Assembly: GCF_900110815.1 (NCBI RefSeq)
Contig: NZ_FOIT01000001.1
Span: 479,910 to 543,909, forward strand
Direction: 5' to 3'
DNA from: Aliicoccus persicus
Lineage (GTDB): Bacteria > Bacillota > Bacilli > Staphylococcales > Salinicoccaceae
DNA length: 64,000 nt
Below the pieces are notes generated by a model, which had not been told where the DNA came from, did not search any database, and saw nothing but the letters and a program-made list of their open reading frames with translations. Of the stretch, positions 1-64,000 are shown one piece after another (the first letter of the stretch is position 1; each line of letters starts with the position of its first letter). Position numbers and translations under genes: made by a program.

Positions 1-411
1 GATTTGTTTAATTAATTGATCTGGGTGTACCAAGTCAATCTTATTTAACACGAGAATAATTGGCGTCGTCGTATTCTTTAACATATCTATTATGAATTCA
101 TCACCACGCCCGATTTCTTCAGCCACATTCACTAAAAATAAAATAACTTCTGTCTCACGAAGTGTATTGCGTGCCACTTTCATCATGTGTTCCCCAAGCT
201 CATGCTTCGGCTTATGAATGCCTGGCGTGTCAATAAAGATCATCTGTGCATTATCTTTCGTGTAAACACCTTGGACTTTATTGCGTGTTGTCTGCGGTTT
301 ATCGGACATAATTGCAATTTTTTGACCCAGTACTTTATTCATAAATGTAGACTTTCCGACGTTCGGTCTACCGATAATACTTATAAAACCTGATTTGAAT
401 TCTTCACTCAT
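1..411 (-). CDS. era: GTPase Era (C-terminal part beyond window)
   Basis: Era is an essential GTPase that binds the 3' end of 16S rRNA and helps mature the 30S subunit. Only the first 137 codons are inside the window. The GTPase motifs are visible: P-loop GRPNVGKS at residues 14-21, DTPG at 61-64 and NKID at 123-126. The KH RNA-binding domain expected downstream lies outside. The ATG at 411 overlaps the cdd stop codon in an ATGA arrangement, so era is translationally coupled to cdd. It is the last visible gene of the phoH-ybeY-dgkA-cdd-era operon, the usual order in Bacillales. Confidence 0.96.
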
Positions 412-818
412 TCATTTAAATCCTTTCCAGAAAAACCAAGCGGTAACAATTCATCTACCGTACGTTTCACGATGTCGCCTTTATGGTTCGTCATATAAAC
501 CGGCATTTCATCATGCGTCAGTTCTTTTAGAACTTGTCTGCACACGCCACAAGGACTTGATGGCGTATCAACATCTGTCGTAATCACAATCGCTTTAAAC
601 TTCGTAATACCTTGTGAATACGCGCTGACGAGTGCTGAACGCTCCGCACAAATTGTCGGTGAGTACGAAGCGTTTTCAATGTTCGCACCATATACGTATT
701 CATCATCTTCAGTAATTAACAGAGCGCCAACATTAAATTTCGAATACGGTGTATACGCACGAGATTGTGCCACTCTTACTTCTTCTAACCATTCTTCTTT
801 AAAAATACCATCGTTCAT
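408..818 (-). CDS. cdd: Cytidine deaminase
   Basis: Homotetrameric zinc enzyme that deaminates cytidine and deoxycytidine to uridine and deoxyuridine in pyrimidine salvage. From the ATG at 818 the protein has 136 residues, normal for the family. Zinc ligands are C57 in the CAERS motif and C90/C93 in PCGVC, and E59 is the catalytic acid. An in-frame GTG at 827 would add three residues, but the Shine-Dalgarno AAGGAG sits directly against it and is 8 nt from the ATG at 818, so 818 is preferred. The gene follows dgkA closely and overlaps era by 4 bp. Confidence 0.95.
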
Positions 819-830
819 TTCCTTCACTCC

Positions 831-1178
831 TTAAAACAAATATGGGATAAAAATAATAAATCCAACGATTAAGGCATATATCGATGCTAAGAGAACTGCA
901 AAAGCACTCACATCTTTAGTTATTTTCGCAAGTGGATGCCTTTTTCTCGTCACCAAATCTACTGCCGTTTCAATCGATGTGTTGACCGCTTCTGTTATAA
1001 ATACAATCATAATTGCACTGATGATAAACAACCACTCTACTTGTGTAGTACCAATTGCGAAACTAATGATAATGACGATGAATGCAATGATTAAATGAAT
1101 AAGAAAGTTTGTATCTTTCTTAAATAACGCGATACAGCCATTAAACGTGTTTCTAAATCGTTGTATCACTTTATCCAT
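831..1178 (-). CDS. dgkA: Diacylglycerol kinase family protein (undecaprenol kinase)
   Basis: Small integral membrane kinase of the DgkA family. In Gram-positives it mainly phosphorylates undecaprenol and so feeds the lipid carrier pool for cell-wall synthesis. The 115-residue protein has three hydrophobic segments. The family signature is present: EAVNTSIE in the middle, then the AKITKDVSA stretch before the last membrane helix. Its start overlaps the end of ybeY by 1 bp, so the two are translationally coupled. The gene symbol follows the family; the exact lipid substrate is inferred from Gram-positive relatives. Confidence 0.92.
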   Translation of the reverse strand: MDKVIQRFRNTFNGCIALFKKDTNFLIHLIIAFIVIIISFAIGTTQVEWLFIISAIMIVFITEAVNTSIETAVDLVTRKRHPLAKITKDVSAFAVLLASIYALIVGFIIFIPYLF

Positions 1179-1642
1179 TACGCATCTCTAGAAATACCAA
1201 ATTCATTTAATATATCATCTTGTAAACGATTCATTTCAACTTCTTCATCTTTTTCGATGTGATCATAGCCCATCAGATGTAAGAAGCCATGTAATGCTAG
1301 AAATAAGTATTCACGTTTATTTGAATGACCATATTCAGCCGCTTGGTTTCTCGCAACGTCATCGGCAATTATAATATCACCAAGCACGCGTTCAGCACCT
1401 TCAACATCAATTTCATCATCGCCATCTTCCATGGCAAAGCTGATGACATCGGTTACTTCATCTTTATTTCGATAATCTCGATTGATCTTTTGGATTTCTT
1501 CGTTTGTTACATATGACACACTAAGCTCTGCCTCTTCTTCTTGTTTTAAATACGTATAAGCAAACTGTAGCAATGCTTCCGTACTCGTTTTAATGTCATC
1601 GTCTAATACGCTGCGATCATCAATAAAATCAATTGTTAGCAT
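1178..1642 (-). CDS. ybeY: Endoribonuclease YbeY (rRNA maturation factor)
   Basis: Single-strand-specific metallo-endoribonuclease needed for 16S rRNA 3' maturation and ribosome quality control. The 154-residue protein carries the diagnostic zinc site HGFLHLMGYDH, with ligands H118, H122 and H128. The strongly acidic middle segment (about residues 72-84) is a variable loop of the family. The ATG at 1642 is preceded by AAGGAG. The gene overlaps phoH by 14 bp and dgkA by 1 bp, in line with the conserved phoH-ybeY-dgkA-cdd-era operon of ribosome-biogenesis genes. Confidence 0.96.
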   Translation of the reverse strand: MLTIDFIDDRSVLDDDIKTSTEALLQFAYTYLKQEEEAELSVSYVTNEEIQKINRDYRNKDEVTDVISFAMEDGDDEIDVEGAERVLGDIIIADDVARNQAAEYGHSNKREYLFLALHGFLHLMGYDHIEKDEEVEMNRLQDDILNEFGISRDA

Positions 1643-2588
1643 CTAGGTTCTCCTTATCGTAAGCACGTATTATTTTTGATACGAGTGGATGTCTCACAAC
1701 GTCTGAATCATCCAAACGATTGATTGCTACCCCTTTAACATTCTCCAGTTTAGATAATCCATCAACTAAACCACTGCGCGTTCCTTTTGGTAAGTCTATC
1801 TGTGTGACGTCTCCTGTCACAACCATCTTTGATTCAAATCCCAAACGCGTTAAAAACATCTTCATCTGCATTTCAGTCGTATTCTGTGCTTCATCTAAAA
1901 TGACAAACGCTTCATTCAATGTACGTCCACGCATATACGCCAGTGGTGCCACTTCAATCGTCCCGCGCTCAATCAAACGGTCAGTGGTCTCTACACCTAA
2001 AATCGTGTGCAAACCGTCATATAAAGGACGCAAATAAGGGTCGACTTTCTCTTTTAAGTCACCTGGTAAGAAACCTAAGTTCTCTCCGGCTTCAACTGCT
2101 GGGCGTGTCAAAACGATGCGTTTTACTTTGTTTTCACGCAACATTTGGCATGCGATAACAACCGCTAAAAATGTTTTCCCTGTACCAGCTGGACCGACAC
2201 CAAAAGTTAAATCACTTCTAAAAATATTTTCAATATAGAGTCTTTGACCTGTCGTTTTCGCACGGATAGATTTACCTTTTGTATCTTTTGCGATCTCTTC
2301 GTTATACATGTCAGCTAAATATTCAATTGTTCCTTTTTTAGCCATCGAAGCCGCAGATTGTACATCGCGTAAATTAATAGACATACCACGTTGAATTATT
2401 TTTAATAAATTAATCATGATGTCTTCTACCTGCTCAACTGCCTCATCATCACCGGAAACTGTGAATTCATTACCTAGCGTATGAATCTTCACGCCGAACT
2501 CTTCCTCTAAATATGTGATGTGTTGGTCATTTGCACCAATTAATTGTTGTGCTTCATCTAAGCTTTCTATATTCAAAATGTTTGGCAT
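1629..2588 (-). CDS. phoH: PhoH family ATPase
   Basis: PhoH-like P-loop ATPase, related to the ATPase core of superfamily-1 helicases and linked to RNA metabolism with YbeY. Of 319 residues, the first hundred form the small KH-like N-terminal part. The Walker A motif GPAGTGKT is at 132-139 and the Walker B-like LDEAQ at 231-235. An AAGGGG Shine-Dalgarno precedes the ATG. It is the first gene of the operon running to era. Biochemical function is not settled for the bacterial family. Confidence 0.93.
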   Translation of the reverse strand: MPNILNIESLDEAQQLIGANDQHITYLEEEFGVKIHTLGNEFTVSGDDEAVEQVEDIMINLLKIIQRGMSINLRDVQSAASMAKKGTIEYLADMYNEEIAKDTKGKSIRAKTTGQRLYIENIFRSDLTFGVGPAGTGKTFLAVVIACQMLRENKVKRIVLTRPAVEAGENLGFLPGDLKEKVDPYLRPLYDGLHTILGVETTDRLIERGTIEVAPLAYMRGRTLNEAFVILDEAQNTTEMQMKMFLTRLGFESKMVVTGDVTQIDLPKGTRSGLVDGLSKLENVKGVAINRLDDSDVVRHPLVSKIIRAYDKENLDANN

Positions 2589-2728
2589 TTACAAACCCCT
2601 TTTGATTTATTCGTTGATTTAAATTTACCACTTAACATAGAGAATCGCAATTTTAAGAATGGATGTAACAATGATAGATTGCTATTATTTGTGTACAATA
2701 AGAGTAATAAATGAAAATGAGGTTGACT

Positions 2729-2989
2729 ATGAAAATTACAGATATGAGAGTGATTGGTGCTGGCCTTTTGGGGATACTTGCAGGACTATTCTTCGATTTA
2801 ATTTACACATGGGAAAATGCTTCAACACTAATAGTACTGTTACTAAGCGTTGGTGGATTGCTTGCATGCTTCTTCATCATTCAAATGATCGCTAAAAACG
2901 ATCAAGAAGTGAGTAAGTTTCTGTTCGTTGTATTCTTCATTACGTTTGCCGTAACGTTTATCATCATGTGGATTATATACTACCTATAA
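2729..2989 (+). CDS. Small hypothetical membrane protein
   Basis: Unrecognised 86-residue protein with three hydrophobic segments (about residues 8-27, 34-53 and 62-84), probably polytopic in the cytoplasmic membrane. An ATG at 2711 is in frame, but GAGG lies 6 nt before the ATG at 2729, which is therefore preferred. It is the only plus-strand gene in the first 18 kb. It is read divergently from phoH and ends at a strong bidirectional terminator shared with the flotillin operon. No catalytic motif is visible. A short monocistronic gene of unknown function. Confidence 0.7.
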   Translation: MKITDMRVIGAGLLGILAGLFFDLIYTWENASTLIVLLLSVGGLLACFFIIQMIAKNDQEVSKFLFVVFFITFAVTFIIMWIIYYL

Positions 2990-2994
2990 GATAA

Positions 2995-3027
2995 AGTACC
3001 CCAACATCCAATGAATGTTGGGGTACT
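2995..3027. terminator. Bidirectional intrinsic terminator
   Basis: Perfect 13-bp inverted repeat (arms AGTACCCCAACAT / ATGTTGGGGTACT, 7-nt loop) lying between two converging genes, the small membrane protein (+) and the floA operon (-). T-rich sequence follows on each side. Confidence 0.85.
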
Positions 3028-3034
3028 ATATTTG

Positions 3035-3817
3035 TTACTGTCTTGATTTCGGTTTATTTAAAATTTCTGAGAAGATGATCCCATCGAGTACTGTCTTACG
3101 GTCCACTCTAAATTGATAGCTACCAATTTCGCCTGTACGGACAAAGTCACTATCTAAGCGATATCGGTTTTGTTCAGCTGTTTCACGTGTGACAGTACGT
3201 TCTGTTTTTCCAACACGTTCCACATTAGACTGAACGCGATCCGCCCGATTCTTTTCACGGAGTTCCGCTGGACGTTGTGCAACTTTCTCATTACGCGAAC
3301 TACGATCCACTGAACTACGCTCAGTTTTTTGTCTTTCAGGTCGACCTGCTGATACATCATCAACATTGATTTCATCCGAAATGGTATTTCCTCGAGAATC
3401 AATCATGTCCTGATACGTCGACACTTCGTCTTCAACACGTTGACGTGAGCGTTGATACGTATCTTGAGCGATACGTCGACTCGATTGTTTTGCATCATCA
3501 AGTTGTGCACGTCGACGCTCAAACAAACCTTTATTACTATTTTCATCAGAGTTTTGATTCATCTCATCTTGAAACTCTTTAAAACCTCGTTCAAGCTCAC
3601 CCACCAAATCTCCGAAAATACCGCCGCCGCGATCTGACTCACGATTTGATGAGCGCTGTGTTGTTGGTCGACTGCTTGTCGTCTTTGGACGATTTGGGTT
3701 ATTCAACTTACCCTGATCAATATTACGAGGGGCAGCATTCTTTTCTTCTTTGTTACCTTTAAATGCAGAAACCAGAATACCCACAGCAACGATTATTAAA
3801 GGAATTAAAGCTTCCAT
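3035..3817 (-). CDS. Hypothetical membrane-anchored, low-complexity protein of the flotillin operon
   Basis: Unrecognised 260-residue protein. Residues 1-18 form one hydrophobic segment starting MEAL, so it is probably an N-in or signal-anchor membrane protein. The remaining 240 residues are highly charged and rich in Arg, Ser, Gln, Glu and Asp, with little hydrophobic core. They look largely disordered or coiled-coil, except a short C-terminal block (about 215-255) with more ordered composition. It is the last gene after nfeD and floA, 14 bp from floA, and is closed by the terminator at 2995-3027. Position suggests a partner of the flotillin scaffold; that is inference. Confidence 0.75.
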   Translation of the reverse strand: MEALIPLIIVAVGILVSAFKGNKEEKNAAPRNIDQGKLNNPNRPKTTSSRPTTQRSSNRESDRGGGIFGDLVGELERGFKEFQDEMNQNSDENSNKGLFERRRAQLDDAKQSSRRIAQDTYQRSRQRVEDEVSTYQDMIDSRGNTISDEINVDDVSAGRPERQKTERSSVDRSSRNEKVAQRPAELREKNRADRVQSNVERVGKTERTVTRETAEQNRYRLDSDFVRTGEIGSYQFRVDRKTVLDGIIFSEILNKPKSRQ

Positions 3818-3831
3818 ATCATCACGCCCTA

Positions 3832-4845
3832 TTAATTATCTTGATCTTTGTTCGGGTCTGTCATTTTATTGATTGAATCTCTCATTGCCGTATCAGCTTC
3901 AACGTTCTTCAAATCATAATATTCTTTAACACCGAGATTTCCGCTTTCAAGTGCGACAGCGAATGCTAATGGTACTTTCGCTTCTGCTTCTACAACGCGG
4001 GCTCTCATTTCTTCGACGCGCGCCTTCATCTCTTGTTCTTTCGCTACAGCCATTGCACGACGTTCTTCCGCTTTCGCTTGTGCAATGTTTTTATCTGCAA
4101 CAGCTTGTTCAGTTTGTAAGTCTGCACCGATGTTCTTACCGATATCCACATCTGCGATATCAATCGAAAGAATTTCAAATGCAGTACCAGAGTCTAAACC
4201 TTTAGAAAGTACAGTTTGTGAAATGCTGTCAGGGTTTTCTAATACTTTTTTATGACGTTCAGAAGAACCGATTGTTGATACGATACCTTCACCAACTCGG
4301 GCAACGATTGTTTCTTCACCCGCACCACCGACTAAGCGTTCGATGTTCGCACGTACTGTAATACGCGCTTTCGCTTTAACTTCAATACCGTCCATCGCAA
4401 CACCGGCAATGAATGGCGTTTCGATAACTTTCGGATTAACACTCATTTGAACAGCTTCAAGTACGTCACGTCCAGCTAAGTCGATCGCTGCACATCGTTC
4501 GAATGTTAAATTGATATTCGCACGTTGCGCTGCAATTAATGCGTCGACAACACGGTCAACGTTACCACCAGCTAAGAAGTGAGACTCTAACTGGTTCGTC
4601 GTGACTTTTAATCCGGCCTTGTGACCTTTAATCTGTGGTTCAATAACACGCTTTGGCTTAACGCGACGTAATCTCATCCCGATGAGTGATAAAATATTTA
4701 CATTAACACCTGCAGATATTGCAGATATCCATAGTCCAACAGGAACAAATGAAAGTAGGAACGCAAGAATTATAAAGACAACAACAACTAAGAAAATAGT
4801 TAATATTGTCCCAGTAGCAATTCCTCCAGTAAACAGTAATGACAT
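3832..4845 (-). CDS. floA: Flotillin-like protein FloA
   Basis: SPFH-family scaffold of functional membrane microdomains, involved in membrane fluidity and assembly of membrane complexes. In 337 residues the order is: N-terminal membrane-inserted hydrophobic region (about 10-50), the SPFH domain, then an Ala/Glu-rich coiled-coil with repeated AEE/AKA patterns (about 240-310) typical of flotillins. AAGGAG precedes the ATG. Length fits FloA (YqfA) of Bacillus and Staphylococcus, about 330 residues. nfeD lies directly upstream, the conserved nfeD-flotillin pairing. Confidence 0.95.
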
Positions 4846-4866
4846 GTAGCATTCTCCTTTGTTAAA

Positions 4867-5562
4867 TTAATCTTTTATTTCTCTTACAACTATTCGTGTA
4901 CCTTCGACAAATATAACTCTTACGCGCACATCACTCGGAATAAATGATCCTTCTGCAACAGCATCGATGCGCTTATCATTATATTTAATAATTCCTGAAG
5001 GTCTAAGTGGAGTCAGTGTCACTGCTTCTTCCCCAACAAGATGAGAGCGATCATCAAATGATGAATAGCCACTTTCTGCATCCGTATTGTCCGTAAGAAT
5101 TAATCTGCTTAAAATTGGAATCTTCCGATTTTTGTTTTTCTTCATTAGAATCACCAGGGTTATAATTGATATTATAAAAATTATCAGCAAAAATATACTA
5201 TACAATGCGACGTTATTTGATACTGTGACGATACTGATTATTAGCAATAGAAGACCAATAAGTCCAAGTAACGTACCGATGACAAATATCTCTATGACAA
5301 TGAGTACTGCTGCTAAAATAAACAAGATTAAAGAAATCATGCTATTATCACTGACGATAAAGTGCCCTGAATAGAATAATAGAATTGCGATAATTGATAA
5401 AATACCATACACATTAATTCTACTTGAAAAGACTTGTAACAGTAGTCCGACAAAGAACACGAGGAGTAAAATAAAAGAAATCACAGGATTCGTTATAATC
5501 CCCGAGAAAGAATCGATGAAATGAATTGTCATGAAATTGTAATTAGCAAGTTCCACTATCAT
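4867..5562 (-). CDS. NfeD family protein
   Basis: Membrane protein of the NfeD1b type, usually encoded beside flotillin. It has four to five hydrophobic helices over about residues 20-145 and then a soluble C-terminal OB-fold domain (about 165-231) containing the EGSFIP pattern of NfeD. The GTG at 5568 is in frame, but the GGGAGG Shine-Dalgarno overlaps it and is 5 nt from the ATG at 5562, giving 231 residues. It is first gene of the nfeD-floA-unknown operon. The N-terminal ClpP-like protease domain of long NfeD proteins is absent. Confidence 0.9.
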   Translation of the reverse strand: MIVELANYNFMTIHFIDSFSGIITNPVISFILLLVFFVGLLLQVFSSRINVYGILSIIAILLFYSGHFIVSDNSMISLILFILAAVLIVIEIFVIGTLLGLIGLLLLIISIVTVSNNVALYSIFLLIIFIISIITLVILMKKNKNRKIPILSRLILTDNTDAESGYSSFDDRSHLVGEEAVTLTPLRPSGIIKYNDKRIDAVAEGSFIPSDVRVRVIFVEGTRIVVREIKD

Positions 5563-5583
5563 TTTCACCTCCCCTTTTTAATA

Positions 5584-5612
5584 ATTATACAGTAATTACA
5601 TATGAATTAAAA
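5584..5612 (-). promoter_or_regulatory. Predicted promoter of the nfeD-floA operon
   Basis: On the minus strand a -10 TATAAT (5589-5584) preceded by TG makes an extended -10, with a weak -35 TTTTAA 17 nt upstream. It lies 22 bp from the nfeD start. The sequence between it and the repeat array (5613-5721) shows no other feature I can name. Confidence 0.55.
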
Positions 5613-5721
5613 TATTTTAAGTATATTATTACAAAATAGTGCTGAGGTAATTAGATGTGTATGTTTGTTGGGTTATTTCGCGTGCGGATCCGAACTTTAC
5701 CACCTGATTTTTATTGTGAAG

Positions 5722-5915
5722 TGTTCCACAGAGGCAATTTTTAGTTCGTGAGGAACAGTCGACGACAACCCAAAGTGTTCCACAGCACCATGTTTTTACC
5801 TCATGAGGAACAATAAACGATCAATAGTGTTCCACAGCACCATGTTTTCACCTCGTGAGGAACAGTTTACGATCTAAAGTGTTACTCCGAGGAGATAATG
5901 TCATGCTGAGTACCG
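5722..5915 (+). repeat. Palindromic tandem repeat, family A (3 units plus one chimeric unit)
   Basis: Units at 5722-5757, 5776-5812 and 5828-5864, spaced 54 and 52 nt. Each begins TGTTCC, ends GGAACA (6-bp inverted arms) and has a T-tract at unit positions 17/18-21. Spacers of 14-18 nt are partly similar (GACGA/AACGA/TACGA cores). A fourth unit at 5880-5915, in phase, starts like family A (TGTTA) but ends like family B (GAGTACCG). The array fills the space between nfeD and rpsU together with families B and C. No protein-coding potential is evident. Confidence 0.85.
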
Positions 5916-5930
5916 CTATCGATACTTTAG

Positions 5931-6107
5931 TGGGACTCCCATGGTGAAAACGGTGTGCTGAGTACCACTATAGATAGTTTAGTGGGACTTCCATTGTGAA
6001 AACGATGGGCTGAGTACCGCTATGGATAGTTTAGTGGGACTCCCATTGTGAAAACGATGGGCTGAGTACCGCTATGGATAGTTTAGTGGGACTCCCATGG
6101 TGAAAAC
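5931..6107 (-). repeat. Palindromic tandem repeat, family B (3 full units plus one half unit)
   Basis: Units at 5931-5967, 5983-6019 and 6035-6071, period 52 nt, nearly identical. Arms on the plus strand are TGGGACTC / GAGTACC(A or G), with an inner CCCAT/ATGGG pair in two units. The central A4 tract is at positions 17-20, which on the minus strand is T4 at 18-21, so family B is the shared template in reverse orientation. A final half unit (6087-6107) stops in the centre where family C begins. The 15-nt spacers are conserved (GCTATGGATAGTTTA type). Confidence 0.85.
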
Positions 6108-6296
6108 TGTGCGGCATCTCAAGATTTTCCGACTTGACGCACACTTTCACTGTCTAACTGTGCGGCAGCTCAAGATTTTCCGACTTGATGCACACTATCG
6201 GTCTCTAACTGTGCGGCAACTCAAGATTTTCCGACTTGACGCACACTTTCAGTCTCTAACTGTGCGGCACCTCAAGATTTCCACACCTGACGCACA
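6108..6296 (+). repeat. Palindromic tandem repeat, family C (4 units)
   Basis: Units at 6108-6143, 6159-6194, 6210-6245 and 6261-6296, period exactly 51 nt. Arms TGTGCG / CGCACA (one unit TGCACA), an inner TCAAG/CTTGA pair, and T4 at positions 18-21. The last unit is diverged in its right half. Spacers are 15 nt and similar. Because 51 is divisible by three, one frame stays open across the array, but the translation is just a 17-residue repeat and is not a credible gene. Confidence 0.85.
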
Positions 6297-6311
6297 CTCA
6301 AAAAAACAACA

Positions 6312-6351
6312 CAAAAAAACAGCCCCGGAATCTCATATAAAGATTCCAAGA
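6312..6351 (-). terminator. Intrinsic terminator of rpsU
   Basis: On the minus strand a hairpin with arms GGAATCT/AGATTCC, extended by C-G and G-U pairs, precedes a run of seven T. It lies about 65 nt downstream of the rpsU stop and separates rpsU from the repeat array. Confidence 0.75.
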
Positions 6352-6415
6352 CCGTTTCTCTTAGTACTCGAGGACTTTTCAGACCTCATATATTCCATAT
6401 CGAAGGGGAGGAATA

Positions 6416-6592
6416 TTATTTGAATTTGCGCTTACGCGCAGCTTCTGATTTTTTCTTGCGTCTCACACTTGGCTTTTCGTAAAATTCGTGTTTACGAGCA
6501 TCCTTGATCGTACCGTTTTTAGAAACTGTACGTTTGAAACGACGTAATGCATCTTCAATTGATTCATTGTTCTTAACAACTGTTTTAGACAT
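6416..6592 (-). CDS. rpsU: 30S ribosomal protein bS21
   Basis: Small basic ribosomal protein of 58 residues at the mRNA exit platform of the 30S subunit. The N-terminus [19 protein letters not shown] and the Arg/Lys-rich C-terminal tail ending RKRKFK are typical of bS21. The ATG at 6592 has a strong GAGGGGAGGG Shine-Dalgarno. It has its own sigma-A promoter and terminator, so it appears monocistronic. In Bacillus subtilis rpsU is followed by yqeY and then the nfeD-floA genes; here yqeY is missing and the palindromic array sits in that place. Confidence 0.96.
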
Positions 6593-6631
6593 TCATTTAC
6601 CCTCCCCTCGAATAACAACACGCATTGATAC

Positions 6632-6686
6632 ACGTAGAATACTCTACGTACTAACGTATTATATTACAATTAAAAAAATCGGTCAA
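6632..6686 (-). promoter_or_regulatory. rpsU promoter with 5' leader hairpin
   Basis: Minus strand: -35 TTGACC (6686-6681), 17-nt spacer, -10 TATAAT (6663-6658), a near-consensus sigma-A promoter. The predicted start is near 6651. Immediately downstream is a perfect 7-bp inverted repeat, ACGTAGA/TCTACGT with a 4-nt loop (6632-6649). It would form a hairpin at the very 5' end of the mRNA or could be an operator. Confidence 0.75.
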
Positions 6687-6728
6687 ATGAATATTTACAA
6701 TTTATACTCACAATCTCGGTGGCATAGA

Positions 6729-7391
6729 TTAATAATCACTAGAACCAGTCTCACCTGAAACAATCGCGATACCACTTGATGCACCGATGCGTGTTGCACC
6801 CGCTTCAATCATAGCAAGTGCATCTTCTCTTGAACGCACGCCACCGCTGGCTTTCACTTCGATGTTTTCACCAACGACTGTTTTCATTAACTCTACATCT
6901 TCTACAGTCGCACCGCCACCGCTAAATCCTGTTGATGTCTTCACAAAGTCACAGCCTGCTTCTTTTGCTAATTGACATGCAACACGTTTTTCATCGTCCG
7001 TCAGTAAGCTTGTCTCAATGATTACTTTTACGAGCGTATCATTTGCAGCTTCTACGACTGCAACAATATCTTCACGTACTAAGTCATGTTTACCAGATTT
7101 TAATGCGCCAACATTGATGACCATATCGATTTCGTCAGCACCATTCTCGATTGCATCCACTGTTTCATATGCTTTAACAGATGACGTTGATGCGCCAAGT
7201 GGGAAACCAATGACTGTACATACTTTAGTCGCGCTACTCTTTAAAAGTTCAGCTGACAATTTAACATGTGTCGGGTTGACACAAACGCTAAAGAATCCGT
7301 GTGTATCCGCTTCTTGGCATAGTTTTTCAATTTGTGATTCAGTAGCATCTGGTTTTAATAATGTATGGTCAATATATTTTGCGAGTTCCAT
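6729..7391 (-). CDS. deoC: Deoxyribose-phosphate aldolase
   Basis: Class I aldolase that splits 2-deoxyribose-5-phosphate into glyceraldehyde-3-phosphate and acetaldehyde during deoxynucleoside catabolism. The 220-residue TIM-barrel protein has the Schiff-base lysine K151 in DFVKTSTGF, the proton-relay D89 in EIDMVIN and the second lysine K180 in EVKASGG. It starts 16 bp after mtaB and is probably co-transcribed with it. No deoR-like regulator or other nucleoside genes are next to it, apart from cdd further along. Confidence 0.95.
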
Positions 7392-7407
7392 TTTTGCACC
7401 TCAATGA

Positions 7408-8766
7408 TTATAAGTTTAATTGTCTTTCTAAGTATTCATATTGTTTTACCATCGGTTTTTCCAATACTTTAACGACTTCTCCGACTGATACTGGATATCC
7501 TGGTTGCGTCACTTTCACCTTAATAATTTCACCAACTAAACTCTCATCACCATCGATGGCTACTTTGAGATAGTTATCTGAGTGTCCAATTAATTTTCCA
7601 TCTTTGGTCTCTTCAGGAATGACTTCTAGTACATCATCTCTAAAGCGTTCTGCATATGCTGTCGCTAGTTCATCAGACAGATTAATCAAACGATTTACAC
7701 GTTCATTTTTCGTATCATCATCGATTTGATCTGTCATGCGTGCAGCTGGTGTACCCGTCCGAATTGAGTATGGAAACACATGAAGTTCACTGAAGTGATG
7801 CTTTTTAATAAAATCATACGTTTCCATAAATTCTTCTTCAGTTTCACCAGGGAACCCGACGATGACGTCACTTGTGATTGCGATGTTTGGCATCATTTCT
7901 TTTAATTCTAAAATGCGTTTCTCAAAGAATTCCATCGTATACTTGCGTCTCATGCGTTTAAGCACCGTGTCACTACCCGATTGAATCGGAATGTGTAAAT
8001 GACGCACAATCTTATTTGAACTTTTAATGACGTTCATCACTTCATCCGTCAATTGGCTCGCTTCAATACTAGAAATACGCAAGCGATTCAAACCTTCGAC
8101 TGCTTCTAGGTCACGGAGTAACTGTGCTAAGTTATAATCTTTTAAATCTTCACCGTATCCACCTGTATGAATACCTGTTAAGACAATCTCTTTATAGCCT
8201 TGTTCAACGAGTTGTGCTGCTTGTGAGACAACCATTTCAGGATCTCTTGAACGCAGGAGTCCACGTGCCCACGGGATAATACAGAACGTGCAGAAGTTAT
8301 TACATCCTTCTTGGATCTTTAATGTTGCACGCGTACGGTCTGTGAAGTAAGGTACATCCATTTCTTCATATGTACGCTTTTTCATAATATTTTTTACACC
8401 GTTAATCGGCGCACGTTCTTCGTGATACTGGTTGACGTAATCGAGCAGCATATCCCGATCTGCAGTACCTATGATGATATCCACACCAGGAATCGCTTCG
8501 ATTTCTTTTGGTGACGTTTGGGCATAACAACCCGTTACACAAATCACTGCATCTGGATTTTGTCTAATCGCACGTCTGATGACTTGGCGACTCTTTTTAT
8601 CTCCAGTGTTTGTTACAGTACATGTATTTATAACAAATACGTCTGCATTATCGTTAAACGTGACACGCTCATAGTTATCGCCCTTGAACACTTGCCACAT
8701 CGCTTCAGTTTCGTAGTGGTTTACCTTACATCCAAGCGTATGGAACGCTACAGTTTTTTCAGTCAT
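7408..8766 (-). CDS. mtaB: tRNA (N6-L-threonylcarbamoyladenosine37-C2)-methylthiotransferase
   Basis: Radical-SAM methylthiotransferase that converts t6A37 to ms2t6A37 in tRNAs reading ANN codons. In 452 residues the N-terminal MiaB-like domain has three cluster cysteines (C13, C49, C80) and the radical SAM cluster is C155-x3-C159-x2-C162. A C-terminal TRAM RNA-binding domain occupies roughly the last 65 residues. The N-terminal HTLGCKVN motif is typical of MtaB rather than MiaB. It lies just downstream of rsmE, as in Bacillus (yqeV), with deoC after it. Confidence 0.95.
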   Translation of the reverse strand: MTEKTVAFHTLGCKVNHYETEAMWQVFKGDNYERVTFNDNADVFVINTCTVTNTGDKKSRQVIRRAIRQNPDAVICVTGCYAQTSPKEIEAIPGVDIIIGTADRDMLLDYVNQYHEERAPINGVKNIMKKRTYEEMDVPYFTDRTRATLKIQEGCNNFCTFCIIPWARGLLRSRDPEMVVSQAAQLVEQGYKEIVLTGIHTGGYGEDLKDYNLAQLLRDLEAVEGLNRLRISSIEASQLTDEVMNVIKSSNKIVRHLHIPIQSGSDTVLKRMRRKYTMEFFEKRILELKEMMPNIAITSDVIVGFPGETEEEFMETYDFIKKHHFSELHVFPYSIRTGTPAARMTDQIDDDTKNERVNRLINLSDELATAYAERFRDDVLEVIPEETKDGKLIGHSDNYLKVAIDGDESLVGEIIKVKVTQPGYPVSVGEVVKVLEKPMVKQYEYLERQLNL

Positions 8767-8851
8767 ACAATCAGTCTTTCTATATGAATTTTATCAGTAC
8801 ATAATATCACAAATTCGAATATTTCACCATATGAGCATGTATTATGGATAG

Positions 8852-8884
8852 AAAAAAACACTACTCAATGATTAGTTGTAGTAG
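8852..8884 (-). terminator. Intrinsic terminator of the hrcA-rsmE operon
   Basis: On the minus strand a bulged hairpin (CTACTACAA / TTGAGTAG) is followed by seven T. It lies just after the rsmE stop and before mtaB, so it closes the heat-shock operon. Confidence 0.6.
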
Positions 8885-8894
8885 CGTTTATACC

Positions 8895-9614
8895 TTATTC
8901 GTATTTGATTGAAAGTGCACTTAAAAAGTACAGTGGTGCGGTCTCTGCTCTTAATATACGTGGACCAAGTCGTACGGCATTAGCGTCGTGTAATGACTCA
9001 ACTTCAGCGTTGGAGAAGCCACCTTCTGGCCCAAAGATGCAAGCAATCCTCTTCAAGTCATCTGTGAGCATGCGATTCAATTGTTTAGACGCATCTCCTG
9101 ACAATCTTTCATACGCGATGAAGAAACGATCATAATCATCAATCGTTAATGACTTCGCATTTCCGACAAACTTTAAGCTCGGTACTTTTAACCGCTTGGA
9201 TTGCTCAGCAGCTTCTTTCACGATTTTTTCAAATCTTTGAAGTTTCTTCTCTTTCTTTTTTTGATCGAGTTTCACGACTGCACGATCTGCTTCATAAAGT
9301 TTGATATGCACAGCACCGAGTTCTGTTGCCTTTTGCAATAACCAATCGAGCTTATCTCCCTTTAACAACGGGACAAACAATGTCGTCTCGACAGGTAGTT
9401 CACTTTTATCGACACGTGCTTCAATTACTCTTACACGAACACGTTCATCGATCGTTTCAATTTTCGCGACAAATAATTGGCTCTTATTGTCCACAATCTC
9501 AATAGTATCATCCGTCGCCATACGCATAACATTTTTCATGTGATGCGTATCTTCTTGACTCATCACAATCAAATCATCGATTTCAACGTCTTGAGCTGTA
9601 AAATAGCGTTGCAT
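8895..9614 (-). CDS. rsmE: 16S rRNA (uracil1498-N3)-methyltransferase
   Basis: SPOUT-family methyltransferase that methylates N3 of U1498 in the decoding region of 16S rRNA. The 239-residue protein has an N-terminal PUA-like domain (about 1-70) and a C-terminal trefoil-knot SAM domain. Knot motifs are IFGPEGGFS and LGPRILRAETAP. It starts 1 nt after prmA and is the last gene of the hrcA-grpE-dnaK-dnaJ-prmA-rsmE operon, the usual Bacillales arrangement. Confidence 0.95.
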   Translation of the reverse strand: MQRYFTAQDVEIDDLIVMSQEDTHHMKNVMRMATDDTIEIVDNKSQLFVAKIETIDERVRVRVIEARVDKSELPVETTLFVPLLKGDKLDWLLQKATELGAVHIKLYEADRAVVKLDQKKKEKKLQRFEKIVKEAAEQSKRLKVPSLKFVGNAKSLTIDDYDRFFIAYERLSGDASKQLNRMLTDDLKRIACIFGPEGGFSNAEVESLHDANAVRLGPRILRAETAPLYFLSALSIKYE

Positions 9615-10550
9615 CTACTCACCCCTTGAGGCGTATATACTCACCCATCCATTTTCTTCAAGCACGCGTTCTATATTAAAGCCAACTTCTTTCATACGCG
9701 TTTGAATGTAATCACTTTTCTCCAAAACAATACCTGAAGCGATAAAATGCCCGTTTGCATTTAATCGTTCAAATGCATCGTCAATCATCTCATCCACGAT
9801 ATGTGCGAGTATATTGGCAATGATGACATCATAATTTGTTGTTTCATCTTTTAACAAGTTTGCTGCGCGCACTTGGATCTTGTCGCTACAGTTGTTCAGT
9901 TCAAAGTTCTCTTTAGACACTTTTAAAGACAACTCATCTATATCGGTTGCAGTAATATCACTAGCCCCCATCAGATGTGCACCAATCGATAAAATACCAG
10001 AACCTGTACCAACATCGATGACACGGTGTTCCGGTTTTACAATCGATTCGATCAATTCTAGACACATCGATGTTGTTGGATGGTCACCTGTACCGAAAGC
10101 CATACCGGGTTCAATTCTAATTAAACGGTCGCCTTCTTTCGGTACATATTGATCCATCTCCCAATCCGGGACGATGACAAACGTGTCAGACACGCGAAAA
10201 GCATGGAAGTATTTCTTCCATTCATTTTCCCATGCCTGCTCCTCGATGACATTCGTATTAATCGTAATGTTTTCTTTATCGGCAAGGTCATTTGATGCTA
10301 TAAATGCGTGGATCAATTCTAGCTTTTCGTCGACATTAATCGTTTCATCAAAATACACTTTAATAGCGATGTCGCTCTCTGGATAGTCTTTAGGATCCAA
10401 TCGGTACTTCTCTTCGAAGTCATCGATTTTCTGCTTTAAAATATCTAATGAATGTTCGATGGATACGCCTTTAGAAATTGAGTTTAAATAGTTCGATAAA
10501 ATTGCTTCGTTTTCTTCTTTGGTAGATATGACCACTTCTGTCCAGTTCAC
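9615..10550 (-). CDS. prmA: Ribosomal protein L11 methyltransferase
   Basis: SAM-dependent enzyme that trimethylates ribosomal protein uL11. Of 311 residues, the N-terminal substrate-recognition part covers about 1-100 and the Rossmann methyltransferase fold follows, with motif I DVGTGSGILSIGA and the active-site stretch VIIANILAH. Translation begins at a GTG at 10550. The Shine-Dalgarno GGAG lies inside the last codons of dnaJ, 6 nt before the GTG, so the gene is coupled to dnaJ. It overlaps nothing on the rsmE side (directly adjacent). Confidence 0.95.
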   Translation of the reverse strand: MNWTEVVISTKEENEAILSNYLNSISKGVSIEHSLDILKQKIDDFEEKYRLDPKDYPESDIAIKVYFDETINVDEKLELIHAFIASNDLADKENITINTNVIEEQAWENEWKKYFHAFRVSDTFVIVPDWEMDQYVPKEGDRLIRIEPGMAFGTGDHPTTSMCLELIESIVKPEHRVIDVGTGSGILSIGAHLMGASDITATDIDELSLKVSKENFELNNCSDKIQVRAANLLKDETTNYDVIIANILAHIVDEMIDDAFERLNANGHFIASGIVLEKSDYIQTRMKEVGFNIERVLEENGWVSIYASRGE

Positions 10551-10551
10551 A

Positions 10552-11685
10552 TTAATCTCCTTTAAAGAAACGACGTGTGCGATCGAAGATGTTTTCGTTT
10601 TGCTCTGTTAACTCATCACCTGAGAGTTCAGCAAGCTTGCGAAAGATTTCTGTTTCTTCATCACTTAGTTTTGTCGGTGTAACGACTTTTACTTTAACGT
10701 ATTGGTCACCGAAACCGTATCCGTGAACGTTTTTAACACCGCGTTCTTTAATTCTAAACGTCTTACCTGTTTGCGTACCTGAAGGAATCGTTAACATGAC
10801 GTGACTATTGATTGTCGGCACTTTCACTTCATCACCAAGTGCTGCTTGTGCGAATGAGATTGGCATTTCGTAATGAATGTCATCGCCATCGCGTTTAAAG
10901 CGTTTATCCGGTCGCACGCGGAATGAAATATATAAGTCTCCAGCTGGTCCACCATTCACACCTGGTTCACCTTTACCTTGTAGGCGTACTTGTTGACCGT
11001 TATCTACACCTTCAGGCACTGTCACTTCAATTTTTACATCTTCCATTTTCGTACCTGTTCCGTTACACACGTTACATGGATCTTCGATTTCTTGTCCGCT
11101 ACCTTGACATGTTGGGCATGTTCTTTGCGTCTGAACGCGTCCAAATGGTGTGTTTTGTTCTACAGAAACACGACCGGCACCTGAACACATCGAACATGTT
11201 TTCTTCGAAGTACCTGGCTTAGATCCACTACCATCACATGTATCACATGACACTTCTTTTTTAATGTTGATCGTTTTGTCTGTCCCAAATACAGCTTCTT
11301 CAAAATCAATCGTCATCGTATATTGAAGGTCGTCACCTTTCATTGGTGCATTCGGGTCACGGCGACGCGCGCCACCGCCGAAGAATGAACTAAAGATATC
11401 TTCAAATCCACCGAAATCTCCGCCTGCGCCGCTAAATCCGCCACCGAAGCCGCCAGCACCACCGTTCATGCCTGCATGACCAAATTGATCGTATTGCGCA
11501 CGTTTGTTTTCATCACTTAATACTTCATATGCTTCTGTTGCTTCTTTAAATTTCGCATCCGCACCATCTTCTTTGTTGATATCTGGATGGTACTTTTTAG
11601 ATAGTTTTCTATATGCACGTTTAATTTCGTCTTTCGACGCACTTTTACTTACACCTAAAACGTCATAATAGTCTTTTTTTGCCAT
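10552..11685 (-). CDS. dnaJ: Chaperone protein DnaJ
   Basis: Type I Hsp40 co-chaperone that delivers substrates to DnaK and stimulates its ATPase. The 377 residues show all domains: J-domain with the HPD triad at 33-35, a Gly/Phe-rich linker (about 75-110), four CxxCxGxG zinc-finger repeats (about 145-210) and the C-terminal substrate-binding beta domains. It follows dnaK but is separated from it by an intercistronic hairpin, so DnaJ is probably made at a lower level than DnaK. Confidence 0.98.
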
Positions 11686-11731
11686 TATTTTTCCTCCAGT
11701 TTAAAGCTCAAGGGTTTATCAAAAGAAAAGC

Positions 11732-11751
11732 CAAAGCCAAATCAGGCTTTG
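11732..11751 (-). terminator. Intercistronic hairpin (attenuator) between dnaK and dnaJ
   Basis: Minus strand: perfect 7-bp stem CAAAGCC/GGCTTTG with a 6-nt loop, followed by GCTTTTCTTTT. It lies in the 83-bp gap after dnaK. It is most simply a partial terminator or mRNA-processing stop that lowers dnaJ expression relative to dnaK. Confidence 0.65.
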
Positions 11752-11768
11752 ACTATTCTATCATATCA

Positions 11769-13613
<1,845 letters not shown>

Positions 13614-13639
13614 TTAAAATTCCTCCGATTCTTAAAAAA

Positions 13640-14203
13640 TTATTCGCTTACTTTTACCATACTTGGACGAATGACGCGATCTTTTAACATATAACCTTTT
13701 TGAAATTCTTCAATCACGATGTTTGAATCAACCGAATCATCAGCTGCAGTCATGACTGCTTGATGGACATTCGGATCGAATTCAACACCGACACTTTCTA
13801 TCACTGTTACGTCATGATCTTCAAATACTTTGACGAATTCCTTATGCACCATATCGACACCTTTTTTCAGTGAACTAAATGCATTTTCATCGTCTTCAAC
13901 GGACAGTGCACGCTCTAAATTATCGAGTACTGATAACAGATCTTCTGCCATCTTTTGTTCCTTATACTTATTGCGCGTTTCCGTTTCTTGCTTGTTGCGT
14001 CGCTTATAGTTTTCAAATTCCGCAAGCAACTTTAAATACTTATTTTCTTCATCTTCTAATTTGTTTTGTAACGCAGTCAATTCATCAATTTCTTCTGCTT
14101 CTGATGTTTCGTCATACGCGACATCTTCATACACTTCATCTGATTCTTCTTCTGAAAACTCAATGTCTTCAGTTTCATGTTCATTTTCAAATTTCTTATC
14201 CAC
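13640..14203 (-). CDS. grpE: Nucleotide exchange factor GrpE
   Basis: DnaK nucleotide exchange factor. The 187-residue protein has a very acidic N-terminal tail (about 1-45), a long coiled-coil (about 45-110) and the C-terminal beta domain with the GYMLKDRVIRPSMVKVS signature. Translation starts at a GTG at 14203 preceded by GAGGAG with 8-nt spacing. It overlaps the end of hrcA by 8 bp, showing coupling inside the heat-shock operon. Confidence 0.97.
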   Translation of the reverse strand: MDKKFENEHETEDIEFSEEESDEVYEDVAYDETSEAEEIDELTALQNKLEDEENKYLKLLAEFENYKRRNKQETETRNKYKEQKMAEDLLSVLDNLERALSVEDDENAFSSLKKGVDMVHKEFVKVFEDHDVTVIESVGVEFDPNVHQAVMTAADDSVDSNIVIEEFQKGYMLKDRVIRPSMVKVSE

Positions 14204-15197
14204 TGCTGCTACTCCTCTCGACCGATTGATTTTTAATATCGTACAGCAATCTAATGATGTGTTTATAACTCATTAGTTCAGGTCCAATTATCATTAAATT
14301 TCCTGCATGATCGTCGAATGAAAAGTTTGTTGAAATAATTGAAATTGAACGATACTTCTCATCGATTTCTTCACCAAAGAATACATTGACTCCATCATTA
14401 TTCGCGTCAATCAATTTTTCTAATCGTTGGTTTTGTACATCGCTGTACAAATTTTGCAATGTATCGACGTCTCCAACCATGCTTTCAATGATATGATCAA
14501 ATCCTGCTGAACCATTTGTTATCGTTAATGAGGCCAAATGGTTTTCTAATGCATTGTACAAATTATTCTTTAAAGTAAACAATACTTTTGGTACTTTCAT
14601 CTCATTGATTATTTTCGGTAAGTCCGTCAACGGCTTATTTATGACCATTTGATTGATGTAACTCGTATACTGCTCGATATCCCCTAACGATAGCTCAATG
14701 TTACATTCAACTGGGATTTTCAAAACTTTTTTAGAAGATAAAACGATCACTGCTAACACCAGTTTCGGTGTGAGATACGTCACGTATAAACCTCTAATAT
14801 CGTCATCTTGATTCAGCAAAAATACTTGTGTGAGTTGCTTCGTAATGCCGCTGATATAGTTTGCGACTTGTTGCATATCACCCGTATTCAAAAGCTTTGT
14901 CATCGTTTCTCCAAGTTGTTCATTGGATTCGAGTGTATCCTGACTATCTTTAAACTGTTGATTAAGCCGCTTTACATAAAAACGCACAGCTTCACGCGTT
15001 GGTACACGACCCGCTGAAGTATGTGGTTTATTTAGCAATCCTAAATTTTCAAGTTTTGCCATTTCGTTGCGGACAGTTGCAGGTGATACATCAAGATCAT
15101 AAGTCTCGATTAAATAATTGGAACTGAGTGGCGTCATATGATTCAAAAAATCATCAACAATCGACATGAGTATCAACTCTAGCCTTTCTGATAACAC
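14196..15197 (-). CDS. hrcA: Heat-inducible transcription repressor HrcA
   Basis: Repressor of class I heat-shock genes; it binds CIRCE and is thought to need GroE to stay active. The 333 residues contain an N-terminal winged helix (about 1-75, ending NKPHTSAGRVPT) and a GAF-like C-terminal domain. It begins at GTG 15197 with GAGG 7 nt upstream. It is the first gene of hrcA-grpE-dnaK-dnaJ-prmA-rsmE, directly behind its own CIRCE operator, so it is autoregulated. Confidence 0.97.
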   Translation of the reverse strand: MLSERLELILMSIVDDFLNHMTPLSSNYLIETYDLDVSPATVRNEMAKLENLGLLNKPHTSAGRVPTREAVRFYVKRLNQQFKDSQDTLESNEQLGETMTKLLNTGDMQQVANYISGITKQLTQVFLLNQDDDIRGLYVTYLTPKLVLAVIVLSSKKVLKIPVECNIELSLGDIEQYTSYINQMVINKPLTDLPKIINEMKVPKVLFTLKNNLYNALENHLASLTITNGSAGFDHIIESMVGDVDTLQNLYSDVQNQRLEKLIDANNDGVNVFFGEEIDEKYRSISIISTNFSFDDHAGNLMIIGPELMSYKHIIRLLYDIKNQSVERSSSSG

Positions 15198-15209
15198 ATA
15201 ACCACCTCA

Positions 15210-15236
15210 TTAGCACTCCTTGCTGTCGAGTGCTAA
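15210..15236. promoter_or_regulatory. CIRCE operator (HrcA binding site)
   Basis: Perfect match to the 27-bp CIRCE palindrome: TTAGCACTC, 9-nt spacer, GAGTGCTAA. It lies between the hrcA promoter and the hrcA start, within the expected 5' untranslated region. It is the only CIRCE I can find in the window. Confidence 0.98.
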
Positions 15237-15240
15237 TGTA

Positions 15241-15269
15241 AATTTATCAAATAGGTCAAAGAATGTCAA
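15241..15269 (-). promoter_or_regulatory. Sigma-A promoter of the hrcA heat-shock operon
   Basis: Minus strand: -35 TTGACA (15269-15264), 17-nt spacer, -10 TAAATT (15246-15241). The transcript would start at or beside CIRCE, so bound HrcA would block initiation. Confidence 0.85.
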
Positions 15270-15288
15270 CAACTTTGAATAGACTTTT

Positions 15289-16407
15289 TTATGAAGTTAA
15301 AAATTCTGAAAAAACATCATTCCCAACCATGCGTCCATCCTCAGTTAAAGTGATATACTCACCATCATCTTTCAGTAATTTTCTATTGACTAACTGCTCG
15401 ATTTCTTCACCATAAATTGTTTCAATTGGTACATTAAACTTCTCTTTAAAACGTGATTTTGATACACCTTGATTCAACCTTAAACCTAAAAACATCTCTT
15501 CTTCATACTTTTCATTTATTGTTACATCATGACTCTCACGTACCGCATGACCCTTGTCGTTCATTGAGTCAATATAGTGTGTCACAGGCCGAACGTTTGA
15601 TACGCGTTTGCTATTCACATAACCGTGACTGCCTGCACCGAGTCCATAATACTCATCATTTAACCAATATGTTTTATTATGTTCTGACTCATAATCGTCG
15701 ATTGCAAAGTTGGAAATCTCATACTGTCTAAACCCGAGACCCTCTAATCCACTCATGACGGCTTCATAAATTTTTGCTTCACCTACACTGTCGGCAATAT
15801 TTAATTTTCCATCTCTTGCTAAGTTATAAAACACAGTATGCGGTTCAACAATCAACGAGTACCATGAAATATGTTTTGGTTTAAACGCTTTAACGTAACT
15901 TAAACTCGTCTCAATATCTTTCAACGTTTCACCAGGTAAGTTGTACATCAGATCAAGCGAGTAATTCTCAAAGCCTATGTTTTGTAAATGTTCAATTAGA
16001 TTTTCAACATGGTGAACGCTGTGTGTGCGACCTAATATTTTTAAAATATCATTATTAAATGACTGCACGCCGATGCTGAGTCGATTGACACCAGACGATA
16101 GTAATAAGTCAATTTTTTCTGTCGTCAATTCATCTGGATTTGCTTCAAATGTAAATTCATCCGTACATTCAAATCGTGACGTAATTGCCTGTAGCAACGT
16201 TTCTAACTGTTCCATCGATAACGCTGTCGGTGTACCACCACCAACAAAAATTGTTTTGAATGTCTTCGTCTCTACAGTATCCATCTCTTTGATCAATGCA
16301 TCGATGTATTCATCTACCGGTTGATTATCAATCAACACTTTCGTAAAGTCACAATACGTACAGATTCGATTACAAAACGGAATATGCATATAGATGCTTT
16401 TTATCAT
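15289..16407 (-). CDS. hemW: Radical SAM coproporphyrinogen III oxidase-like heme chaperone HemW
   Basis: HemN-related radical SAM protein of the HemW group, a heme-binding chaperone thought to insert heme into respiratory enzymes. The 372-residue protein has the cluster motif C12-x3-C16-x2-C19 followed by DF, then the GGGTPTALS motif and a HemN C-terminal domain. It lacks the longer N-terminus of true HemN. It lies between lepA and hrcA as in Bacillus, separated from lepA by a terminator. A heme chaperone fits the heme-copper oxidase encoded in this window; that link is inference. Confidence 0.93.
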   Translation of the reverse strand: MIKSIYMHIPFCNRICTYCDFTKVLIDNQPVDEYIDALIKEMDTVETKTFKTIFVGGGTPTALSMEQLETLLQAITSRFECTDEFTFEANPDELTTEKIDLLLSSGVNRLSIGVQSFNNDILKILGRTHSVHHVENLIEHLQNIGFENYSLDLMYNLPGETLKDIETSLSYVKAFKPKHISWYSLIVEPHTVFYNLARDGKLNIADSVGEAKIYEAVMSGLEGLGFRQYEISNFAIDDYESEHNKTYWLNDEYYGLGAGSHGYVNSKRVSNVRPVTHYIDSMNDKGHAVRESHDVTINEKYEEEMFLGLRLNQGVSKSRFKEKFNVPIETIYGEEIEQLVNRKLLKDDGEYITLTEDGRMVGNDVFSEFLTS

Positions 16408-16415
16408 ACGAATGC

Positions 16416-16463
16416 CTCCAAAAAATTAGGCTGGACAAGTCAATTACACACTTGTCTCAGCCT
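16416..16463 (-). terminator. Intrinsic terminator of lepA
   Basis: Minus strand: stem of 13 pairs with a one-nucleotide bulge (arms AGGCTGAGACAAGT / ACTTGTCCAGCCT) followed by AATTTTTTGG. It lies 6 bp after the lepA stop. Confidence 0.85.
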
Positions 16464-16468
16464 TTGAA

Positions 16469-18292
16469 TTAATCATCATCCATTTTAAGCACTGCAAGGA
16501 AAGCTTCTTGTGGTATTTCTACACTACCCACTGCTTTCATTTTCTTTTTACCTTCTTTTTGTTTCTCAAGTAACTTACGCTTACGTGAAATATCTCCACC
16601 GTAACATTTTGCAATGACGTTTTTACCCATTGATTTTATATTCGTACGAGACACGATCTTATTACCGATCGCTGCTTGAATAGGTACTTCGAACTGCTGA
16701 CGTGGAATAAGCGTCTTTAATTTTTCAACGATGACTTTACCACGTTCATGAGCGAAATCTCTATGTACGATGATAGATAATGCATCGACTTTTTCTTGAT
16801 TGAGTAAAATGTCCATCTTAACTAAGCGACTTTCCTTATTGCCGATAAACTCATAATCAAATGATGCATAGCCTTTCGTATTAGATTTCAATTGATCAAA
16901 GAAATCAAACACGATTTCTGATAATGGAATTTCATATTGTACATTCACACGAATATCATCGATATAGTCCATCGTTAAGAAGTTACCACGACGTTTTTGA
17001 CAAAGCTCCATGACAGAACCGACATAATCATTTGGCACCATGATCGTCGCTTTAACATATGGTTCTTTCAAATGTTCTATCTTTTGTGGGTCTGGCATTT
17101 TTGATGGGTTATCCACGACAATCGTTTCACCATCCGTCATGTGCACTTCGTAAATTACAGATGGTGCAGTCGCGATTAATTCAATACCAAACTCACGCTC
17201 GATGCGCTCTTGAATAATTTCCATATGAAGTAAACCTAAGAAACCTGTTCGGTAGCCAAATCCTAATGCTTGTGATGTCTCTGGTTCATATTCAAGAGAA
17301 GAGTCGTTCAACTGTAATTTTTCTAAAGCTTCTCTAAGATCATTATATTTTGCAGAATCAATCGGATAAAGACCACAGAACACCATCGGATTCATCTTCT
17401 TGTAACCTTGTAATGGTTCTGCTGCTGGATTGTTCGCAAGCGTAATTGTATCCCCAACATTTGAGTCTGCAACATTTTTGATCGACGCTGTAATAAATCC
17501 AACATCACCGACCGTCAGTTCATCCACTGTCATCGGTTTTGGTGTATTGATACCCACTTCAATCACTTCAAACGTTTTACCAGTCGACATCATTTTGATT
17601 TTGTCGCCTGCTTTAACCGTTCCATCCATAATTCTTATCGATGAAATAACACCGCGATATGCATCGAATACGGAGTCAAAAATAAGTGCTTTAAGTGGTG
17701 CTTCCGGATCACCACTTGGTGGTGGCACGACTTCAACAATACGCTCAAGTATTTCTTCAATACCGATATTTGCTTTAGCCGAAGCAGGAATTGCATCCTC
17801 TGCAGGCAATCCAATTACGTCTTCGACTTCTTGAGCGATTCGGTCTGGATCCGCTGCTGGTAAGTCAATCTTATTAATGACAGGCACAAGTTCTAAATCA
17901 TTATCGAGTGCCAAATAAACATTTGCGAGTGTTTGTGCCTCAATACCTTGCGCTGCATCGACAACAAGAATTGCCCCTTCACATGCAGCAAGCGAACGTG
18001 ACACTTCGTATGTAAAATCGACGTGTCCCGGGGTATCTATAAGGTGGAATGTATAGTCCTCTCCATCTTTTGCTGTATACTTTAGTTGAACAGCATTCAA
18101 TTTAATCGTAATTCCTCGCTCACGTTCTAAATCCATGGAATCGAGCAATTGAGTTTTCATATCTCGTGTTGCTACAGATTGCGTATTTTCTAAAATACGG
18201 TCTGCTAACGTCGATTTCCCATGGTCGATATGTGCAATTATCGAGAAATTACGTATGTTTTTCTGTCTCTTTAAACGGTCTTCATTGTTCAT
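16469..18292 (-). CDS. lepA: Elongation factor 4 (LepA)
   Basis: Ribosome-bound translational GTPase implicated in back-translocation and 30S biogenesis. The 607 residues match the family length. The G1 motif AHIDHGKST is at 20-28, followed by DTPGHVDF and NKIDLP. EF-G-like domains II, III and V and the unique LepA C-terminal domain with the [15 protein letters not shown] end are present. It is divergent from rpsT. Confidence 0.98.
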
Positions 18293-18374
18293 ACTGAGGT
18301 ACCAACTTTCTTTTTCGCAATGTAATAATTATAACAATTCCATGTTGATGTATCAATTGATTTAAAACTTATGA

Positions 18375-18403
18375 TTGCAAAGACTCTCGAGTTTTGGTAA
18401 AAT
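18375..18403 (+). promoter_or_regulatory. Predicted rpsT promoter
   Basis: -35 TTGCAA (18375-18380), 17-nt spacer, -10 TAAAAT (18398-18403), with the rpsT start 48 bp further on. Confidence 0.65.
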
Positions 18404-18450
18404 GTTTTTTGTTGCAATAAAAAGTTGTAAATTTTGTTGGAGGTGACATT

Positions 18451-18696
18451 ATGCCGAATATTAAATCATCTAAAAAACGTGTATTAACAAATGAAAAAGC
18501 ACGTGTTCAAAACATTGCTCAGAAAAATGAAATGCGTACAGCGATTAAAAAAGCACAGGTTGCTAAAGCTGAAGATACTGATAACAGAGAAGAACTTACT
18601 TCTGCTGCAGTAAAGCACATTGATAAAGCAGTTAAAAAGAATTTAATTCACAAAAACAAAGGTTCTCGTATGAAATCTCAATTGATGGCTAAATAA
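18451..18696 (+). CDS. rpsT: 30S ribosomal protein bS20
   Basis: Small basic helical-bundle protein of the 30S subunit, 81 residues. The N-terminus MPNIKSSKKRVLTNEKAR and the KGSRMKSQL tail are typical of bS20 in staphylococci. GGAGG precedes the ATG. It is monocistronic with its own promoter and a strong terminator, and convergent with holA. The lepA/rpsT/holA neighbourhood is conserved in Bacillales. Confidence 0.98.
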   Translation: MPNIKSSKKRVLTNEKARVQNIAQKNEMRTAIKKAQVAKAEDTDNREELTSAAVKHIDKAVKKNLIHKNKGSRMKSQLMAK

Positions 18697-18708
18697 TTGA
18701 GTATTAAA

Positions 18709-18755
18709 ATAACCGATTGTCTCGATTCATTTTCGAGATAATCGGTTATTTTTTT
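18709..18755 (+). terminator. Intrinsic terminator of rpsT
   Basis: Sixteen-pair stem with one mismatch (left arm 18709-18724, right arm 18734-18749) followed by seven T. It reaches the holA stop codon at 18754 and may serve both converging genes. Confidence 0.9.
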
Positions 18756-19716
18756 AAACTTCTAATATAAATGTTTCAAACAGTGTTTGGTGATCAAGAT
18801 AGCTCGATTTCATTTGATAATCGATGTCGCGACACTTCACAATCTTTTTAAACAAACTATCCACACTGACACCACTGACACTTCTTGATGCAAGTTGTAC
18901 CGGATATGGATGGGATTTAATCGTGCGTGCAATATATGCTTGGTCAAAGCCTTTGCTAGATAACAACTTCACTTGGTACATCAAGCGGAACTGTCTCGTA
19001 ATAAGTGCTAACAATTTAATCGGTTCTTCTTTTTGTAAGATTAAATGACGAACGAGTTGCACCGCTTCTAACTTTTTACCTGCTATAATCAGTTCTGATA
19101 ATTTAAATACATTGCTATCTAAACTATCGCTGACGACATCTTCAATATCATCAATATGTAATTCACGATCTCCGTAAAGAACGAGCTTGTCGATTTCATT
19201 CATTACCGTTTCATAATCCACACCAGTCTTCGCAATTAAACGATTCAGTGCATTAGGTGTAATTTGGATATCATTCTCTAAAAACACTTCAGAAGCAAAC
19301 TTCTTCAGTTCGTTTTCACCCATCGGTTTTACTTCATGTACAATGCCGTGCTTGCCCATCAACTTTGTGATTTTCTTTCGCTTATCTAACTTTTCACTGT
19401 AAACTTCAAAAATGATTAGTGTATCATCGTTTTTATTTTCTAAATACTCAACAAGCAAGTCTATGTTATGCTTCACTTCAGCGCGTACTTTTTGCCCTGT
19501 GAACACAAATGCATCGGTAACAACAATGACTTTGCGCTCAGAAAACATCGGTAAAATTTGTGCTTCATCGACCAATGCTTCAATCGTATGCTCTTTTAAA
19601 TTCAGTTTTACCAAATTGAAATCATCGATTTCATCGAGATAGTCTTTTGCAAGTTTATTCGACATCTCATTGATGCGTCTTATATTCGTCCCGTGTATCA
19701 ATTGTAGTAAGTTCAT
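18754..19716 (-). CDS. holA: DNA polymerase III delta subunit
   Basis: Clamp-loader delta subunit, which opens the beta sliding clamp for DNA replication. The 320 residues correspond to YqeN of Bacillus. An N-terminal RecA-like domain is followed by the three-helix lid and collar domain, ending in the QTLFETFILEV tail. GGAG lies 7 nt before the ATG. It sits between rpsT and yqzM-comEC, the conserved Bacillales position. Confidence 0.94.
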   Translation of the reverse strand: MNLLQLIHGTNIRRINEMSNKLAKDYLDEIDDFNLVKLNLKEHTIEALVDEAQILPMFSERKVIVVTDAFVFTGQKVRAEVKHNIDLLVEYLENKNDDTLIIFEVYSEKLDKRKKITKLMGKHGIVHEVKPMGENELKKFASEVFLENDIQITPNALNRLIAKTGVDYETVMNEIDKLVLYGDRELHIDDIEDVVSDSLDSNVFKLSELIIAGKKLEAVQLVRHLILQKEEPIKLLALITRQFRLMYQVKLLSSKGFDQAYIARTIKSHPYPVQLASRSVSGVSVDSLFKKIVKCRDIDYQMKSSYLDHQTLFETFILEV

Positions 19717-19817
19717 GGAAACACTCCAAATAAATTATAGATATATTATAGCTTTTTTCTTCGTTTTTATATATACTTATTAATGATATGACAAGAGAAA
19801 CATAGGAGGATATGTTA

Positions 19818-19952
19818 ATGAATAAGTTCGAACATCATAAGCAATCAAAAAGTAACGACGTAATTGATGCAGGTAAAGGCTTTGTTATTGGCTTTCTTGC
19901 ATTAACAGTAATCTATGCTATTCCTCACATTGTTGAGATCGTTTCGAGATAA
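19818..19952 (+). CDS. yqzM: YqzM family small membrane protein
   Basis: A 44-residue protein with a polar N-terminus (MNKFEHHKQSKSNDVIDAGK) and one hydrophobic helix. The NDVID-G-GF pattern and the position between holA and comEC match YqzM of Bacillus subtilis. Function is unknown in the family. AGGAGG with suitable spacing precedes the ATG at 19818. It is convergent with comEC and has a perfect terminator. Confidence 0.88.
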   Translation: MNKFEHHKQSKSNDVIDAGKGFVIGFLALTVIYAIPHIVEIVSR

Positions 19953-19990
19953 TCTCTTATAATCTAACCTTAGATTTAAATTTATTAAAG

Positions 19991-20025
19991 AACACTGCGA
20001 TGAAAAATTCGCAGTGTTTTTTTAT
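19991..20025 (+). terminator. Intrinsic terminator of yqzM
   Basis: Perfect 10-bp stem AACACTGCGA/TCGCAGTGTT with an 8-nt loop, followed by a run of T. It overlaps the comEC stop codon and may also act for comEC on the other strand. Confidence 0.9.
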
Positions 20026-22226
20026 TTCTTAATCATGCACTGCGTGTCATTACCCAGTTTAGACGCCACACATAATGTATCACCATCAATTACCATCTCA
20101 ACCATCCCGACCTCATTTGTCGAAAGAATTAACATGCCAGAGAGTGTATCTAAGACACTGTCATGTGGGTGGCCGTAGCGATTATCGACGCCTGCAGATA
20201 TTAACGCAATATTTGGAGACAACCATTCTATAAACTCAGAACTACTTGATGTATCAGACCCATGATGCCCGACCTTTAATATATCTGCTTCAACCGGTTG
20301 ATAGCTTTCCATTAATAACTGCTCTTCATCTACACCCGCATCGCCTGTAAAAAGTATTGAGAATTTTCCAAGTTGAATATATAGAACAATCGAGCTACCG
20401 TTTGAACCTTCTTGTATTTCAGCATCCATTGGTGAAAGTACACGTATATTAATATTTCCAATCTCAAAACTTTGGTTTTCCAAAGGATCAACAAGTGGGA
20501 TATCATATGCCCAAAATTCATTAAATGCAGGATCTCTCATATTTGCCATGACATAATGAATATTCACCTTGTTTGCAATATGATCAAACTCTCCAACATG
20601 ATCTAAATCGATATGACTGAGTACAACCATATCTATCTGATTGATCCCTGACTGCTTTAAATATGGCAATAACGTACGATCCGACAGTCGAATGTGTGGG
20701 GTATCCATATAAAATCTACCACCTGTATCGATGAGAATCGTCTTGTTTTGTCGCATATCTTGGATTAGAAAAGCATCCCCTTGCCCCACATCAACCATCG
20801 TAATTTTAAAATCATGTGATGAATAATATTGATTGAACATTACGGTAGCAAAGAAGATAAGAAGTGAAATAATTGCATGATTAATTTTATTTTTACAAAT
20901 TGCCATCGTCGATGTCACCGTTGTGATGAGCAAAATTATTATTGCAACATTGGATAAGTTCGTCATAAACATTCGGTGTTGAAAGGCATTAGATAAATAT
21001 AAAATCACTTGTTTTAAATTTGAGAATATGAAATGAAATAAATAGTCAAATAGTCCATTGATTCCAATTAGACTGGCGATGTTGAAAATAATGACGGATG
21101 GAAAAATGACAACGGAAAAAAGTGGTACAAATATGAGGTTCATTAAAATACCACTGATGCTGAGATCATTAAAATGGATGAGTAGAATGAGCAGCGTACT
21201 GATTTCTGAAATGACAGTGAACATGAACAGCTGGACGAATGGGCCTCGGTTCAAAATATAGTGTCTGGTTAAGAGGATAAAATAAGTCGTTATATATGAG
21301 AGTTGAAATCCCGCATTATAAATAATGTTTGGATGATATAAAAATTGAAATATGGCGGTCAATGATATAATCGTCATGTATGGTCGTGTTCTAAAAAATG
21401 ATGTGATGAGCAATAGTACAGCCATTAACACAGCACGAACGACACTCGGGCTGAATAGATTTAATAATAAGAAACATAGCAACATAATGATCAATATGAT
21501 TTTTATCCATTCTAGAGGGATTCTCATACGTTTGAGCACATAATATAAGACACCAGTTAAAAAGGCGACATGGGTGCCAGAAATGACGTATAGATGGTAT
21601 ATGCCTAACTTTTGCAATCCATCAAAAAGTTCTGAATCAATATAGCTCTTAATGCCGATCGAAAGTGTCAGCATATCGAATTTATAATCATGCTCGGTCG
21701 CATTGAGAATCCTTTGAATGTATTTATCTCTAAACGCGTTGATCTGCATACCGATTGTAAGTGGTCCATGTTCACACAGTGTCGATGTGTCATCATAAAT
21801 CCTTCCGTTAATACCATTCATGACCATGCGGAGTGAATCGTCTTCTTTGATCATGTTGCGCTGTGAGTTACCTTGAAATATTTCGTAGTTACCATAACAG
21901 CGCATGCCGATTTCATAGTGTTCATCGGAGTACATCTCATAGGTTTCTCGATTTGAATCCACGATATAAATGATATCATCAGTATAATATTTGTAACCAA
22001 CAACTGTGACTTCTGATAAAGATTCTATAGGGGTCATTTTGGGCATAAAAATAACAGCCATCGTCATGATCGCTGTTAAGAGGATACAATATATTAAACG
22101 CCAAAATTGCCTTGTTTGTTGCCATAGGATAAACAACATTGCTGCACATAAAAAGAAACCAATAAACGCATTTTCTACCAACACGACAGCAACGACTATC
22201 GTAAGAAAACATACGAATGCAATCAT
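20022..22226 (-). CDS. comEC: DNA internalization competence protein ComEC/Rec2
   Basis: Membrane channel for uptake of single-stranded DNA in natural transformation. The 734-residue protein has an N-terminal DUF4131/OB region (about 1-180), the multi-helix Competence domain (about 180-480), then a metallo-beta-lactamase-like domain. The last has DVGQGDAFLIQ, LIDTGG, LSHIDLDHVG and VGHHGSDTSSS, so the metal ligands appear intact. It directly abuts comEB. The frame is open at full length, which suggests that the organism keeps a functional late-competence operon. Confidence 0.95.
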   Translation of the reverse strand: MIAFVCFLTIVVAVVLVENAFIGFFLCAAMLFILWQQTRQFWRLIYCILLTAIMTMAVIFMPKMTPIESLSEVTVVGYKYYTDDIIYIVDSNRETYEMYSDEHYEIGMRCYGNYEIFQGNSQRNMIKEDDSLRMVMNGINGRIYDDTSTLCEHGPLTIGMQINAFRDKYIQRILNATEHDYKFDMLTLSIGIKSYIDSELFDGLQKLGIYHLYVISGTHVAFLTGVLYYVLKRMRIPLEWIKIILIIMLLCFLLLNLFSPSVVRAVLMAVLLLITSFFRTRPYMTIISLTAIFQFLYHPNIIYNAGFQLSYITTYFILLTRHYILNRGPFVQLFMFTVISEISTLLILLIHFNDLSISGILMNLIFVPLFSVVIFPSVIIFNIASLIGINGLFDYLFHFIFSNLKQVILYLSNAFQHRMFMTNLSNVAIIILLITTVTSTMAICKNKINHAIISLLIFFATVMFNQYYSSHDFKITMVDVGQGDAFLIQDMRQNKTILIDTGGRFYMDTPHIRLSDRTLLPYLKQSGINQIDMVVLSHIDLDHVGEFDHIANKVNIHYVMANMRDPAFNEFWAYDIPLVDPLENQSFEIGNINIRVLSPMDAEIQEGSNGSSIVLYIQLGKFSILFTGDAGVDEEQLLMESYQPVEADILKVGHHGSDTSSSSEFIEWLSPNIALISAGVDNRYGHPHDSVLDTLSGMLILSTNEVGMVEMVIDGDTLCVASKLGNDTQCMIKK

Positions 22227-22682
22227 CTATTCACTCAAATATTCAATAATTTGTGATGGCTCAAATGGTATGCGTTCAACATGGACGTTATTTTGTTCAA
22301 ATAAATATTCTGCATACGGATGATTTTTATAGTCTTCTCTATAGAATATGTTTTTTATACCGGCTTGAATGATTGACTTACTACAGTGCACACAAGGGAA
22401 ATGTGTAACATATATTGAAGCACCTTCAGTCGACACACCAAATTTAGAACACTGTAAAATCGAATTGATTTCTGCATGAATGGTACGAATACAATGTCCA
22501 TCTTCCATCAAACAACCGACATCGATACAATGCTCTTCTCCTGAAACAGAGCCGTTGTATCCACTAGAAATGACACGGTTATCTTTAACGATTGTTGCGC
22601 CAACTTTTAAACGAGAACATGTTGAACGTAAGCTCAACAATTGTGTTTGTGCCATGAAGTAATCGTGCCAATTTATTCGCAT
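22227..22682 (-). CDS. comEB: ComE operon protein 2 (dCMP deaminase-like)
   Basis: Zinc-dependent deaminase of the dCMP deaminase family, encoded in the comE operon. Zinc ligands are H69 (HAE motif) and C97/C100 (PCVHC), with catalytic E71. At 151 residues the length is normal. It is not essential for transformation in Bacillus, and probably serves dUMP synthesis. GGGAG precedes the ATG. It lies 13 bp after comEA and directly before comEC. Confidence 0.94.
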   Translation of the reverse strand: MRINWHDYFMAQTQLLSLRSTCSRLKVGATIVKDNRVISSGYNGSVSGEEHCIDVGCLMEDGHCIRTIHAEINSILQCSKFGVSTEGASIYVTHFPCVHCSKSIIQAGIKNIFYREDYKNHPYAEYLFEQNNVHVERIPFEPSQIIEYLSE

Positions 22683-22695
22683 TTATACTAACTCC

Positions 22696-23316
22696 CTACT
22701 CAACAACGATGTGTTGCTCTAAATTTTGAAATTTCTTCTCTCCGATGCCACTCACTTGCATTAGATCAGCTGTATTCATAAACAAACCATTTTGCTCTCG
22801 ATATTCTATAATCGATTGTGCTGTTTTCTCACCAACACCATTCAATCTCATCAGTACTTCAATGGATGCAGTGTTGATATTGATCAAATCATTATCTACT
22901 TCGTGTGCTGAATCGTATTCATTCACATACGTGTTTGGAATCAAATCTGCTTCATCTTCAAATGGAACGTAGACCACCTGTTCATCCTTTAGCTTCATGG
23001 ATTGGTTTACGTGGAGTAAATCACCTTCCGGTTGTACAACGGCTTTTTCAAGCACATTTTTGACCCGTGCATCTGCTGGCAACTCATACACACCCGGATA
23101 AAGCACAGCACCCTTTACTTCGACAAAAATCATATCTGGTAAGGCATAGTTTTCAACAGGTTCTTCAATCTCCTCAATTTCAACAGGTTCATACGACTCA
23201 ATCGCAACGACTTCGGTTGCAGCTGGTTGCCAATTTTTATACACGAAAAACAGAACAACAGCAACAACACCGACACCAATTAACAAATGTTTATTATTTT
23301 GTAAAAATACAATCAT
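22696..23316 (-). CDS. comEA: Competence DNA receptor ComEA
   Basis: Membrane-anchored receptor for double-stranded DNA in transformation. The 206-residue protein has one N-terminal transmembrane helix (about 10-27), an acidic linker, an SLBB-type domain (about 65-120) and the C-terminal helix-hairpin-helix pair (LNGVGEKTAQSIIEYR and VSGIGEKKFQNLEQ) that binds DNA. AAGGAG precedes the ATG. It is the first gene of comEA-comEB-comEC. Confidence 0.95.
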   Translation of the reverse strand: MIVFLQNNKHLLIGVGVVAVVLFFVYKNWQPAATEVVAIESYEPVEIEEIEEPVENYALPDMIFVEVKGAVLYPGVYELPADARVKNVLEKAVVQPEGDLLHVNQSMKLKDEQVVYVPFEDEADLIPNTYVNEYDSAHEVDNDLININTASIEVLMRLNGVGEKTAQSIIEYREQNGLFMNTADLMQVSGIGEKKFQNLEQHIVVE

Positions 23317-23402
23317 TTTATCTCTCCTTTTTTAACCCTCTATCTATATATGCTTAAAAAAGGTGAGTTATTTTTTTAACTTATAAAATTTGTTAATATT
23401 TT

Positions 23403-24116
23403 TTATGATTTTTGCAAAATATAAAAAATTCTTTCGCATTCTGTCGTCACTTTATTGCTCGAATCAAAATCACTAAATGTATGGATAAGTTCTAAAGTAC
23501 TTTCTTTAATCATGTTCACGATATCTTCGTGTGGATATGTCCGTTGTGAAAATGACTCTGTCGTCTTAACATATGTACCATTCTCTGCTTGATTGAAAAA
23601 AATCAGCTCGTGATCAACAGAATACGGTGATTCTCCACGGTGTGCAAACCAAATGTAACTGATTGTTTCTAAATCATCGGCATATGTCTGATCATTAAAT
23701 TCCGTCATCATTTTATACATGCTATGACTATCGAAAATAAATACGCCACCAGGATCCAAATGTTTTGATACACGTTCGATGAACATGCTGACTTCGTTTA
23801 AGTCATCTAGATAGTTAATGACATCACTATTCGCTGTGATGACATCAAATGTACGATCGTAGTCAAATGACTGCATATTTTGTACAGAAAGTTGCAATGA
23901 TGAATCGTTTTCTTTTGCAATCGAAATCATCTCTCGTGACGCATCAAAACCAAACTTTTCCTCGATATCAAGTGCTGATAAAATGCGACCTGTACCACAG
24001 CCTATATCTAAAACAGAATGCTTATGTTCCAAATATGGTGAGATGATGTCTACCCAAAGATTATCCGGCACATCATAGGTCAAGGCATCATACATGCTTG
24101 CAAAATGGTTAGTCAA
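23403..24116 (-). CDS. Class I SAM-dependent methyltransferase (YqeM-like)
   Basis: Methyltransferase of unknown substrate, about 237 residues, with motif I VLDIGCGTG and a Rossmann SAM domain. Position after rsfS matches yqeM of Bacillus. The start is uncertain. A GTG at 24125 lacks a ribosome site, while a TTG at 24116 has AGGTGAG 4 nt before it and gives an N-terminus (LTNHFASMYD) like YqeM, so 24116 is chosen. It overlaps the rsfS end by 8 bp and is the last gene of the yqeG-yqeM operon. Confidence 0.88.
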   Translation of the reverse strand: MTNHFASMYDALTYDVPDNLWVDIISPYLEHKHSVLDIGCGTGRILSALDIEEKFGFDASREMISIAKENDSSLQLSVQNMQSFDYDRTFDVITANSDVINYLDDLNEVSMFIERVSKHLDPGGVFIFDSHSMYKMMTEFNDQTYADDLETISYIWFAHRGESPYSVDHELIFFNQAENGTYVKTTESFSQRTYPHEDIVNMIKESTLELIHTFSDFDSSNKVTTECERIFYILQKS

Positions 24117-24441
24117 GCTTCTCACCTGACGTAAACAATCGTTCTAAATTATAGTAACTTCTTTCTGGTTTTAAGAAGATATGAACGATGACGTCTTCTG
24201 CATCAACGAGTACCCATTTACCTTCTTTCATACCTTCTACAAGTACATCTTTGCCTTGTTCTCTTGCAATTTCAATCACGTGTTCTGAAATTGCTTGAAC
24301 TTGTCGATCTGAACCTGCATGACAAATGATATAGTAATCTGTTACAGAGCTCGATTCTTTCACATTAAATGTTGCAATATCATCCGCACGTTTATCATCA
24401 CATGCTTCAACTAAAATATTTAATAGTTCTTTACTTGTCAA
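24109..24441 (-). CDS. rsfS: Ribosome silencing factor RsfS
   Basis: Binds uL14 on the 50S subunit and blocks subunit joining when nutrients run low. The 110 residues fit the Iojap/RsfS family, with the DYYIICHAGSDRQVQAI core and the GMKEGKWVLVDAEDVIVHIF motif. Initiation appears to be TTG at 24441, with AAGGA 8 nt upstream. It is co-transcribed with yqeK (4-bp gap). Confidence 0.95.
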   Translation of the reverse strand: MTSKELLNILVEACDDKRADDIATFNVKESSSVTDYYIICHAGSDRQVQAISEHVIEIAREQGKDVLVEGMKEGKWVLVDAEDVIVHIFLKPERSYYNLERLFTSGEKLD

Positions 24442-24445
24442 AAAA

Positions 24446-25015
24446 TCATTCCTTCACCATATTATAATAATTCAAGCATTCGATTGTTCGCGGGTAAATG
24501 GTTTTGTCTGATTTAAGCAAATGTTTAATCGTTGCTTTTGTTATTTCATACACTGCCAAATCCAAGTGTTTGTCTTCGTAAACAATCTTCCGAATGTCAT
24601 CAACGTTCTTTTGATCTCGTTCAGGTTCAATATAGTCTGCCACATAAATGATTTTTTCATTCAATGTCATGTGGTCACGACCTGAAGTGTGGTTGGAAAT
24701 TGCCAATAATATTTCATCATTTTTAATACCATAATCATCTCGCATTTTAATTGCCGCAACTGGACCATGTAACAATTCTTTATTGAAACCGAGCAGTGCA
24801 GGATCCAGCTTTTCACGAATTACAATCTGATACATCTCACTGAGTTCATCATACTTACAATAGTCATGTAAAATGCCTGCGAGTTCACAGTTATATTTAT
24901 CGCCGTTAAACATTTCAGCAAGCTTAACTGCTGTCTCAGCAACACGCACGCTATGTTCAAAGCGTTTTTTTGGTAATTTATGACGTACGATTTCCAAAGC
25001 TTTTTCTATGTCCAT
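24446..25015 (-). CDS. yqeK: HD-domain hydrolase YqeK (diadenosine tetraphosphatase)
   Basis: HD-superfamily phosphohydrolase that splits Ap4A symmetrically into two ADP in Firmicutes. In 189 residues the first His is in KRFEHSVRVAETA, the HD pair is in ILHDYCKY, and the later HGPVAA, NHTSGR and YVADYIEP motifs are present. AGGAG precedes the ATG. It follows nadD with 1 bp between, and precedes rsfS. Confidence 0.93.
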   Translation of the reverse strand: MDIEKALEIVRHKLPKKRFEHSVRVAETAVKLAEMFNGDKYNCELAGILHDYCKYDELSEMYQIVIREKLDPALLGFNKELLHGPVAAIKMRDDYGIKNDEILLAISNHTSGRDHMTLNEKIIYVADYIEPERDQKNVDDIRKIVYEDKHLDLAVYEITKATIKHLLKSDKTIYPRTIECLNYYNMVKE

Positions 25016-25016
25016 A

Positions 25017-25568
25017 TCAATGATTCTCCTTTAAATACTGATAGACCGCATGCGGTACCAAGTGTTGAAATGGTTCATTGTTCACCATCCGCTCTCGAAT
25101 TAAAGTGGATGAGACATCAAAAATTGGTATTTCTACTTTCTCAAATGGTGATTGAATTGTGATATCTTCATGATTTCGACTGACGACAACAACTTTATAT
25201 ATCTCGAGTATATCCTTAGACTTGTACCACTTATCAAAATTCTCATACTGATCTGTTCCGATAATAAAAATGATTTCATCATCAGGATATAATTCATTAA
25301 AGTATTGAAGCGTATTATACGAATAAATACTCTTCCCTTGGGAAATCTCAAAATCTGTAACCTCAACATCATCATACGCTTCTACAGCGAGTGAAACACA
25401 CTTCATTCGTGCATCTGCTCCCAATGTTGATGATGTTTTATGCGGCGATAAAAAAGCTGGCACAACGATTATTTTATCTAACCCTAGCGCAAACTTAACC
25501 TCTTCAACAACATTCACATGGCCGACATGTATCGGATCGAAAGTTCCTCCAAATATACCTATCTTCAT
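25017..25568 (-). CDS. nadD: Nicotinate-nucleotide adenylyltransferase
   Basis: Converts nicotinate mononucleotide and ATP to deamido-NAD in NAD biosynthesis. In 183 residues the nucleotidyltransferase motif GGTFDPIHVGH spans about 6-16 and the C-terminal ISSTxIR-like VSSTLIRERM is present. It overlaps yhbY by 4 bp; no strong ribosome site is visible, so it is probably translated by coupling. It belongs to the yqeG-yqeH-aroE-yhbY-nadD-yqeK-rsfS-yqeM operon. Confidence 0.96.
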   Translation of the reverse strand: MKIGIFGGTFDPIHVGHVNVVEEVKFALGLDKIIVVPAFLSPHKTSSTLGADARMKCVSLAVEAYDDVEVTDFEISQGKSIYSYNTLQYFNELYPDDEIIFIIGTDQYENFDKWYKSKDILEIYKVVVVSRNHEDITIQSPFEKVEIPIFDVSSTLIRERMVNNEPFQHLVPHAVYQYLKENH

Positions 25569-25858
25569 ACGAGTTCAATTCGTTTATTGTTCGTAGATTC
25601 TCTATACAGAATGATTGTATTCCCAATCACAGTAACGATTTCACTATTCGTTTGCATGGAAATTTGGTCAGCTAAATCTTTTTTATCTTCTTCAGCATTT
25701 TGTAATACTGAGATTTTTATGAGTTCACGTTTTTCTAACAAATCATCGATTTGAGAGATGAAGTTATCATTGATTCCATTTTTTCCAATTTGAAACAATG
25801 GATTTAAATGATGCGCTTCATTCTTTAATTGACTCACTTGTTTTGATGTCAACGTCAT
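25565..25858 (-). CDS. yhbY: Ribosome assembly RNA-binding protein YhbY
   Basis: CRM-domain RNA-binding protein associated with pre-50S particles. The 97 residues carry the LNPLFQIGKNGIND loop (GKNG in place of the classic GKxG) and the IGNTIILYR end of the fold. AAGGAGG lies directly upstream of the ATG. It is placed between aroE and nadD, as in Bacillus and Staphylococcus. Confidence 0.95.
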   Translation of the reverse strand: MTLTSKQVSQLKNEAHHLNPLFQIGKNGINDNFISQIDDLLEKRELIKISVLQNAEEDKKDLADQISMQTNSEIVTVIGNTIILYRESTNNKRIELV

Positions 25859-25870
25859 TTGACAACCTCC

Positions 25871-26659
25871 TTAAATAATCGTTTTAAGCATTTCTTTCAC
25901 TGCATTCGTCTGACCCACTTTGCCAGTCCAAATAGCGTATGCGTCCATTGCTTGATGGACGAGCATATTTAAACCACCGATACTATTGCCATTAAAGTAT
26001 GACAAAAACGGTGTTTTCGTATGATAGATTAAATCGATGCCAATCGCATCATTTTTAAAGTTTGGTTCAATACCGAGTGTTTCAATGACATCTTCTCCGT
26101 TTAAACCGATCGGTGTTGCATTGATGATGCAGTCATATTGAGACAGATCAACATTACCAAAATGAAGCACTTCATAAGGTAATTCCGAAAATTTTTTCAT
26201 TTTCTCAACATTTCGCACAGCAACGGTTACAGTTCCACCTAACTGATGATGGACATAGTGCACCGCTTTCGCTGCACCGCCACCACCGAGTATGAGAACT
26301 TTCATATCTTTAGCAATATCAAAATGTTCGAGTAACATTTTTTTATAACCGGATACATCTGTATTATAGCCGATTAATCGACCGTCATTCACATGAACAG
26401 TATTCACTGCACCGATCGATGTTGCTTCAGGCGATATTTTATCCAAGTATGTCATAATCGTTTGTTTATGTGGAATCGTCACATTGAGCCCAAGCAGATG
26501 TTTATCTTCTATCGTTTGTCTAATATTTGGTAACTGCTCTGGTGTAATATGCAGCGCCACATACGTATGGTCATCACCGTTTAACTCAAAGTTATGGTTA
26601 TGAATGTTCGGTGATAACGTATGTTTAATTGGATCTCCAATTACAGCAAAATTTGTCAT
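25871..26659 (-). CDS. aroE: Shikimate dehydrogenase
   Basis: NADPH-dependent reduction of 3-dehydroshikimate to shikimate in aromatic amino-acid biosynthesis. The 262-residue protein has the substrate site SPNIHNHNF and NVTIPHK (catalytic Lys), and the nucleotide-binding GGGGAAKAV loop near residue 123. The start is an ATG at 26659, 1 bp from yqeH. Length is typical. Confidence 0.95.
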   Translation of the reverse strand: MTNFAVIGDPIKHTLSPNIHNHNFELNGDDHTYVALHITPEQLPNIRQTIEDKHLLGLNVTIPHKQTIMTYLDKISPEATSIGAVNTVHVNDGRLIGYNTDVSGYKKMLLEHFDIAKDMKVLILGGGGAAKAVHYVHHQLGGTVTVAVRNVEKMKKFSELPYEVLHFGNVDLSQYDCIINATPIGLNGEDVIETLGIEPNFKNDAIGIDLIYHTKTPFLSYFNGNSIGGLNMLVHQAMDAYAIWTGKVGQTNAVKEMLKTII

Positions 26660-27763
26660 TTAGTTCATTCCTTTAAACATTGACGGTCGCGTATACACCT
26701 CTACGTGTTCTGGTACCTTAACTTCAATCGTTGCACTATCGCGAATTGCAACAAATCCAAGACCGCTGATTAATACATCGGTTCCGCCTTCTACTTCGAA
26801 AGTTTTGACACGCGAATGGTCAAGTACCGGTTCTTCTAATGTTGGTGGAACAAGTAATCCATTAAAATGGTTATCGTAAAACGATTCATGATTTTCATAT
26901 TTTGTTCTATGAATCTTAATCCTGTCACTCACATAAATCGTAAAACTATTGTCCTGGCCACCGACATATGAAACAGCAGCAAGTGGTCCTAGAAATAGTG
27001 TTTGTCCCGCATTCAGCTGGAAAGTTTTCGGTTTTAATTCTTTTGTTGGCATAATATATTTCAAATCTTCTGGCGCAACGTTTCGCGTCATCTGTGATTC
27101 AACAACAATACCTGGCGTATCAAAGATAAAACTGCCATCACCGAGTGGTATATCGATCAAATCAAGCGTCGTCCCTGGAAAACGACTCGTCGTAATAATT
27201 TCTTTTTCACCGCTCGTATTCTCAATCAACCGGTTGATCAATGTTGATTTCCCGACGTTTGTCGTACCGACGACATAGACATCCTCATTCGTGCGGTATC
27301 GATTGATTGTCTTTAATAATTGGTCAATTCCATGATTTTTCTTTGCACTAATAGCCACCGCATCAACGAGTTTAATGCCCTCTTTACTCAGCAAAAACTT
27401 CACTTGATGAATCAAGCGCCCGATATTTACAGATTTAGGTAATATATCCATTTTATTTAATACAACGATGACATTCTTATCACCGACGATGCGGTTAAAC
27501 GATGGGATAATACTACTATCAAAATCAAAGATATCAAAGACTTTAACGATTAAACCGTCTGCCTCGTACAGTGCGTTTAACATCGTTAAATAGTCCCCAG
27601 AGTTTACATTGATATCCATGACTTCGTTATAATTTTTTAATCTAAAACAACGCTTACAAATTGCATTTTCATTATCCATCCCGCTCTTCGGAATGAATCC
27701 TGGCGCATTTTCATCAACCGTTTGCAGTGTTGCACCACAACCGATACATTTTGCGTTACTCAA
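26660..27763 (-). CDS. yqeH: Ribosome biogenesis GTPase YqeH
   Basis: Circularly permuted GTPase required for 30S assembly. The 367 residues show an N-terminal zinc finger (CIGC ... CKRC), then motifs in permuted order: G4 NKMD first, G1 GTTNVGKST later, then G3 DTPG. A C-terminal RNA-binding part follows. Translation begins at a TTG at 27763, with GGGAG 5 nt upstream. It overlaps yqeG by 8 bp. Well conserved position in the operon. Confidence 0.96.
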   Translation of the reverse strand: MSNAKCIGCGATLQTVDENAPGFIPKSGMDNENAICKRCFRLKNYNEVMDINVNSGDYLTMLNALYEADGLIVKVFDIFDFDSSIIPSFNRIVGDKNVIVVLNKMDILPKSVNIGRLIHQVKFLLSKEGIKLVDAVAISAKKNHGIDQLLKTINRYRTNEDVYVVGTTNVGKSTLINRLIENTSGEKEIITTSRFPGTTLDLIDIPLGDGSFIFDTPGIVVESQMTRNVAPEDLKYIMPTKELKPKTFQLNAGQTLFLGPLAAVSYVGGQDNSFTIYVSDRIKIHRTKYENHESFYDNHFNGLLVPPTLEEPVLDHSRVKTFEVEGGTDVLISGLGFVAIRDSATIEVKVPEHVEVYTRPSMFKGMN

Positions 27764-28289
27764 TCGTCTCCCTCCAATTCACTAGACCTTTTCTATTAAA
27801 CTGTTTCAAAATTAACGATTCAATAAAACGGTTCAACTTCGTCGCAAGCGCATCCTTATCTTTTATCGGACGCACTAACGCACTATCTACACCGACGCGT
27901 CGTGAGCCCAGTACATCCGTCATCACTTGGTCCCCAATCATCAATGTCTCATGCGGATAAACACCGAATGCGCGCATGGCTTTCGTAAATCCTTTACTAA
28001 ATGGTTTTCTTGCAGAGTCTATGTAGATAAATTCTTCAGGCTCTGAAAATGCAGATACGCGGTCATATTTTCCGTTTGATACGATCATGATCTTAATTTC
28101 TGATTCATCAAGTGCATTAAACCATGTATTCACAACTTCATTTGAGTTTGCTTCGTCATAGGCAACTAACGTGTTATCTAAATCAATCATCACTGCTTTA
28201 TAACCCTTTTCCTTTAATACTTCAGGTGTAATGTCAGAAAAATGATTGACGAAATAAGTGGGTAAAAATAAATCTTCTAAAATTTTCAT
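27756..28289 (-). CDS. yqeG: HAD-IIIA family phosphatase YqeG
   Basis: Haloacid dehalogenase-type phosphatase, subfamily IIIA, 177 residues. Motif I is DLDNTLVAYDE (residues about 36-46), with the motif III/IV region KPFSKGF and MIGDQVMTDVLG. The substrate is unknown in Firmicutes. It is first gene of the eight-gene yqeG-to-yqeM operon, with GAGG before the ATG. Confidence 0.93.
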   Translation of the reverse strand: MKILEDLFLPTYFVNHFSDITPEVLKEKGYKAVMIDLDNTLVAYDEANSNEVVNTWFNALDESEIKIMIVSNGKYDRVSAFSEPEEFIYIDSARKPFSKGFTKAMRAFGVYPHETLMIGDQVMTDVLGSRRVGVDSALVRPIKDKDALATKLNRFIESLILKQFNRKGLVNWRETIE

Positions 28290-28320
28290 ATATACCTCAT
28301 ATCTAACCTAATTTTAACAC

Positions 28321-28349
28321 AATAAAAGCACCCTTATAAAAGGTGCTTA
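28321..28349 (-). terminator. Intrinsic terminator after the 32-residue membrane protein
   Basis: Minus strand: AAGCACC/GGTGCTT stem with an 8-9 nt loop and a T-rich tail. The left arm overlaps the stop codon of the small gene, and the hairpin closes the trmR-greA-mtnN transcript. Confidence 0.75.
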
Positions 28350-28445
28350 TTCTGTAATGTCTAGCTCTTCTGTTTCTGTATCTGCGTAAATTAAATAACC
28401 AATTACGACTGTAATCATAATAGATGCAATCATTAAGAAAACCAT
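28347..28445 (-). CDS. Very small single-helix membrane protein (32 residues)
   Basis: Not recognised. The 32 codons from the ATG at 28445 give MVFLMIASI, a hydrophobic helix of about 20 residues, and an acidic C-terminal tail (ADTETEELDITE). Support for translation is good for such a short frame: GGAGG sits 9 nt before the ATG, it begins 15 bp after the mtnN stop, and an intrinsic terminator starts at its stop codon. It looks like a one-pass membrane peptide, N-terminus out or in undetermined. It could be a regulator or accessory subunit of a transporter, but nothing in the sequence tells which. Confidence 0.6.
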   Translation of the reverse strand: MVFLMIASIMITVVIGYLIYADTETEELDITE

Positions 28446-28460
28446 ATATAGATTCCTCCG

Positions 28461-29162
28461 TTACATTTGATTCAATAATAATTTTACAACGTTAGACGAG
28501 TTAATACAAGCGATCTCGAGAAACTCATCGTATTTCATTTCAGCACGATCATTCGCATCATCCGATATCGAACGGATAATAATGAACGGTACGTCAAACT
28601 GATAACAGACTTGCGCAATCGGTGCAGATTCCATATCAACGGAAAGTGAATCACTAAATTTTTCGACGATAGATGCCTTCATCTCAACATCACCTATAAA
28701 TGAGTCACCACTGACGATAAGTCCTTTTTTCATCTTTACATCTACATGGTTGTCGATGATTTGAGTCACTTTATCGAGGAGCTCAATATCCGTTTTATAA
28801 CTGAGTGGCATACCGGGAACTTGACCATATTGATAGTTGAAGTTCACCGCATCGACGTCATGATGAATCACATGACTGCTTACAACTATGTCTGTCACAC
28901 TCACTTCAGCATGTAAGCTACCTGCAACACCCGTATTAATCACATAATCCACATTAAAGTGATGGATTAACAATGTCGTGATTATACTTGCGTTCACTTT
29001 ACCGATACCAGACTCTACTAAGACAATCGATTGATTATTCAGCATACCTTCATAAAATGACGCATGTGCAATTTTCGTTTCACGCGTAACTTTCATATCT
29101 CCAAGAAGTATTTCTACTTCTGGTGCCATCGCACCGATGATTCCTATCGTTTTCTTAGTCAA
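28461..29162 (-). CDS. mtnN: 5'-methylthioadenosine/S-adenosylhomocysteine nucleosidase
   Basis: Cleaves adenine from methylthioadenosine and S-adenosylhomocysteine in methionine salvage and the activated methyl cycle. The 233 residues fit the MTAN/Pfs family: [12 protein letters not shown] at the N-terminus, GVAGSL, the [11 protein letters not shown] active-site motif (catalytic Glu) and SDDAN near the end. The apparent start is a TTG at 29162, overlapping greA by 8 bp, with no strong Shine-Dalgarno, so coupling is likely. The many SAM-dependent enzymes nearby make a demand for SAH removal plausible. Confidence 0.94.
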
Positions 29163-29631
29163 TGCTTACGATTTTCACTTTCATATCATTACCATTTGGT
29201 AGCGGCACAGTTACTGTATCGTTTAGTTTTTTACCCATCAAAGCTTTTGCAATTGGTGATTCATTTGAAATCTTACCCTCAAATGGATCCGCTTCAGCAG
29301 AACCAACAATTGTGTAAACTTCTTTGTCTCCGTCTGGAATCTCTTCAAAAGTAACTGTTTTACCGATATTTACTGAGTTATTATCGCCATTTTCTGTAAT
29401 GATTTTTGCATGACGAATCATATCTTCAATTTTAGAAATTTCCTGTTCAACGAAACCTTGCTCGTCTTTTGCTGCATCGTACTCAGAGTTCTCAGATAAG
29501 TCACCGAAACTTCTCGCAACTTTGATCTTTTCTACGACTTCTGGTCGCTTAATCGTTTTTAAATACTCTAACTCTTCTTCTAACTTGTTAAATCCTTCTT
29601 GCGTCATTGGAAATTCTTTAGTGTTGTTCAT
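29155..29631 (-). CDS. greA: Transcription elongation factor GreA
   Basis: Rescues backtracked RNA polymerase by stimulating transcript cleavage. The 158 residues comprise the N-terminal coiled-coil with the [16 protein letters not shown] and [15 protein letters not shown] signatures (acidic tip) and the C-terminal FKBP-like domain. AGGAG precedes the ATG. It follows trmR by 17 bp and overlaps mtnN. Confidence 0.97.
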
Positions 29632-29648
29632 AATCCTATCTCCTTAAA

Positions 29649-30263
29649 TTATCTACTTATAATTAAAAGTCCATCCCCCACTGGTAAAAATGACGCGTGG
29701 AATTCGGACGTTGCAACAAATTGATTAAATGCATCTACTTTTTTAACCATTTTGTTTAAGTTTTTGTTGGTGATTTCATCTTCAATTACCAGTCCGCGCG
29801 CGAGTATATTATCGACAATAATTATTCCAGATTCATCTAGTAATGGTTCAAACTTCTCAAAGAAAAATTGATTGTTTGCTTTAGAAGCATCAATAAATAA
29901 CATGTCAAAATGACCGAGCGCATCAGGATCGATTTCTTTTGCATCCATACATATTGCATTGACACGGGATAGGGCCCCATGTGTCTTAAAGTTTTCTACA
30001 GCAATATCATGCAGTGTTTTATCTTTTTCAATTGTTGTTAAATGTATATCATCAGCCACACTTAGCATGTGGAGTCCACTGTAGCCAATTGCTGTGCCTA
30101 TTTCTAAAATTCTCTTGCGATTCATTAGACGCAATTGATGTTTTAGCACATTTAGAGAATCGGCATCAATAATCGGTACCTTGTGCTCTTGTGCATAGTC
30201 AAACACACTTGGAAACATTTCATTCTGTTCGTTTAATTTTGCACAATAATTTAAAATTGACAA
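29649..30263 (-). CDS. trmR: tRNA 5-hydroxyuridine methyltransferase TrmR (O-methyltransferase family 3)
   Basis: SAM-dependent O-methyltransferase. The Bacillus homologue YrrM/TrmR methylates ho5U34 to mo5U34 in tRNA. About 205 residues, with motif I EIGTAIGYSG, DMLFIDAS and VDNILARG (metal-binding region). The start is uncertain: a GTG at 30272 has no ribosome site, while TTG at 30263 has AGGTGA 5 nt upstream and is preferred. In Bacillus the peptidase U32 pair (trhP1/trhP2) and udk lie between this gene and greA; here they are absent and greA follows directly. Confidence 0.9.
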   Translation of the reverse strand: MSILNYCAKLNEQNEMFPSVFDYAQEHKVPIIDADSLNVLKHQLRLMNRKRILEIGTAIGYSGLHMLSVADDIHLTTIEKDKTLHDIAVENFKTHGALSRVNAICMDAKEIDPDALGHFDMLFIDASKANNQFFFEKFEPLLDESGIIIVDNILARGLVIEDEITNKNLNKMVKKVDAFNQFVATSEFHASFLPVGDGLLIISR

Positions 30264-30285
30264 CTCAATCACCTATACAAAAAAT

Positions 30286-30313
30286 ACAACTGATAACAAT
30301 AGTTATCAGTTGT
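30286..30313 (-). terminator. Intrinsic terminator of mltG
   Basis: Perfect 12-bp inverted repeat (ACAACTGATAAC / GTTATCAGTTGT, 4-nt loop) followed on the minus strand by ATTTTTTG. It lies between mltG and trmR. Confidence 0.9.
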
Positions 30314-30368
30314 TTCAATCATTAAAAAGTATATTAACATAAGTAAGCATCTTTTAAAAGAGTTTTTA

Positions 30369-31490
30369 CTAATCAATATATAGCGCGCGGTTTTCTAAGT
30401 GTTGTTCGTACGTTTCAGCGAAGTGGTTGACCCCATCAGAATCTGCTAAGAAGTAATAGTAATCCGTATTTGACGGATTCATTGTACTTTGAATCGATTC
30501 AACACCTGGGTTTGAAATCGGTCCTGGCGGTAATCCTGTATTCTGATACGTATTATATGGATCATCGACTTCTAAGTCTTCATAAAGGACTTGATCTCTA
30601 TGTTCTCCGAGTGCATATAAAACAGTTGGGTCCGTTTGTAATGGCATGCTCGGATTAAGTGCCATACGGTTAATAAATACACTTGCAATTTGAGAGCGGT
30701 CAGCAAGCGATGTTGCTTCACGTTCAATGATCGATGCTAATGTTAAGAATTCATGGAATGAACGCTCCTCACTCTGTCCATCAATTGTTAACGTATACGT
30801 ATTGCTTGATGCAAAGATAGAGAAACTGTTGTTATATGTTGCATCTAACATTTGACGAATCAATGTGTCAGCAGAAGGATCTTCTTCTACGACGTCATAT
30901 GTTGCAGGGAATAAGTACCCTTCTAACGGGAATTTTACATTTTCATCTAAAATTTCTGTCGTTAACATGTCTGGATAATCATCAATCAATTCCATCAGAT
31001 ACTCTTCATCTTCTGTTTGCTCAATAAATTCAGACGCTGTCATTGGCAATTCATTTGCCCACGTATCTGCAATCTGTTCAAGCGTGAAACCTTCAGGTAT
31101 CGTCACTCTAAATAATACCTCTTCATAAACCGTACCTGTAGATATCGTTTGTGCGATTGTTTCAAAATCCATCGATGGTGATAATTCATACTCTCCTGCT
31201 TGATAATCCGAATAGTTATTTAACTGTAAGAAATACTTGAAGAAAAACCCATTCGAGATTATACCAGCATCTTCCAATTGGTCTGCGAGAACAGCTCTTT
31301 CTGTACCTACTTCTATTACTACTGTTTGTGTTTCTGTATCATTCACATCAACCGGACTTGTTTGATTTACAAAATATATGTAAGCAAAAATCGCAAGTGC
31401 GACCATCACGACGACTATAATACCAATCACAAACAATGATAAGTATGAAGACACATTTTTTGAGAACTTAATGTCATCTTGTCTACTCAT
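30369..31490 (-). CDS. mltG: Endolytic transglycosylase MltG
   Basis: Membrane-anchored lytic transglycosylase that cuts nascent peptidoglycan strands and sets glycan length. In 373 residues there is one transmembrane helix (about 18-40), a LysM-like part, and the YceG catalytic domain with the ASIIEREA motif, whose Glu is the catalytic residue. GGAG precedes the ATG. It is encoded after yrzB, separated by a terminator, and has its own terminator downstream. Confidence 0.93.
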   Translation of the reverse strand: MSRQDDIKFSKNVSSYLSLFVIGIIVVVMVALAIFAYIYFVNQTSPVDVNDTETQTVVIEVGTERAVLADQLEDAGIISNGFFFKYFLQLNNYSDYQAGEYELSPSMDFETIAQTISTGTVYEEVLFRVTIPEGFTLEQIADTWANELPMTASEFIEQTEDEEYLMELIDDYPDMLTTEILDENVKFPLEGYLFPATYDVVEEDPSADTLIRQMLDATYNNSFSIFASSNTYTLTIDGQSEERSFHEFLTLASIIEREATSLADRSQIASVFINRMALNPSMPLQTDPTVLYALGEHRDQVLYEDLEVDDPYNTYQNTGLPPGPISNPGVESIQSTMNPSNTDYYYFLADSDGVNHFAETYEQHLENRALYID

Positions 31491-31509
31491 TCATTACTCC
31501 ATTCCTAAA

Positions 31510-31533
31510 AATAGCCTCCTAGCGGAAGCTATT
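31510..31533 (-). terminator. Intrinsic terminator of the alaS-ireB-ruvX-yrzB operon
   Basis: Minus strand: 10-pair stem AATAGCTTCC/GGAGGCTATT (one G-U), loop GCTA, followed by five T. Located just after the yrzB stop. Confidence 0.85.
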
Positions 31534-31546
31534 CTTAATTTCTATA

Positions 31547-31843
31547 TTATTCTTCAGGCTCGTCCATCTGAGTATTAACAATCTCTTCAATCATATCCCA
31601 CTCTTCATCTGTTTCGACTGGTAATAGCTGACCTTCTTCATCATCCGTACTAATCATTGGGATGAGTTCGATGTCGCCATCTTCATCAGAAAAGTTCGAT
31701 TCTTCCGCAAGTATTAAATACTCTTTTTTAAACTCAGGATGGTAAAATTGTAACAACTTACGGTAGAGTACCTCGTTACCTTCATTATCGTAGAGTGTCA
31801 ATACTTCTTCATCATTGTTGAATTCTAATTCTTCATTTGTCAT
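31547..31843 (-). CDS. yrzB: DUF1292 family protein YrzB
   Basis: Small acidic protein of the DUF1292 family, 98 residues, about one third Asp and Glu. The conserved [19 protein letters not shown] and YLILAEE stretches are present. Function is unknown. It overlaps ruvX by 11 bp and ends the alaS-ireB-ruvX-yrzB operon, the same linkage as in Bacillus and Staphylococcus. Confidence 0.9.
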
Positions 31844-32276
31844 GTTGAATCTCCTTTTTTGGTTGGTCTAAATAACCTTGTAAAATAAACACAGCCGCCA
31901 TCTTATCGATGACTTGTTTGCGTTTTTTGCGAGAAATATCGCCTTCAAGCAGCACACGTTCTGCTGCAACTGTACTGAGTCGTTCATCCCACAATGTTAT
32001 TTTAACACTTGGAAGCTCAGCTTCAAGCATTTTACTAAAATCTATAGAACGCTGTCCACTCTCACCAATCGAGTTGTTCATATGTTTAGGTAATCCAACA
32101 ACAATTTCACTCACAATATGTTCATCGACAAGTTGTTTAATCGCATCGATGCCATAGTCGTTACTTTGCACATCAATCTTAATCGTCGTTAAGCCTTGTG
32201 CCGTCCATCCATATAAATCACTAAGTGCGACACCGAGCGTTTTTGTACCGAGGTCCAAACCTAATACTCTAGTCAT
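31833..32276 (-). CDS. ruvX: Holliday junction resolvase RuvX / pre-16S rRNA nuclease YqgF
   Basis: RNase H-fold nuclease family; in Escherichia coli the homologue matures the 16S rRNA 5' end. From the ATG at 32276 it has 147 residues. Motifs are [10 protein letters not shown] (first Asp), [22 protein letters not shown] and the [12 protein letters not shown] end. A TTG five codons upstream (32291) is open but has no ribosome site. It overlaps ireB by 8 bp. Confidence 0.94.
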
Positions 32277-32532
32277 TGATAACCTGTTCAATATATGTGC
32301 GAACTAATACTTCCATGATTTCATCGCGATCCACATGACGAATTAAATTCCTCGCTTCATTGTGTCTCGGTATATAAGCTGGGTCTCCACTCTGTAAATA
32401 ACCAACGATTTGGTTGATCGGGTTATAACCGCGCTCGTTTAATGTGTGATAAACTTTCGAAAGAATTTGGTTGATATCTTCAACTGTCAGTTCCTCAACA
32501 TCAAACTGTCTCGTCTCATCAATATGATTCAC
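32269..32532 (-). CDS. ireB: IreB family regulatory phosphoprotein (DUF965, YrzL)
   Basis: Small protein regulated by the Ser/Thr kinase IreK/PrkC in enterococci and linked to cell-wall stress and cephalosporin resistance. The family core [26 protein letters not shown] is conserved. An ATG at 32553 is open, but the better start is the GTG at 32532, preceded by AGAGG with 8-nt spacing. It gives 87 residues, close to the usual 89, and puts Thr7 (HIDETRQF) where IreB is phosphorylated. Operon alaS-ireB-ruvX-yrzB. Confidence 0.93.
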
Positions 32533-32579
32533 AATATACACCTCTATTCGCATTAAGCTTTCACATCATTATAGCACTA

Positions 32580-35219
32580 CTACTCGCCCTTTTGCGAATA
32601 TTTTATATGGTTTCTTGCATTATTAATCGCATCTGGAACCTTATCGATATCCGTTCCACCACCTTGAGCCATATCCGGACGACCGCCACCTTTTCCACCA
32701 AGTGCTTCAGCCATCGTTTTAATGATATCTCCGGCTTTTACAGTATTTGTCAATGACTTCGGTACAGTCACGATCATACTGACTTTGTCATCCACTACTG
32801 ACACGAGTGCAATCACTGATGATTGATACTTAGATTTAATATCATCCATCATCTCTCTTAAATCTTTTGCAGAGACACCATCCACTGTCACTGGTAAGAA
32901 CTGAATGTTCTCGATTTCTTCAATTGAATCACCGATATTGCTGTTATTCATATTTTGTAAGCCTTGTTTTAACTGCTTCACTTCTTGCTCTAATGTTTTT
33001 TTATCTTTGTTAAGCTGTTCAATGCGCTTCAGTACATTTTCTTCTCTAACATTTAATTTATCTGCAACTTCATTCAGTTTCGTTTCTTTTTCCTGATAAT
33101 ATTGAACTGCTTTTTGACTCGTTACAGCTTCAATACGTCTGATGCCCGCACCGATACCAGATTCGGAAAGTATTTTAAACAAACCGATTTCAGCAGTGTT
33201 TGATACGTGGATACCACCACACAGCTCAATTGAATATGTGTCGATATCAACCACGCGTACAACGTCGCCGTACTTCTCACCAAACAGTGCCATCGCACCT
33301 TTTTCTTTCGCTTGATCAATTGTCATTTCTTCAATGACAACATTTAAATTATCAAAGATTTTCTCATTGACGATTGACTCTATCGTTTTGAGTTCTTCTT
33401 GGCTCAGTCCTGACAGATGTGAAAAGTCAAAGCGCAAGCGGTCTTTCTCAACAAGTGATCCCGCCTGATTGACATGTGATCCAAGTACATCTTTTAATGC
33501 TTGGTGAAGCAGATGTGTTGCAGTATGGTTCTTCGTAATATTTTTACGTGCATCCGCTTCAACAGTCAATTCGTATGTGTCTCCAACAGAAAGTGTGCCC
33601 GCTTTAATTTGACCGACATGTACATGCTGATTGTGAGGTGCTTTGTAGACACGGTTTACTTCAAATGTACCAGATTTACTTTGGATAATCCCTTTATCTG
33701 CGACTTGTCCACCACTCGTTGCATAAAATGGTGTTTGATCAAAAATCAGTTCAATTTCATCTTCACCATCAAATGATTGATGTGTTTGATCATTGTGAAC
33801 GATGTGTAATAACTTTCCAGTCGATTGCGTTGTTCCATAACCAACAAACGTCGATTGATCCGTAATGTTCGACAATGTTTCTGACTGCACTTGCATCGAT
33901 TCAGATGATTTACGCGATTTTCTCGCACGTTCGCGCTGCTCTTCCATCGCCAATTTAAATCCAGTTTCATCCACAGTTAAGCCGTCAGCCTCTGCATATT
34001 CAACTGTGAGTTCATACGGAAAACCGTACGTATCATAGAGCATGAATGCATCTTTACCACCAATCACACCATTTCCGACTTCTGCTCGTGACTTAATCTC
34101 TTCGTAAATCTTTAGCCCTTCATCAAGCGTCGATAAAAATCGCTCTTCTTCTTTTCGAATGACCTCTTTAACAAAATCAGATTTCTCACTGACAACAGGA
34201 TAAAATTCTTTCATATTTTCAGCAACGACATCGACGAGCTTATACATGAATGATTCATTTAATCCAAGGTCTTTACTGAATCTCACTGCACGACGAATCA
34301 GGCGTCTTAATACGTAACCGCGTCCCTCATTTGATGGCAGTGCACCATCAGCAATTGCGAATGACACCGTACGAATATGGTCACTGATTACTTTAAATGC
34401 AGTGTCGTGTACTTTATTCTCATCATATTTCTGCTCGCTTAATTGTTCCAATTCACGAATAATCGGCATAAATAAATCGGTGTCAAAGTTCGTTCTAACA
34501 TCTTGAATAACACTCGTTACACGTTCAAGTCCCATACCCGTATCTATATTTTTCTTTGGCAGTGGTGTATATGTACCATCAGAGTTATGGTTAAACTCAC
34601 TAAATACTAGGTTCCAAATCTCTAAATAGCGCTCGTTCTCCCCACCCGGATACATCTCTTCTTCTGGATCTTCAGTACCATATGAAGGTCCACGATCATA
34701 GAATATTTCACTATTTGGTCCACATGGTCCTTCACCGATATCCCAGAAGTTACCTTCAATTCTAATGATGCGTTCTGGAGATAATCCAATGACATCTTGC
34801 CAAATTTGGTATGCTTCTTCATCTTCTGGATGAATCGTTACATAGAGTAAATCCGGATCAAATCCAATCCATTTTTCACTCGTGAGAAATTCCCAAGCAT
34901 ATTCAATCGATTCTTTTTTGAAATAGTCACCGATGGAAAAGTTTCCTAACATCTCAAAAAATGTATGATGTCGTGCAGTAAATCCAACATTTTCAATGTC
35001 GTTTGTACGAATTGATTTTTGCGCGTTGACAATTTTCGGATTGTTCGGAATGACACGCCCATCGAAGTATTTCTTAAGCGTTGCGACACCTGAGTTGATC
35101 CATAGCAATGAATCATCATCGATTGGAACGAGTGGTGCACTCGGCTCTACCATGTGATCTTTCTCTTTAAAGTAGTCTAAAAATAAACCTCTTATTTCAT
35201 TACCTGTTAACTGTTTCAT
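32580..35219 (-). CDS. alaS: Alanyl-tRNA synthetase
   Basis: Class II synthetase charging tRNA-Ala. The 879 residues have the aminoacylation domain ([16 protein letters not shown] motif 2 region), the editing domain with metal ligands HTATHLLH and CGGIH, a coiled-coil and the C-terminal DHHA1 domain with [23 protein letters not shown] precedes the ATG. A T-box leader directly upstream places the operon under control of uncharged tRNA-Ala. Confidence 0.98.
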
Positions 35220-35242
35220 TTGCTCACCTCATTAAAATTTGT

Positions 35243-35433
35243 ACAAAAAAAGCCCCTTTCGAAAAGAAAGGGACGAAATTATTCCGCGGTACCACCCAAG
35301 TTATACAAAGTATCACTTTAACATATTCTTTCTAACTATTGAGTAGCACGCATATACGAATCTCATTGTTCACACCAACCACAATGTCTCTTTAAATATT
35401 CAATATGTACGTTTGTCTCATAGCACATTATAC
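35243..35433 (-). promoter_or_regulatory. T-box leader riboswitch of alaS
   Basis: The minus-strand leader has the T-box core GGGTGGTACCGCGG (35298-35284) and a terminator stem CCCTTTC/GAAAGGG with a T7 tail (35272-35244). A Stem I-like segment with a GTGGTTGGTG apical region flanked by ATTGT/ACAAT arms lies further upstream. The candidate Ala specifier GCT is at 35347-35345, followed by A. Uncharged tRNA-Ala should stabilise the antiterminator and switch on alaS-ireB-ruvX-yrzB. The core and terminator are certain; the specifier assignment is inferred. Confidence 0.92.
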
Positions 35434-37812
35434 ATTTTCATTATATGAATCTGATTCAACACTGTCAATAAAATCATAAGGAGAAATACCTTCCATGCCA
35501 ATGAGTGCTGGAATCGTATGAATATTTTCCTTCGTTAAATGTTCCGGTAATCCATCACTCGTCTCTTCATCTGCTAGCGTTAAATAATCCATCAGTGACG
35601 TGTGACGAACGGGCACATGTTTGGAGAGTGCATTGTAAAATGCTTGACTATCACCACAGAGTACAAGCGACTCTTTCGCGCGTGTAATGCCTGTGTATAT
35701 AATATTTTTATATAACATCGAATGATAAGCAGAAACGACTGGCATGATGACAATGGAATACTCACTGCCCTGTGCTTTATGAATACTCGTACAATACGCA
35801 TGAGCAAGCTCAATCATTTCTTTTCTTTCGTATGAAATGAGCTGCCCTTCAAAATCAACAGTGATGACGTCACCTTCTGTTAAGTGAACATCTTTCAGTT
35901 TGATCTCTTTAATAATCCCGGCATCTCCATTGAACACATTGTCTTCAAGTCGATTGACAAGCTGCAATACTTTATCGCCTTCACGGAATATCACGTCAGA
36001 AAACTCAAGTTCATACTTATCATCGTCTTTTGGATTTAATATTTCTTGCAACACTTTGTTTAAGTTATTGATACCCGCAGCACCTCTATAAATCGGTGCC
36101 AACACTTGAATATCTCGCATCGTATATCCCTTTTTAACAGCGCGCATCGTGATTTCGTGCACATAGTTTGGGATGTTACTGATTGAGGACGGCAAGAATG
36201 AAACATTGTTCATCTTTTGTGACAGGTCAACAGGTACTTCATTGTTAATCGCATGGGCAAGTTTTACGATACCAGACCCTTCGCCTTGACGATACACTTC
36301 AGTTAGTTCAGTCAGTGCGAGTGCGTTCGAATGAATGAGATCATAGTACACATTTCCAGGTCCGACTGATGGTAACTGGTCTTTATCTCCAACAAAAATA
36401 ATTGAAGTATGGTACGAAATATTGCGCATCAGCTGATAAAAGAGCCACATATCCACCATGGACATCTCATCGATGATGACGACATCCGCTTCAATTTCAT
36501 TGAATACATCTGCCCATTCTTCCTCTTCCATATCACGCCCCCAACCAATCGAACGGTGGATCGTCGTTCCTCGGAGTCCAGTCAAATCACTGAGTCGTTT
36601 TGCTGCACGTCCAGTCGGTGCAAGCAGTTTAATCGGATAATCATCTGGATCGTATTCTTCGACGTCTTCATAGTGATTCAGTCGAGAGAATGCTTCAATG
36701 ACCCCTCTGACAAGCGTCGTCTTTCCAGTTCCGGGACCACCTGTAATAATAGAAACCCGTTCAGTCAGCGCATTTTGAATGGCTTCTTTTTGAAGTTGAT
36801 TATATGTAATACCAATGTCAGACTCAATTTCAGCGATTGTTTCATTAATGTCTTTTTCTGTAAAATCTGTATCGAGTGGATTAGATTTCATATCTAAGAG
36901 CTGCTCTGCTGCTTTTTTTTCAGAGAAATATAATGATGGGATATACACACGATTGTCTTTTTTTACGAGTTGTTCATCTAGCATCATTGCGTCTACCGCT
37001 TCTTCAATGTCATCCTCAGTAAACCACTGTTGTGATGAATTAAGCAGGTGCATGACCGCACCTGAGAGTTGAATCATATCGATATATGTATGCCCCTCAC
37101 TCATGACATATTCATCGATCGTATGCGTAATACCGGCGTGCAGACGCTCAATAGAATCTGCAGGCAAACCATTCTTCTGGGCAATAAAATCAGCTTTCTT
37201 AAAACCGATACCTCGGATATCTTTCACCATTCTATACGGATCAGTATCCAACATGTTTTGTGTTTTCGGTCCATAGGTTGCCATAATTTTAACGGCTAAA
37301 CGACTACCGAATCCTAAACTATTTAGCGTAAGCAACACATTTTCACTTTCATAATTCTCCACAATATGCGAATGAATCATGTTAATTTTACTCTTTGGTA
37401 ACCCTTTAATATCTTTTAACACATTGATGTCATCTGCAATTTTTTCAATCGCATTGACACCGAGTTCATTGGCGATATTCGTTGCAGTCTTTTTACCGAT
37501 GCCAGGGAAGTTATCTCCAGATAAGTATGAAATCACACTATTCAAAGTTTTAACGACGGTTTTTTTGTAGCGTTCACTTTTGAACTGTTCACCATATTTA
37601 GGGTGCGATGTGACTTCGCCTTCAAACTGATATGTTTCACCTTCAACGATTTCATGAAAAAAACCAGTCACGATTGTTTCATCTTGAAAATCTGTATTCG
37701 TTTCAGTGACGATGACGCGCATGACACCAAAATGATTATCCTGATTCATATAAATTACACGGTCAATTTCACCAATGATATACAATTGATCAAAAATCGT
37801 TGACTGGCTCAT
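35428..37812 (-). CDS. recD2: ATP-dependent RecD-like DNA helicase RecD2
   Basis: Superfamily 1B 5'-3' helicase found in bacteria lacking RecBCD, involved in recombination repair and replication stress. About 794 residues: N-terminal OB and helix-hairpin-helix region (FPGIGKKTA), Walker A GGPGTGKTTLV near residue 360, IIDEMSMVD, GDKDQLPSVGPG and the C-terminal AYCTSIHKAQGSE motif. Of two ATGs, 37812 has GGAG 8 nt upstream and is preferred to 37818. It follows the TPR gene, as yrrC follows yrrB in Bacillus. Confidence 0.95.
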   Translation of the reverse strand: MSQSTIFDQLYIIGEIDRVIYMNQDNHFGVMRVIVTETNTDFQDETIVTGFFHEIVEGETYQFEGEVTSHPKYGEQFKSERYKKTVVKTLNSVISYLSGDNFPGIGKKTATNIANELGVNAIEKIADDINVLKDIKGLPKSKINMIHSHIVENYESENVLLTLNSLGFGSRLAVKIMATYGPKTQNMLDTDPYRMVKDIRGIGFKKADFIAQKNGLPADSIERLHAGITHTIDEYVMSEGHTYIDMIQLSGAVMHLLNSSQQWFTEDDIEEAVDAMMLDEQLVKKDNRVYIPSLYFSEKKAAEQLLDMKSNPLDTDFTEKDINETIAEIESDIGITYNQLQKEAIQNALTERVSIITGGPGTGKTTLVRGVIEAFSRLNHYEDVEEYDPDDYPIKLLAPTGRAAKRLSDLTGLRGTTIHRSIGWGRDMEEEEWADVFNEIEADVVIIDEMSMVDMWLFYQLMRNISYHTSIIFVGDKDQLPSVGPGNVYYDLIHSNALALTELTEVYRQGEGSGIVKLAHAINNEVPVDLSQKMNNVSFLPSSISNIPNYVHEITMRAVKKGYTMRDIQVLAPIYRGAAGINNLNKVLQEILNPKDDDKYELEFSDVIFREGDKVLQLVNRLEDNVFNGDAGIIKEIKLKDVHLTEGDVITVDFEGQLISYERKEMIELAHAYCTSIHKAQGSEYSIVIMPVVSAYHSMLYKNIIYTGITRAKESLVLCGDSQAFYNALSKHVPVRHTSLMDYLTLADEETSDGLPEHLTKENIHTIPALIGMEGISPYDFIDSVESDSYNENV
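35440..35468 (-). promoter_or_regulatory. Consensus sigma-A promoter of alaS inside the recD2 3' end
   Basis: Minus strand: -35 TTGACA (35468-35463), 17-nt spacer, -10 TATAAT (35445-35440), an exact consensus promoter. It lies within the last codons of recD2, about 7 bp before the T-box leader begins. Confidence 0.85.
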
Positions 37813-37817
37813 ATTCA

Positions 37818-40719
<2,902 letters not shown>

Positions 40720-40848
40720 TACATTCATACCTCCAAATAAAATTCTAATCAAATTTTATCATCTTTAAATAAAAATTACACGTTAATCAGAATAATGGTA
40801 TCTTCACAAACGAACTTTTATAATTGATGAGGAATGGAGGCATTGTGA

Positions 40849-41847
40849 ATGAAACATTTAAATATATCAGCGTTAAACTTAGTACCGGTAAGAGAGGGGG
40901 GCGGTGTTAAAGAAGCAGTAGAAGATATGGTATCGATCGCGCAACATTTAGACCACAGCTCGTATGAACGCTATTGGATTGCAGAACATCATAATACTAC
41001 GACTATTGCGTCTTCTGCAACAAGACAGCTCATACATTATGTGCTACAACATACAGAAAATATCCGCGTCGGTTCTGGTGGTGTGATGTTACCGAACCAT
41101 TCGCCGTTAATCGTGGCAGAAGAGTTTGGGACATTGCATGCAATTTACGGTGACAGAATCGACATCGGGCTCGGTCGTGCACCAGGTACAGATATGAAAA
41201 CTGCCCGTGCAATCCGTCGCAACATTCATGATGGTGTGTTTAATTTTGATCAAGAGATATCGCAACTACGTGATTATTTAAAAGATGATCATGATGGTGT
41301 TATTGCATTCCCTGGCCAAGGATCAGAAATACCACTCTATGTGTTAGGGTCATCGACAGACTCTGCATTTGTTGCAGCGAAACTCGGTTTACCCTATGCC
41401 TTTGCCGCGCATTTTGCACCACAGCAAATGAGAGATGCATTTGAAATATATGAACGAGAATTCGAACCGAGTCCACAGCTCAATAAACCATACAAAATCG
41501 CATGTTTAAATGTTATCATCTCTGATACGACTGAAGATGCAGAGCATTTATCGACGACGATGAAACAATTCGTGTTAAACGTCGTGCGTCATGGTAGAAA
41601 GAAATTACAACCACCAATTGATAATATGGATTTGCTATGGAGTCCGTATGAAAAGAGTGTCGTTGAATCACGTTTCCCTCTTGCAATTATGGGAGATGAA
41701 GAAGTCGCAAAAGAACAGTTACGTGCATTTTTAACGCAATACCCAGTCGACGAGATCATGGTGGTCTCTTACATCTATGACGTCGATAAACAAAAGCAAT
41801 CGTATGACTTATTTGCTAAAATAGTAAATGATATAAACAAACAATAA
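40849..41847 (+). CDS. Luciferase-like monooxygenase family oxidoreductase
   Basis: Flavin-dependent oxidoreductase of the bacterial luciferase-like (LLM/MsnO8) superfamily, 332 residues, TIM barrel. Visible family signatures are YERYWIAEHHN near residues 43-53, the RVGSGGVMLPNHSPL strand and RIDIGLGRAPGTD. Substrate unknown. GGAGG precedes the ATG. It is divergent from the desulfurase gene. A -10-like TATAAT at 40819-40824 lacks a good -35. The AarF/UbiB gene follows by 16 bp, so the two are probably co-transcribed. Confidence 0.9.
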   Translation: MKHLNISALNLVPVREGGGVKEAVEDMVSIAQHLDHSSYERYWIAEHHNTTTIASSATRQLIHYVLQHTENIRVGSGGVMLPNHSPLIVAEEFGTLHAIYGDRIDIGLGRAPGTDMKTARAIRRNIHDGVFNFDQEISQLRDYLKDDHDGVIAFPGQGSEIPLYVLGSSTDSAFVAAKLGLPYAFAAHFAPQQMRDAFEIYEREFEPSPQLNKPYKIACLNVIISDTTEDAEHLSTTMKQFVLNVVRHGRKKLQPPIDNMDLLWSPYEKSVVESRFPLAIMGDEEVAKEQLRAFLTQYPVDEIMVVSYIYDVDKQKQSYDLFAKIVNDINKQ

Positions 41848-41863
41848 GAATGGAGGGAAAACA

Positions 41864-43549
41864 ATGTTATTTGAGAAGCGCATCCAATACATCAATCGCT
41901 ATCGAGAAATTGCGATTGCTTTATCAAAGTCTGGATTCGGATTTATAATAGAAGAGATTGGTCTTGATGAAGTGTTTTCCCTACCAAAGCGTATTTTGCT
42001 CAGACAAAAAGAGTCAGATACGAAGGAAAAATCGAATGGTGAGCGCATCGTCGAGTTGCTTGAGTCACTCGGCCCCACTTTCGTTAAAATAGGACAATTG
42101 GCAAGTACGCGACCGGATATATTACCACACGACATTGTTAAATCGCTTGAGTCACTACAAGGCAATGTCCATCCGATGGAGACATCAGTCGTAAAAAAAC
42201 AAATAGAGTTATCACTCGATGCATCTATGGATGATATTTTTCTAGAATTTGACGAAGTCCCTGTTGGTTCTGCCTCGATTGGACAAGTGCATAAAGCAAC
42301 GCTTAAAACAGGAGAACATGTCGCTGTCAAAGTGCAGCGACCAAACATCGAACGCACGATTCGCAATGACTTAGAAATATTAAATCATATCGCAGTACTT
42401 GCTGATAATCGTTTGGAAATTGCTAAACATATCAATGTAACATCAGTCATTGATGAGTTTTCAAAAGCAATTATCGATGAACTCGATTATACGATAGAAG
42501 GACGGAATCAAGACAAAATTCGCAAGCAGTTTATCGATGAACCATCCATTAAAGTTCCCGAAGTATATTGGGAACTGACAACTAAAGAAGTACTTGTGAT
42601 GGAGTTCATTGATGGCAGCAACATTAATGAAATCAATCAGTTGGTAAACGAAGGGTATGACACACATCAAATTGCTGAAAATTTAACGAACGCATTGTTT
42701 CATCAAATACTCATCGAAGGCTTTTTCCATGGAGATCCTCATCCTGGAAATATAAAAGTCTTACCTGATGAAACGATTGCCCTCATTGATTTTGGAATGG
42801 TTGGACGTTTGAGCCAAGAGATGAAAAGCAACTTAGGCTTTTTAATCATCGCACTGATGCGACAAGATGTTGAGGGTGTCGTCCGTGGGATTACGCGTAT
42901 GGGTGCCGTGCCTGATACCGTCAATATAAAGGACTTAAGACGAGATGCTGAACAGTTAAAAGACAAATATATTGATGTGCCAGTTTCTCAAATTGATTTA
43001 GGTCAAGCTATTCAAGAAATTTTTGACATTGCGCATAAACATAAAATTATTTTACCGACTGACCTGACGATACTCGGTAAAGCCGTACTTTCATTAGAGA
43101 CAATCGTTACAAAGTTGGAACCAACGTTTAGCATTTTAGATTTCGCTGAGCCATTTGGTAAGTTACTACTAAAGGAACGATTACAGTTAGATAATTTAAA
43201 ATCATCTGCAAGTCGAAGGCTATACCAAGTCAGCGATAACATTGAAGATATCAGTACAAATATTCATGAATTTACAAAGGGATTAAAACATAAAAAATTA
43301 CCGATTACTCTAGAACTCGAAACAGCCGATAAGATGCTCAAACGATTTGATAAGCTCGCGAACCGACTATCATTTAGTATCATTTTATTATCGTTTAGTA
43401 TTATCATGGTCGGTTTGATTATTAGTTCAGCAATGAGTGGACATGATTCAGTCATCTGGCAAATTCCAGTAATAGAAATCGGAACCGTCATTGCAGCGCT
43501 GTTATTTATCGGTATGTTTATATCCATTTTAAAGTCCGGGCGATTGTAG
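41864..43549 (+). CDS. AarF/UbiB (ABC1) family protein kinase-like protein
   Basis: Atypical kinase-like ATPase linked to quinone or isoprenoid lipid biology. The 561-residue protein has the PTFVKIGQLASTRPD (KxGQ) motif, an Ala-containing nucleotide loop PVGSASIGQVHKA, catalytic FHGDPHPGNIK and metal-binding IDFGMVG. Two C-terminal transmembrane helices (about 505-555) are present. GGAGGG precedes the ATG. This bacterium should use menaquinone, so a role in quinone metabolism is possible but not shown. Confidence 0.93.
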   Translation: MLFEKRIQYINRYREIAIALSKSGFGFIIEEIGLDEVFSLPKRILLRQKESDTKEKSNGERIVELLESLGPTFVKIGQLASTRPDILPHDIVKSLESLQGNVHPMETSVVKKQIELSLDASMDDIFLEFDEVPVGSASIGQVHKATLKTGEHVAVKVQRPNIERTIRNDLEILNHIAVLADNRLEIAKHINVTSVIDEFSKAIIDELDYTIEGRNQDKIRKQFIDEPSIKVPEVYWELTTKEVLVMEFIDGSNINEINQLVNEGYDTHQIAENLTNALFHQILIEGFFHGDPHPGNIKVLPDETIALIDFGMVGRLSQEMKSNLGFLIIALMRQDVEGVVRGITRMGAVPDTVNIKDLRRDAEQLKDKYIDVPVSQIDLGQAIQEIFDIAHKHKIILPTDLTILGKAVLSLETIVTKLEPTFSILDFAEPFGKLLLKERLQLDNLKSSASRRLYQVSDNIEDISTNIHEFTKGLKHKKLPITLELETADKMLKRFDKLANRLSFSIILLSFSIIMVGLIISSAMSGHDSVIWQIPVIEIGTVIAALLFIGMFISILKSGRL

Positions 43550-43627
43550 CTCGGCTTTCTTTAATCACTGTCATCATTGAGATGATTGATGTAAAATATA
43601 GAGCAGTAAATAAAAAGAGGTGTTCTT

Positions 43628-44902
43628 ATGGATCGTCCATTAAGTTATCGCATGCGGCCAACACACTTGGATGAAATCATTGGGCAAACCCATCTCGTCG
43701 GACCAGGTAAAATAATCAGACGTATGGTAGATGCACGTCGATTATCTTCAATGATCTTATATGGCCCACCTGGCATCGGTAAAACGAGCATTGCCAGTGC
43801 CATTGCAAACAGCACGAAGTATCATTTCCGCAGTTTAAATGCCGTGACAGATACGAAAAAAGATATGCAAATCGTCGCGGAAGAAGGAAAGATGAGTGGC
43901 TCAGTCATATTACTCCTCGATGAGATTCATCGGTTAGATAAGGCAAAGCAAGACTTTCTCCTCCCGCATTTAGAAAATGGCACAATCATACTGATTGGTG
44001 CAACAACATCAAACCCGTATCATGCGATCAACCCTGCCATTCGTTCTAGAACACAAATTTTTGAACTCAATCCACTCGTGGAAGCAGATATAAAAATTGC
44101 AGTAGAACGTGCACTTGAAGATGAAGAAAAAGGCTTAGGAAAAATGGATATCGTGCTTGAAGACAATGCAAAACAACATTTCGTTCAAAGTGCCAACGGT
44201 GATGTGAGAAGCGCACTGAATGCACTCGAACTCGCTGCACTGAGTACACCACCAAACGATGATGGTCAAATCATTATCACAGCAGAAGATGCACGAGAGT
44301 CATTGCATAAATCAAGCTTCTTACACGATAAAGATGGCGACCAACACTACGATGTCATGAGCGCATTTCAAAAAAGTATTCGAGGCAGTGATGTCGATGC
44401 CGCCTTGCACTATCTGGGCCGTCTTATTGAAGCTGGAGATCTCGTCACAATAGCAAGACGATTACTCGTCATCAGCTACGAAGATATCGGTCTGGCAAAT
44501 CCACAGCTACCAAGTCGAACGCTCGATGCAATCATCTCTGCAGAGCGACTTGGATTTCCAGAAGCACGTATACCCCTCTCGTTTGCAGTTATCGAACTCT
44601 GTTTATCACCAAAATCGAACAGTGCGATTTCAAGTATTGATGCTGCTCTATCACCGATAAGAAAAGGGAAAACAGGAGCAGTTCCGAAACATTTAAGAGA
44701 TGGTCACTATAGCAGTGCAAAAAAACTTGGAAATGCCATAGGTTACAAATATCCACACAACTATCCAAACCATGTTGTGAAGCAACAGTATTTGCCCGAT
44801 ACTCTTCAAAAAGAACGATACTTTGAAACTTCAGATAACAGTAAGTATGAACGCCAGCTTCAAGAAGTGTATGAAAAGTTAAAATCACTGCAATTTGAAT
44901 AA
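43628..44902 (+). CDS. rarA: Replication-associated recombination protein A (RarA/MgsA)
   Basis: AAA+ ATPase acting at stalled replication forks. The 424 residues carry Walker A YGPPGIGKTS near 40-49, Walker B LLLDEIHR, sensor GATTSNPY and the C-terminal tetramerisation domain with the YKYPHNYPNHVV motif. AAGAGG precedes the ATG. It is convergent with tcdA across 665 bp holding palindromic repeats and an unexplained block. The rarA-tcdA neighbourhood is conserved (Bacillus yrvN-yrvM). Confidence 0.95.
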   Translation: MDRPLSYRMRPTHLDEIIGQTHLVGPGKIIRRMVDARRLSSMILYGPPGIGKTSIASAIANSTKYHFRSLNAVTDTKKDMQIVAEEGKMSGSVILLLDEIHRLDKAKQDFLLPHLENGTIILIGATTSNPYHAINPAIRSRTQIFELNPLVEADIKIAVERALEDEEKGLGKMDIVLEDNAKQHFVQSANGDVRSALNALELAALSTPPNDDGQIIITAEDARESLHKSSFLHDKDGDQHYDVMSAFQKSIRGSDVDAALHYLGRLIEAGDLVTIARRLLVISYEDIGLANPQLPSRTLDAIISAERLGFPEARIPLSFAVIELCLSPKSNSAISSIDAALSPIRKGKTGAVPKHLRDGHYSSAKKLGNAIGYKYPHNYPNHVVKQQYLPDTLQKERYFETSDNSKYERQLQEVYEKLKSLQFE

Positions 44903-44963
44903 ACTATAAAAAATCACACTTGACTCCTAGGGGAAAAGCGTATGATTAATGAAAATCTTTCCC

Positions 44964-45101
44964 TGCCAATTCACTACGAGTTTCGAGCTTGAATTGGCAG
45001 GGAAATCAAAATAATGCCAATTCAAGTCAATTTTTGATCTCGAATTGGCACGAAAAAGAAAAAGCTGCCAATTCAAGTCATTTTATCGGTCTGAATTGGC
45101 A
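44964..45101 (+). repeat. Palindromic tandem repeat, family D (3 units)
   Basis: Units at 44964-44999, 45015-45050 and 45066-45101, period exactly 51 nt. Each has 9-bp inverted arms TGCCAATTC/GAATTGGCA, perfect in all three units, with variable interiors and a T-tract around positions 17-21. The 15-nt spacers are A-rich and differ more than in the other families. It lies in the convergent gap after rarA and runs directly, in near-perfect phase, into family E. Confidence 0.87.
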
Positions 45102-45117
45102 GGAGATACTTTGATCG

Positions 45118-45306
45118 TGCTCACTCACACTACTTTTCGAGTTCGAGTAAGCATGAAATCATAAACCGTGCTCACTCACACCACTTTTCGTGATCGAGTA
45201 AGCATGAAATCATAAACCGTGCTCACTCACACCACTTTTCGAGTTCGAGTAAGCATGAAATCATAAACCGTGCTCACTCACACTACTTTTTGAGTTCGAG
45301 TAAGCA
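45118..45306 (+). repeat. Palindromic tandem repeat, family E, plus orientation (4 units)
   Basis: Units at 45118-45153, 45169-45204, 45220-45255 and 45271-45306, period 51 nt. Arms TGCTCACTC / GAGTAAGCA pair with one C-A mismatch, and the central T4 is at 17-20. The 15-nt spacer TGAAATCATAAACCG is almost invariant. The same family occurs in reverse orientation at 50646-50834, where the right-arm variant GAGTGAGCA gives a compensating G-U pair. Confidence 0.87.
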
Positions 45307-45567
45307 TGAAATGAAAAAGCCGCACCAACAACAAGTGGTACGCCCCTCAAAAATAATCCTTTTCCAATCTGTTATTCTATTTCACATCAAACAATTTGTT
45401 GTTCCACACCAGCGTGATTGTTAGTAAGTAAACCATCGCCGCCTGGTATTGGTATATTCCAGCATGCAACTTTTTCAGTAGATTCGAGAAGCGTCTTCGC
45501 GAGCTACAGGCTCTCGCTACGCCCCGGCGAATCTTGTGTAATTTTTTAGTTGGGCTAGATTTTCAAG
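45307..45567 (-). other. Unexplained intergenic block between repeat array and tcdA
   Basis: No convincing gene. Two structures stand out. A minus-strand terminator-like hairpin (CGTACCA/TGGTGCG, then T5) lies at 45315-45342, so the tcdA mRNA would carry a long 3' region, or a separate small RNA ends there. A nested, locally GC-rich hairpin spans 45481-45533: GATTCG/CGAATC outer arms, GCGT/ACGC, and a CGCGAGC/GCTCTCGC inner stem. On the minus strand, 45480-45380 stays open in one frame with a hydrophobic 18-30 residue translation, but there is no clear ribosome site. Confidence 0.4.
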
Positions 45568-46332
45568 TTATTTATCTTTAATATGCTTTACTTCAATATC
45601 TTTTAAAATTTGTTCATACACCCAACTGCCGGCGATAATACCTGCAACCGAAGGTGTAAACGCATTTGAAGTCGGTGGCAATTGTGATTTTCTCACAGCA
45701 CTCGATGGATCTGCAATCTTTGCTACTTCCTCCGGTCGCTGTACGACTGGACTCTCATCACTAAATACGACTGGGACACGTGCTTTAATTTTCGACTGTT
45801 TCAATCGATTGCGGATGACACGTGCGATTGGATCTGTATGAGTTTTCATAATATCAGTTACAATAAATCGTGTTGGATCTGTTTTGTTCGCAGCACCCAT
45901 GACTGAAATAATTTTAATATCTCTGTTAATCGCTTCTTCAATAATATGAATTTTATATTGAATCGTATCGGATGCATCAACGATATAGTCAATGTCATCA
46001 TTTAAAATTTCATCATATGTTTCCTCTGTATAGAACATTTGGTGTTTAATGATTTTACATTCTGGATTAATTGCTTTAATACGTTCAGCCATCATCTCGA
46101 CTTTTGATTCACCAACCGTTTCTGTTGTCGCATGAATTTGGCGATTGACATTTGTGATGTCTATATCATCCTTATCGACAAGGATGAGCGTACCTACCCC
46201 ACTGCGGGCAAGTGTTTCTGCTGAAAAAGTACCAACACCACCGATACCGAGGATTAATACTTTACTCTCTTTTAATTTCTCTAGTCCTTCTTCTCCGATA
46301 AGAAGTTGGTTTCTTGAAAATTGATGTTTCAT
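45568..46332 (-). CDS. tcdA: tRNA threonylcarbamoyladenosine dehydratase TcdA
   Basis: E1-like enzyme that cyclises t6A37 of tRNA to ct6A using ATP. The 254-residue protein has the nucleotide-binding GIGGVGTFSAETLARSG loop, DKDDIDITNVNRQ and the DASDTIQYK catalytic region. It corresponds to YrvM of Bacillus. AGAGG precedes the ATG. It is downstream of the 6S RNA gene, as in Bacillus. Together with MtaB it modifies the same A37 nucleotide. Confidence 0.94.
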   Translation of the reverse strand: MKHQFSRNQLLIGEEGLEKLKESKVLILGIGGVGTFSAETLARSGVGTLILVDKDDIDITNVNRQIHATTETVGESKVEMMAERIKAINPECKIIKHQMFYTEETYDEILNDDIDYIVDASDTIQYKIHIIEEAINRDIKIISVMGAANKTDPTRFIVTDIMKTHTDPIARVIRNRLKQSKIKARVPVVFSDESPVVQRPEEVAKIADPSSAVRKSQLPPTSNAFTPSVAGIIAGSWVYEQILKDIEVKHIKDK

Positions 46333-46370
46333 TAAAATACCTCTTCGTAATTAATATGTTGATATCTTAA

Positions 46371-46611
46371 CACAAAAAGAAAATAAGTACCGAATAAAAT
46401 TCGATACTTATTTATAATAGATATCCGAGAATAGCCGTGTGCAGTTGCCGATTAATTTGGCCTGCTATTTGCAGGTGGGTATTCTGTTTCTTGATCCGAA
46501 CGTCCTACCGAAATAGGCGTGTTCATAACAAGAAAACTACTGAATTCCCGATTTAAAAGGTGTTAGGTCAAAATATAATCAGCGCATCACGAACCGCTCA
46601 GACATCTTATT
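46371..46611 (-). ncRNA. ssrS: 6S RNA (ssrS/bsrA)
   Basis: Regulatory RNA that mimics an open promoter and sequesters housekeeping RNA polymerase. Evidence: the 313-bp gap next to tcdA is the place of bsrA in Bacillus; an extended -10 TGTTATAAT (46625-46618) predicts a start near 46611; the two ends pair in an 11-bp helix with two G-U pairs (46607-46597 with 46429-46419); and a 14-bp terminator stem with one mismatch (46412-46382) and a T-rich tail follows. The mature end is probably near 46417. The internal fold was not computed. Confidence 0.85.
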
Positions 46612-46645
46612 AGAATTATTATAACACAACTGTTATTATCATGCA

Positions 46646-47341
46646 CTAAAAAGCTTGGCAAAATTCGATGCTACATCGCTCACAATGGATGATTTTTCTT
46701 AAAGATATCATATCGTGAATGATAATATGCTTGTTATCTATACTAATGATGCCACTTTCTTTCAATTCATTCAATGCACGATTGATTCCTTCTCGTGTCG
46801 TACCCGACATGTTTGCGAGTTCCTGATTGGTCAGCTTTGTCTTAATCAAAACATCACCATCTATTTTTGCACCATATGAATTAGAGAGACGGATTAAAAT
46901 GCCTGCTAGTGCACCATGTTTGCCATGCATTAACATATCTCTAATCTTTGCTGCGTAGCGTTCTGTTTCAATCTCTTGAAATTGAATCAATTCATTTTTT
47001 AGATCTATTCTATTGTCCAAATGTGATTTAAATTGTTGCCAGTTTAATCCATGAATCACTGTATCTGTTTTTGCTTTTGCATATGTACCGTATTCAGTTG
47101 TCTTCATGTACATTCTTGTCGCACCAAAAATCGAATCTTTACTTAGTAATTTAAGTATCAATTCCTTACCTTCTTCTTGCATCTTGCTTATAAAAACTTC
47201 ACCAGTGTCAACAAGATAAATCATATTTTCTTCATCATCTGGTAAAAAAATATATTCATTTTTTTGGAAATTGAGTCGCTCACCACGCTGCCTAATTAAC
47301 TTGATAATGCTTTTCGGTTTAAATATTGTCTCACCTATCAT
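46646..47341 (-). CDS. fnr: Crp/Fnr family regulator, Bacillus-type Fnr with C-terminal iron-sulfur site
   Basis: Oxygen-sensing transcription factor of 231 residues: N-terminal cNMP-binding-like beta barrel (about 20-115), dimer helix, and a winged helix with recognition helix SGTTREGINRALNEL (about 179-193). The C-terminal tail has C220-x2-C223-x4-C228, the spacing of the [4Fe-4S] ligands of Bacillus subtilis Fnr (C227, C230, C235). D135 lies near the place of the fourth, Asp ligand. It is divergent from the ba3 oxidase genes, with an Fnr box between them. The N-terminal cysteine cluster of E. coli FNR is absent. Confidence 0.88.
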   Translation of the reverse strand: MIGETIFKPKSIIKLIRQRGERLNFQKNEYIFLPDDEENMIYLVDTGEVFISKMQEEGKELILKLLSKDSIFGATRMYMKTTEYGTYAKAKTDTVIHGLNWQQFKSHLDNRIDLKNELIQFQEIETERYAAKIRDMLMHGKHGALAGILIRLSNSYGAKIDGDVLIKTKLTNQELANMSGTTREGINRALNELKESGIISIDNKHIIIHDMISLRKIIHCERCSIEFCQAF

Positions 47342-47364
47342 GGAATCACCTCATTTATAGTCAA

Positions 47365-47421
47365 ATTATATCATATTATGTGATTTTTATCACTTTTTCA
47401 CAGGCGATAATACAATATGAT
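47365..47421. promoter_or_regulatory. Divergent fnr / ba3-oxidase promoter region with Fnr box
   Basis: Fnr box TGTGA-TTTTTA-TCACT at 47379-47394, 9 of 10 matches to TGTGA-N6-TCACA. On the plus strand a -10 TATGAT lies at 47416-47421, so the predicted start is 47428 and the box is centred at -41.5, the class II activating position. On the minus strand a -10 TATAAT (47370-47365) for fnr places the same box inside the core promoter, where binding should repress. Positions are read from the sequence; the regulatory sign is inference. Confidence 0.75.
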
Positions 47422-47458
47422 TAATACATATTAAAAAATATTTTAAGGAGGCGTAACA

Positions 47459-47635
47459 ATGACTGAGAACAAGAACCATGAAATTCATGAAGATGATTCA
47501 CAAGTAGAAACTCATGAAGACCATGACCATGATAGTTTGAATCTTAAGGGAACTTTCCTAATGGTAATGGCTCTTGGCGGAACAATTGTTGTAGGTTGGG
47601 TATTGGCGTTTCTATTATTTATGAGTCGCATGTAA
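47459..47635 (+). CDS. Cytochrome ba3 oxidase small subunit (CoxIIa-like)
   Basis: A 58-residue protein with a His/Asp/Glu-rich N-terminal half (for example HEDHDHDSLNL) and one transmembrane helix (about 31-54). Size, single helix and position directly before the oxidase subunit II gene match subunit IIa of ba3-type heme-copper oxidases. AAGGAGG precedes the ATG. It is the first gene of the oxidase operon, 27 bp before subunit II. The His-rich N-terminus is unusual and might bind metal, which is speculation. Confidence 0.8.
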   Translation: MTENKNHEIHEDDSQVETHEDHDHDSLNLKGTFLMVMALGGTIVVGWVLAFLLFMSRM

Positions 47636-47662
47636 TGATTATTATAGAAAGGAATGTTAAAC

Positions 47663-48136
47663 ATGCATAAATATGAAAAGATTTGGTTGAGTTTCGGTAC
47701 GGTTTCACTTGCTGTTTTCTTACTTATTTTACTAGTATCGGCACTTCATGGTGGTCACTCACCTGCCGCTAGTGGTATCGAAACAATTCACCCAGAGCAC
47801 GTTTTAGATGATGAAAGATTTGCAAATCCTGGTCTGTACGAGTCAGATGATCCGGATTATGATTATGATTTATATTTCGTAGCCTCAGCATTCAGATATG
47901 ATCCAGCTGAAGTAGAAATTCCTGTTGGTTCTCGCGTTAAAGTCTCAGTTGCAACAACTGATGTAATTCACGGTTTTCAAATTACAGGTACTAATGTAAA
48001 CTTCATGGTTGAGCCTAGTTTAGTTTCTAACTATACATATACATTCAACCATCCAGGTGAATACTTAGTTCTGTGTAATGAATATTGTGGTATCGGTCAT
48101 ACAGATATGACATCAATAGTTAAGGTGGTGGAGTAA
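47663..48136 (+). CDS. Cytochrome ba3-type oxidase subunit II
   Basis: CuA-carrying subunit that receives electrons from cytochrome c. The 157-residue protein has one N-terminal transmembrane anchor (about 10-30) and an outward-facing cupredoxin domain. CuA ligands are in the VIHGFQI strand and the C-N-E-Y-C-G-I-G-H-T-D-M motif (two Cys, His and Met). The short single-helix form is typical of B-family ba3 oxidases. The ATG at 47663 has AAAGGA 9 nt upstream; the ATG at 47654 is too close to it. Ends 1 bp before subunit I. Confidence 0.92.
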   Translation: MHKYEKIWLSFGTVSLAVFLLILLVSALHGGHSPAASGIETIHPEHVLDDERFANPGLYESDDPDYDYDLYFVASAFRYDPAEVEIPVGSRVKVSVATTDVIHGFQITGTNVNFMVEPSLVSNYTYTFNHPGEYLVLCNEYCGIGHTDMTSIVKVVE

Positions 48137-48137
48137 G

Positions 48138-49802
48138 ATGGCAAACACAGTCAGAGAAAAAATAGGTGTGGTTAACGCTAAAGATTCAAAATTAGTATTA
48201 GCACATATGATTTTTGTCATCATCGCTTTAGCACTCGGTGGTACTGCTGGTTTAATTCAAGTGCTTGAACGTTCGGGTTACTTTGAGTTACCGAGCTGGA
48301 TCAGTTATTATCAAGTATTAACATTACATGGTGTTGTATTGGCGCTTGTATTGACAACATTCTTCATCATGGGCTTCCAGTTCGCTGCAATTTCACGTGT
48401 TTGTGGTGGTTTAACAAATACGGAAAGACGAATTGGTTGGATCGGATTCTTCATGTACGCTACTGCAACAGTTGTCGCAGCAATCATGATTTTACTGAAT
48501 GAAGCAACAGTATTATATACGTTTTATGCACCATTACAAGCACATGTTATTTACTATATCGCATTAGCTGTACTCGTCGTTGGTACGTGGGTTTCTGCGA
48601 CAGCACAACTTATGAGTTACTTCAGATGGAAGAGACAGCACAAGGGACAAAAATCTCCTTTACTTTCATACATGGTCGCGATTAACAACGTCATGTGGTA
48701 CATCTGTACGATTGGTGTCGCGACATCCGTACTTTTCATGCTAATCCCTTGGTCAGTCGGTTGGGTTGAAACAGTTAACGTTTCACTTTCACGTACACTA
48801 TTCTGGTACTTTGGACACGCTCTTGTATACTTCTGGTTACTTCCTGCTTATATGGTTTGGTATGCAGTATTACCAAAAGTTATCGGTACACTTGGATTCT
48901 CAGATAACTTAGCGAGAATGTCATTTATGTTATTCCTGTTCTTCTCAATTCCGGTTGGTATCCACCACCAGTTAACAGAGCCAGGGATCGATGCATTCTG
49001 GAAGAGTGTTCAAATTGTCTTAACATTCATGGTTGTTATTCCGTCATTAATGACAGCATTCAGTATGTTTGCAGTATTTGAAACTTATGGTCGTCAGCAA
49101 GGTGCTAAAGGACTTGTCGACTGGTTTAAAAAATTACCGTGGACAGATTCAAGATTCGTCTTACCGTTTATCGGAATGTTATTTTTCATTCCAGGTGGTA
49201 TCGGTGGTATCATCAACGCTTCAGGTCAAATGAACCAAATGGTACATAACACAATCTGGATCGTTGGACACTTCCATATTACAGTCGGAACACCAGTTGT
49301 ATTAACATACTTCGGTGCGATGATGTTCTTGTTACCGCATATTACAGGTCGACAATTAACACCAGCACTTAATAAGATGGGTCTATTCTTTGCCTATACA
49401 TGGGCACTCGGTATGACCATCATGTCAGCAGCGATGCACTTTATCGGTTTAACAGGAGCACCACGACGCTCTAACTTCTCAGAGTATGGTGGACACCCAA
49501 TCGCAGAAACGTGGCAAACGTATCAAATTGTACAAGCCGTCGGTGGTACGTTCTTATTCATTGGTATCATGATCGGTATCGTGCTATTCATCCGATTGAT
49601 GACATCAGAAAAAACTGGAATCGTCGAAGAATTCCCTGTTGCAACATTCATGGATGAAAACGCACCAGTAACACGATTTGTTGAAAACTGGAAGTTCTTA
49701 GTATTAGTAACAGTGTTCTTAGTACTTGTTGCTTACACTGTTCCGATTTATCAGATGCTAACAGAATATACAGTTGGTGCTAAAGGATTTAAACTTTGGT
49801 AA
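48138..49802 (+). CDS. Cytochrome ba3-type oxidase subunit I
   Basis: Catalytic heme-copper subunit of a B-family oxidase, reducing oxygen to water and pumping protons. The 554 residues form about 13 membrane helices. Key sites are HGVVLALVLTT (heme b His), GHALVYFWLLPAY with the His-Tyr crosslink pair, GIHHQL (CuB His pair) and VGHFHITVG (heme His pair). The H-x3-Y pattern followed by FWLLPAY identifies the ba3 type, not the aa3 or cbb3 type. Operon of three genes under the Fnr-box promoter, ended by a terminator. High oxygen affinity is known for the family. Confidence 0.95.
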   Translation: MANTVREKIGVVNAKDSKLVLAHMIFVIIALALGGTAGLIQVLERSGYFELPSWISYYQVLTLHGVVLALVLTTFFIMGFQFAAISRVCGGLTNTERRIGWIGFFMYATATVVAAIMILLNEATVLYTFYAPLQAHVIYYIALAVLVVGTWVSATAQLMSYFRWKRQHKGQKSPLLSYMVAINNVMWYICTIGVATSVLFMLIPWSVGWVETVNVSLSRTLFWYFGHALVYFWLLPAYMVWYAVLPKVIGTLGFSDNLARMSFMLFLFFSIPVGIHHQLTEPGIDAFWKSVQIVLTFMVVIPSLMTAFSMFAVFETYGRQQGAKGLVDWFKKLPWTDSRFVLPFIGMLFFIPGGIGGIINASGQMNQMVHNTIWIVGHFHITVGTPVVLTYFGAMMFLLPHITGRQLTPALNKMGLFFAYTWALGMTIMSAAMHFIGLTGAPRRSNFSEYGGHPIAETWQTYQIVQAVGGTFLFIGIMIGIVLFIRLMTSEKTGIVEEFPVATFMDENAPVTRFVENWKFLVLVTVFLVLVAYTVPIYQMLTEYTVGAKGFKLW

Positions 49803-49818
49803 TAAAATAGTAATTATT

Positions 49819-49852
49819 AAAGGGTTCTGGATAATTGTCCATAGCCCTTTTA
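49819..49852. terminator. Bidirectional terminator between oxidase operon and YwaF-like gene
   Basis: Stem with arms TTAAAGGG / CCCTTTTAA and an inner TGGATA/TGTCCA pair, with T-rich flanks on both strands. It overlaps the 3' end of the convergent gene by 3 bp. Confidence 0.75.
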
Positions 49853-50521
49853 ATTTAGTTGAAACTTTCGGAATAATAGTTCACATATTTTAAATAGAAC
49901 GAAAGAGAATACGAAAGAAGCAGGAATATAAAATATATTTGCTAAATTTGGAAAAACTGGTTTTTCCTTCAAATAAAAGTAATTACCATCTGTGAATATG
50001 TTTGTCACGTAAGCGACGATTACATAGAGTATAAACCACGGAAATTCGCGTAAACTGTCCCACCTATTGATCGTCTCGTTATATGCGATGATCCCGTAAA
50101 AAGGAAGTAGAATTGTAATTGCATGGTTCACAAAGAAACTGATACCAATCGGATGTGTAATACCATAGACACGACTTGGATATAAAAAGCTTAAATAAGC
50201 AAAGGCACTAAACAATGCTAAAACTGTAAATACCTTCTTGTTCTTCGTGATAAAGTATATAATTCCAAGAATAGAATTTATGCGACTGATATGAAGAGGC
50301 AAAGATTCTGCAAGGTCAAAATCATAAAGTACAAAGTATGAACCATATAGAACGATCTGTTGAATAATACTTAAAACAAGTATTACGAGAGTTATGATAG
50401 CTCGATGTTTTTTTATAAATGAAATGTTTGTAAATAAAAGTATTGCTACGACTATCATGCCTGCGACGTATATTAAATGATCAGGCCCAAACAAAGTGAT
50501 ATATTCACCATATTTCGTCAA
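49850..50521 (-). CDS. YwaF/TIGR02206 family integral membrane protein
   Basis: Polytopic membrane protein of 223 residues with about seven helices, of the YwaF/TIGR02206 family related to eukaryotic TMEM164. Diagnostic patches are ESLPLHISRI (about 74-83) and the NHAITILLPFY helix. Function unknown. Translation starts at a TTG at 50521 with AAGGAAG 8 nt upstream. It converges on the oxidase operon, and its 5' side borders the third repeat array. It is not part of the conserved Bacillales backbone at this place, so it belongs to the accessory insertion. Confidence 0.85.
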   Translation of the reverse strand: MTKYGEYITLFGPDHLIYVAGMIVVAILLFTNISFIKKHRAIITLVILVLSIIQQIVLYGSYFVLYDFDLAESLPLHISRINSILGIIYFITKNKKVFTVLALFSAFAYLSFLYPSRVYGITHPIGISFFVNHAITILLPFYGIIAYNETINRWDSLREFPWFILYVIVAYVTNIFTDGNYFYLKEKPVFPNLANIFYIPASFVFSFVLFKICELLFRKFQLN

Positions 50522-50645
50522 TCTTTCACTTCCTTTAGAAAGTATTAATTATAAGTTCATTATAGTCTAGAAGTTTAATAATAGAAATCATGAAAATGGG
50601 GAGATTATTGGTCATCTCTATTCAATCCAAAAATAGAACTCTTCG

Positions 50646-50834
50646 TGCTTACTAAGACTAGAAAAGTGTGGTGAGTGAGCACGGTTTCTGTTTTTGTGCT
50701 TACTCAGACTAGAAAAGTGTGGTGAGTGAGCACGGTTTCTGTTTTTGTGCTTACTCAGACTAGAAAAGTGTGGTGAGTGAGCACGGTTTCTGTTTTCGTG
50801 CTGACCCAGACTCGAAAATCGTTGTTAGTGAGCA
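50646..50834 (-). repeat. Palindromic tandem repeat, family E, reverse orientation (4 units)
   Basis: Units at 50646-50681, 50697-50732, 50748-50783 and 50799-50834, period exactly 51 nt. Plus-strand arms are TGCTTACT(C or A) / GAGTGAGCA with central A4 at 16-19, so on the minus strand the T4 is at 18-21 and the sequence matches family E of the 45-kb locus. Units 1-3 are almost identical; unit 4 is diverged. It lies between the YwaF-like gene and dsbA, both on the minus strand. The flanks 50522-50645 and 50835-50890 hold nothing I can name. Confidence 0.87.
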
Positions 50835-50892
50835 GGAGGTATAGTTTCACTCTATTCTTTTAGTGCAAGTCCCTCACTCCACCACTCATCCT

Positions 50893-50934
50893 ACAAAAAA
50901 CGACGTTGGGATCTTATCAAAGGCCCAACGCCGT
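50893..50934 (-). terminator. Intrinsic terminator of the DsbA-family gene
   Basis: Minus strand: interrupted 10-pair stem (ACGGCGTTGGG / CCCAACGTCGT, one mismatch) followed by six T, 18 bp after the stop codon at 50952. Confidence 0.85.
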
Positions 50935-50951
50935 TTATCACAAAACAATAT

Positions 50952-51587
50952 CTAATTATTTGCTTCTTCTTTCACTTTCTTCAACACATCTGCAAACACT
51001 TCTGTCGGTTGTGCACCGGACACTGCATACTTACGATCAAAGATAAAGAACGGCACGCCTTGGACGCCTAGTTGGCCTGCTTCTTCTTGGTTGGCCACAA
51101 CGATATCTTCATACTTGTCACTATCTAATAAGGCCTCTACTTCTGCCTGTTCAATGCCAGCGTCAACAGCATTCTTAACTAAAATTTCACGATCATTGAC
51201 AAGCTCACCTTTTACAAAGTGTGACTCGAACATATTTTCAACGACTTCTTGCATCTTACCATGTTCTTTCGCCAAATGTGTCACTCGGTGTGCATCTAAA
51301 GTATTTAAGGTATACACTTTCTCAGCATTAAAGGCTAGCCCGACTTCTGCAGCGGTATCTGCAACTTGTTGGTTCATTTCTCGTGCTCTATCGATTGTCA
51401 TATTATATTTCTTCGCCAGCACGTCTACTGTTTTCTCAACTGTATCTTTAGGTAATGTCGGATCGAGTTGGAAGCTCTTAAACTCTACTTCCACTTCTCC
51501 ATCGAATTCTTTTACAGCATTTTCAAATTTACGTTTACCAATATAGCAAAACGGACAGTTAATATCCGACCAAATCTCTACTTTCAT
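50952..51587 (-). CDS. DsbA family (FrnE-like) thioredoxin-fold oxidoreductase
   Basis: Cytoplasmic DsbA-like protein of the FrnE group (2-hydroxychromene-2-carboxylate isomerase/DsbA fold), 211 residues. The active-site motif CPFC is in SDINCPFCYIGKRKFE, an insertion of helices follows, and the cis-Pro loop is GVQGVPFFIFD. There is no signal peptide. The reading frame is open to 51704, but AGGAGAG before the ATG at 51587 and the family N-terminus (MKVEIWSDI) fix the start. Possible role in disulfide or polyketide-like chemistry is unresolved. Confidence 0.9.
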   Translation of the reverse strand: MKVEIWSDINCPFCYIGKRKFENAVKEFDGEVEVEFKSFQLDPTLPKDTVEKTVDVLAKKYNMTIDRAREMNQQVADTAAEVGLAFNAEKVYTLNTLDAHRVTHLAKEHGKMQEVVENMFESHFVKGELVNDREILVKNAVDAGIEQAEVEALLDSDKYEDIVVANQEEAGQLGVQGVPFFIFDRKYAVSGAQPTEVFADVLKKVKEEANN

Positions 51588-51704
51588 ATCGTTCTCTCCT
51601 TCATCCATAATCGTTATTTCAATTTTAACTGAACGACAATTAAATGAACAAATTATCTGATTGATGATAAAACCCGAACAACGGATGTGTTCGGGCATCA
51701 TCAA

Positions 51705-53465
51705 TTACTTTTCTTTTTTGTTTACAGTCAAACTCAATTCTTCTAGCTGTGTTTCTGCTACTGCTGACGGTGATTGGTTCATCAAATCCATCGCTGATGA
51801 TGTTTTCGGGAATGCAATCACGTCTCTAATACTGTCTGTTTGGGCAAGTAACATGACGAAGCGATCTAATCCATATGCAATACCGCCGTGTGGTGGTGTG
51901 CCATATTTTAATGCTTCTGTGAAGAATCCAAACTGTGCTTGAACTTCTTCTTCTGTAAATCCGAGTGCTTCGAACATTTGCTCTTGCACATCATTGTTGT
52001 GAATTCTAATCGATCCACCACCGAGTTCGTAACCATTTAAGACGATGTCATATGCTTTTGCTTTGACTTCACTTGGTGCACTTTCTAATTTCTCTAAATC
52101 ATCATCTTGTGGTGATGTGAATGGGTGGTGTGCTGCAAAGTAACGCCCTTCTTCTTCGTCATATTCAAAGAGTGGCCAGTCGACGATCCACACGAAGTTA
52201 TACGTGTCTTTATCTGTGAGATTTAAGTCTTTACCGAGTTTCACACGCAAGTTACCGAGTGATGCATGGACGACGTCTGCTTTGTCTGCCACAAATACGA
52301 CAAGGTCATTTTCTTCGATGTTTAAAGTACTTTGTAGCTCTGCTTGCTCTTCTTCATTAAAGAATTTGGCAATTGGGCCAGATAAAGCCCCTTCTTTAAA
52401 CTTCATCCAGGCAAGTCCCTTAGCACCATATGTCTTTGTGAATGCTTCTAACTTATCGATATCTTTTCTCGAATAGTTATCTGCTTCTCCTTTGATGACG
52501 ATAGATTTTACGACGCCTCCATTTTCTACTGTTGATTTAAATACATTAAAGTCAACTGTTGAAGCAAACTCTGATATATCTTGCAGTTTTAAATCGAAGC
52601 GTGTATCTGGTTTGTCGACACCGTAATTATTCATCGCATCATCATATGTCATGCGTGGAATCGGTAACGTTACATCGACACCTTTAACAGTTTTCATAAT
52701 GTGCTGAATGAGTTTTTCATTCATCGCGATGATGTCTTCTTGATCAACGAATGACATCTCAATATCGACTTGTGTAAATTCTGGCTGACGGTCCGCACGT
52801 AAGTCTTCATCTCTAAAACATTTAACGATTTGATAATACTGCTCAAATCCTGACACCATCAGTAACTGTTTATAGAGTTGTGGGGACTGAGGCAGTGCAT
52901 AGAACGATCCTACGTGGATACGTGACGGCACCAAATAGTCTCGTGCACCTTCTGGTGTTGATTTAGACAATACTGGCGTCTCAATATCAACGAAATCTTG
53001 TTCATCTAAAAATGAACGGAATGCTCGTGTGATTTTATGACGCAATCTTAAAATTTCTTGTAATCTCTTCGTACGTAGATCCAAGTATCTATATTTTAAA
53101 CGATTTTCCTCAGACACTTCTTTGTCACTTGGTGAAATCGGTGGTGTTGCTGCTTTAGATAAAACTTTAATATCCGTAGCTTCTATTTCAATCTCACCAC
53201 TGCTGATGTTTTTATTCACTTGTTTTTCTTCTCTAGCGACAACTTTACCTTGTACACTGATGACGTATTCTGAACGTACTTTATCTGCAACTTCGAGAGC
53301 TTCTTTGGAATACTCTGGATTAAAGACGACTTGAACGATTCCAGTCTTATCGCGAAGGTCGATGAAAATAAGTCCGCCTAAATCACGTCGTTTTTGCACC
53401 CATCCTCTTAATTCAACAGCGTCATTAATTCTATCTTTTGTCATTGATACAGCATATTCTCTCAT
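51705..53465 (-). CDS. aspS: Aspartyl-tRNA synthetase
   Basis: Class II synthetase, 586 residues, bacterial type: N-terminal OB anticodon-binding domain (about 1-100), catalytic core with [39 protein letters not shown] (motif 2) and the [12 protein letters not shown] motif 3, and the inserted GAD domain. It starts directly after hisS (no gap), forming the hisS-aspS operon governed by a shared T-box leader. Confidence 0.98.
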
Positions 53466-54731
53466 CTATTTCGCCTCCAATAAGTAGTTTGCAAGTTCAT
53501 CGAGTTGAACTGTATTAACTTCACGTGTCGCTTGATTTTTAATCTCGACTTGATTTGATTCAATCTCGTTTTCACCGATAACAATTGTATACATTGCACC
53601 ACGACGATCGGCATCTTTCATCTGTGCTTTTAGCTTTCTTTCTTTATAATCTGTATCCACAGCAAAGTTTTGTTTTCTTAACTCAAAGAGTAACTCTGCT
53701 GCTTTATCTCGTGCGGCATCATCAAGCGTACAAATATAGAGATCAAGTCCTTCTGGTTGTGGAATTTCAACGCCTTCAGCTTCTAACGCTAGAAGTGCAC
53801 GTTCAATACTCAGTCCAAAACCGATACCTGTCTCACTCGGTCCGTCGAGCATTTCAAGTAATCCATTGTAACGTCCACCACCACATAGTGTCGTGATTGC
53901 ACCAAATCCTCTCGCCTCACTCATGATTTCAAATGCAGTATGTGTGTAGTAATCCAGACCACGAACGAGATTATAATCGATCTCATACGGAATATTGAGT
54001 TGTTTCAATCCTTTCTTCACTTTCTCAAAATATGCTTTTGAGTCATCATTTAGAAATTCATAAATATTTGGCGCACTTTGTACTAATTCGTGCTCACGGT
54101 CCACTTTACAGTCTAAAATGCGCATTGGATTCGTATCGATACGTGATTGACAATCTGCACAAAACTCGTGGATCGATGGTTTGAAGTGGTTCACGAGCGC
54201 TTCGTTATATTCTTTTCTTGAACCCAAATCACCGATACTATTGATATACAATTTTATATCCTTTAGTCCAATCGACTGATAAAAATGCATCGCAACACTG
54301 ATTACTTCAACATCAACGAGTGGATTTTCGACACCAATTGCCTCAACGCCATATTGAACGAATTGACGATAGCGCCCCTTTTGCTTTCTTTCATAGCGGA
54401 ACATCGGTGTAATATAATATACTTTTACCGGTTGTTCTAAGTCATGCTGCATCTTGTTTTCTATGTAACTTCTAACAACTGGTGCTGTACCTTCTGGCTT
54501 TAAAGTGATGCTGCGATCACCCTTATCAGTGAATGTATACATTTCCTTATTGACGATATCCGTTGAACCACCGACACCTCTAACAAAAAGGTCAGTATCT
54601 TCAAACATCGGTGTGCGGATTTCTGTATAGTTAAACGCAGTTGATATATTTCGTAATTTTTCCTCAATGTAGTGCCACTTGTAAATCTCACTAGGTAATA
54701 TGTCCTGTGTACCTTTTGGAATTTGAATCAT
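53466..54731 (-). CDS. hisS: Histidyl-tRNA synthetase
   Basis: Class II synthetase for tRNA-His, 421 residues. Motif 2 FRYERKQKGRYRQF, the histidine-binding LVRGLDYYT motif and the GGGRYNGL loop are present, followed by the C-terminal anticodon domain. GGAGGGG precedes the ATG. First gene of hisS-aspS. The lytH amidase gene lies upstream as in Staphylococcus aureus. Confidence 0.98.
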   Translation of the reverse strand: MIQIPKGTQDILPSEIYKWHYIEEKLRNISTAFNYTEIRTPMFEDTDLFVRGVGGSTDIVNKEMYTFTDKGDRSITLKPEGTAPVVRSYIENKMQHDLEQPVKVYYITPMFRYERKQKGRYRQFVQYGVEAIGVENPLVDVEVISVAMHFYQSIGLKDIKLYINSIGDLGSRKEYNEALVNHFKPSIHEFCADCQSRIDTNPMRILDCKVDREHELVQSAPNIYEFLNDDSKAYFEKVKKGLKQLNIPYEIDYNLVRGLDYYTHTAFEIMSEARGFGAITTLCGGGRYNGLLEMLDGPSETGIGFGLSIERALLALEAEGVEIPQPEGLDLYICTLDDAARDKAAELLFELRKQNFAVDTDYKERKLKAQMKDADRRGAMYTIVIGENEIESNQVEIKNQATREVNTVQLDELANYLLEAK

Positions 54732-54751
54732 GTTAACCCCTCCTATTTTCT

Positions 54752-54972
54752 ATAAAAAAATCCCTTATGCCTAAATAGACATAAGGGACGATATGGATAT
54801 CGTGGTACCACCCTAGTTCACGTTTAAAAACGCACTCAACATCTTAACGGTTGTCACCGATTCACTGTAAGCAATGTGTCTCTATCAGTTTACTTATCTT
54901 ACTTTCACCACACGTAAGACTCTCTAAAAAGCGAACGCTCATAGTTCATTGCATGAATAATATTTAGTAATC
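54752..54972 (-). promoter_or_regulatory. T-box leader riboswitch of hisS-aspS
   Basis: Minus strand: T-box core AGGGTGGTACCACG at 54814-54801; terminator CCCTTATG/CATAAGGG with T7 at 54787-54754; a Stem I-like segment with an AGAGAG patch, CTTAC/GTAAG arms and GTGGTGAAAG apical region lies further upstream. The candidate specifier region reads GACAC (54880-54876), containing both GAC (Asp) and CAC (His), followed by A. Counting from the apical arm to the specifier, as in the alaS leader of this window, favours GAC, but both must be considered. Confidence 0.9.
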
Positions 54973-54974
54973 TA

Positions 54975-55003
54975 ACTATAGTCTCGATTTTTCAGTCCGT
55001 CAA
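54975..55003 (-). promoter_or_regulatory. Sigma-A promoter of hisS-aspS
   Basis: Minus strand: -35 TTGACG (55003-54998), 17-nt spacer, -10 TATAGT (54980-54975), directly before the T-box leader. It lies just after the lytH stop codon. Confidence 0.8.
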
Positions 55004-55007
55004 GTCT

Positions 55008-55823
55008 CTAATCTATATAATTTGAAATACCAAGCATAAGGCCTTCGACAATTTCATGCTTATACTCGTATGATGATAATATGTAGTCATCGATTGGATT
55101 GCTTAAGTAACCCAGTTCAACAAGGACACCTGGATAATCAATTTGCCAGATGACTTGATACCCATTTTCTCGTATCCCTCGTTCATACATCGGAGAATGC
55201 ACCGCCATGCCATCTGTAATCGCTTCTGCAAATTCTATTTGAAAGTCGTGCGCATAGTGTACGGTATATCCATGTATGCCAGGGTCTTCGAACGTGTCAC
55301 TATGCAAGCTTATAAACAAGTCACCTTCAATTCCACGTTCATCCAGTTCGCTAGATTCTTCTAACTCGCGCGTTAAGGTGACTTCTGCATTGCTTTCGAG
55401 TAATCGATCTCTCAGTGCATCTGCATATTCGAAAACGATATTTTCTTCGAGCAAACCACTTTGACTGACTGCACCTGGATCATAGCCACCATGTCCTGGG
55501 TCAATCACGACATGTACACCATCAAAATCGTAACTTGCGAAATCATATTCAGGCTCTTCTTCAACATCATCTAAGTTCGAAAAATCCATCGTATACGTAT
55601 CTTCAACATCTTCATAAATATAGTTTTGATACACTTGAACCGCAACAAATATAATTAAGCTTGTGATTAATAAATAAAAAAGTGGTATCGCGTACAGGTG
55701 CTTTTTATCGTTGAGAAATTTCAAAACATGACGCGCACCAATCAGTAAATATTTAAGTATGAATTGAATAAATTTCCAAATAGCCGATAACACTTTTTTT
55801 AGTTGCTCTGTAAAATTATCCAT
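55008..55823 (-). CDS. lytH: N-acetylmuramoyl-L-alanine amidase, LytH-like
   Basis: Membrane-anchored zinc amidase that in Staphylococcus aureus removes stem peptides from uncrosslinked peptidoglycan and controls where new wall is made. In 271 residues there is one transmembrane helix (about 45-65), a short acidic linker, and an Amidase_3 domain with VIDPGHGGYDPGA, a conserved Glu in LLEENI, LFISLHSD and VLVELGYLSN. The staphylococcal LytH also has an SH3 domain before the amidase; here the linker is only about 40 residues, so SH3 seems missing. Neighbours dtd and hisS are as in S. aureus. Confidence 0.88.
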   Translation of the reverse strand: MDNFTEQLKKVLSAIWKFIQFILKYLLIGARHVLKFLNDKKHLYAIPLFYLLITSLIIFVAVQVYQNYIYEDVEDTYTMDFSNLDDVEEEPEYDFASYDFDGVHVVIDPGHGGYDPGAVSQSGLLEENIVFEYADALRDRLLESNAEVTLTRELEESSELDERGIEGDLFISLHSDTFEDPGIHGYTVHYAHDFQIEFAEAITDGMAVHSPMYERGIRENGYQVIWQIDYPGVLVELGYLSNPIDDYILSSYEYKHEIVEGLMLGISNYID

Positions 55824-56275
55824 TAAACAATACTCCCATTTTGCGATTCATAGATGATAGTTATCGGTCCCTCATTTGTCAGTGAGACATTCATCATCTC
55901 TCCAAAAAATCCTGTCGTCACATCAAGTCCCTGTTCTTTTAACACTTGATTAAAGTGATCATAAAGTTCCATTGCCTGTTCTCTTTTTGCTGATTTTGAA
56001 AACGACGGGCGATTTCCTTTTCTCGTATCTGCAATCAGCGTGAATTGAGATATACTCAGTATCTCCCCACACACCTGTTTGATTGAAAGATTAATTTTTC
56101 CATCCTCATCTTCGAAGTTACGGGAGGCAGCAATTTTTTCAGCTAACTTTGTAGCATCTTTTTTGCTTGAGTCTACACTGACACCCACAAGAAGGCAGTA
56201 TCCTCTCCCGATACTGCGAATGATACCATCTGATTCAACTGAAGCTTCTGATACTTTTTGTAGTACGACTCTCAT
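55823..56275 (-). CDS. dtd: D-aminoacyl-tRNA deacylase
   Basis: Removes D-amino acids and mischarged glycine from tRNA. In 150 residues the SQFTL motif and the NEGPITI motif (Gly-cisPro pair GP) that forms the chiral-proofreading site are present. GTGAGGAT precedes the ATG. It overlaps lytH by 1 bp and follows relA by 9 bp, the conserved relA-dtd-lytH order. Confidence 0.96.
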   Translation of the reverse strand: MRVVLQKVSEASVESDGIIRSIGRGYCLLVGVSVDSSKKDATKLAEKIAASRNFEDEDGKINLSIKQVCGEILSISQFTLIADTRKGNRPSFSKSAKREQAMELYDHFNQVLKEQGLDVTTGFFGEMMNVSLTNEGPITIIYESQNGSIV

Positions 56276-56284
56276 GTTTTATCC

Positions 56285-58459
56285 TCACTTAAAAATTCTC
56301 TCAACACTATAGATTTCAGGAATCTGTTTAATTTTTTCAACGAGTTTGTAAATGTCAGATACATTATTAATCATCACAGATAAATTCACAATCGCATATG
56401 CATCTTCTGTCGTTTTCCCATGAACACTCGTGATTGGGAATTTAGCACTTGAAACGACGTTTAATATTTCATTAACAAGACCAACTCTATCATAACCGGA
56501 TACTTCTAAGTCAAGTTGGTATTTACGGTCCTTATCCGTATTGCGTACCCATTCGACGTCGATCAATCTTTCTTGTTCATTACGTATATTTGGACACGTA
56601 CTGACATGCACTTTTACCCCATGCCCTTTCGTAATGTATCCCTTAATATCATCGCCTGGCACTGGATGACAACATTTAGACAACGTGATGAGTAAGTTAT
56701 CCATGCCTTCGACATACACGCCAGATTCGGTGCTGATATCCTTGTAGTACATCGTGCGGTCGATTTCTTGAACGTTATTCGTCTTCGGTTCATCGCGTTT
56801 TAACTTCTCAGTCAATCGATTGACGACTTGTGCTTCCGTCGTGCCACCAAAGCCGACCATTGCAAATAGATCATCTTCACTATCTAAATTATAGCGCTCA
56901 AGGACCGGTTTCATATTCGTACTTCTAAATGCATCTTCGACTTTAAAGTCTCGTGCTTTGAGCTCTGCTTCAATTGCAAAGCGTCCCTTTTCAATATTGC
57001 TGTCACGATCTTGCTTTTTAAAGAATGATTTGATTTTATTTTTTGCACTGGATGATTTTACGAGTTTTAACCAATCCCGACTCGGACCATATGATTGTTT
57101 ACTCGTTCTAATCTCAACAATTTCACCTGTCGTAAGCTCATGATCAATCGGCACGATTTTACCATTGACTTTCGCACCAATCATGCGATTTCCAACTTCA
57201 CTGTGTACTTGATACGCAAAGTCGATTGCAACCGCACCTTGTGGCAACTCAACGACGTCACCTTCTGGTGTGAACACATAGACTTTGTCACTGAGTAAAT
57301 CCATCTTCAGTGCATCCATAAATTCTTCCGCATCTGGTGTTGATGCTTGGTTATCGACTAAATCTTTAAACCAAGATAAACGACTTTCAAGCGATTTTGG
57401 TTTTACAGATTTGCCTTCTTTATATGCCCAGTGTGCGGCAACACCATTTTCTGCAATCTCATGCATCTCATATGTTCTAATTTGAATCTCTAACGGGTCG
57501 CCATTAGGTCCAACGACCGTCGTATGAAGTGATTGATACATGTTCGGTTTCGGCATTGCGATATAATCTTTAAATCGCCCAGGCATCGGTCTCCAAATGG
57601 TATGAATGACACCGAGTGATGCATAACAATCTTTCACGTTGTCAACGAGTAAACGTACGGCAAGTAAATCAAATATTTGATCAAACTGCTTGCCTTGCTT
57701 CATCATTTTTTTGTAAATAGAGTAAATGTTTTTCGGACGACCAGACAGCTCACCTTTAATATTTGTACTCTCTATTTCTGTCTGTATTCTATCTATTGCT
57801 TCATTGACAATTGCTTCGCGATCACTGCGTTTCTTTTTCATTAAATTGACGATTTTAAAATAGTTCGGTGGATCAATATAGCGCAGTGAAATATCTTCAA
57901 GTTCCCATTTGATACTCGATATACCAAGACGATGTGCGAGCGGTGCATAAATTTCAAGCGTCTCTTGTGAAATACGCAACTGTTTATCTTCTGGCATCGC
58001 TTTTAGCGTGCGCATGTTATGCAATCGGTCAGCGAGTTTCACAAGGATCACTCGGATATCTTTTGCGATTGCAATAAATAATTTACGGTGATTCTCTGCT
58101 TGTTCTTCTTGCTTCGAACGGAATTTAACACGATCGAGTTTTGTCACACCATCAACGATCACTGCAACTTCTTCGTTAAACATGCTGACTAAATCATCAT
58201 GTGTGTACGTCGTATCTTCAACGACATCATGAAGAAACCCGGCAACAATCGTCGCTGCATCGAGCTTTAATTCCGCAAGTATCCCTGCGACTTGAACAGG
58301 ATGAAGAATATAAGGCAATCCGTTTTTACGCAATTGACCCTCATGTGCCTTTTCAGCCAGTTCATATGCTTTTTCTAACATACTGATGTCTTCATCATTC
58401 ATGTATGTTTTACACAATGCTATTACTTTATCTTTTGTATAAGCATATTCCTTATCCAT
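56285..58459 (-). CDS. relA: Bifunctional (p)ppGpp synthetase/hydrolase RelA (Rel)
   Basis: Long RSH enzyme of the stringent response, 724 residues. The order is HD hydrolase domain ([18 protein letters not shown], near 50-80), synthetase domain ([27 protein letters not shown]), TGS domain ([14 protein letters not shown]), zinc-finger/helical region with CCHPVPGD, and C-terminal ACT. Both catalytic halves look intact, as expected for the sole bifunctional Rel of Firmicutes. AAAGGA precedes the ATG. Confidence 0.97.
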
Positions 58460-58549
58460 GACGTGTCATTTCCTTTATGAGAATAATAATCCTATTTTAC
58501 TATATATACCCATGTCTGTGGTACTTTTAAAAGATTAAAAATGTGTAAC

Positions 58550-58589
58550 AAAAAAACGCATTCCATAAGTTAGACTAATTAGAACACGT
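58550..58589 (-). terminator. Intrinsic terminator of apt
   Basis: Minus strand: eight-pair stem ACGTGTTC/GAATGCGT with two G-U pairs, followed by seven T. It lies 14 nt after the apt stop and separates apt from relA. Confidence 0.7.
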
Positions 58590-58602
58590 TTTTATGTAAT
58601 TT

Positions 58603-59121
58603 TTATGATTCGTAAGTAATTAATGATAACTTATCATATCCTTGAATACGTTCTACACCATTTAAATACTTAAGTTCAATTAAAAATGCTAACCCGACGA
58701 CAATACCGCCAAGTTGTTCAACGAGTTTAATCGATGCTTCAATCGTACCACCAGTCGCGAGCAAATCATCAGTAATCAATACGCGCATGCCTGGTTTGAT
58801 CGCATCGTTGTGCATCGTTAAAATGTTTGATCCATACTCTAAATCATATTCATATTCGATCACTTCACGCGGTAGTTTACCACGCTTTCTAACCGGTGCA
58901 AATCCAACACCCATGCTATAAGCAACCGGGCAACCAATGATGAATCCACGTGCCTCTGGACCGACGACGATATCAATTTCTTTTTTTCTTGCGTATTCAA
59001 CGATTTGATCTGTCGCATATCTAAATGCTTCACCGTTATCCATTATAGTCGTGATATCTTTAAAGTTGACGCCTGCCCTTGGCCAATCTTGAACTTCTGT
59101 TACGTATTGTTTCAAATCCAT
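58603..59121 (-). CDS. apt: Adenine phosphoribosyltransferase
   Basis: Salvages adenine to AMP with PRPP. From ATG 59121 it has 172 residues, the family norm. Visible features are GPEARGF, the [13 protein letters not shown] loop and the PRPP-binding motif [13 protein letters not shown]. An in-frame GTG at 59133 overlaps the recJ stop and has no ribosome site, while GAGGG lies 5 nt before the ATG. It is co-transcribed with recJ. Confidence 0.97.
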
Positions 59122-59129
59122 CTTTACCC

Positions 59130-61379
59130 TCACCTAACTTGTAATAGTTCTCTTAAATAAGTTTTTAACTCTTCACTTGTAATCATTTTTAATTGAGATT
59201 CACTATGTAATTGTCGCACCAACTTATTATAGAGAATCGAATCATTAATGTCGAGTAACGTCTGTCTATCACCTAAGTTAATAATAGCATGCGCTAGGTG
59301 AATACGTTTTAAATCTTCGAGAATATCGATAATCATTTTGATCTCTTTCATTGAAACATCTACACGTTTCGCAAGATGTGGTGCATGCACTTTTAAATCA
59401 ATACTACCATCTTTCGCATTACCGATAATTTCATCTACTTCTATAATCTTAGCCTCTGTTGGTAAACCAGTGAAATAGAGTTCAGTCTGCTGATGAAACA
59501 AGACGACGAGTTTTGAAACATAACAACCACGGAGTGATTGTTCTAATGCATCAAGATCACTTGGCAAATCTCGGAGCACGAGTGTATTTAATGTGAATGG
59601 TATCTTTTCACCGTAATAATAGTAATTGTCACCGAGTTTCTTTTTATCTACATCGATTAAAAATACTGCTTCTTCCTTATCGATCATATCAAAGTTTTGG
59701 TTATGCTTCGCACGCATATCGATAATCTGAACATGATCAATTCTTGAATCCAACAAATTCATTTGTAACGTGCGATTTTGATTGAAATGATTGATGTTTA
59801 ACGTGCCGATAAAATGTGCTGTATCATGAACGGATAACTCATCTTTTAAATCACCAAAACCAAATCCGATGACACCCATATTTAGTTCTGGAAATTGCAT
59901 TTTAATATGACTGCGGTCTTTACCCACACGTTTGATCTCACCTATTTTCACATCGTGAGCTAAGACAATCGGTATACCAAACCCTTGGCCGAATGGTTTT
60001 AATCGAAGAAATTTTTCATAAGTTTTCAGTGTCACTAACTCTGAATTTAACTTGATATCAATCATTTTAAGTGGTTTTAACTTTAAATAAAGTTTAGCTA
60101 CATGATCATTCAACGTTGATTTGAATGACTCGATTTCACCTTGATGAACGGACACACCGAGTGCCTGTTCATGTCCGCCAAAATGGACGAGAAGGTCTTT
60201 CACTTGGTTGATTTGTTCATAGAGATTAAATCCTTCGATTGAGCGACCAGAACCGACGTACACATCATCTTTTAACGATAAGACAATTGCGGGTTTACCG
60301 AAATGTTCACTGATCTTTGAAGCTACGATTCCGAGTACACCATGGTGCCAAGCGTCATTATAAACAACGAGAATATCATCACTTGCATCAACAGCATTCA
60401 TCGCCTCGGCGGATATCTCTTCAACCAAATGTTTGCGTTGTTTATTCGTCTCTTCAATCTCTATCGCATATTCTGTCAGTTGACTTGTATCTGTTTCAAG
60501 TAATAACTCAACACCGATTTCAGCTGCACCAAGTCGACCAGTCGCGTTTAGACGCGGACCGATTGAATAACCGATAATCTCCTCATCGATTACACCACTA
60601 TGTCCAGACGCTTTTAAGAGTTGTGCAATGCTTCGGTGTGCGGATTGATTAAGTAATTTGATTGCTGCTTTTACAAATGCTTTGTTCTCATCAATCATCG
60701 GTACGAGATCTGTCACCGTTGCAATGCCTGCAAGCATTAAATCATCGTCATTAGCAAGATTCATTGCATCGAGTAATTTATAGACAACAGCTGCCGCACA
60801 AAGTTGTTGGAATGGATAATCTCCTTCTGGATGTGCAGGGTGTAAAATATGTGCATTTGGCAACACATCTTTGAACTGGTGATGATCAATCACGATTACA
60901 TCGATATCGCTCATGCGCAACTCTTCAATCTTATCGATTGCAGCCACACCGTTATCGACGAAGATGACGAGGTTTTTATCGAATGCTTCACTTTTCTGTA
61001 AACCAACTTCACTTGGCCCATAACCTTCTTCAAGACGATTCGGGATAAAGTACGACATATGATCAGTGAGCGTTCGTAAGTTTTTGTATAACAATGTTGT
61101 TGAAATGATACCGTCTGCATCAAAGTCGCCATAGATTAAAATATCTGACTGTGTATCGACATGATATTGGATCACTTCAATGATCTCTTCAATATTGTAC
61201 AAGCATTCACTATCATAAAATTTTGGATTCATTATGCGATTCAATTGTTCTTCAGTCAAAATACCGCGATTTTCTAATATGGTTACTTCAAGAGGGTCAA
61301 GAGAAAATTGTTTTATGAGTTCGGGAGAAATACTCCCTTTCTTTTCTCTTTGTCTCCATTCAAATTTTGATTGCTGCAT
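59130..61379 (-). CDS. recJ: Single-stranded-DNA-specific exonuclease RecJ
   Basis: 5'-3' single-strand exonuclease for recombination and repair. The 749-residue protein has the DHH core ([24 protein letters not shown]), the DHHA1 domain with GGHEQALG, an OB domain, and the Firmicutes-specific C-terminal RecJ_C extension. GGATG precedes the ATG. It lies between secDF and apt, as in S. aureus and Bacillus. Confidence 0.96.
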
Positions 61380-61392
61380 TTCGTCACATCCT

Positions 61393-61425
61393 AAAAATAC
61401 GTCTAAGCACGCTTAGACGTATTTT
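61393..61425 (-). terminator. Intrinsic terminator between secDF and recJ
   Basis: Fourteen-bp perfect stem (left arm 61394-61407, right arm 61412-61425) with a 4-nt loop, A/T tails on both sides. It lies 3 bp after the secDF stop. Confidence 0.88.
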
Positions 61426-61428
61426 GTA

Positions 61429-63708
61429 TTATACTAATATTTTTTCTTCGTTCGGATCTTTTTCTTCATACACAACCAGTTCTCCACCTGCTTTATTCAA
61501 CTGGCGTTTCTTGAACACGCCCCATAGTTGAATGGCAATGAATACTGATGAGTACACACCACTGACAAGACCGATTAACAATGCAATCGAGAAGTTTGTA
61601 ATCGATGAAGCACCCATGAGTACTAGGAATACAACGACGATGATTACAGTCAGTACTGTATTGATTGAACGAGTCATCGTCTGTCTGAGTGAGCGGTTCA
61701 TAATCAAATCGATCACCGCTGGATCCTTGATGACCTTTATCTTGCGTAAGTTTTCTCGTAATCTGTCAAAAGTTACAATCGTATCGTTGACGGAGTAACC
61801 GACAATCGTCAGCACTGCTGCAATGAACGTAATTTCAACTTCGAATCTAAATACACTGAATATCGCTATCATAAAGAATACATCGTGCAACAGTGATATG
61901 ATCGTTGGCACTGCCATGCGCCACTCAAATCGTATTGCGACATAAAGGATGATACCAATCGCAGCAAAAATCAGTGCATACACTGCGTTTTTCGCAAGTT
62001 CTTCACCGACCGTTGGTGATACTGTACTGATCATTGGCGGTTCACCGTATAATTCATCAAAGTGATCATGTAACATCGTCGAGTTTTGTTGACCGATGTC
62101 CTCACCATATCGTGCAACAACTAAGTCATCACCAGATGTTGTGATTGAACTCGGTATTAAATCAAGCGCAACGAGTTCCTCTTCAACATCATCGACTGTC
62201 GTCTCTTCTGTAATCGGTATATCTGCACGCGTACCTGAAGTGAAGTCAATCCCGAGATTTAACTGGAATACAGACAAGAACACGATACCGACAGTAATCG
62301 TTACAATACTGAAACCAAAGAAGAATTTACTGTATTTCACAAAGTCAAATTTATCGTAAGGTGTTATTAAATCTTCAATGTCTTTACCATCCGACAAGCT
62401 GTAGCGATCTTTTTCTTTCACGTTAAACAACCATAGTTTATTGTCAAACATCCCTGAGTTAACAGCTAAGTTCATAAATACGCGTGTGAGGAATACCGCA
62501 GTTAAGAAACTCATTAAAATACTTAAAATCAACATCGTTGCGAATCCTTTAACCGAGCTCGTGCCAAAGATAAATAGCACGATTGCACCGATTAACGTCG
62601 TTAAGTTCGCATCAAATATTGTCCACAGAGATTGAGATGCTGCCTTTTTATATGCCTGTTTTAATTTACGACCAATTCTAAGCTCATCTTTTATGCGTTC
62701 ATATAAAATGATGTTCGCATCAACGGCCATACCGACCCCGAGAATGAGCGCGGCAATACCAGGTAAGGTTAACACACCGCTGATTAAGTTAAAGCCTTGC
62801 AATGTAACATATATGTAGACTGTTAATGTGATTACAGCAATTAAACCTGGTAATCGATAAAATACGAGCATGAATAAGAAAACCAGCGCTACACCGATTA
62901 AACCTGCTGTAACTGTTTCATTGAGTGCTTGTTCACCGAACTGTGCACCGACAGATGTAGAATAGATTTCTTCTAAATGAACAGGCAATGAACCTGCATT
63001 TAATAATGCTGCAATGTTTTGTGCACGCTGTAACCCTTCATCACCTTGGAAACCACCTGAAATCATAACTTCTCTTGAGTTAATCGGTTGGTTGACACTC
63101 GGTGCTGAAATGAATTTCGGATCACTGCTTTCCACTTCTTCTTTGAAACTATCAACGCCTTCTTCAAAGTCCATCCATATCACCATCAGGTTCTCACCTT
63201 GTGGACGCTTTGAAATTTCAGCCGTGATATCTCTAAACTTACCAGCATCTTTAAGTTCTAATGAAACCATCGGTTGGTTCATATCATCAAAGTTCTGACT
63301 CGCGCCACCTTCAACTAAGTCAGCACCTGACAGTAACAACTCATCATTGACATCACGAATTGTCAATTCAGCTTGTGTACTTAATAACTCACGAGCTTCC
63401 GTTTGATCGGTCACCCCAGCGAGCTGAACACGTACCCGATTACCATCTTCGATTTGTATACTTGGTTCACTGACACCGAGTATGTTTACACGTGAATCTA
63501 GCGTATTTGCAGTTGCGCGCATGGCGGTTTCATCTATTGTATCATCGTCATTTATTGGTTCTACTTGGTATAGAACTTCAAATCCACCTTGCAAATCTAA
63601 ACCTAAATTCACATCATCTAACATGTCTTTCGTCGTTAAACTGATGACTGTTCCTAGGCCAATAATAAGTAATAAAGCAATTATAAAACGGCTATATTTC
63701 ACTCTCAT
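61429..63708 (-). CDS. secDF: Fused protein translocase subunit SecDF
   Basis: RND-family membrane protein that uses the proton gradient to aid late steps of Sec secretion. The fused form is typical of Bacillales. About 759 residues: SecD half (GLDLQGGFEVLYQV, large outer P1 domain, six helices) and SecF half (LGIDFTSGTRADI, TIVGYSVNDTIVTFDR). The start is set at ATG 63708 (MRVKYSRF), the natural N-terminus before the first helix; the longer reading to 63744 is unlikely. Its only plausible ribosome site is GAGG 11 nt upstream. Follows yajC. Confidence 0.95.
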   Translation of the reverse strand: MRVKYSRFIIALLLIIGLGTVISLTTKDMLDDVNLGLDLQGGFEVLYQVEPINDDDTIDETAMRATANTLDSRVNILGVSEPSIQIEDGNRVRVQLAGVTDQTEARELLSTQAELTIRDVNDELLLSGADLVEGGASQNFDDMNQPMVSLELKDAGKFRDITAEISKRPQGENLMVIWMDFEEGVDSFKEEVESSDPKFISAPSVNQPINSREVMISGGFQGDEGLQRAQNIAALLNAGSLPVHLEEIYSTSVGAQFGEQALNETVTAGLIGVALVFLFMLVFYRLPGLIAVITLTVYIYVTLQGFNLISGVLTLPGIAALILGVGMAVDANIILYERIKDELRIGRKLKQAYKKAASQSLWTIFDANLTTLIGAIVLFIFGTSSVKGFATMLILSILMSFLTAVFLTRVFMNLAVNSGMFDNKLWLFNVKEKDRYSLSDGKDIEDLITPYDKFDFVKYSKFFFGFSIVTITVGIVFLSVFQLNLGIDFTSGTRADIPITEETTVDDVEEELVALDLIPSSITTSGDDLVVARYGEDIGQQNSTMLHDHFDELYGEPPMISTVSPTVGEELAKNAVYALIFAAIGIILYVAIRFEWRMAVPTIISLLHDVFFMIAIFSVFRFEVEITFIAAVLTIVGYSVNDTIVTFDRLRENLRKIKVIKDPAVIDLIMNRSLRQTMTRSINTVLTVIIVVVFLVLMGASSITNFSIALLIGLVSGVYSSVFIAIQLWGVFKKRQLNKAGGELVVYEEKDPNEEKILV

Positions 63709-63783
63709 CTGTAACAACACCTCAAAGTTATATATCAAATACAAATTTCATTATAACACTTGTACTATTTAAAATAATAAAAA

Positions 63784-63800
63784 AGCTGACAGCGTCAGCT
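63784..63800 (-). terminator. Short hairpin terminator between yajC and secDF
   Basis: Minus strand: AGCTGAC/GTCAGCT stem with a 3-nt loop, followed by six T. Located 18 bp after the yajC stop; may only attenuate read-through into secDF. Confidence 0.75.
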
Positions 63801-63817
63801 AATTAGTTAAATAAAGA

Positions 63818-64000
63818 TTATAATTCTGAATCTTTAACGATTTCTTTTAATGCAACACGGTCAAATTTAAGTACCGTTCCAGAACCTTCATCCACATTGA
63901 TGTACATGTGTTTTTGGTCATGAGATTCAACCGTACCATGAATACCACCGATTGTTATAATCTCATCCCCACGTTCTAGCGATTGTTGCATTTCTTGCAT
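63818..64000 (-). CDS. yajC: Preprotein translocase subunit YajC (N-terminus beyond window)
   Basis: Accessory subunit of the SecDF-YajC complex. The last 60 codons are visible, with the soluble domain signatures GDEIITIGGIHGTVE and the FDRVALKEIV end. The N-terminal transmembrane helix lies past the window edge, so the Met codon at 64000 is internal. Its position upstream of secDF is conserved. Confidence 0.92.
   Translation of the reverse strand: MQEMQQSLERGDEIITIGGIHGTVESHDQKHMYINVDEGSGTVLKFDRVALKEIVKDSEL

Follow-up and report, generated by a model that had tools for sequence, protein, structure and literature searches.

The tandem repeats in the analysed stretch of Aliicoccus persicus DNA (64,000 nucleotides, referred to as the window) are probably binding-site satellites of chromosomal NERD-domain nucleases, a reading to which, judging from comparative sequence analysis, we assign a probability of roughly 0.7. 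The linkage of NERD genes to arrays and the specificity of the half-sites were shown by comparison of loci across genomes, and from these two findings we infer binding of the repeats by the protein. Among the candidate functions listed in a preliminary description of the window, protein-binding sites and a copy-number-variable selfish repeat agree with this reading; its proposal that a folded structure is recognised is not supported.

Arrays in the window and unit geometry

When the units were re-derived, the five arm families described previously were recovered on one TG...CA template of 36 to 37 nt with a central T-tract, amounting to about 23 units in the window:

5722..5864, plus strand: sub-array A, three units (5722-5757, 5776-5812, 5828-5864), half-site TGTTCC[A/T]CA
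5880..6110, T-tract on the minus strand: sub-array B, three units (5931-5967, 5983-6019, 6035-6071) and a partial unit (6087-6110), half-site TGG[G/T]ACTC
5880-5914, minus strand: degenerate A/B hybrid unit heading sub-array B
6108..6296, plus strand: sub-array C, four units, half-site TGTGCG[G/T]CA
44964..45101, plus strand: sub-array D, three units, half-site TGCCAATTC
45118..45306, plus strand: sub-array E, four units, half-site TGCT[C/T]ACTC
50646..50834, T-tract on the minus strand: sub-array E reversed, four units

Individual units measure either 36 or 37 nt. The period of 51 to 52 nt was borne out in the window, with a single gap of 54, and TTT starts at positions 16 to 20. The arm families had been called unrelated; their arms do differ, but several have a common core sequence and families are mixed in arrays of one register, so that they are not wholly unrelated. 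At sub-array B, orientation switches within a single register. Rfam gave no match at the window arrays. A 6S RNA gene (Rfam RF00013, 88 bits) is located at window positions 46418-46607 on the minus strand, approximately 1.1 kb from the array at 44964-45306. A CRISPR array was ruled out, the 15-nt spacers being near-identical inside arrays rather than unique.

A unit caller based on geometry only, using no arm sequence, returned 399 units, distributed over 78 arrays in three genera, versus 14 chance units in 839 kb of the reversed-sequence control. In these 399 units, arm pairing covers exactly 9 bp (positions 1 to 9 with 28 to 36), the core between the arms is 18 nt long, TTT occupies positions 18 to 20 in at least 93%, and the centres of successive units are mostly 51.0 apart. 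The conserved geometry with free arm sequence that was noted for the window holds across genera too, and the T-tract and TG/CA frame, on whose retention elsewhere the preliminary description had staked its template, is kept at other loci of the genome and in two further genera.

The earlier explanation of this geometry, i.e., a hairpin or cruciform that is recognised as folded DNA while selection keeps the arms complementary, fits the arm match over exactly 9 bp across families. However, no covariation of variable arm positions was detected within families (A, C, and those of genera g2 and g3), where matched and mismatched forms are found as independent half-sites would predict; at position 7 of family C, 17 of 56 were paired versus 25 expected. 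Position 5 of family E is a partial exception to the independence of the two arms, mostly because sub-families are pooled there. Furthermore, T-tract orientation is mixed in 7 of the 78 arrays, the T-strand shows no bias relative to flanking gene direction (16 against, 13 with), the 18-nt core would have to form the loop, and arm sequence corresponds to the specificity domain of the linked protein (see below). On these grounds the hairpin claim was abandoned, and recognition of folded DNA is considered extremely unlikely. An element acting at the RNA level, with transcribed arrays forming hairpins that serve as regulatory or sponge RNAs, is very unlikely: while 52-nt repeats of B. coagulans were detected by RNA-seq (PMC8625621) and the arms are inverted, the T-strand is random with respect to flanking genes and flips within arrays, the variable arm positions lack covariation, and the arms follow the winged helix of the protein. 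Since the arms vary independently and orientation flips with no strand bias, they are interpreted as duplex half-sites, not as a stem; judged by this variation, they behave like a pair of 9-bp half-sites, inverted relative to each other, for a putative DNA-binding protein.

NERD genes and their arrays

A search for a co-occurring protein family, as proposed earlier, was successful: comparison of flanking genes gave one family common to three genera, the NERD proteins. These proteins of approximately 300 residues combine a NERD nuclease domain of the PD-(D/E)XK type with a zinc ribbon (CxxC..CxxC) and, at the C-terminus, a winged helix. At least 491 NERD relatives were confirmed. The HMM of the NERD domain (PF08378) scored 38.9 and 39.4 bits against a gathering cut-off of 22.1, and in the NERD alignment D83, E96, K98, and Q125 are invariant, as are the zinc residues. 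The AlphaFold model has a pLDDT of 92.6, and Foldseek matched it to nuclease folds. Strong homologues are present in genera g1 to g3, while g4 to g6 have distant ones only. Most strong members are followed 3′ by tandem repeats, with different arms each time. In the own genome (G000), the two strongest members both adjoin arrays: the gene at C7:277839-278708 lies between two E arrays, which carry the arms of window sub-array E on both of its sides, and the gene at C3:70002-70871 adjoins a C array, the arms of which are those of window sub-array C. For the arms of sub-array A, a linked nuclease gene is absent from this genome, and A runs are shorter. Broken NERD genes at L148, L086, and L082 (four stops, one stop, and an ORF split in two, respectively) still adjoin arrays.

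The nuclease-fold likeness found by Foldseek includes Card1/Can2 and McrC, as might be expected if the arrays held or guided the nuclease against invading DNA by self-marking or titration. Against such a defence-type role, which we regard as unlikely, no convincing PADLOC model match was obtained (a single weak one, E 3e-4), defence partner genes were not present, and carriage was not seen on the plasmids and phages searched.

Linkage was assessed at loci chosen by the NERD protein profile alone from 350 genomes of the class. A tandem repeat (≤160 nt 3′) was present at 26 of 29 protein-chosen loci, compared with 8 of 154 random genes (p 2e-21), and a 48-55-bp array lies 3′ of 68 of the 76 named Bacillales NERD genes; 5′ of the gene, an array was seen in only 4 of 80 cases. 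The array is the sole constant neighbour, as a search for a constant partner gene near NERD found no family exceeding 7 of 80 loci. Among 107 NERD-linked arrays, the period is 52 in 72 and 51 in 27. The period tracks the protein tree, other NERD subfamilies having arrays of 41-42, 62-63, or 103 bp; arrays of 62-63 or 103 bp lie 3′ of such genes at L186, L187, L188, and L189. In the own genome, a 41-bp repeat class occurs beside 51-bp arrays and a second NERD subfamily (L005 1080-1467, L014 960-1237, L152 2914-3498, and L153 2944-3404 and 4617-4880). No detectable array was present at the NERD genes of L131, L136, L139, L154, and L156-158, and for the TGCATTAGT family, which follows the 36/15 template in the zapA-pheT region of G003 and G006 (L276, L277), no cognate NERD is known.

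The design search suggested for the template was run with TG, TTT, and CA in two successive units at the set distance, leaving the arm sequence unspecified. It returned 125 matches in the own 2.06-Mb genome and, with arms differing from those of the own genome (TGAGCAAGG, TGAGACAGA, TGCTCATTC, and TGACACGAA), numerous matches in genera g2 and g3; backward controls were near zero. In g4 to g6 and the rest of the order, matches stayed at background level, and BLAST of the window array against relatives matched the own genome alone. Copy number spans one array to dozens per genome; the array count of the own genome comes from sampled stretches rather than the whole genome, and unit counts at its loci L003, L015, and L019 are lower bounds because runs of N lie inside these arrays.

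Arrays sit at gene 3′ ends and avoid promoters. Specifically, array-bearing intergenic regions are convergent in 32, tandem in 30, and divergent in 2 cases, versus 25, 125, and 62 among array-free ones (p 7e-10 for the excess of convergent ends). This placement, together with the retention of the zapA-pheT array over several species, speaks for an architecture that serves the host, in which NERD binds the arrays and selection keeps them at transcription-unit ends as sites for chromosome organisation, repair guidance, or supercoiling; Subirana and Messeguer raised the idea in a general form, and it has an analogy in REP/BIME elements. However, 3′ placement is also expected from tolerance alone, the catalytic residues are invariant, arms and families are replaced rapidly, copy number varies widely as given above, close genera lack arrays, and some NERD genes are broken. 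Overall, a host-serving role appears possible but rather doubtful.

Half-site specificity and array turnover

Comparison of linked loci showed that half-site sequence is tied more closely to the C-terminal domain than to the nuclease domain: the partial Mantel correlation with the C-terminal domain given the N-terminus is r 0.45 (p 0.0005), whereas that with the N-terminus given the C-terminus is r 0.18 (p 0.018). Consistent with this, NERD pairs with N-terminal and C-terminal identities of 91% and 49% or of 82% and 44% differ in their arms, while a pair with 93% and 93% has the same arms. In Bacillaceae, the motif xQW in the wing goes with half-sites ending in CAT (34 of 38 loci) and xRW with AG (14 of 17 loci), although on the poorly resolved protein tree this Gln/Arg switch has only two fully supported independent pairs and is concordant in nearly all random pairings. 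The predicted structure places the Gln/Arg motif in the wing of the winged helix, after the zinc ribbon and nuclease fold.

Arrays also appear to change in step with the linked protein. In genus g2, the intergenic region between zapA and pheT holds a TGAGCARGG, TGAGACAGA, or GGTGATAWGT array, which matches the species' own NERD-linked array in all six species that have both; the site carries no array in G004. Units with GGTGATAAG arms are isolated in two species and number approximately 10 in the species whose NERD gene is linked to GGTGATAAG arms. Within the own genome, families with NERD-linked arms (C and E) have longer runs than A, B, D, and F (3.6 versus 1.9, p 1.6e-4), and these runs are more uniform (0.78 versus 0.64, p 1.6e-4). 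The amplification step proposed below draws on one orthologous site plus these run lengths.

According to the binding-site reading, the winged helix would recognise 9- to 10-bp half-sites, paired in inverted orientation about the T-rich core, and the period of 51 to 52 bp would be set by the placement of neighbouring protein units on the DNA. The NERD domain may nick or cut cognate units, upon which misaligned or copy-type repair would expand them and convert arrays; units left over from an earlier specificity would shrink and drift. Cutting and repair-driven amplification would best fit the invariant catalytic residues and the rewriting of arrays in place. The presumed outcome is a self-spreading sequence population bound to one gene and tolerated in 3′ intergenic regions. 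In the own genome, the two NERD proteins would correspond to sub-arrays C and E, with A, B, and D as likely relics of earlier specificities.

Relation to published repeats

The preliminary description knew of no named element with this design. However, 52-nt tandem repeats of Bacillus and other Firmicutes, constant in size, variable in sequence, and unexplained in function, were already published by Subirana and Messeguer (2020, 2021), who saw no sign of a Cas-like protein at work on these repeats and named no protein partner (PMC8161180). The present arrays share with those repeats a size of 51 to 53 nt that stays constant as the sequence varies, several families per genome, species-specific sequences, and a short motif together with its reverse within one repeat, and they belong to these 52-nt satellites of Firmicutes. 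What the published description lacks and the present one contains is a protein partner, the half-site logic, the T-tract template, and the gene linkage. In H. coagulans 36D1, the NERD-linked array (L251 4517-5240) equals, compared by eye, the consensus of the published family 2_52_35, which has approximately 125 dispersed units in this genome with its single NERD gene; a second NERD gene, for families 1_52_139 and 8_52_18, was not found. In the literature searched, no paper joins "nuclease-related domain" with "tandem repeat".

Among known systems, RAYT-REPIN pairs (PMC3116915) likewise feature a chromosomal enzyme gene beside its own repeat family, repeats dispersed between genes, several gene-repeat pairs per genome, and co-evolution of enzyme and repeat. 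They differ in that the enzyme is an HUH Y1 transposase there and a nuclease-zinc ribbon-winged helix protein here, and in that the present repeats form tandem arrays with a period of 51 to 52 bp and duplex half-sites. The proposed nuclease-driven amplification may parallel that of RAYT-REPIN pairs, the enzyme being unrelated. A Y1/RAYT transposase as partner was rejected, PF01797 having no match in the own genome. With homing endonucleases the arrays have in common that the gene of a predicted sequence-specific nuclease is linked to the nuclease's target and that spread by repair is plausible; unlike them, the NERD gene ends before an intact array rather than interrupting its target, no intron or intein is involved, and the targets are multi-copy tandem arrays. 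Centromeres of the sopC type on the F plasmid consist of tandem repeats of approximately 43 bp, each containing an inverted repeat to which a dimeric HTH protein binds. There, a plasmid has a single site; here, the arrays are chromosomal and number in the dozens, and the protein has a nuclease domain.

Tentatively, and at slightly less than even odds, the arrays and their genes may constitute a new genetic element, a nuclease-driven satellite in which a NERD protein, its winged helix being exchangeable, would rewrite and expand arrays genome-wide to its own specificity, the arrays changing together with protein recognition. NERD proteins are a first candidate partner for bacterial satellites of constant size, which previously had no explanation, and a possible role emerges for a NERD subfamily to which no function had been assigned. 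The roughly one hundred proteins that have linked sites, with their readable Gln/Arg pattern, provide a natural set for protein-DNA specificity, and the system would offer a bacterial parallel to the co-evolution of satellites and proteins at eukaryotic centromeres.
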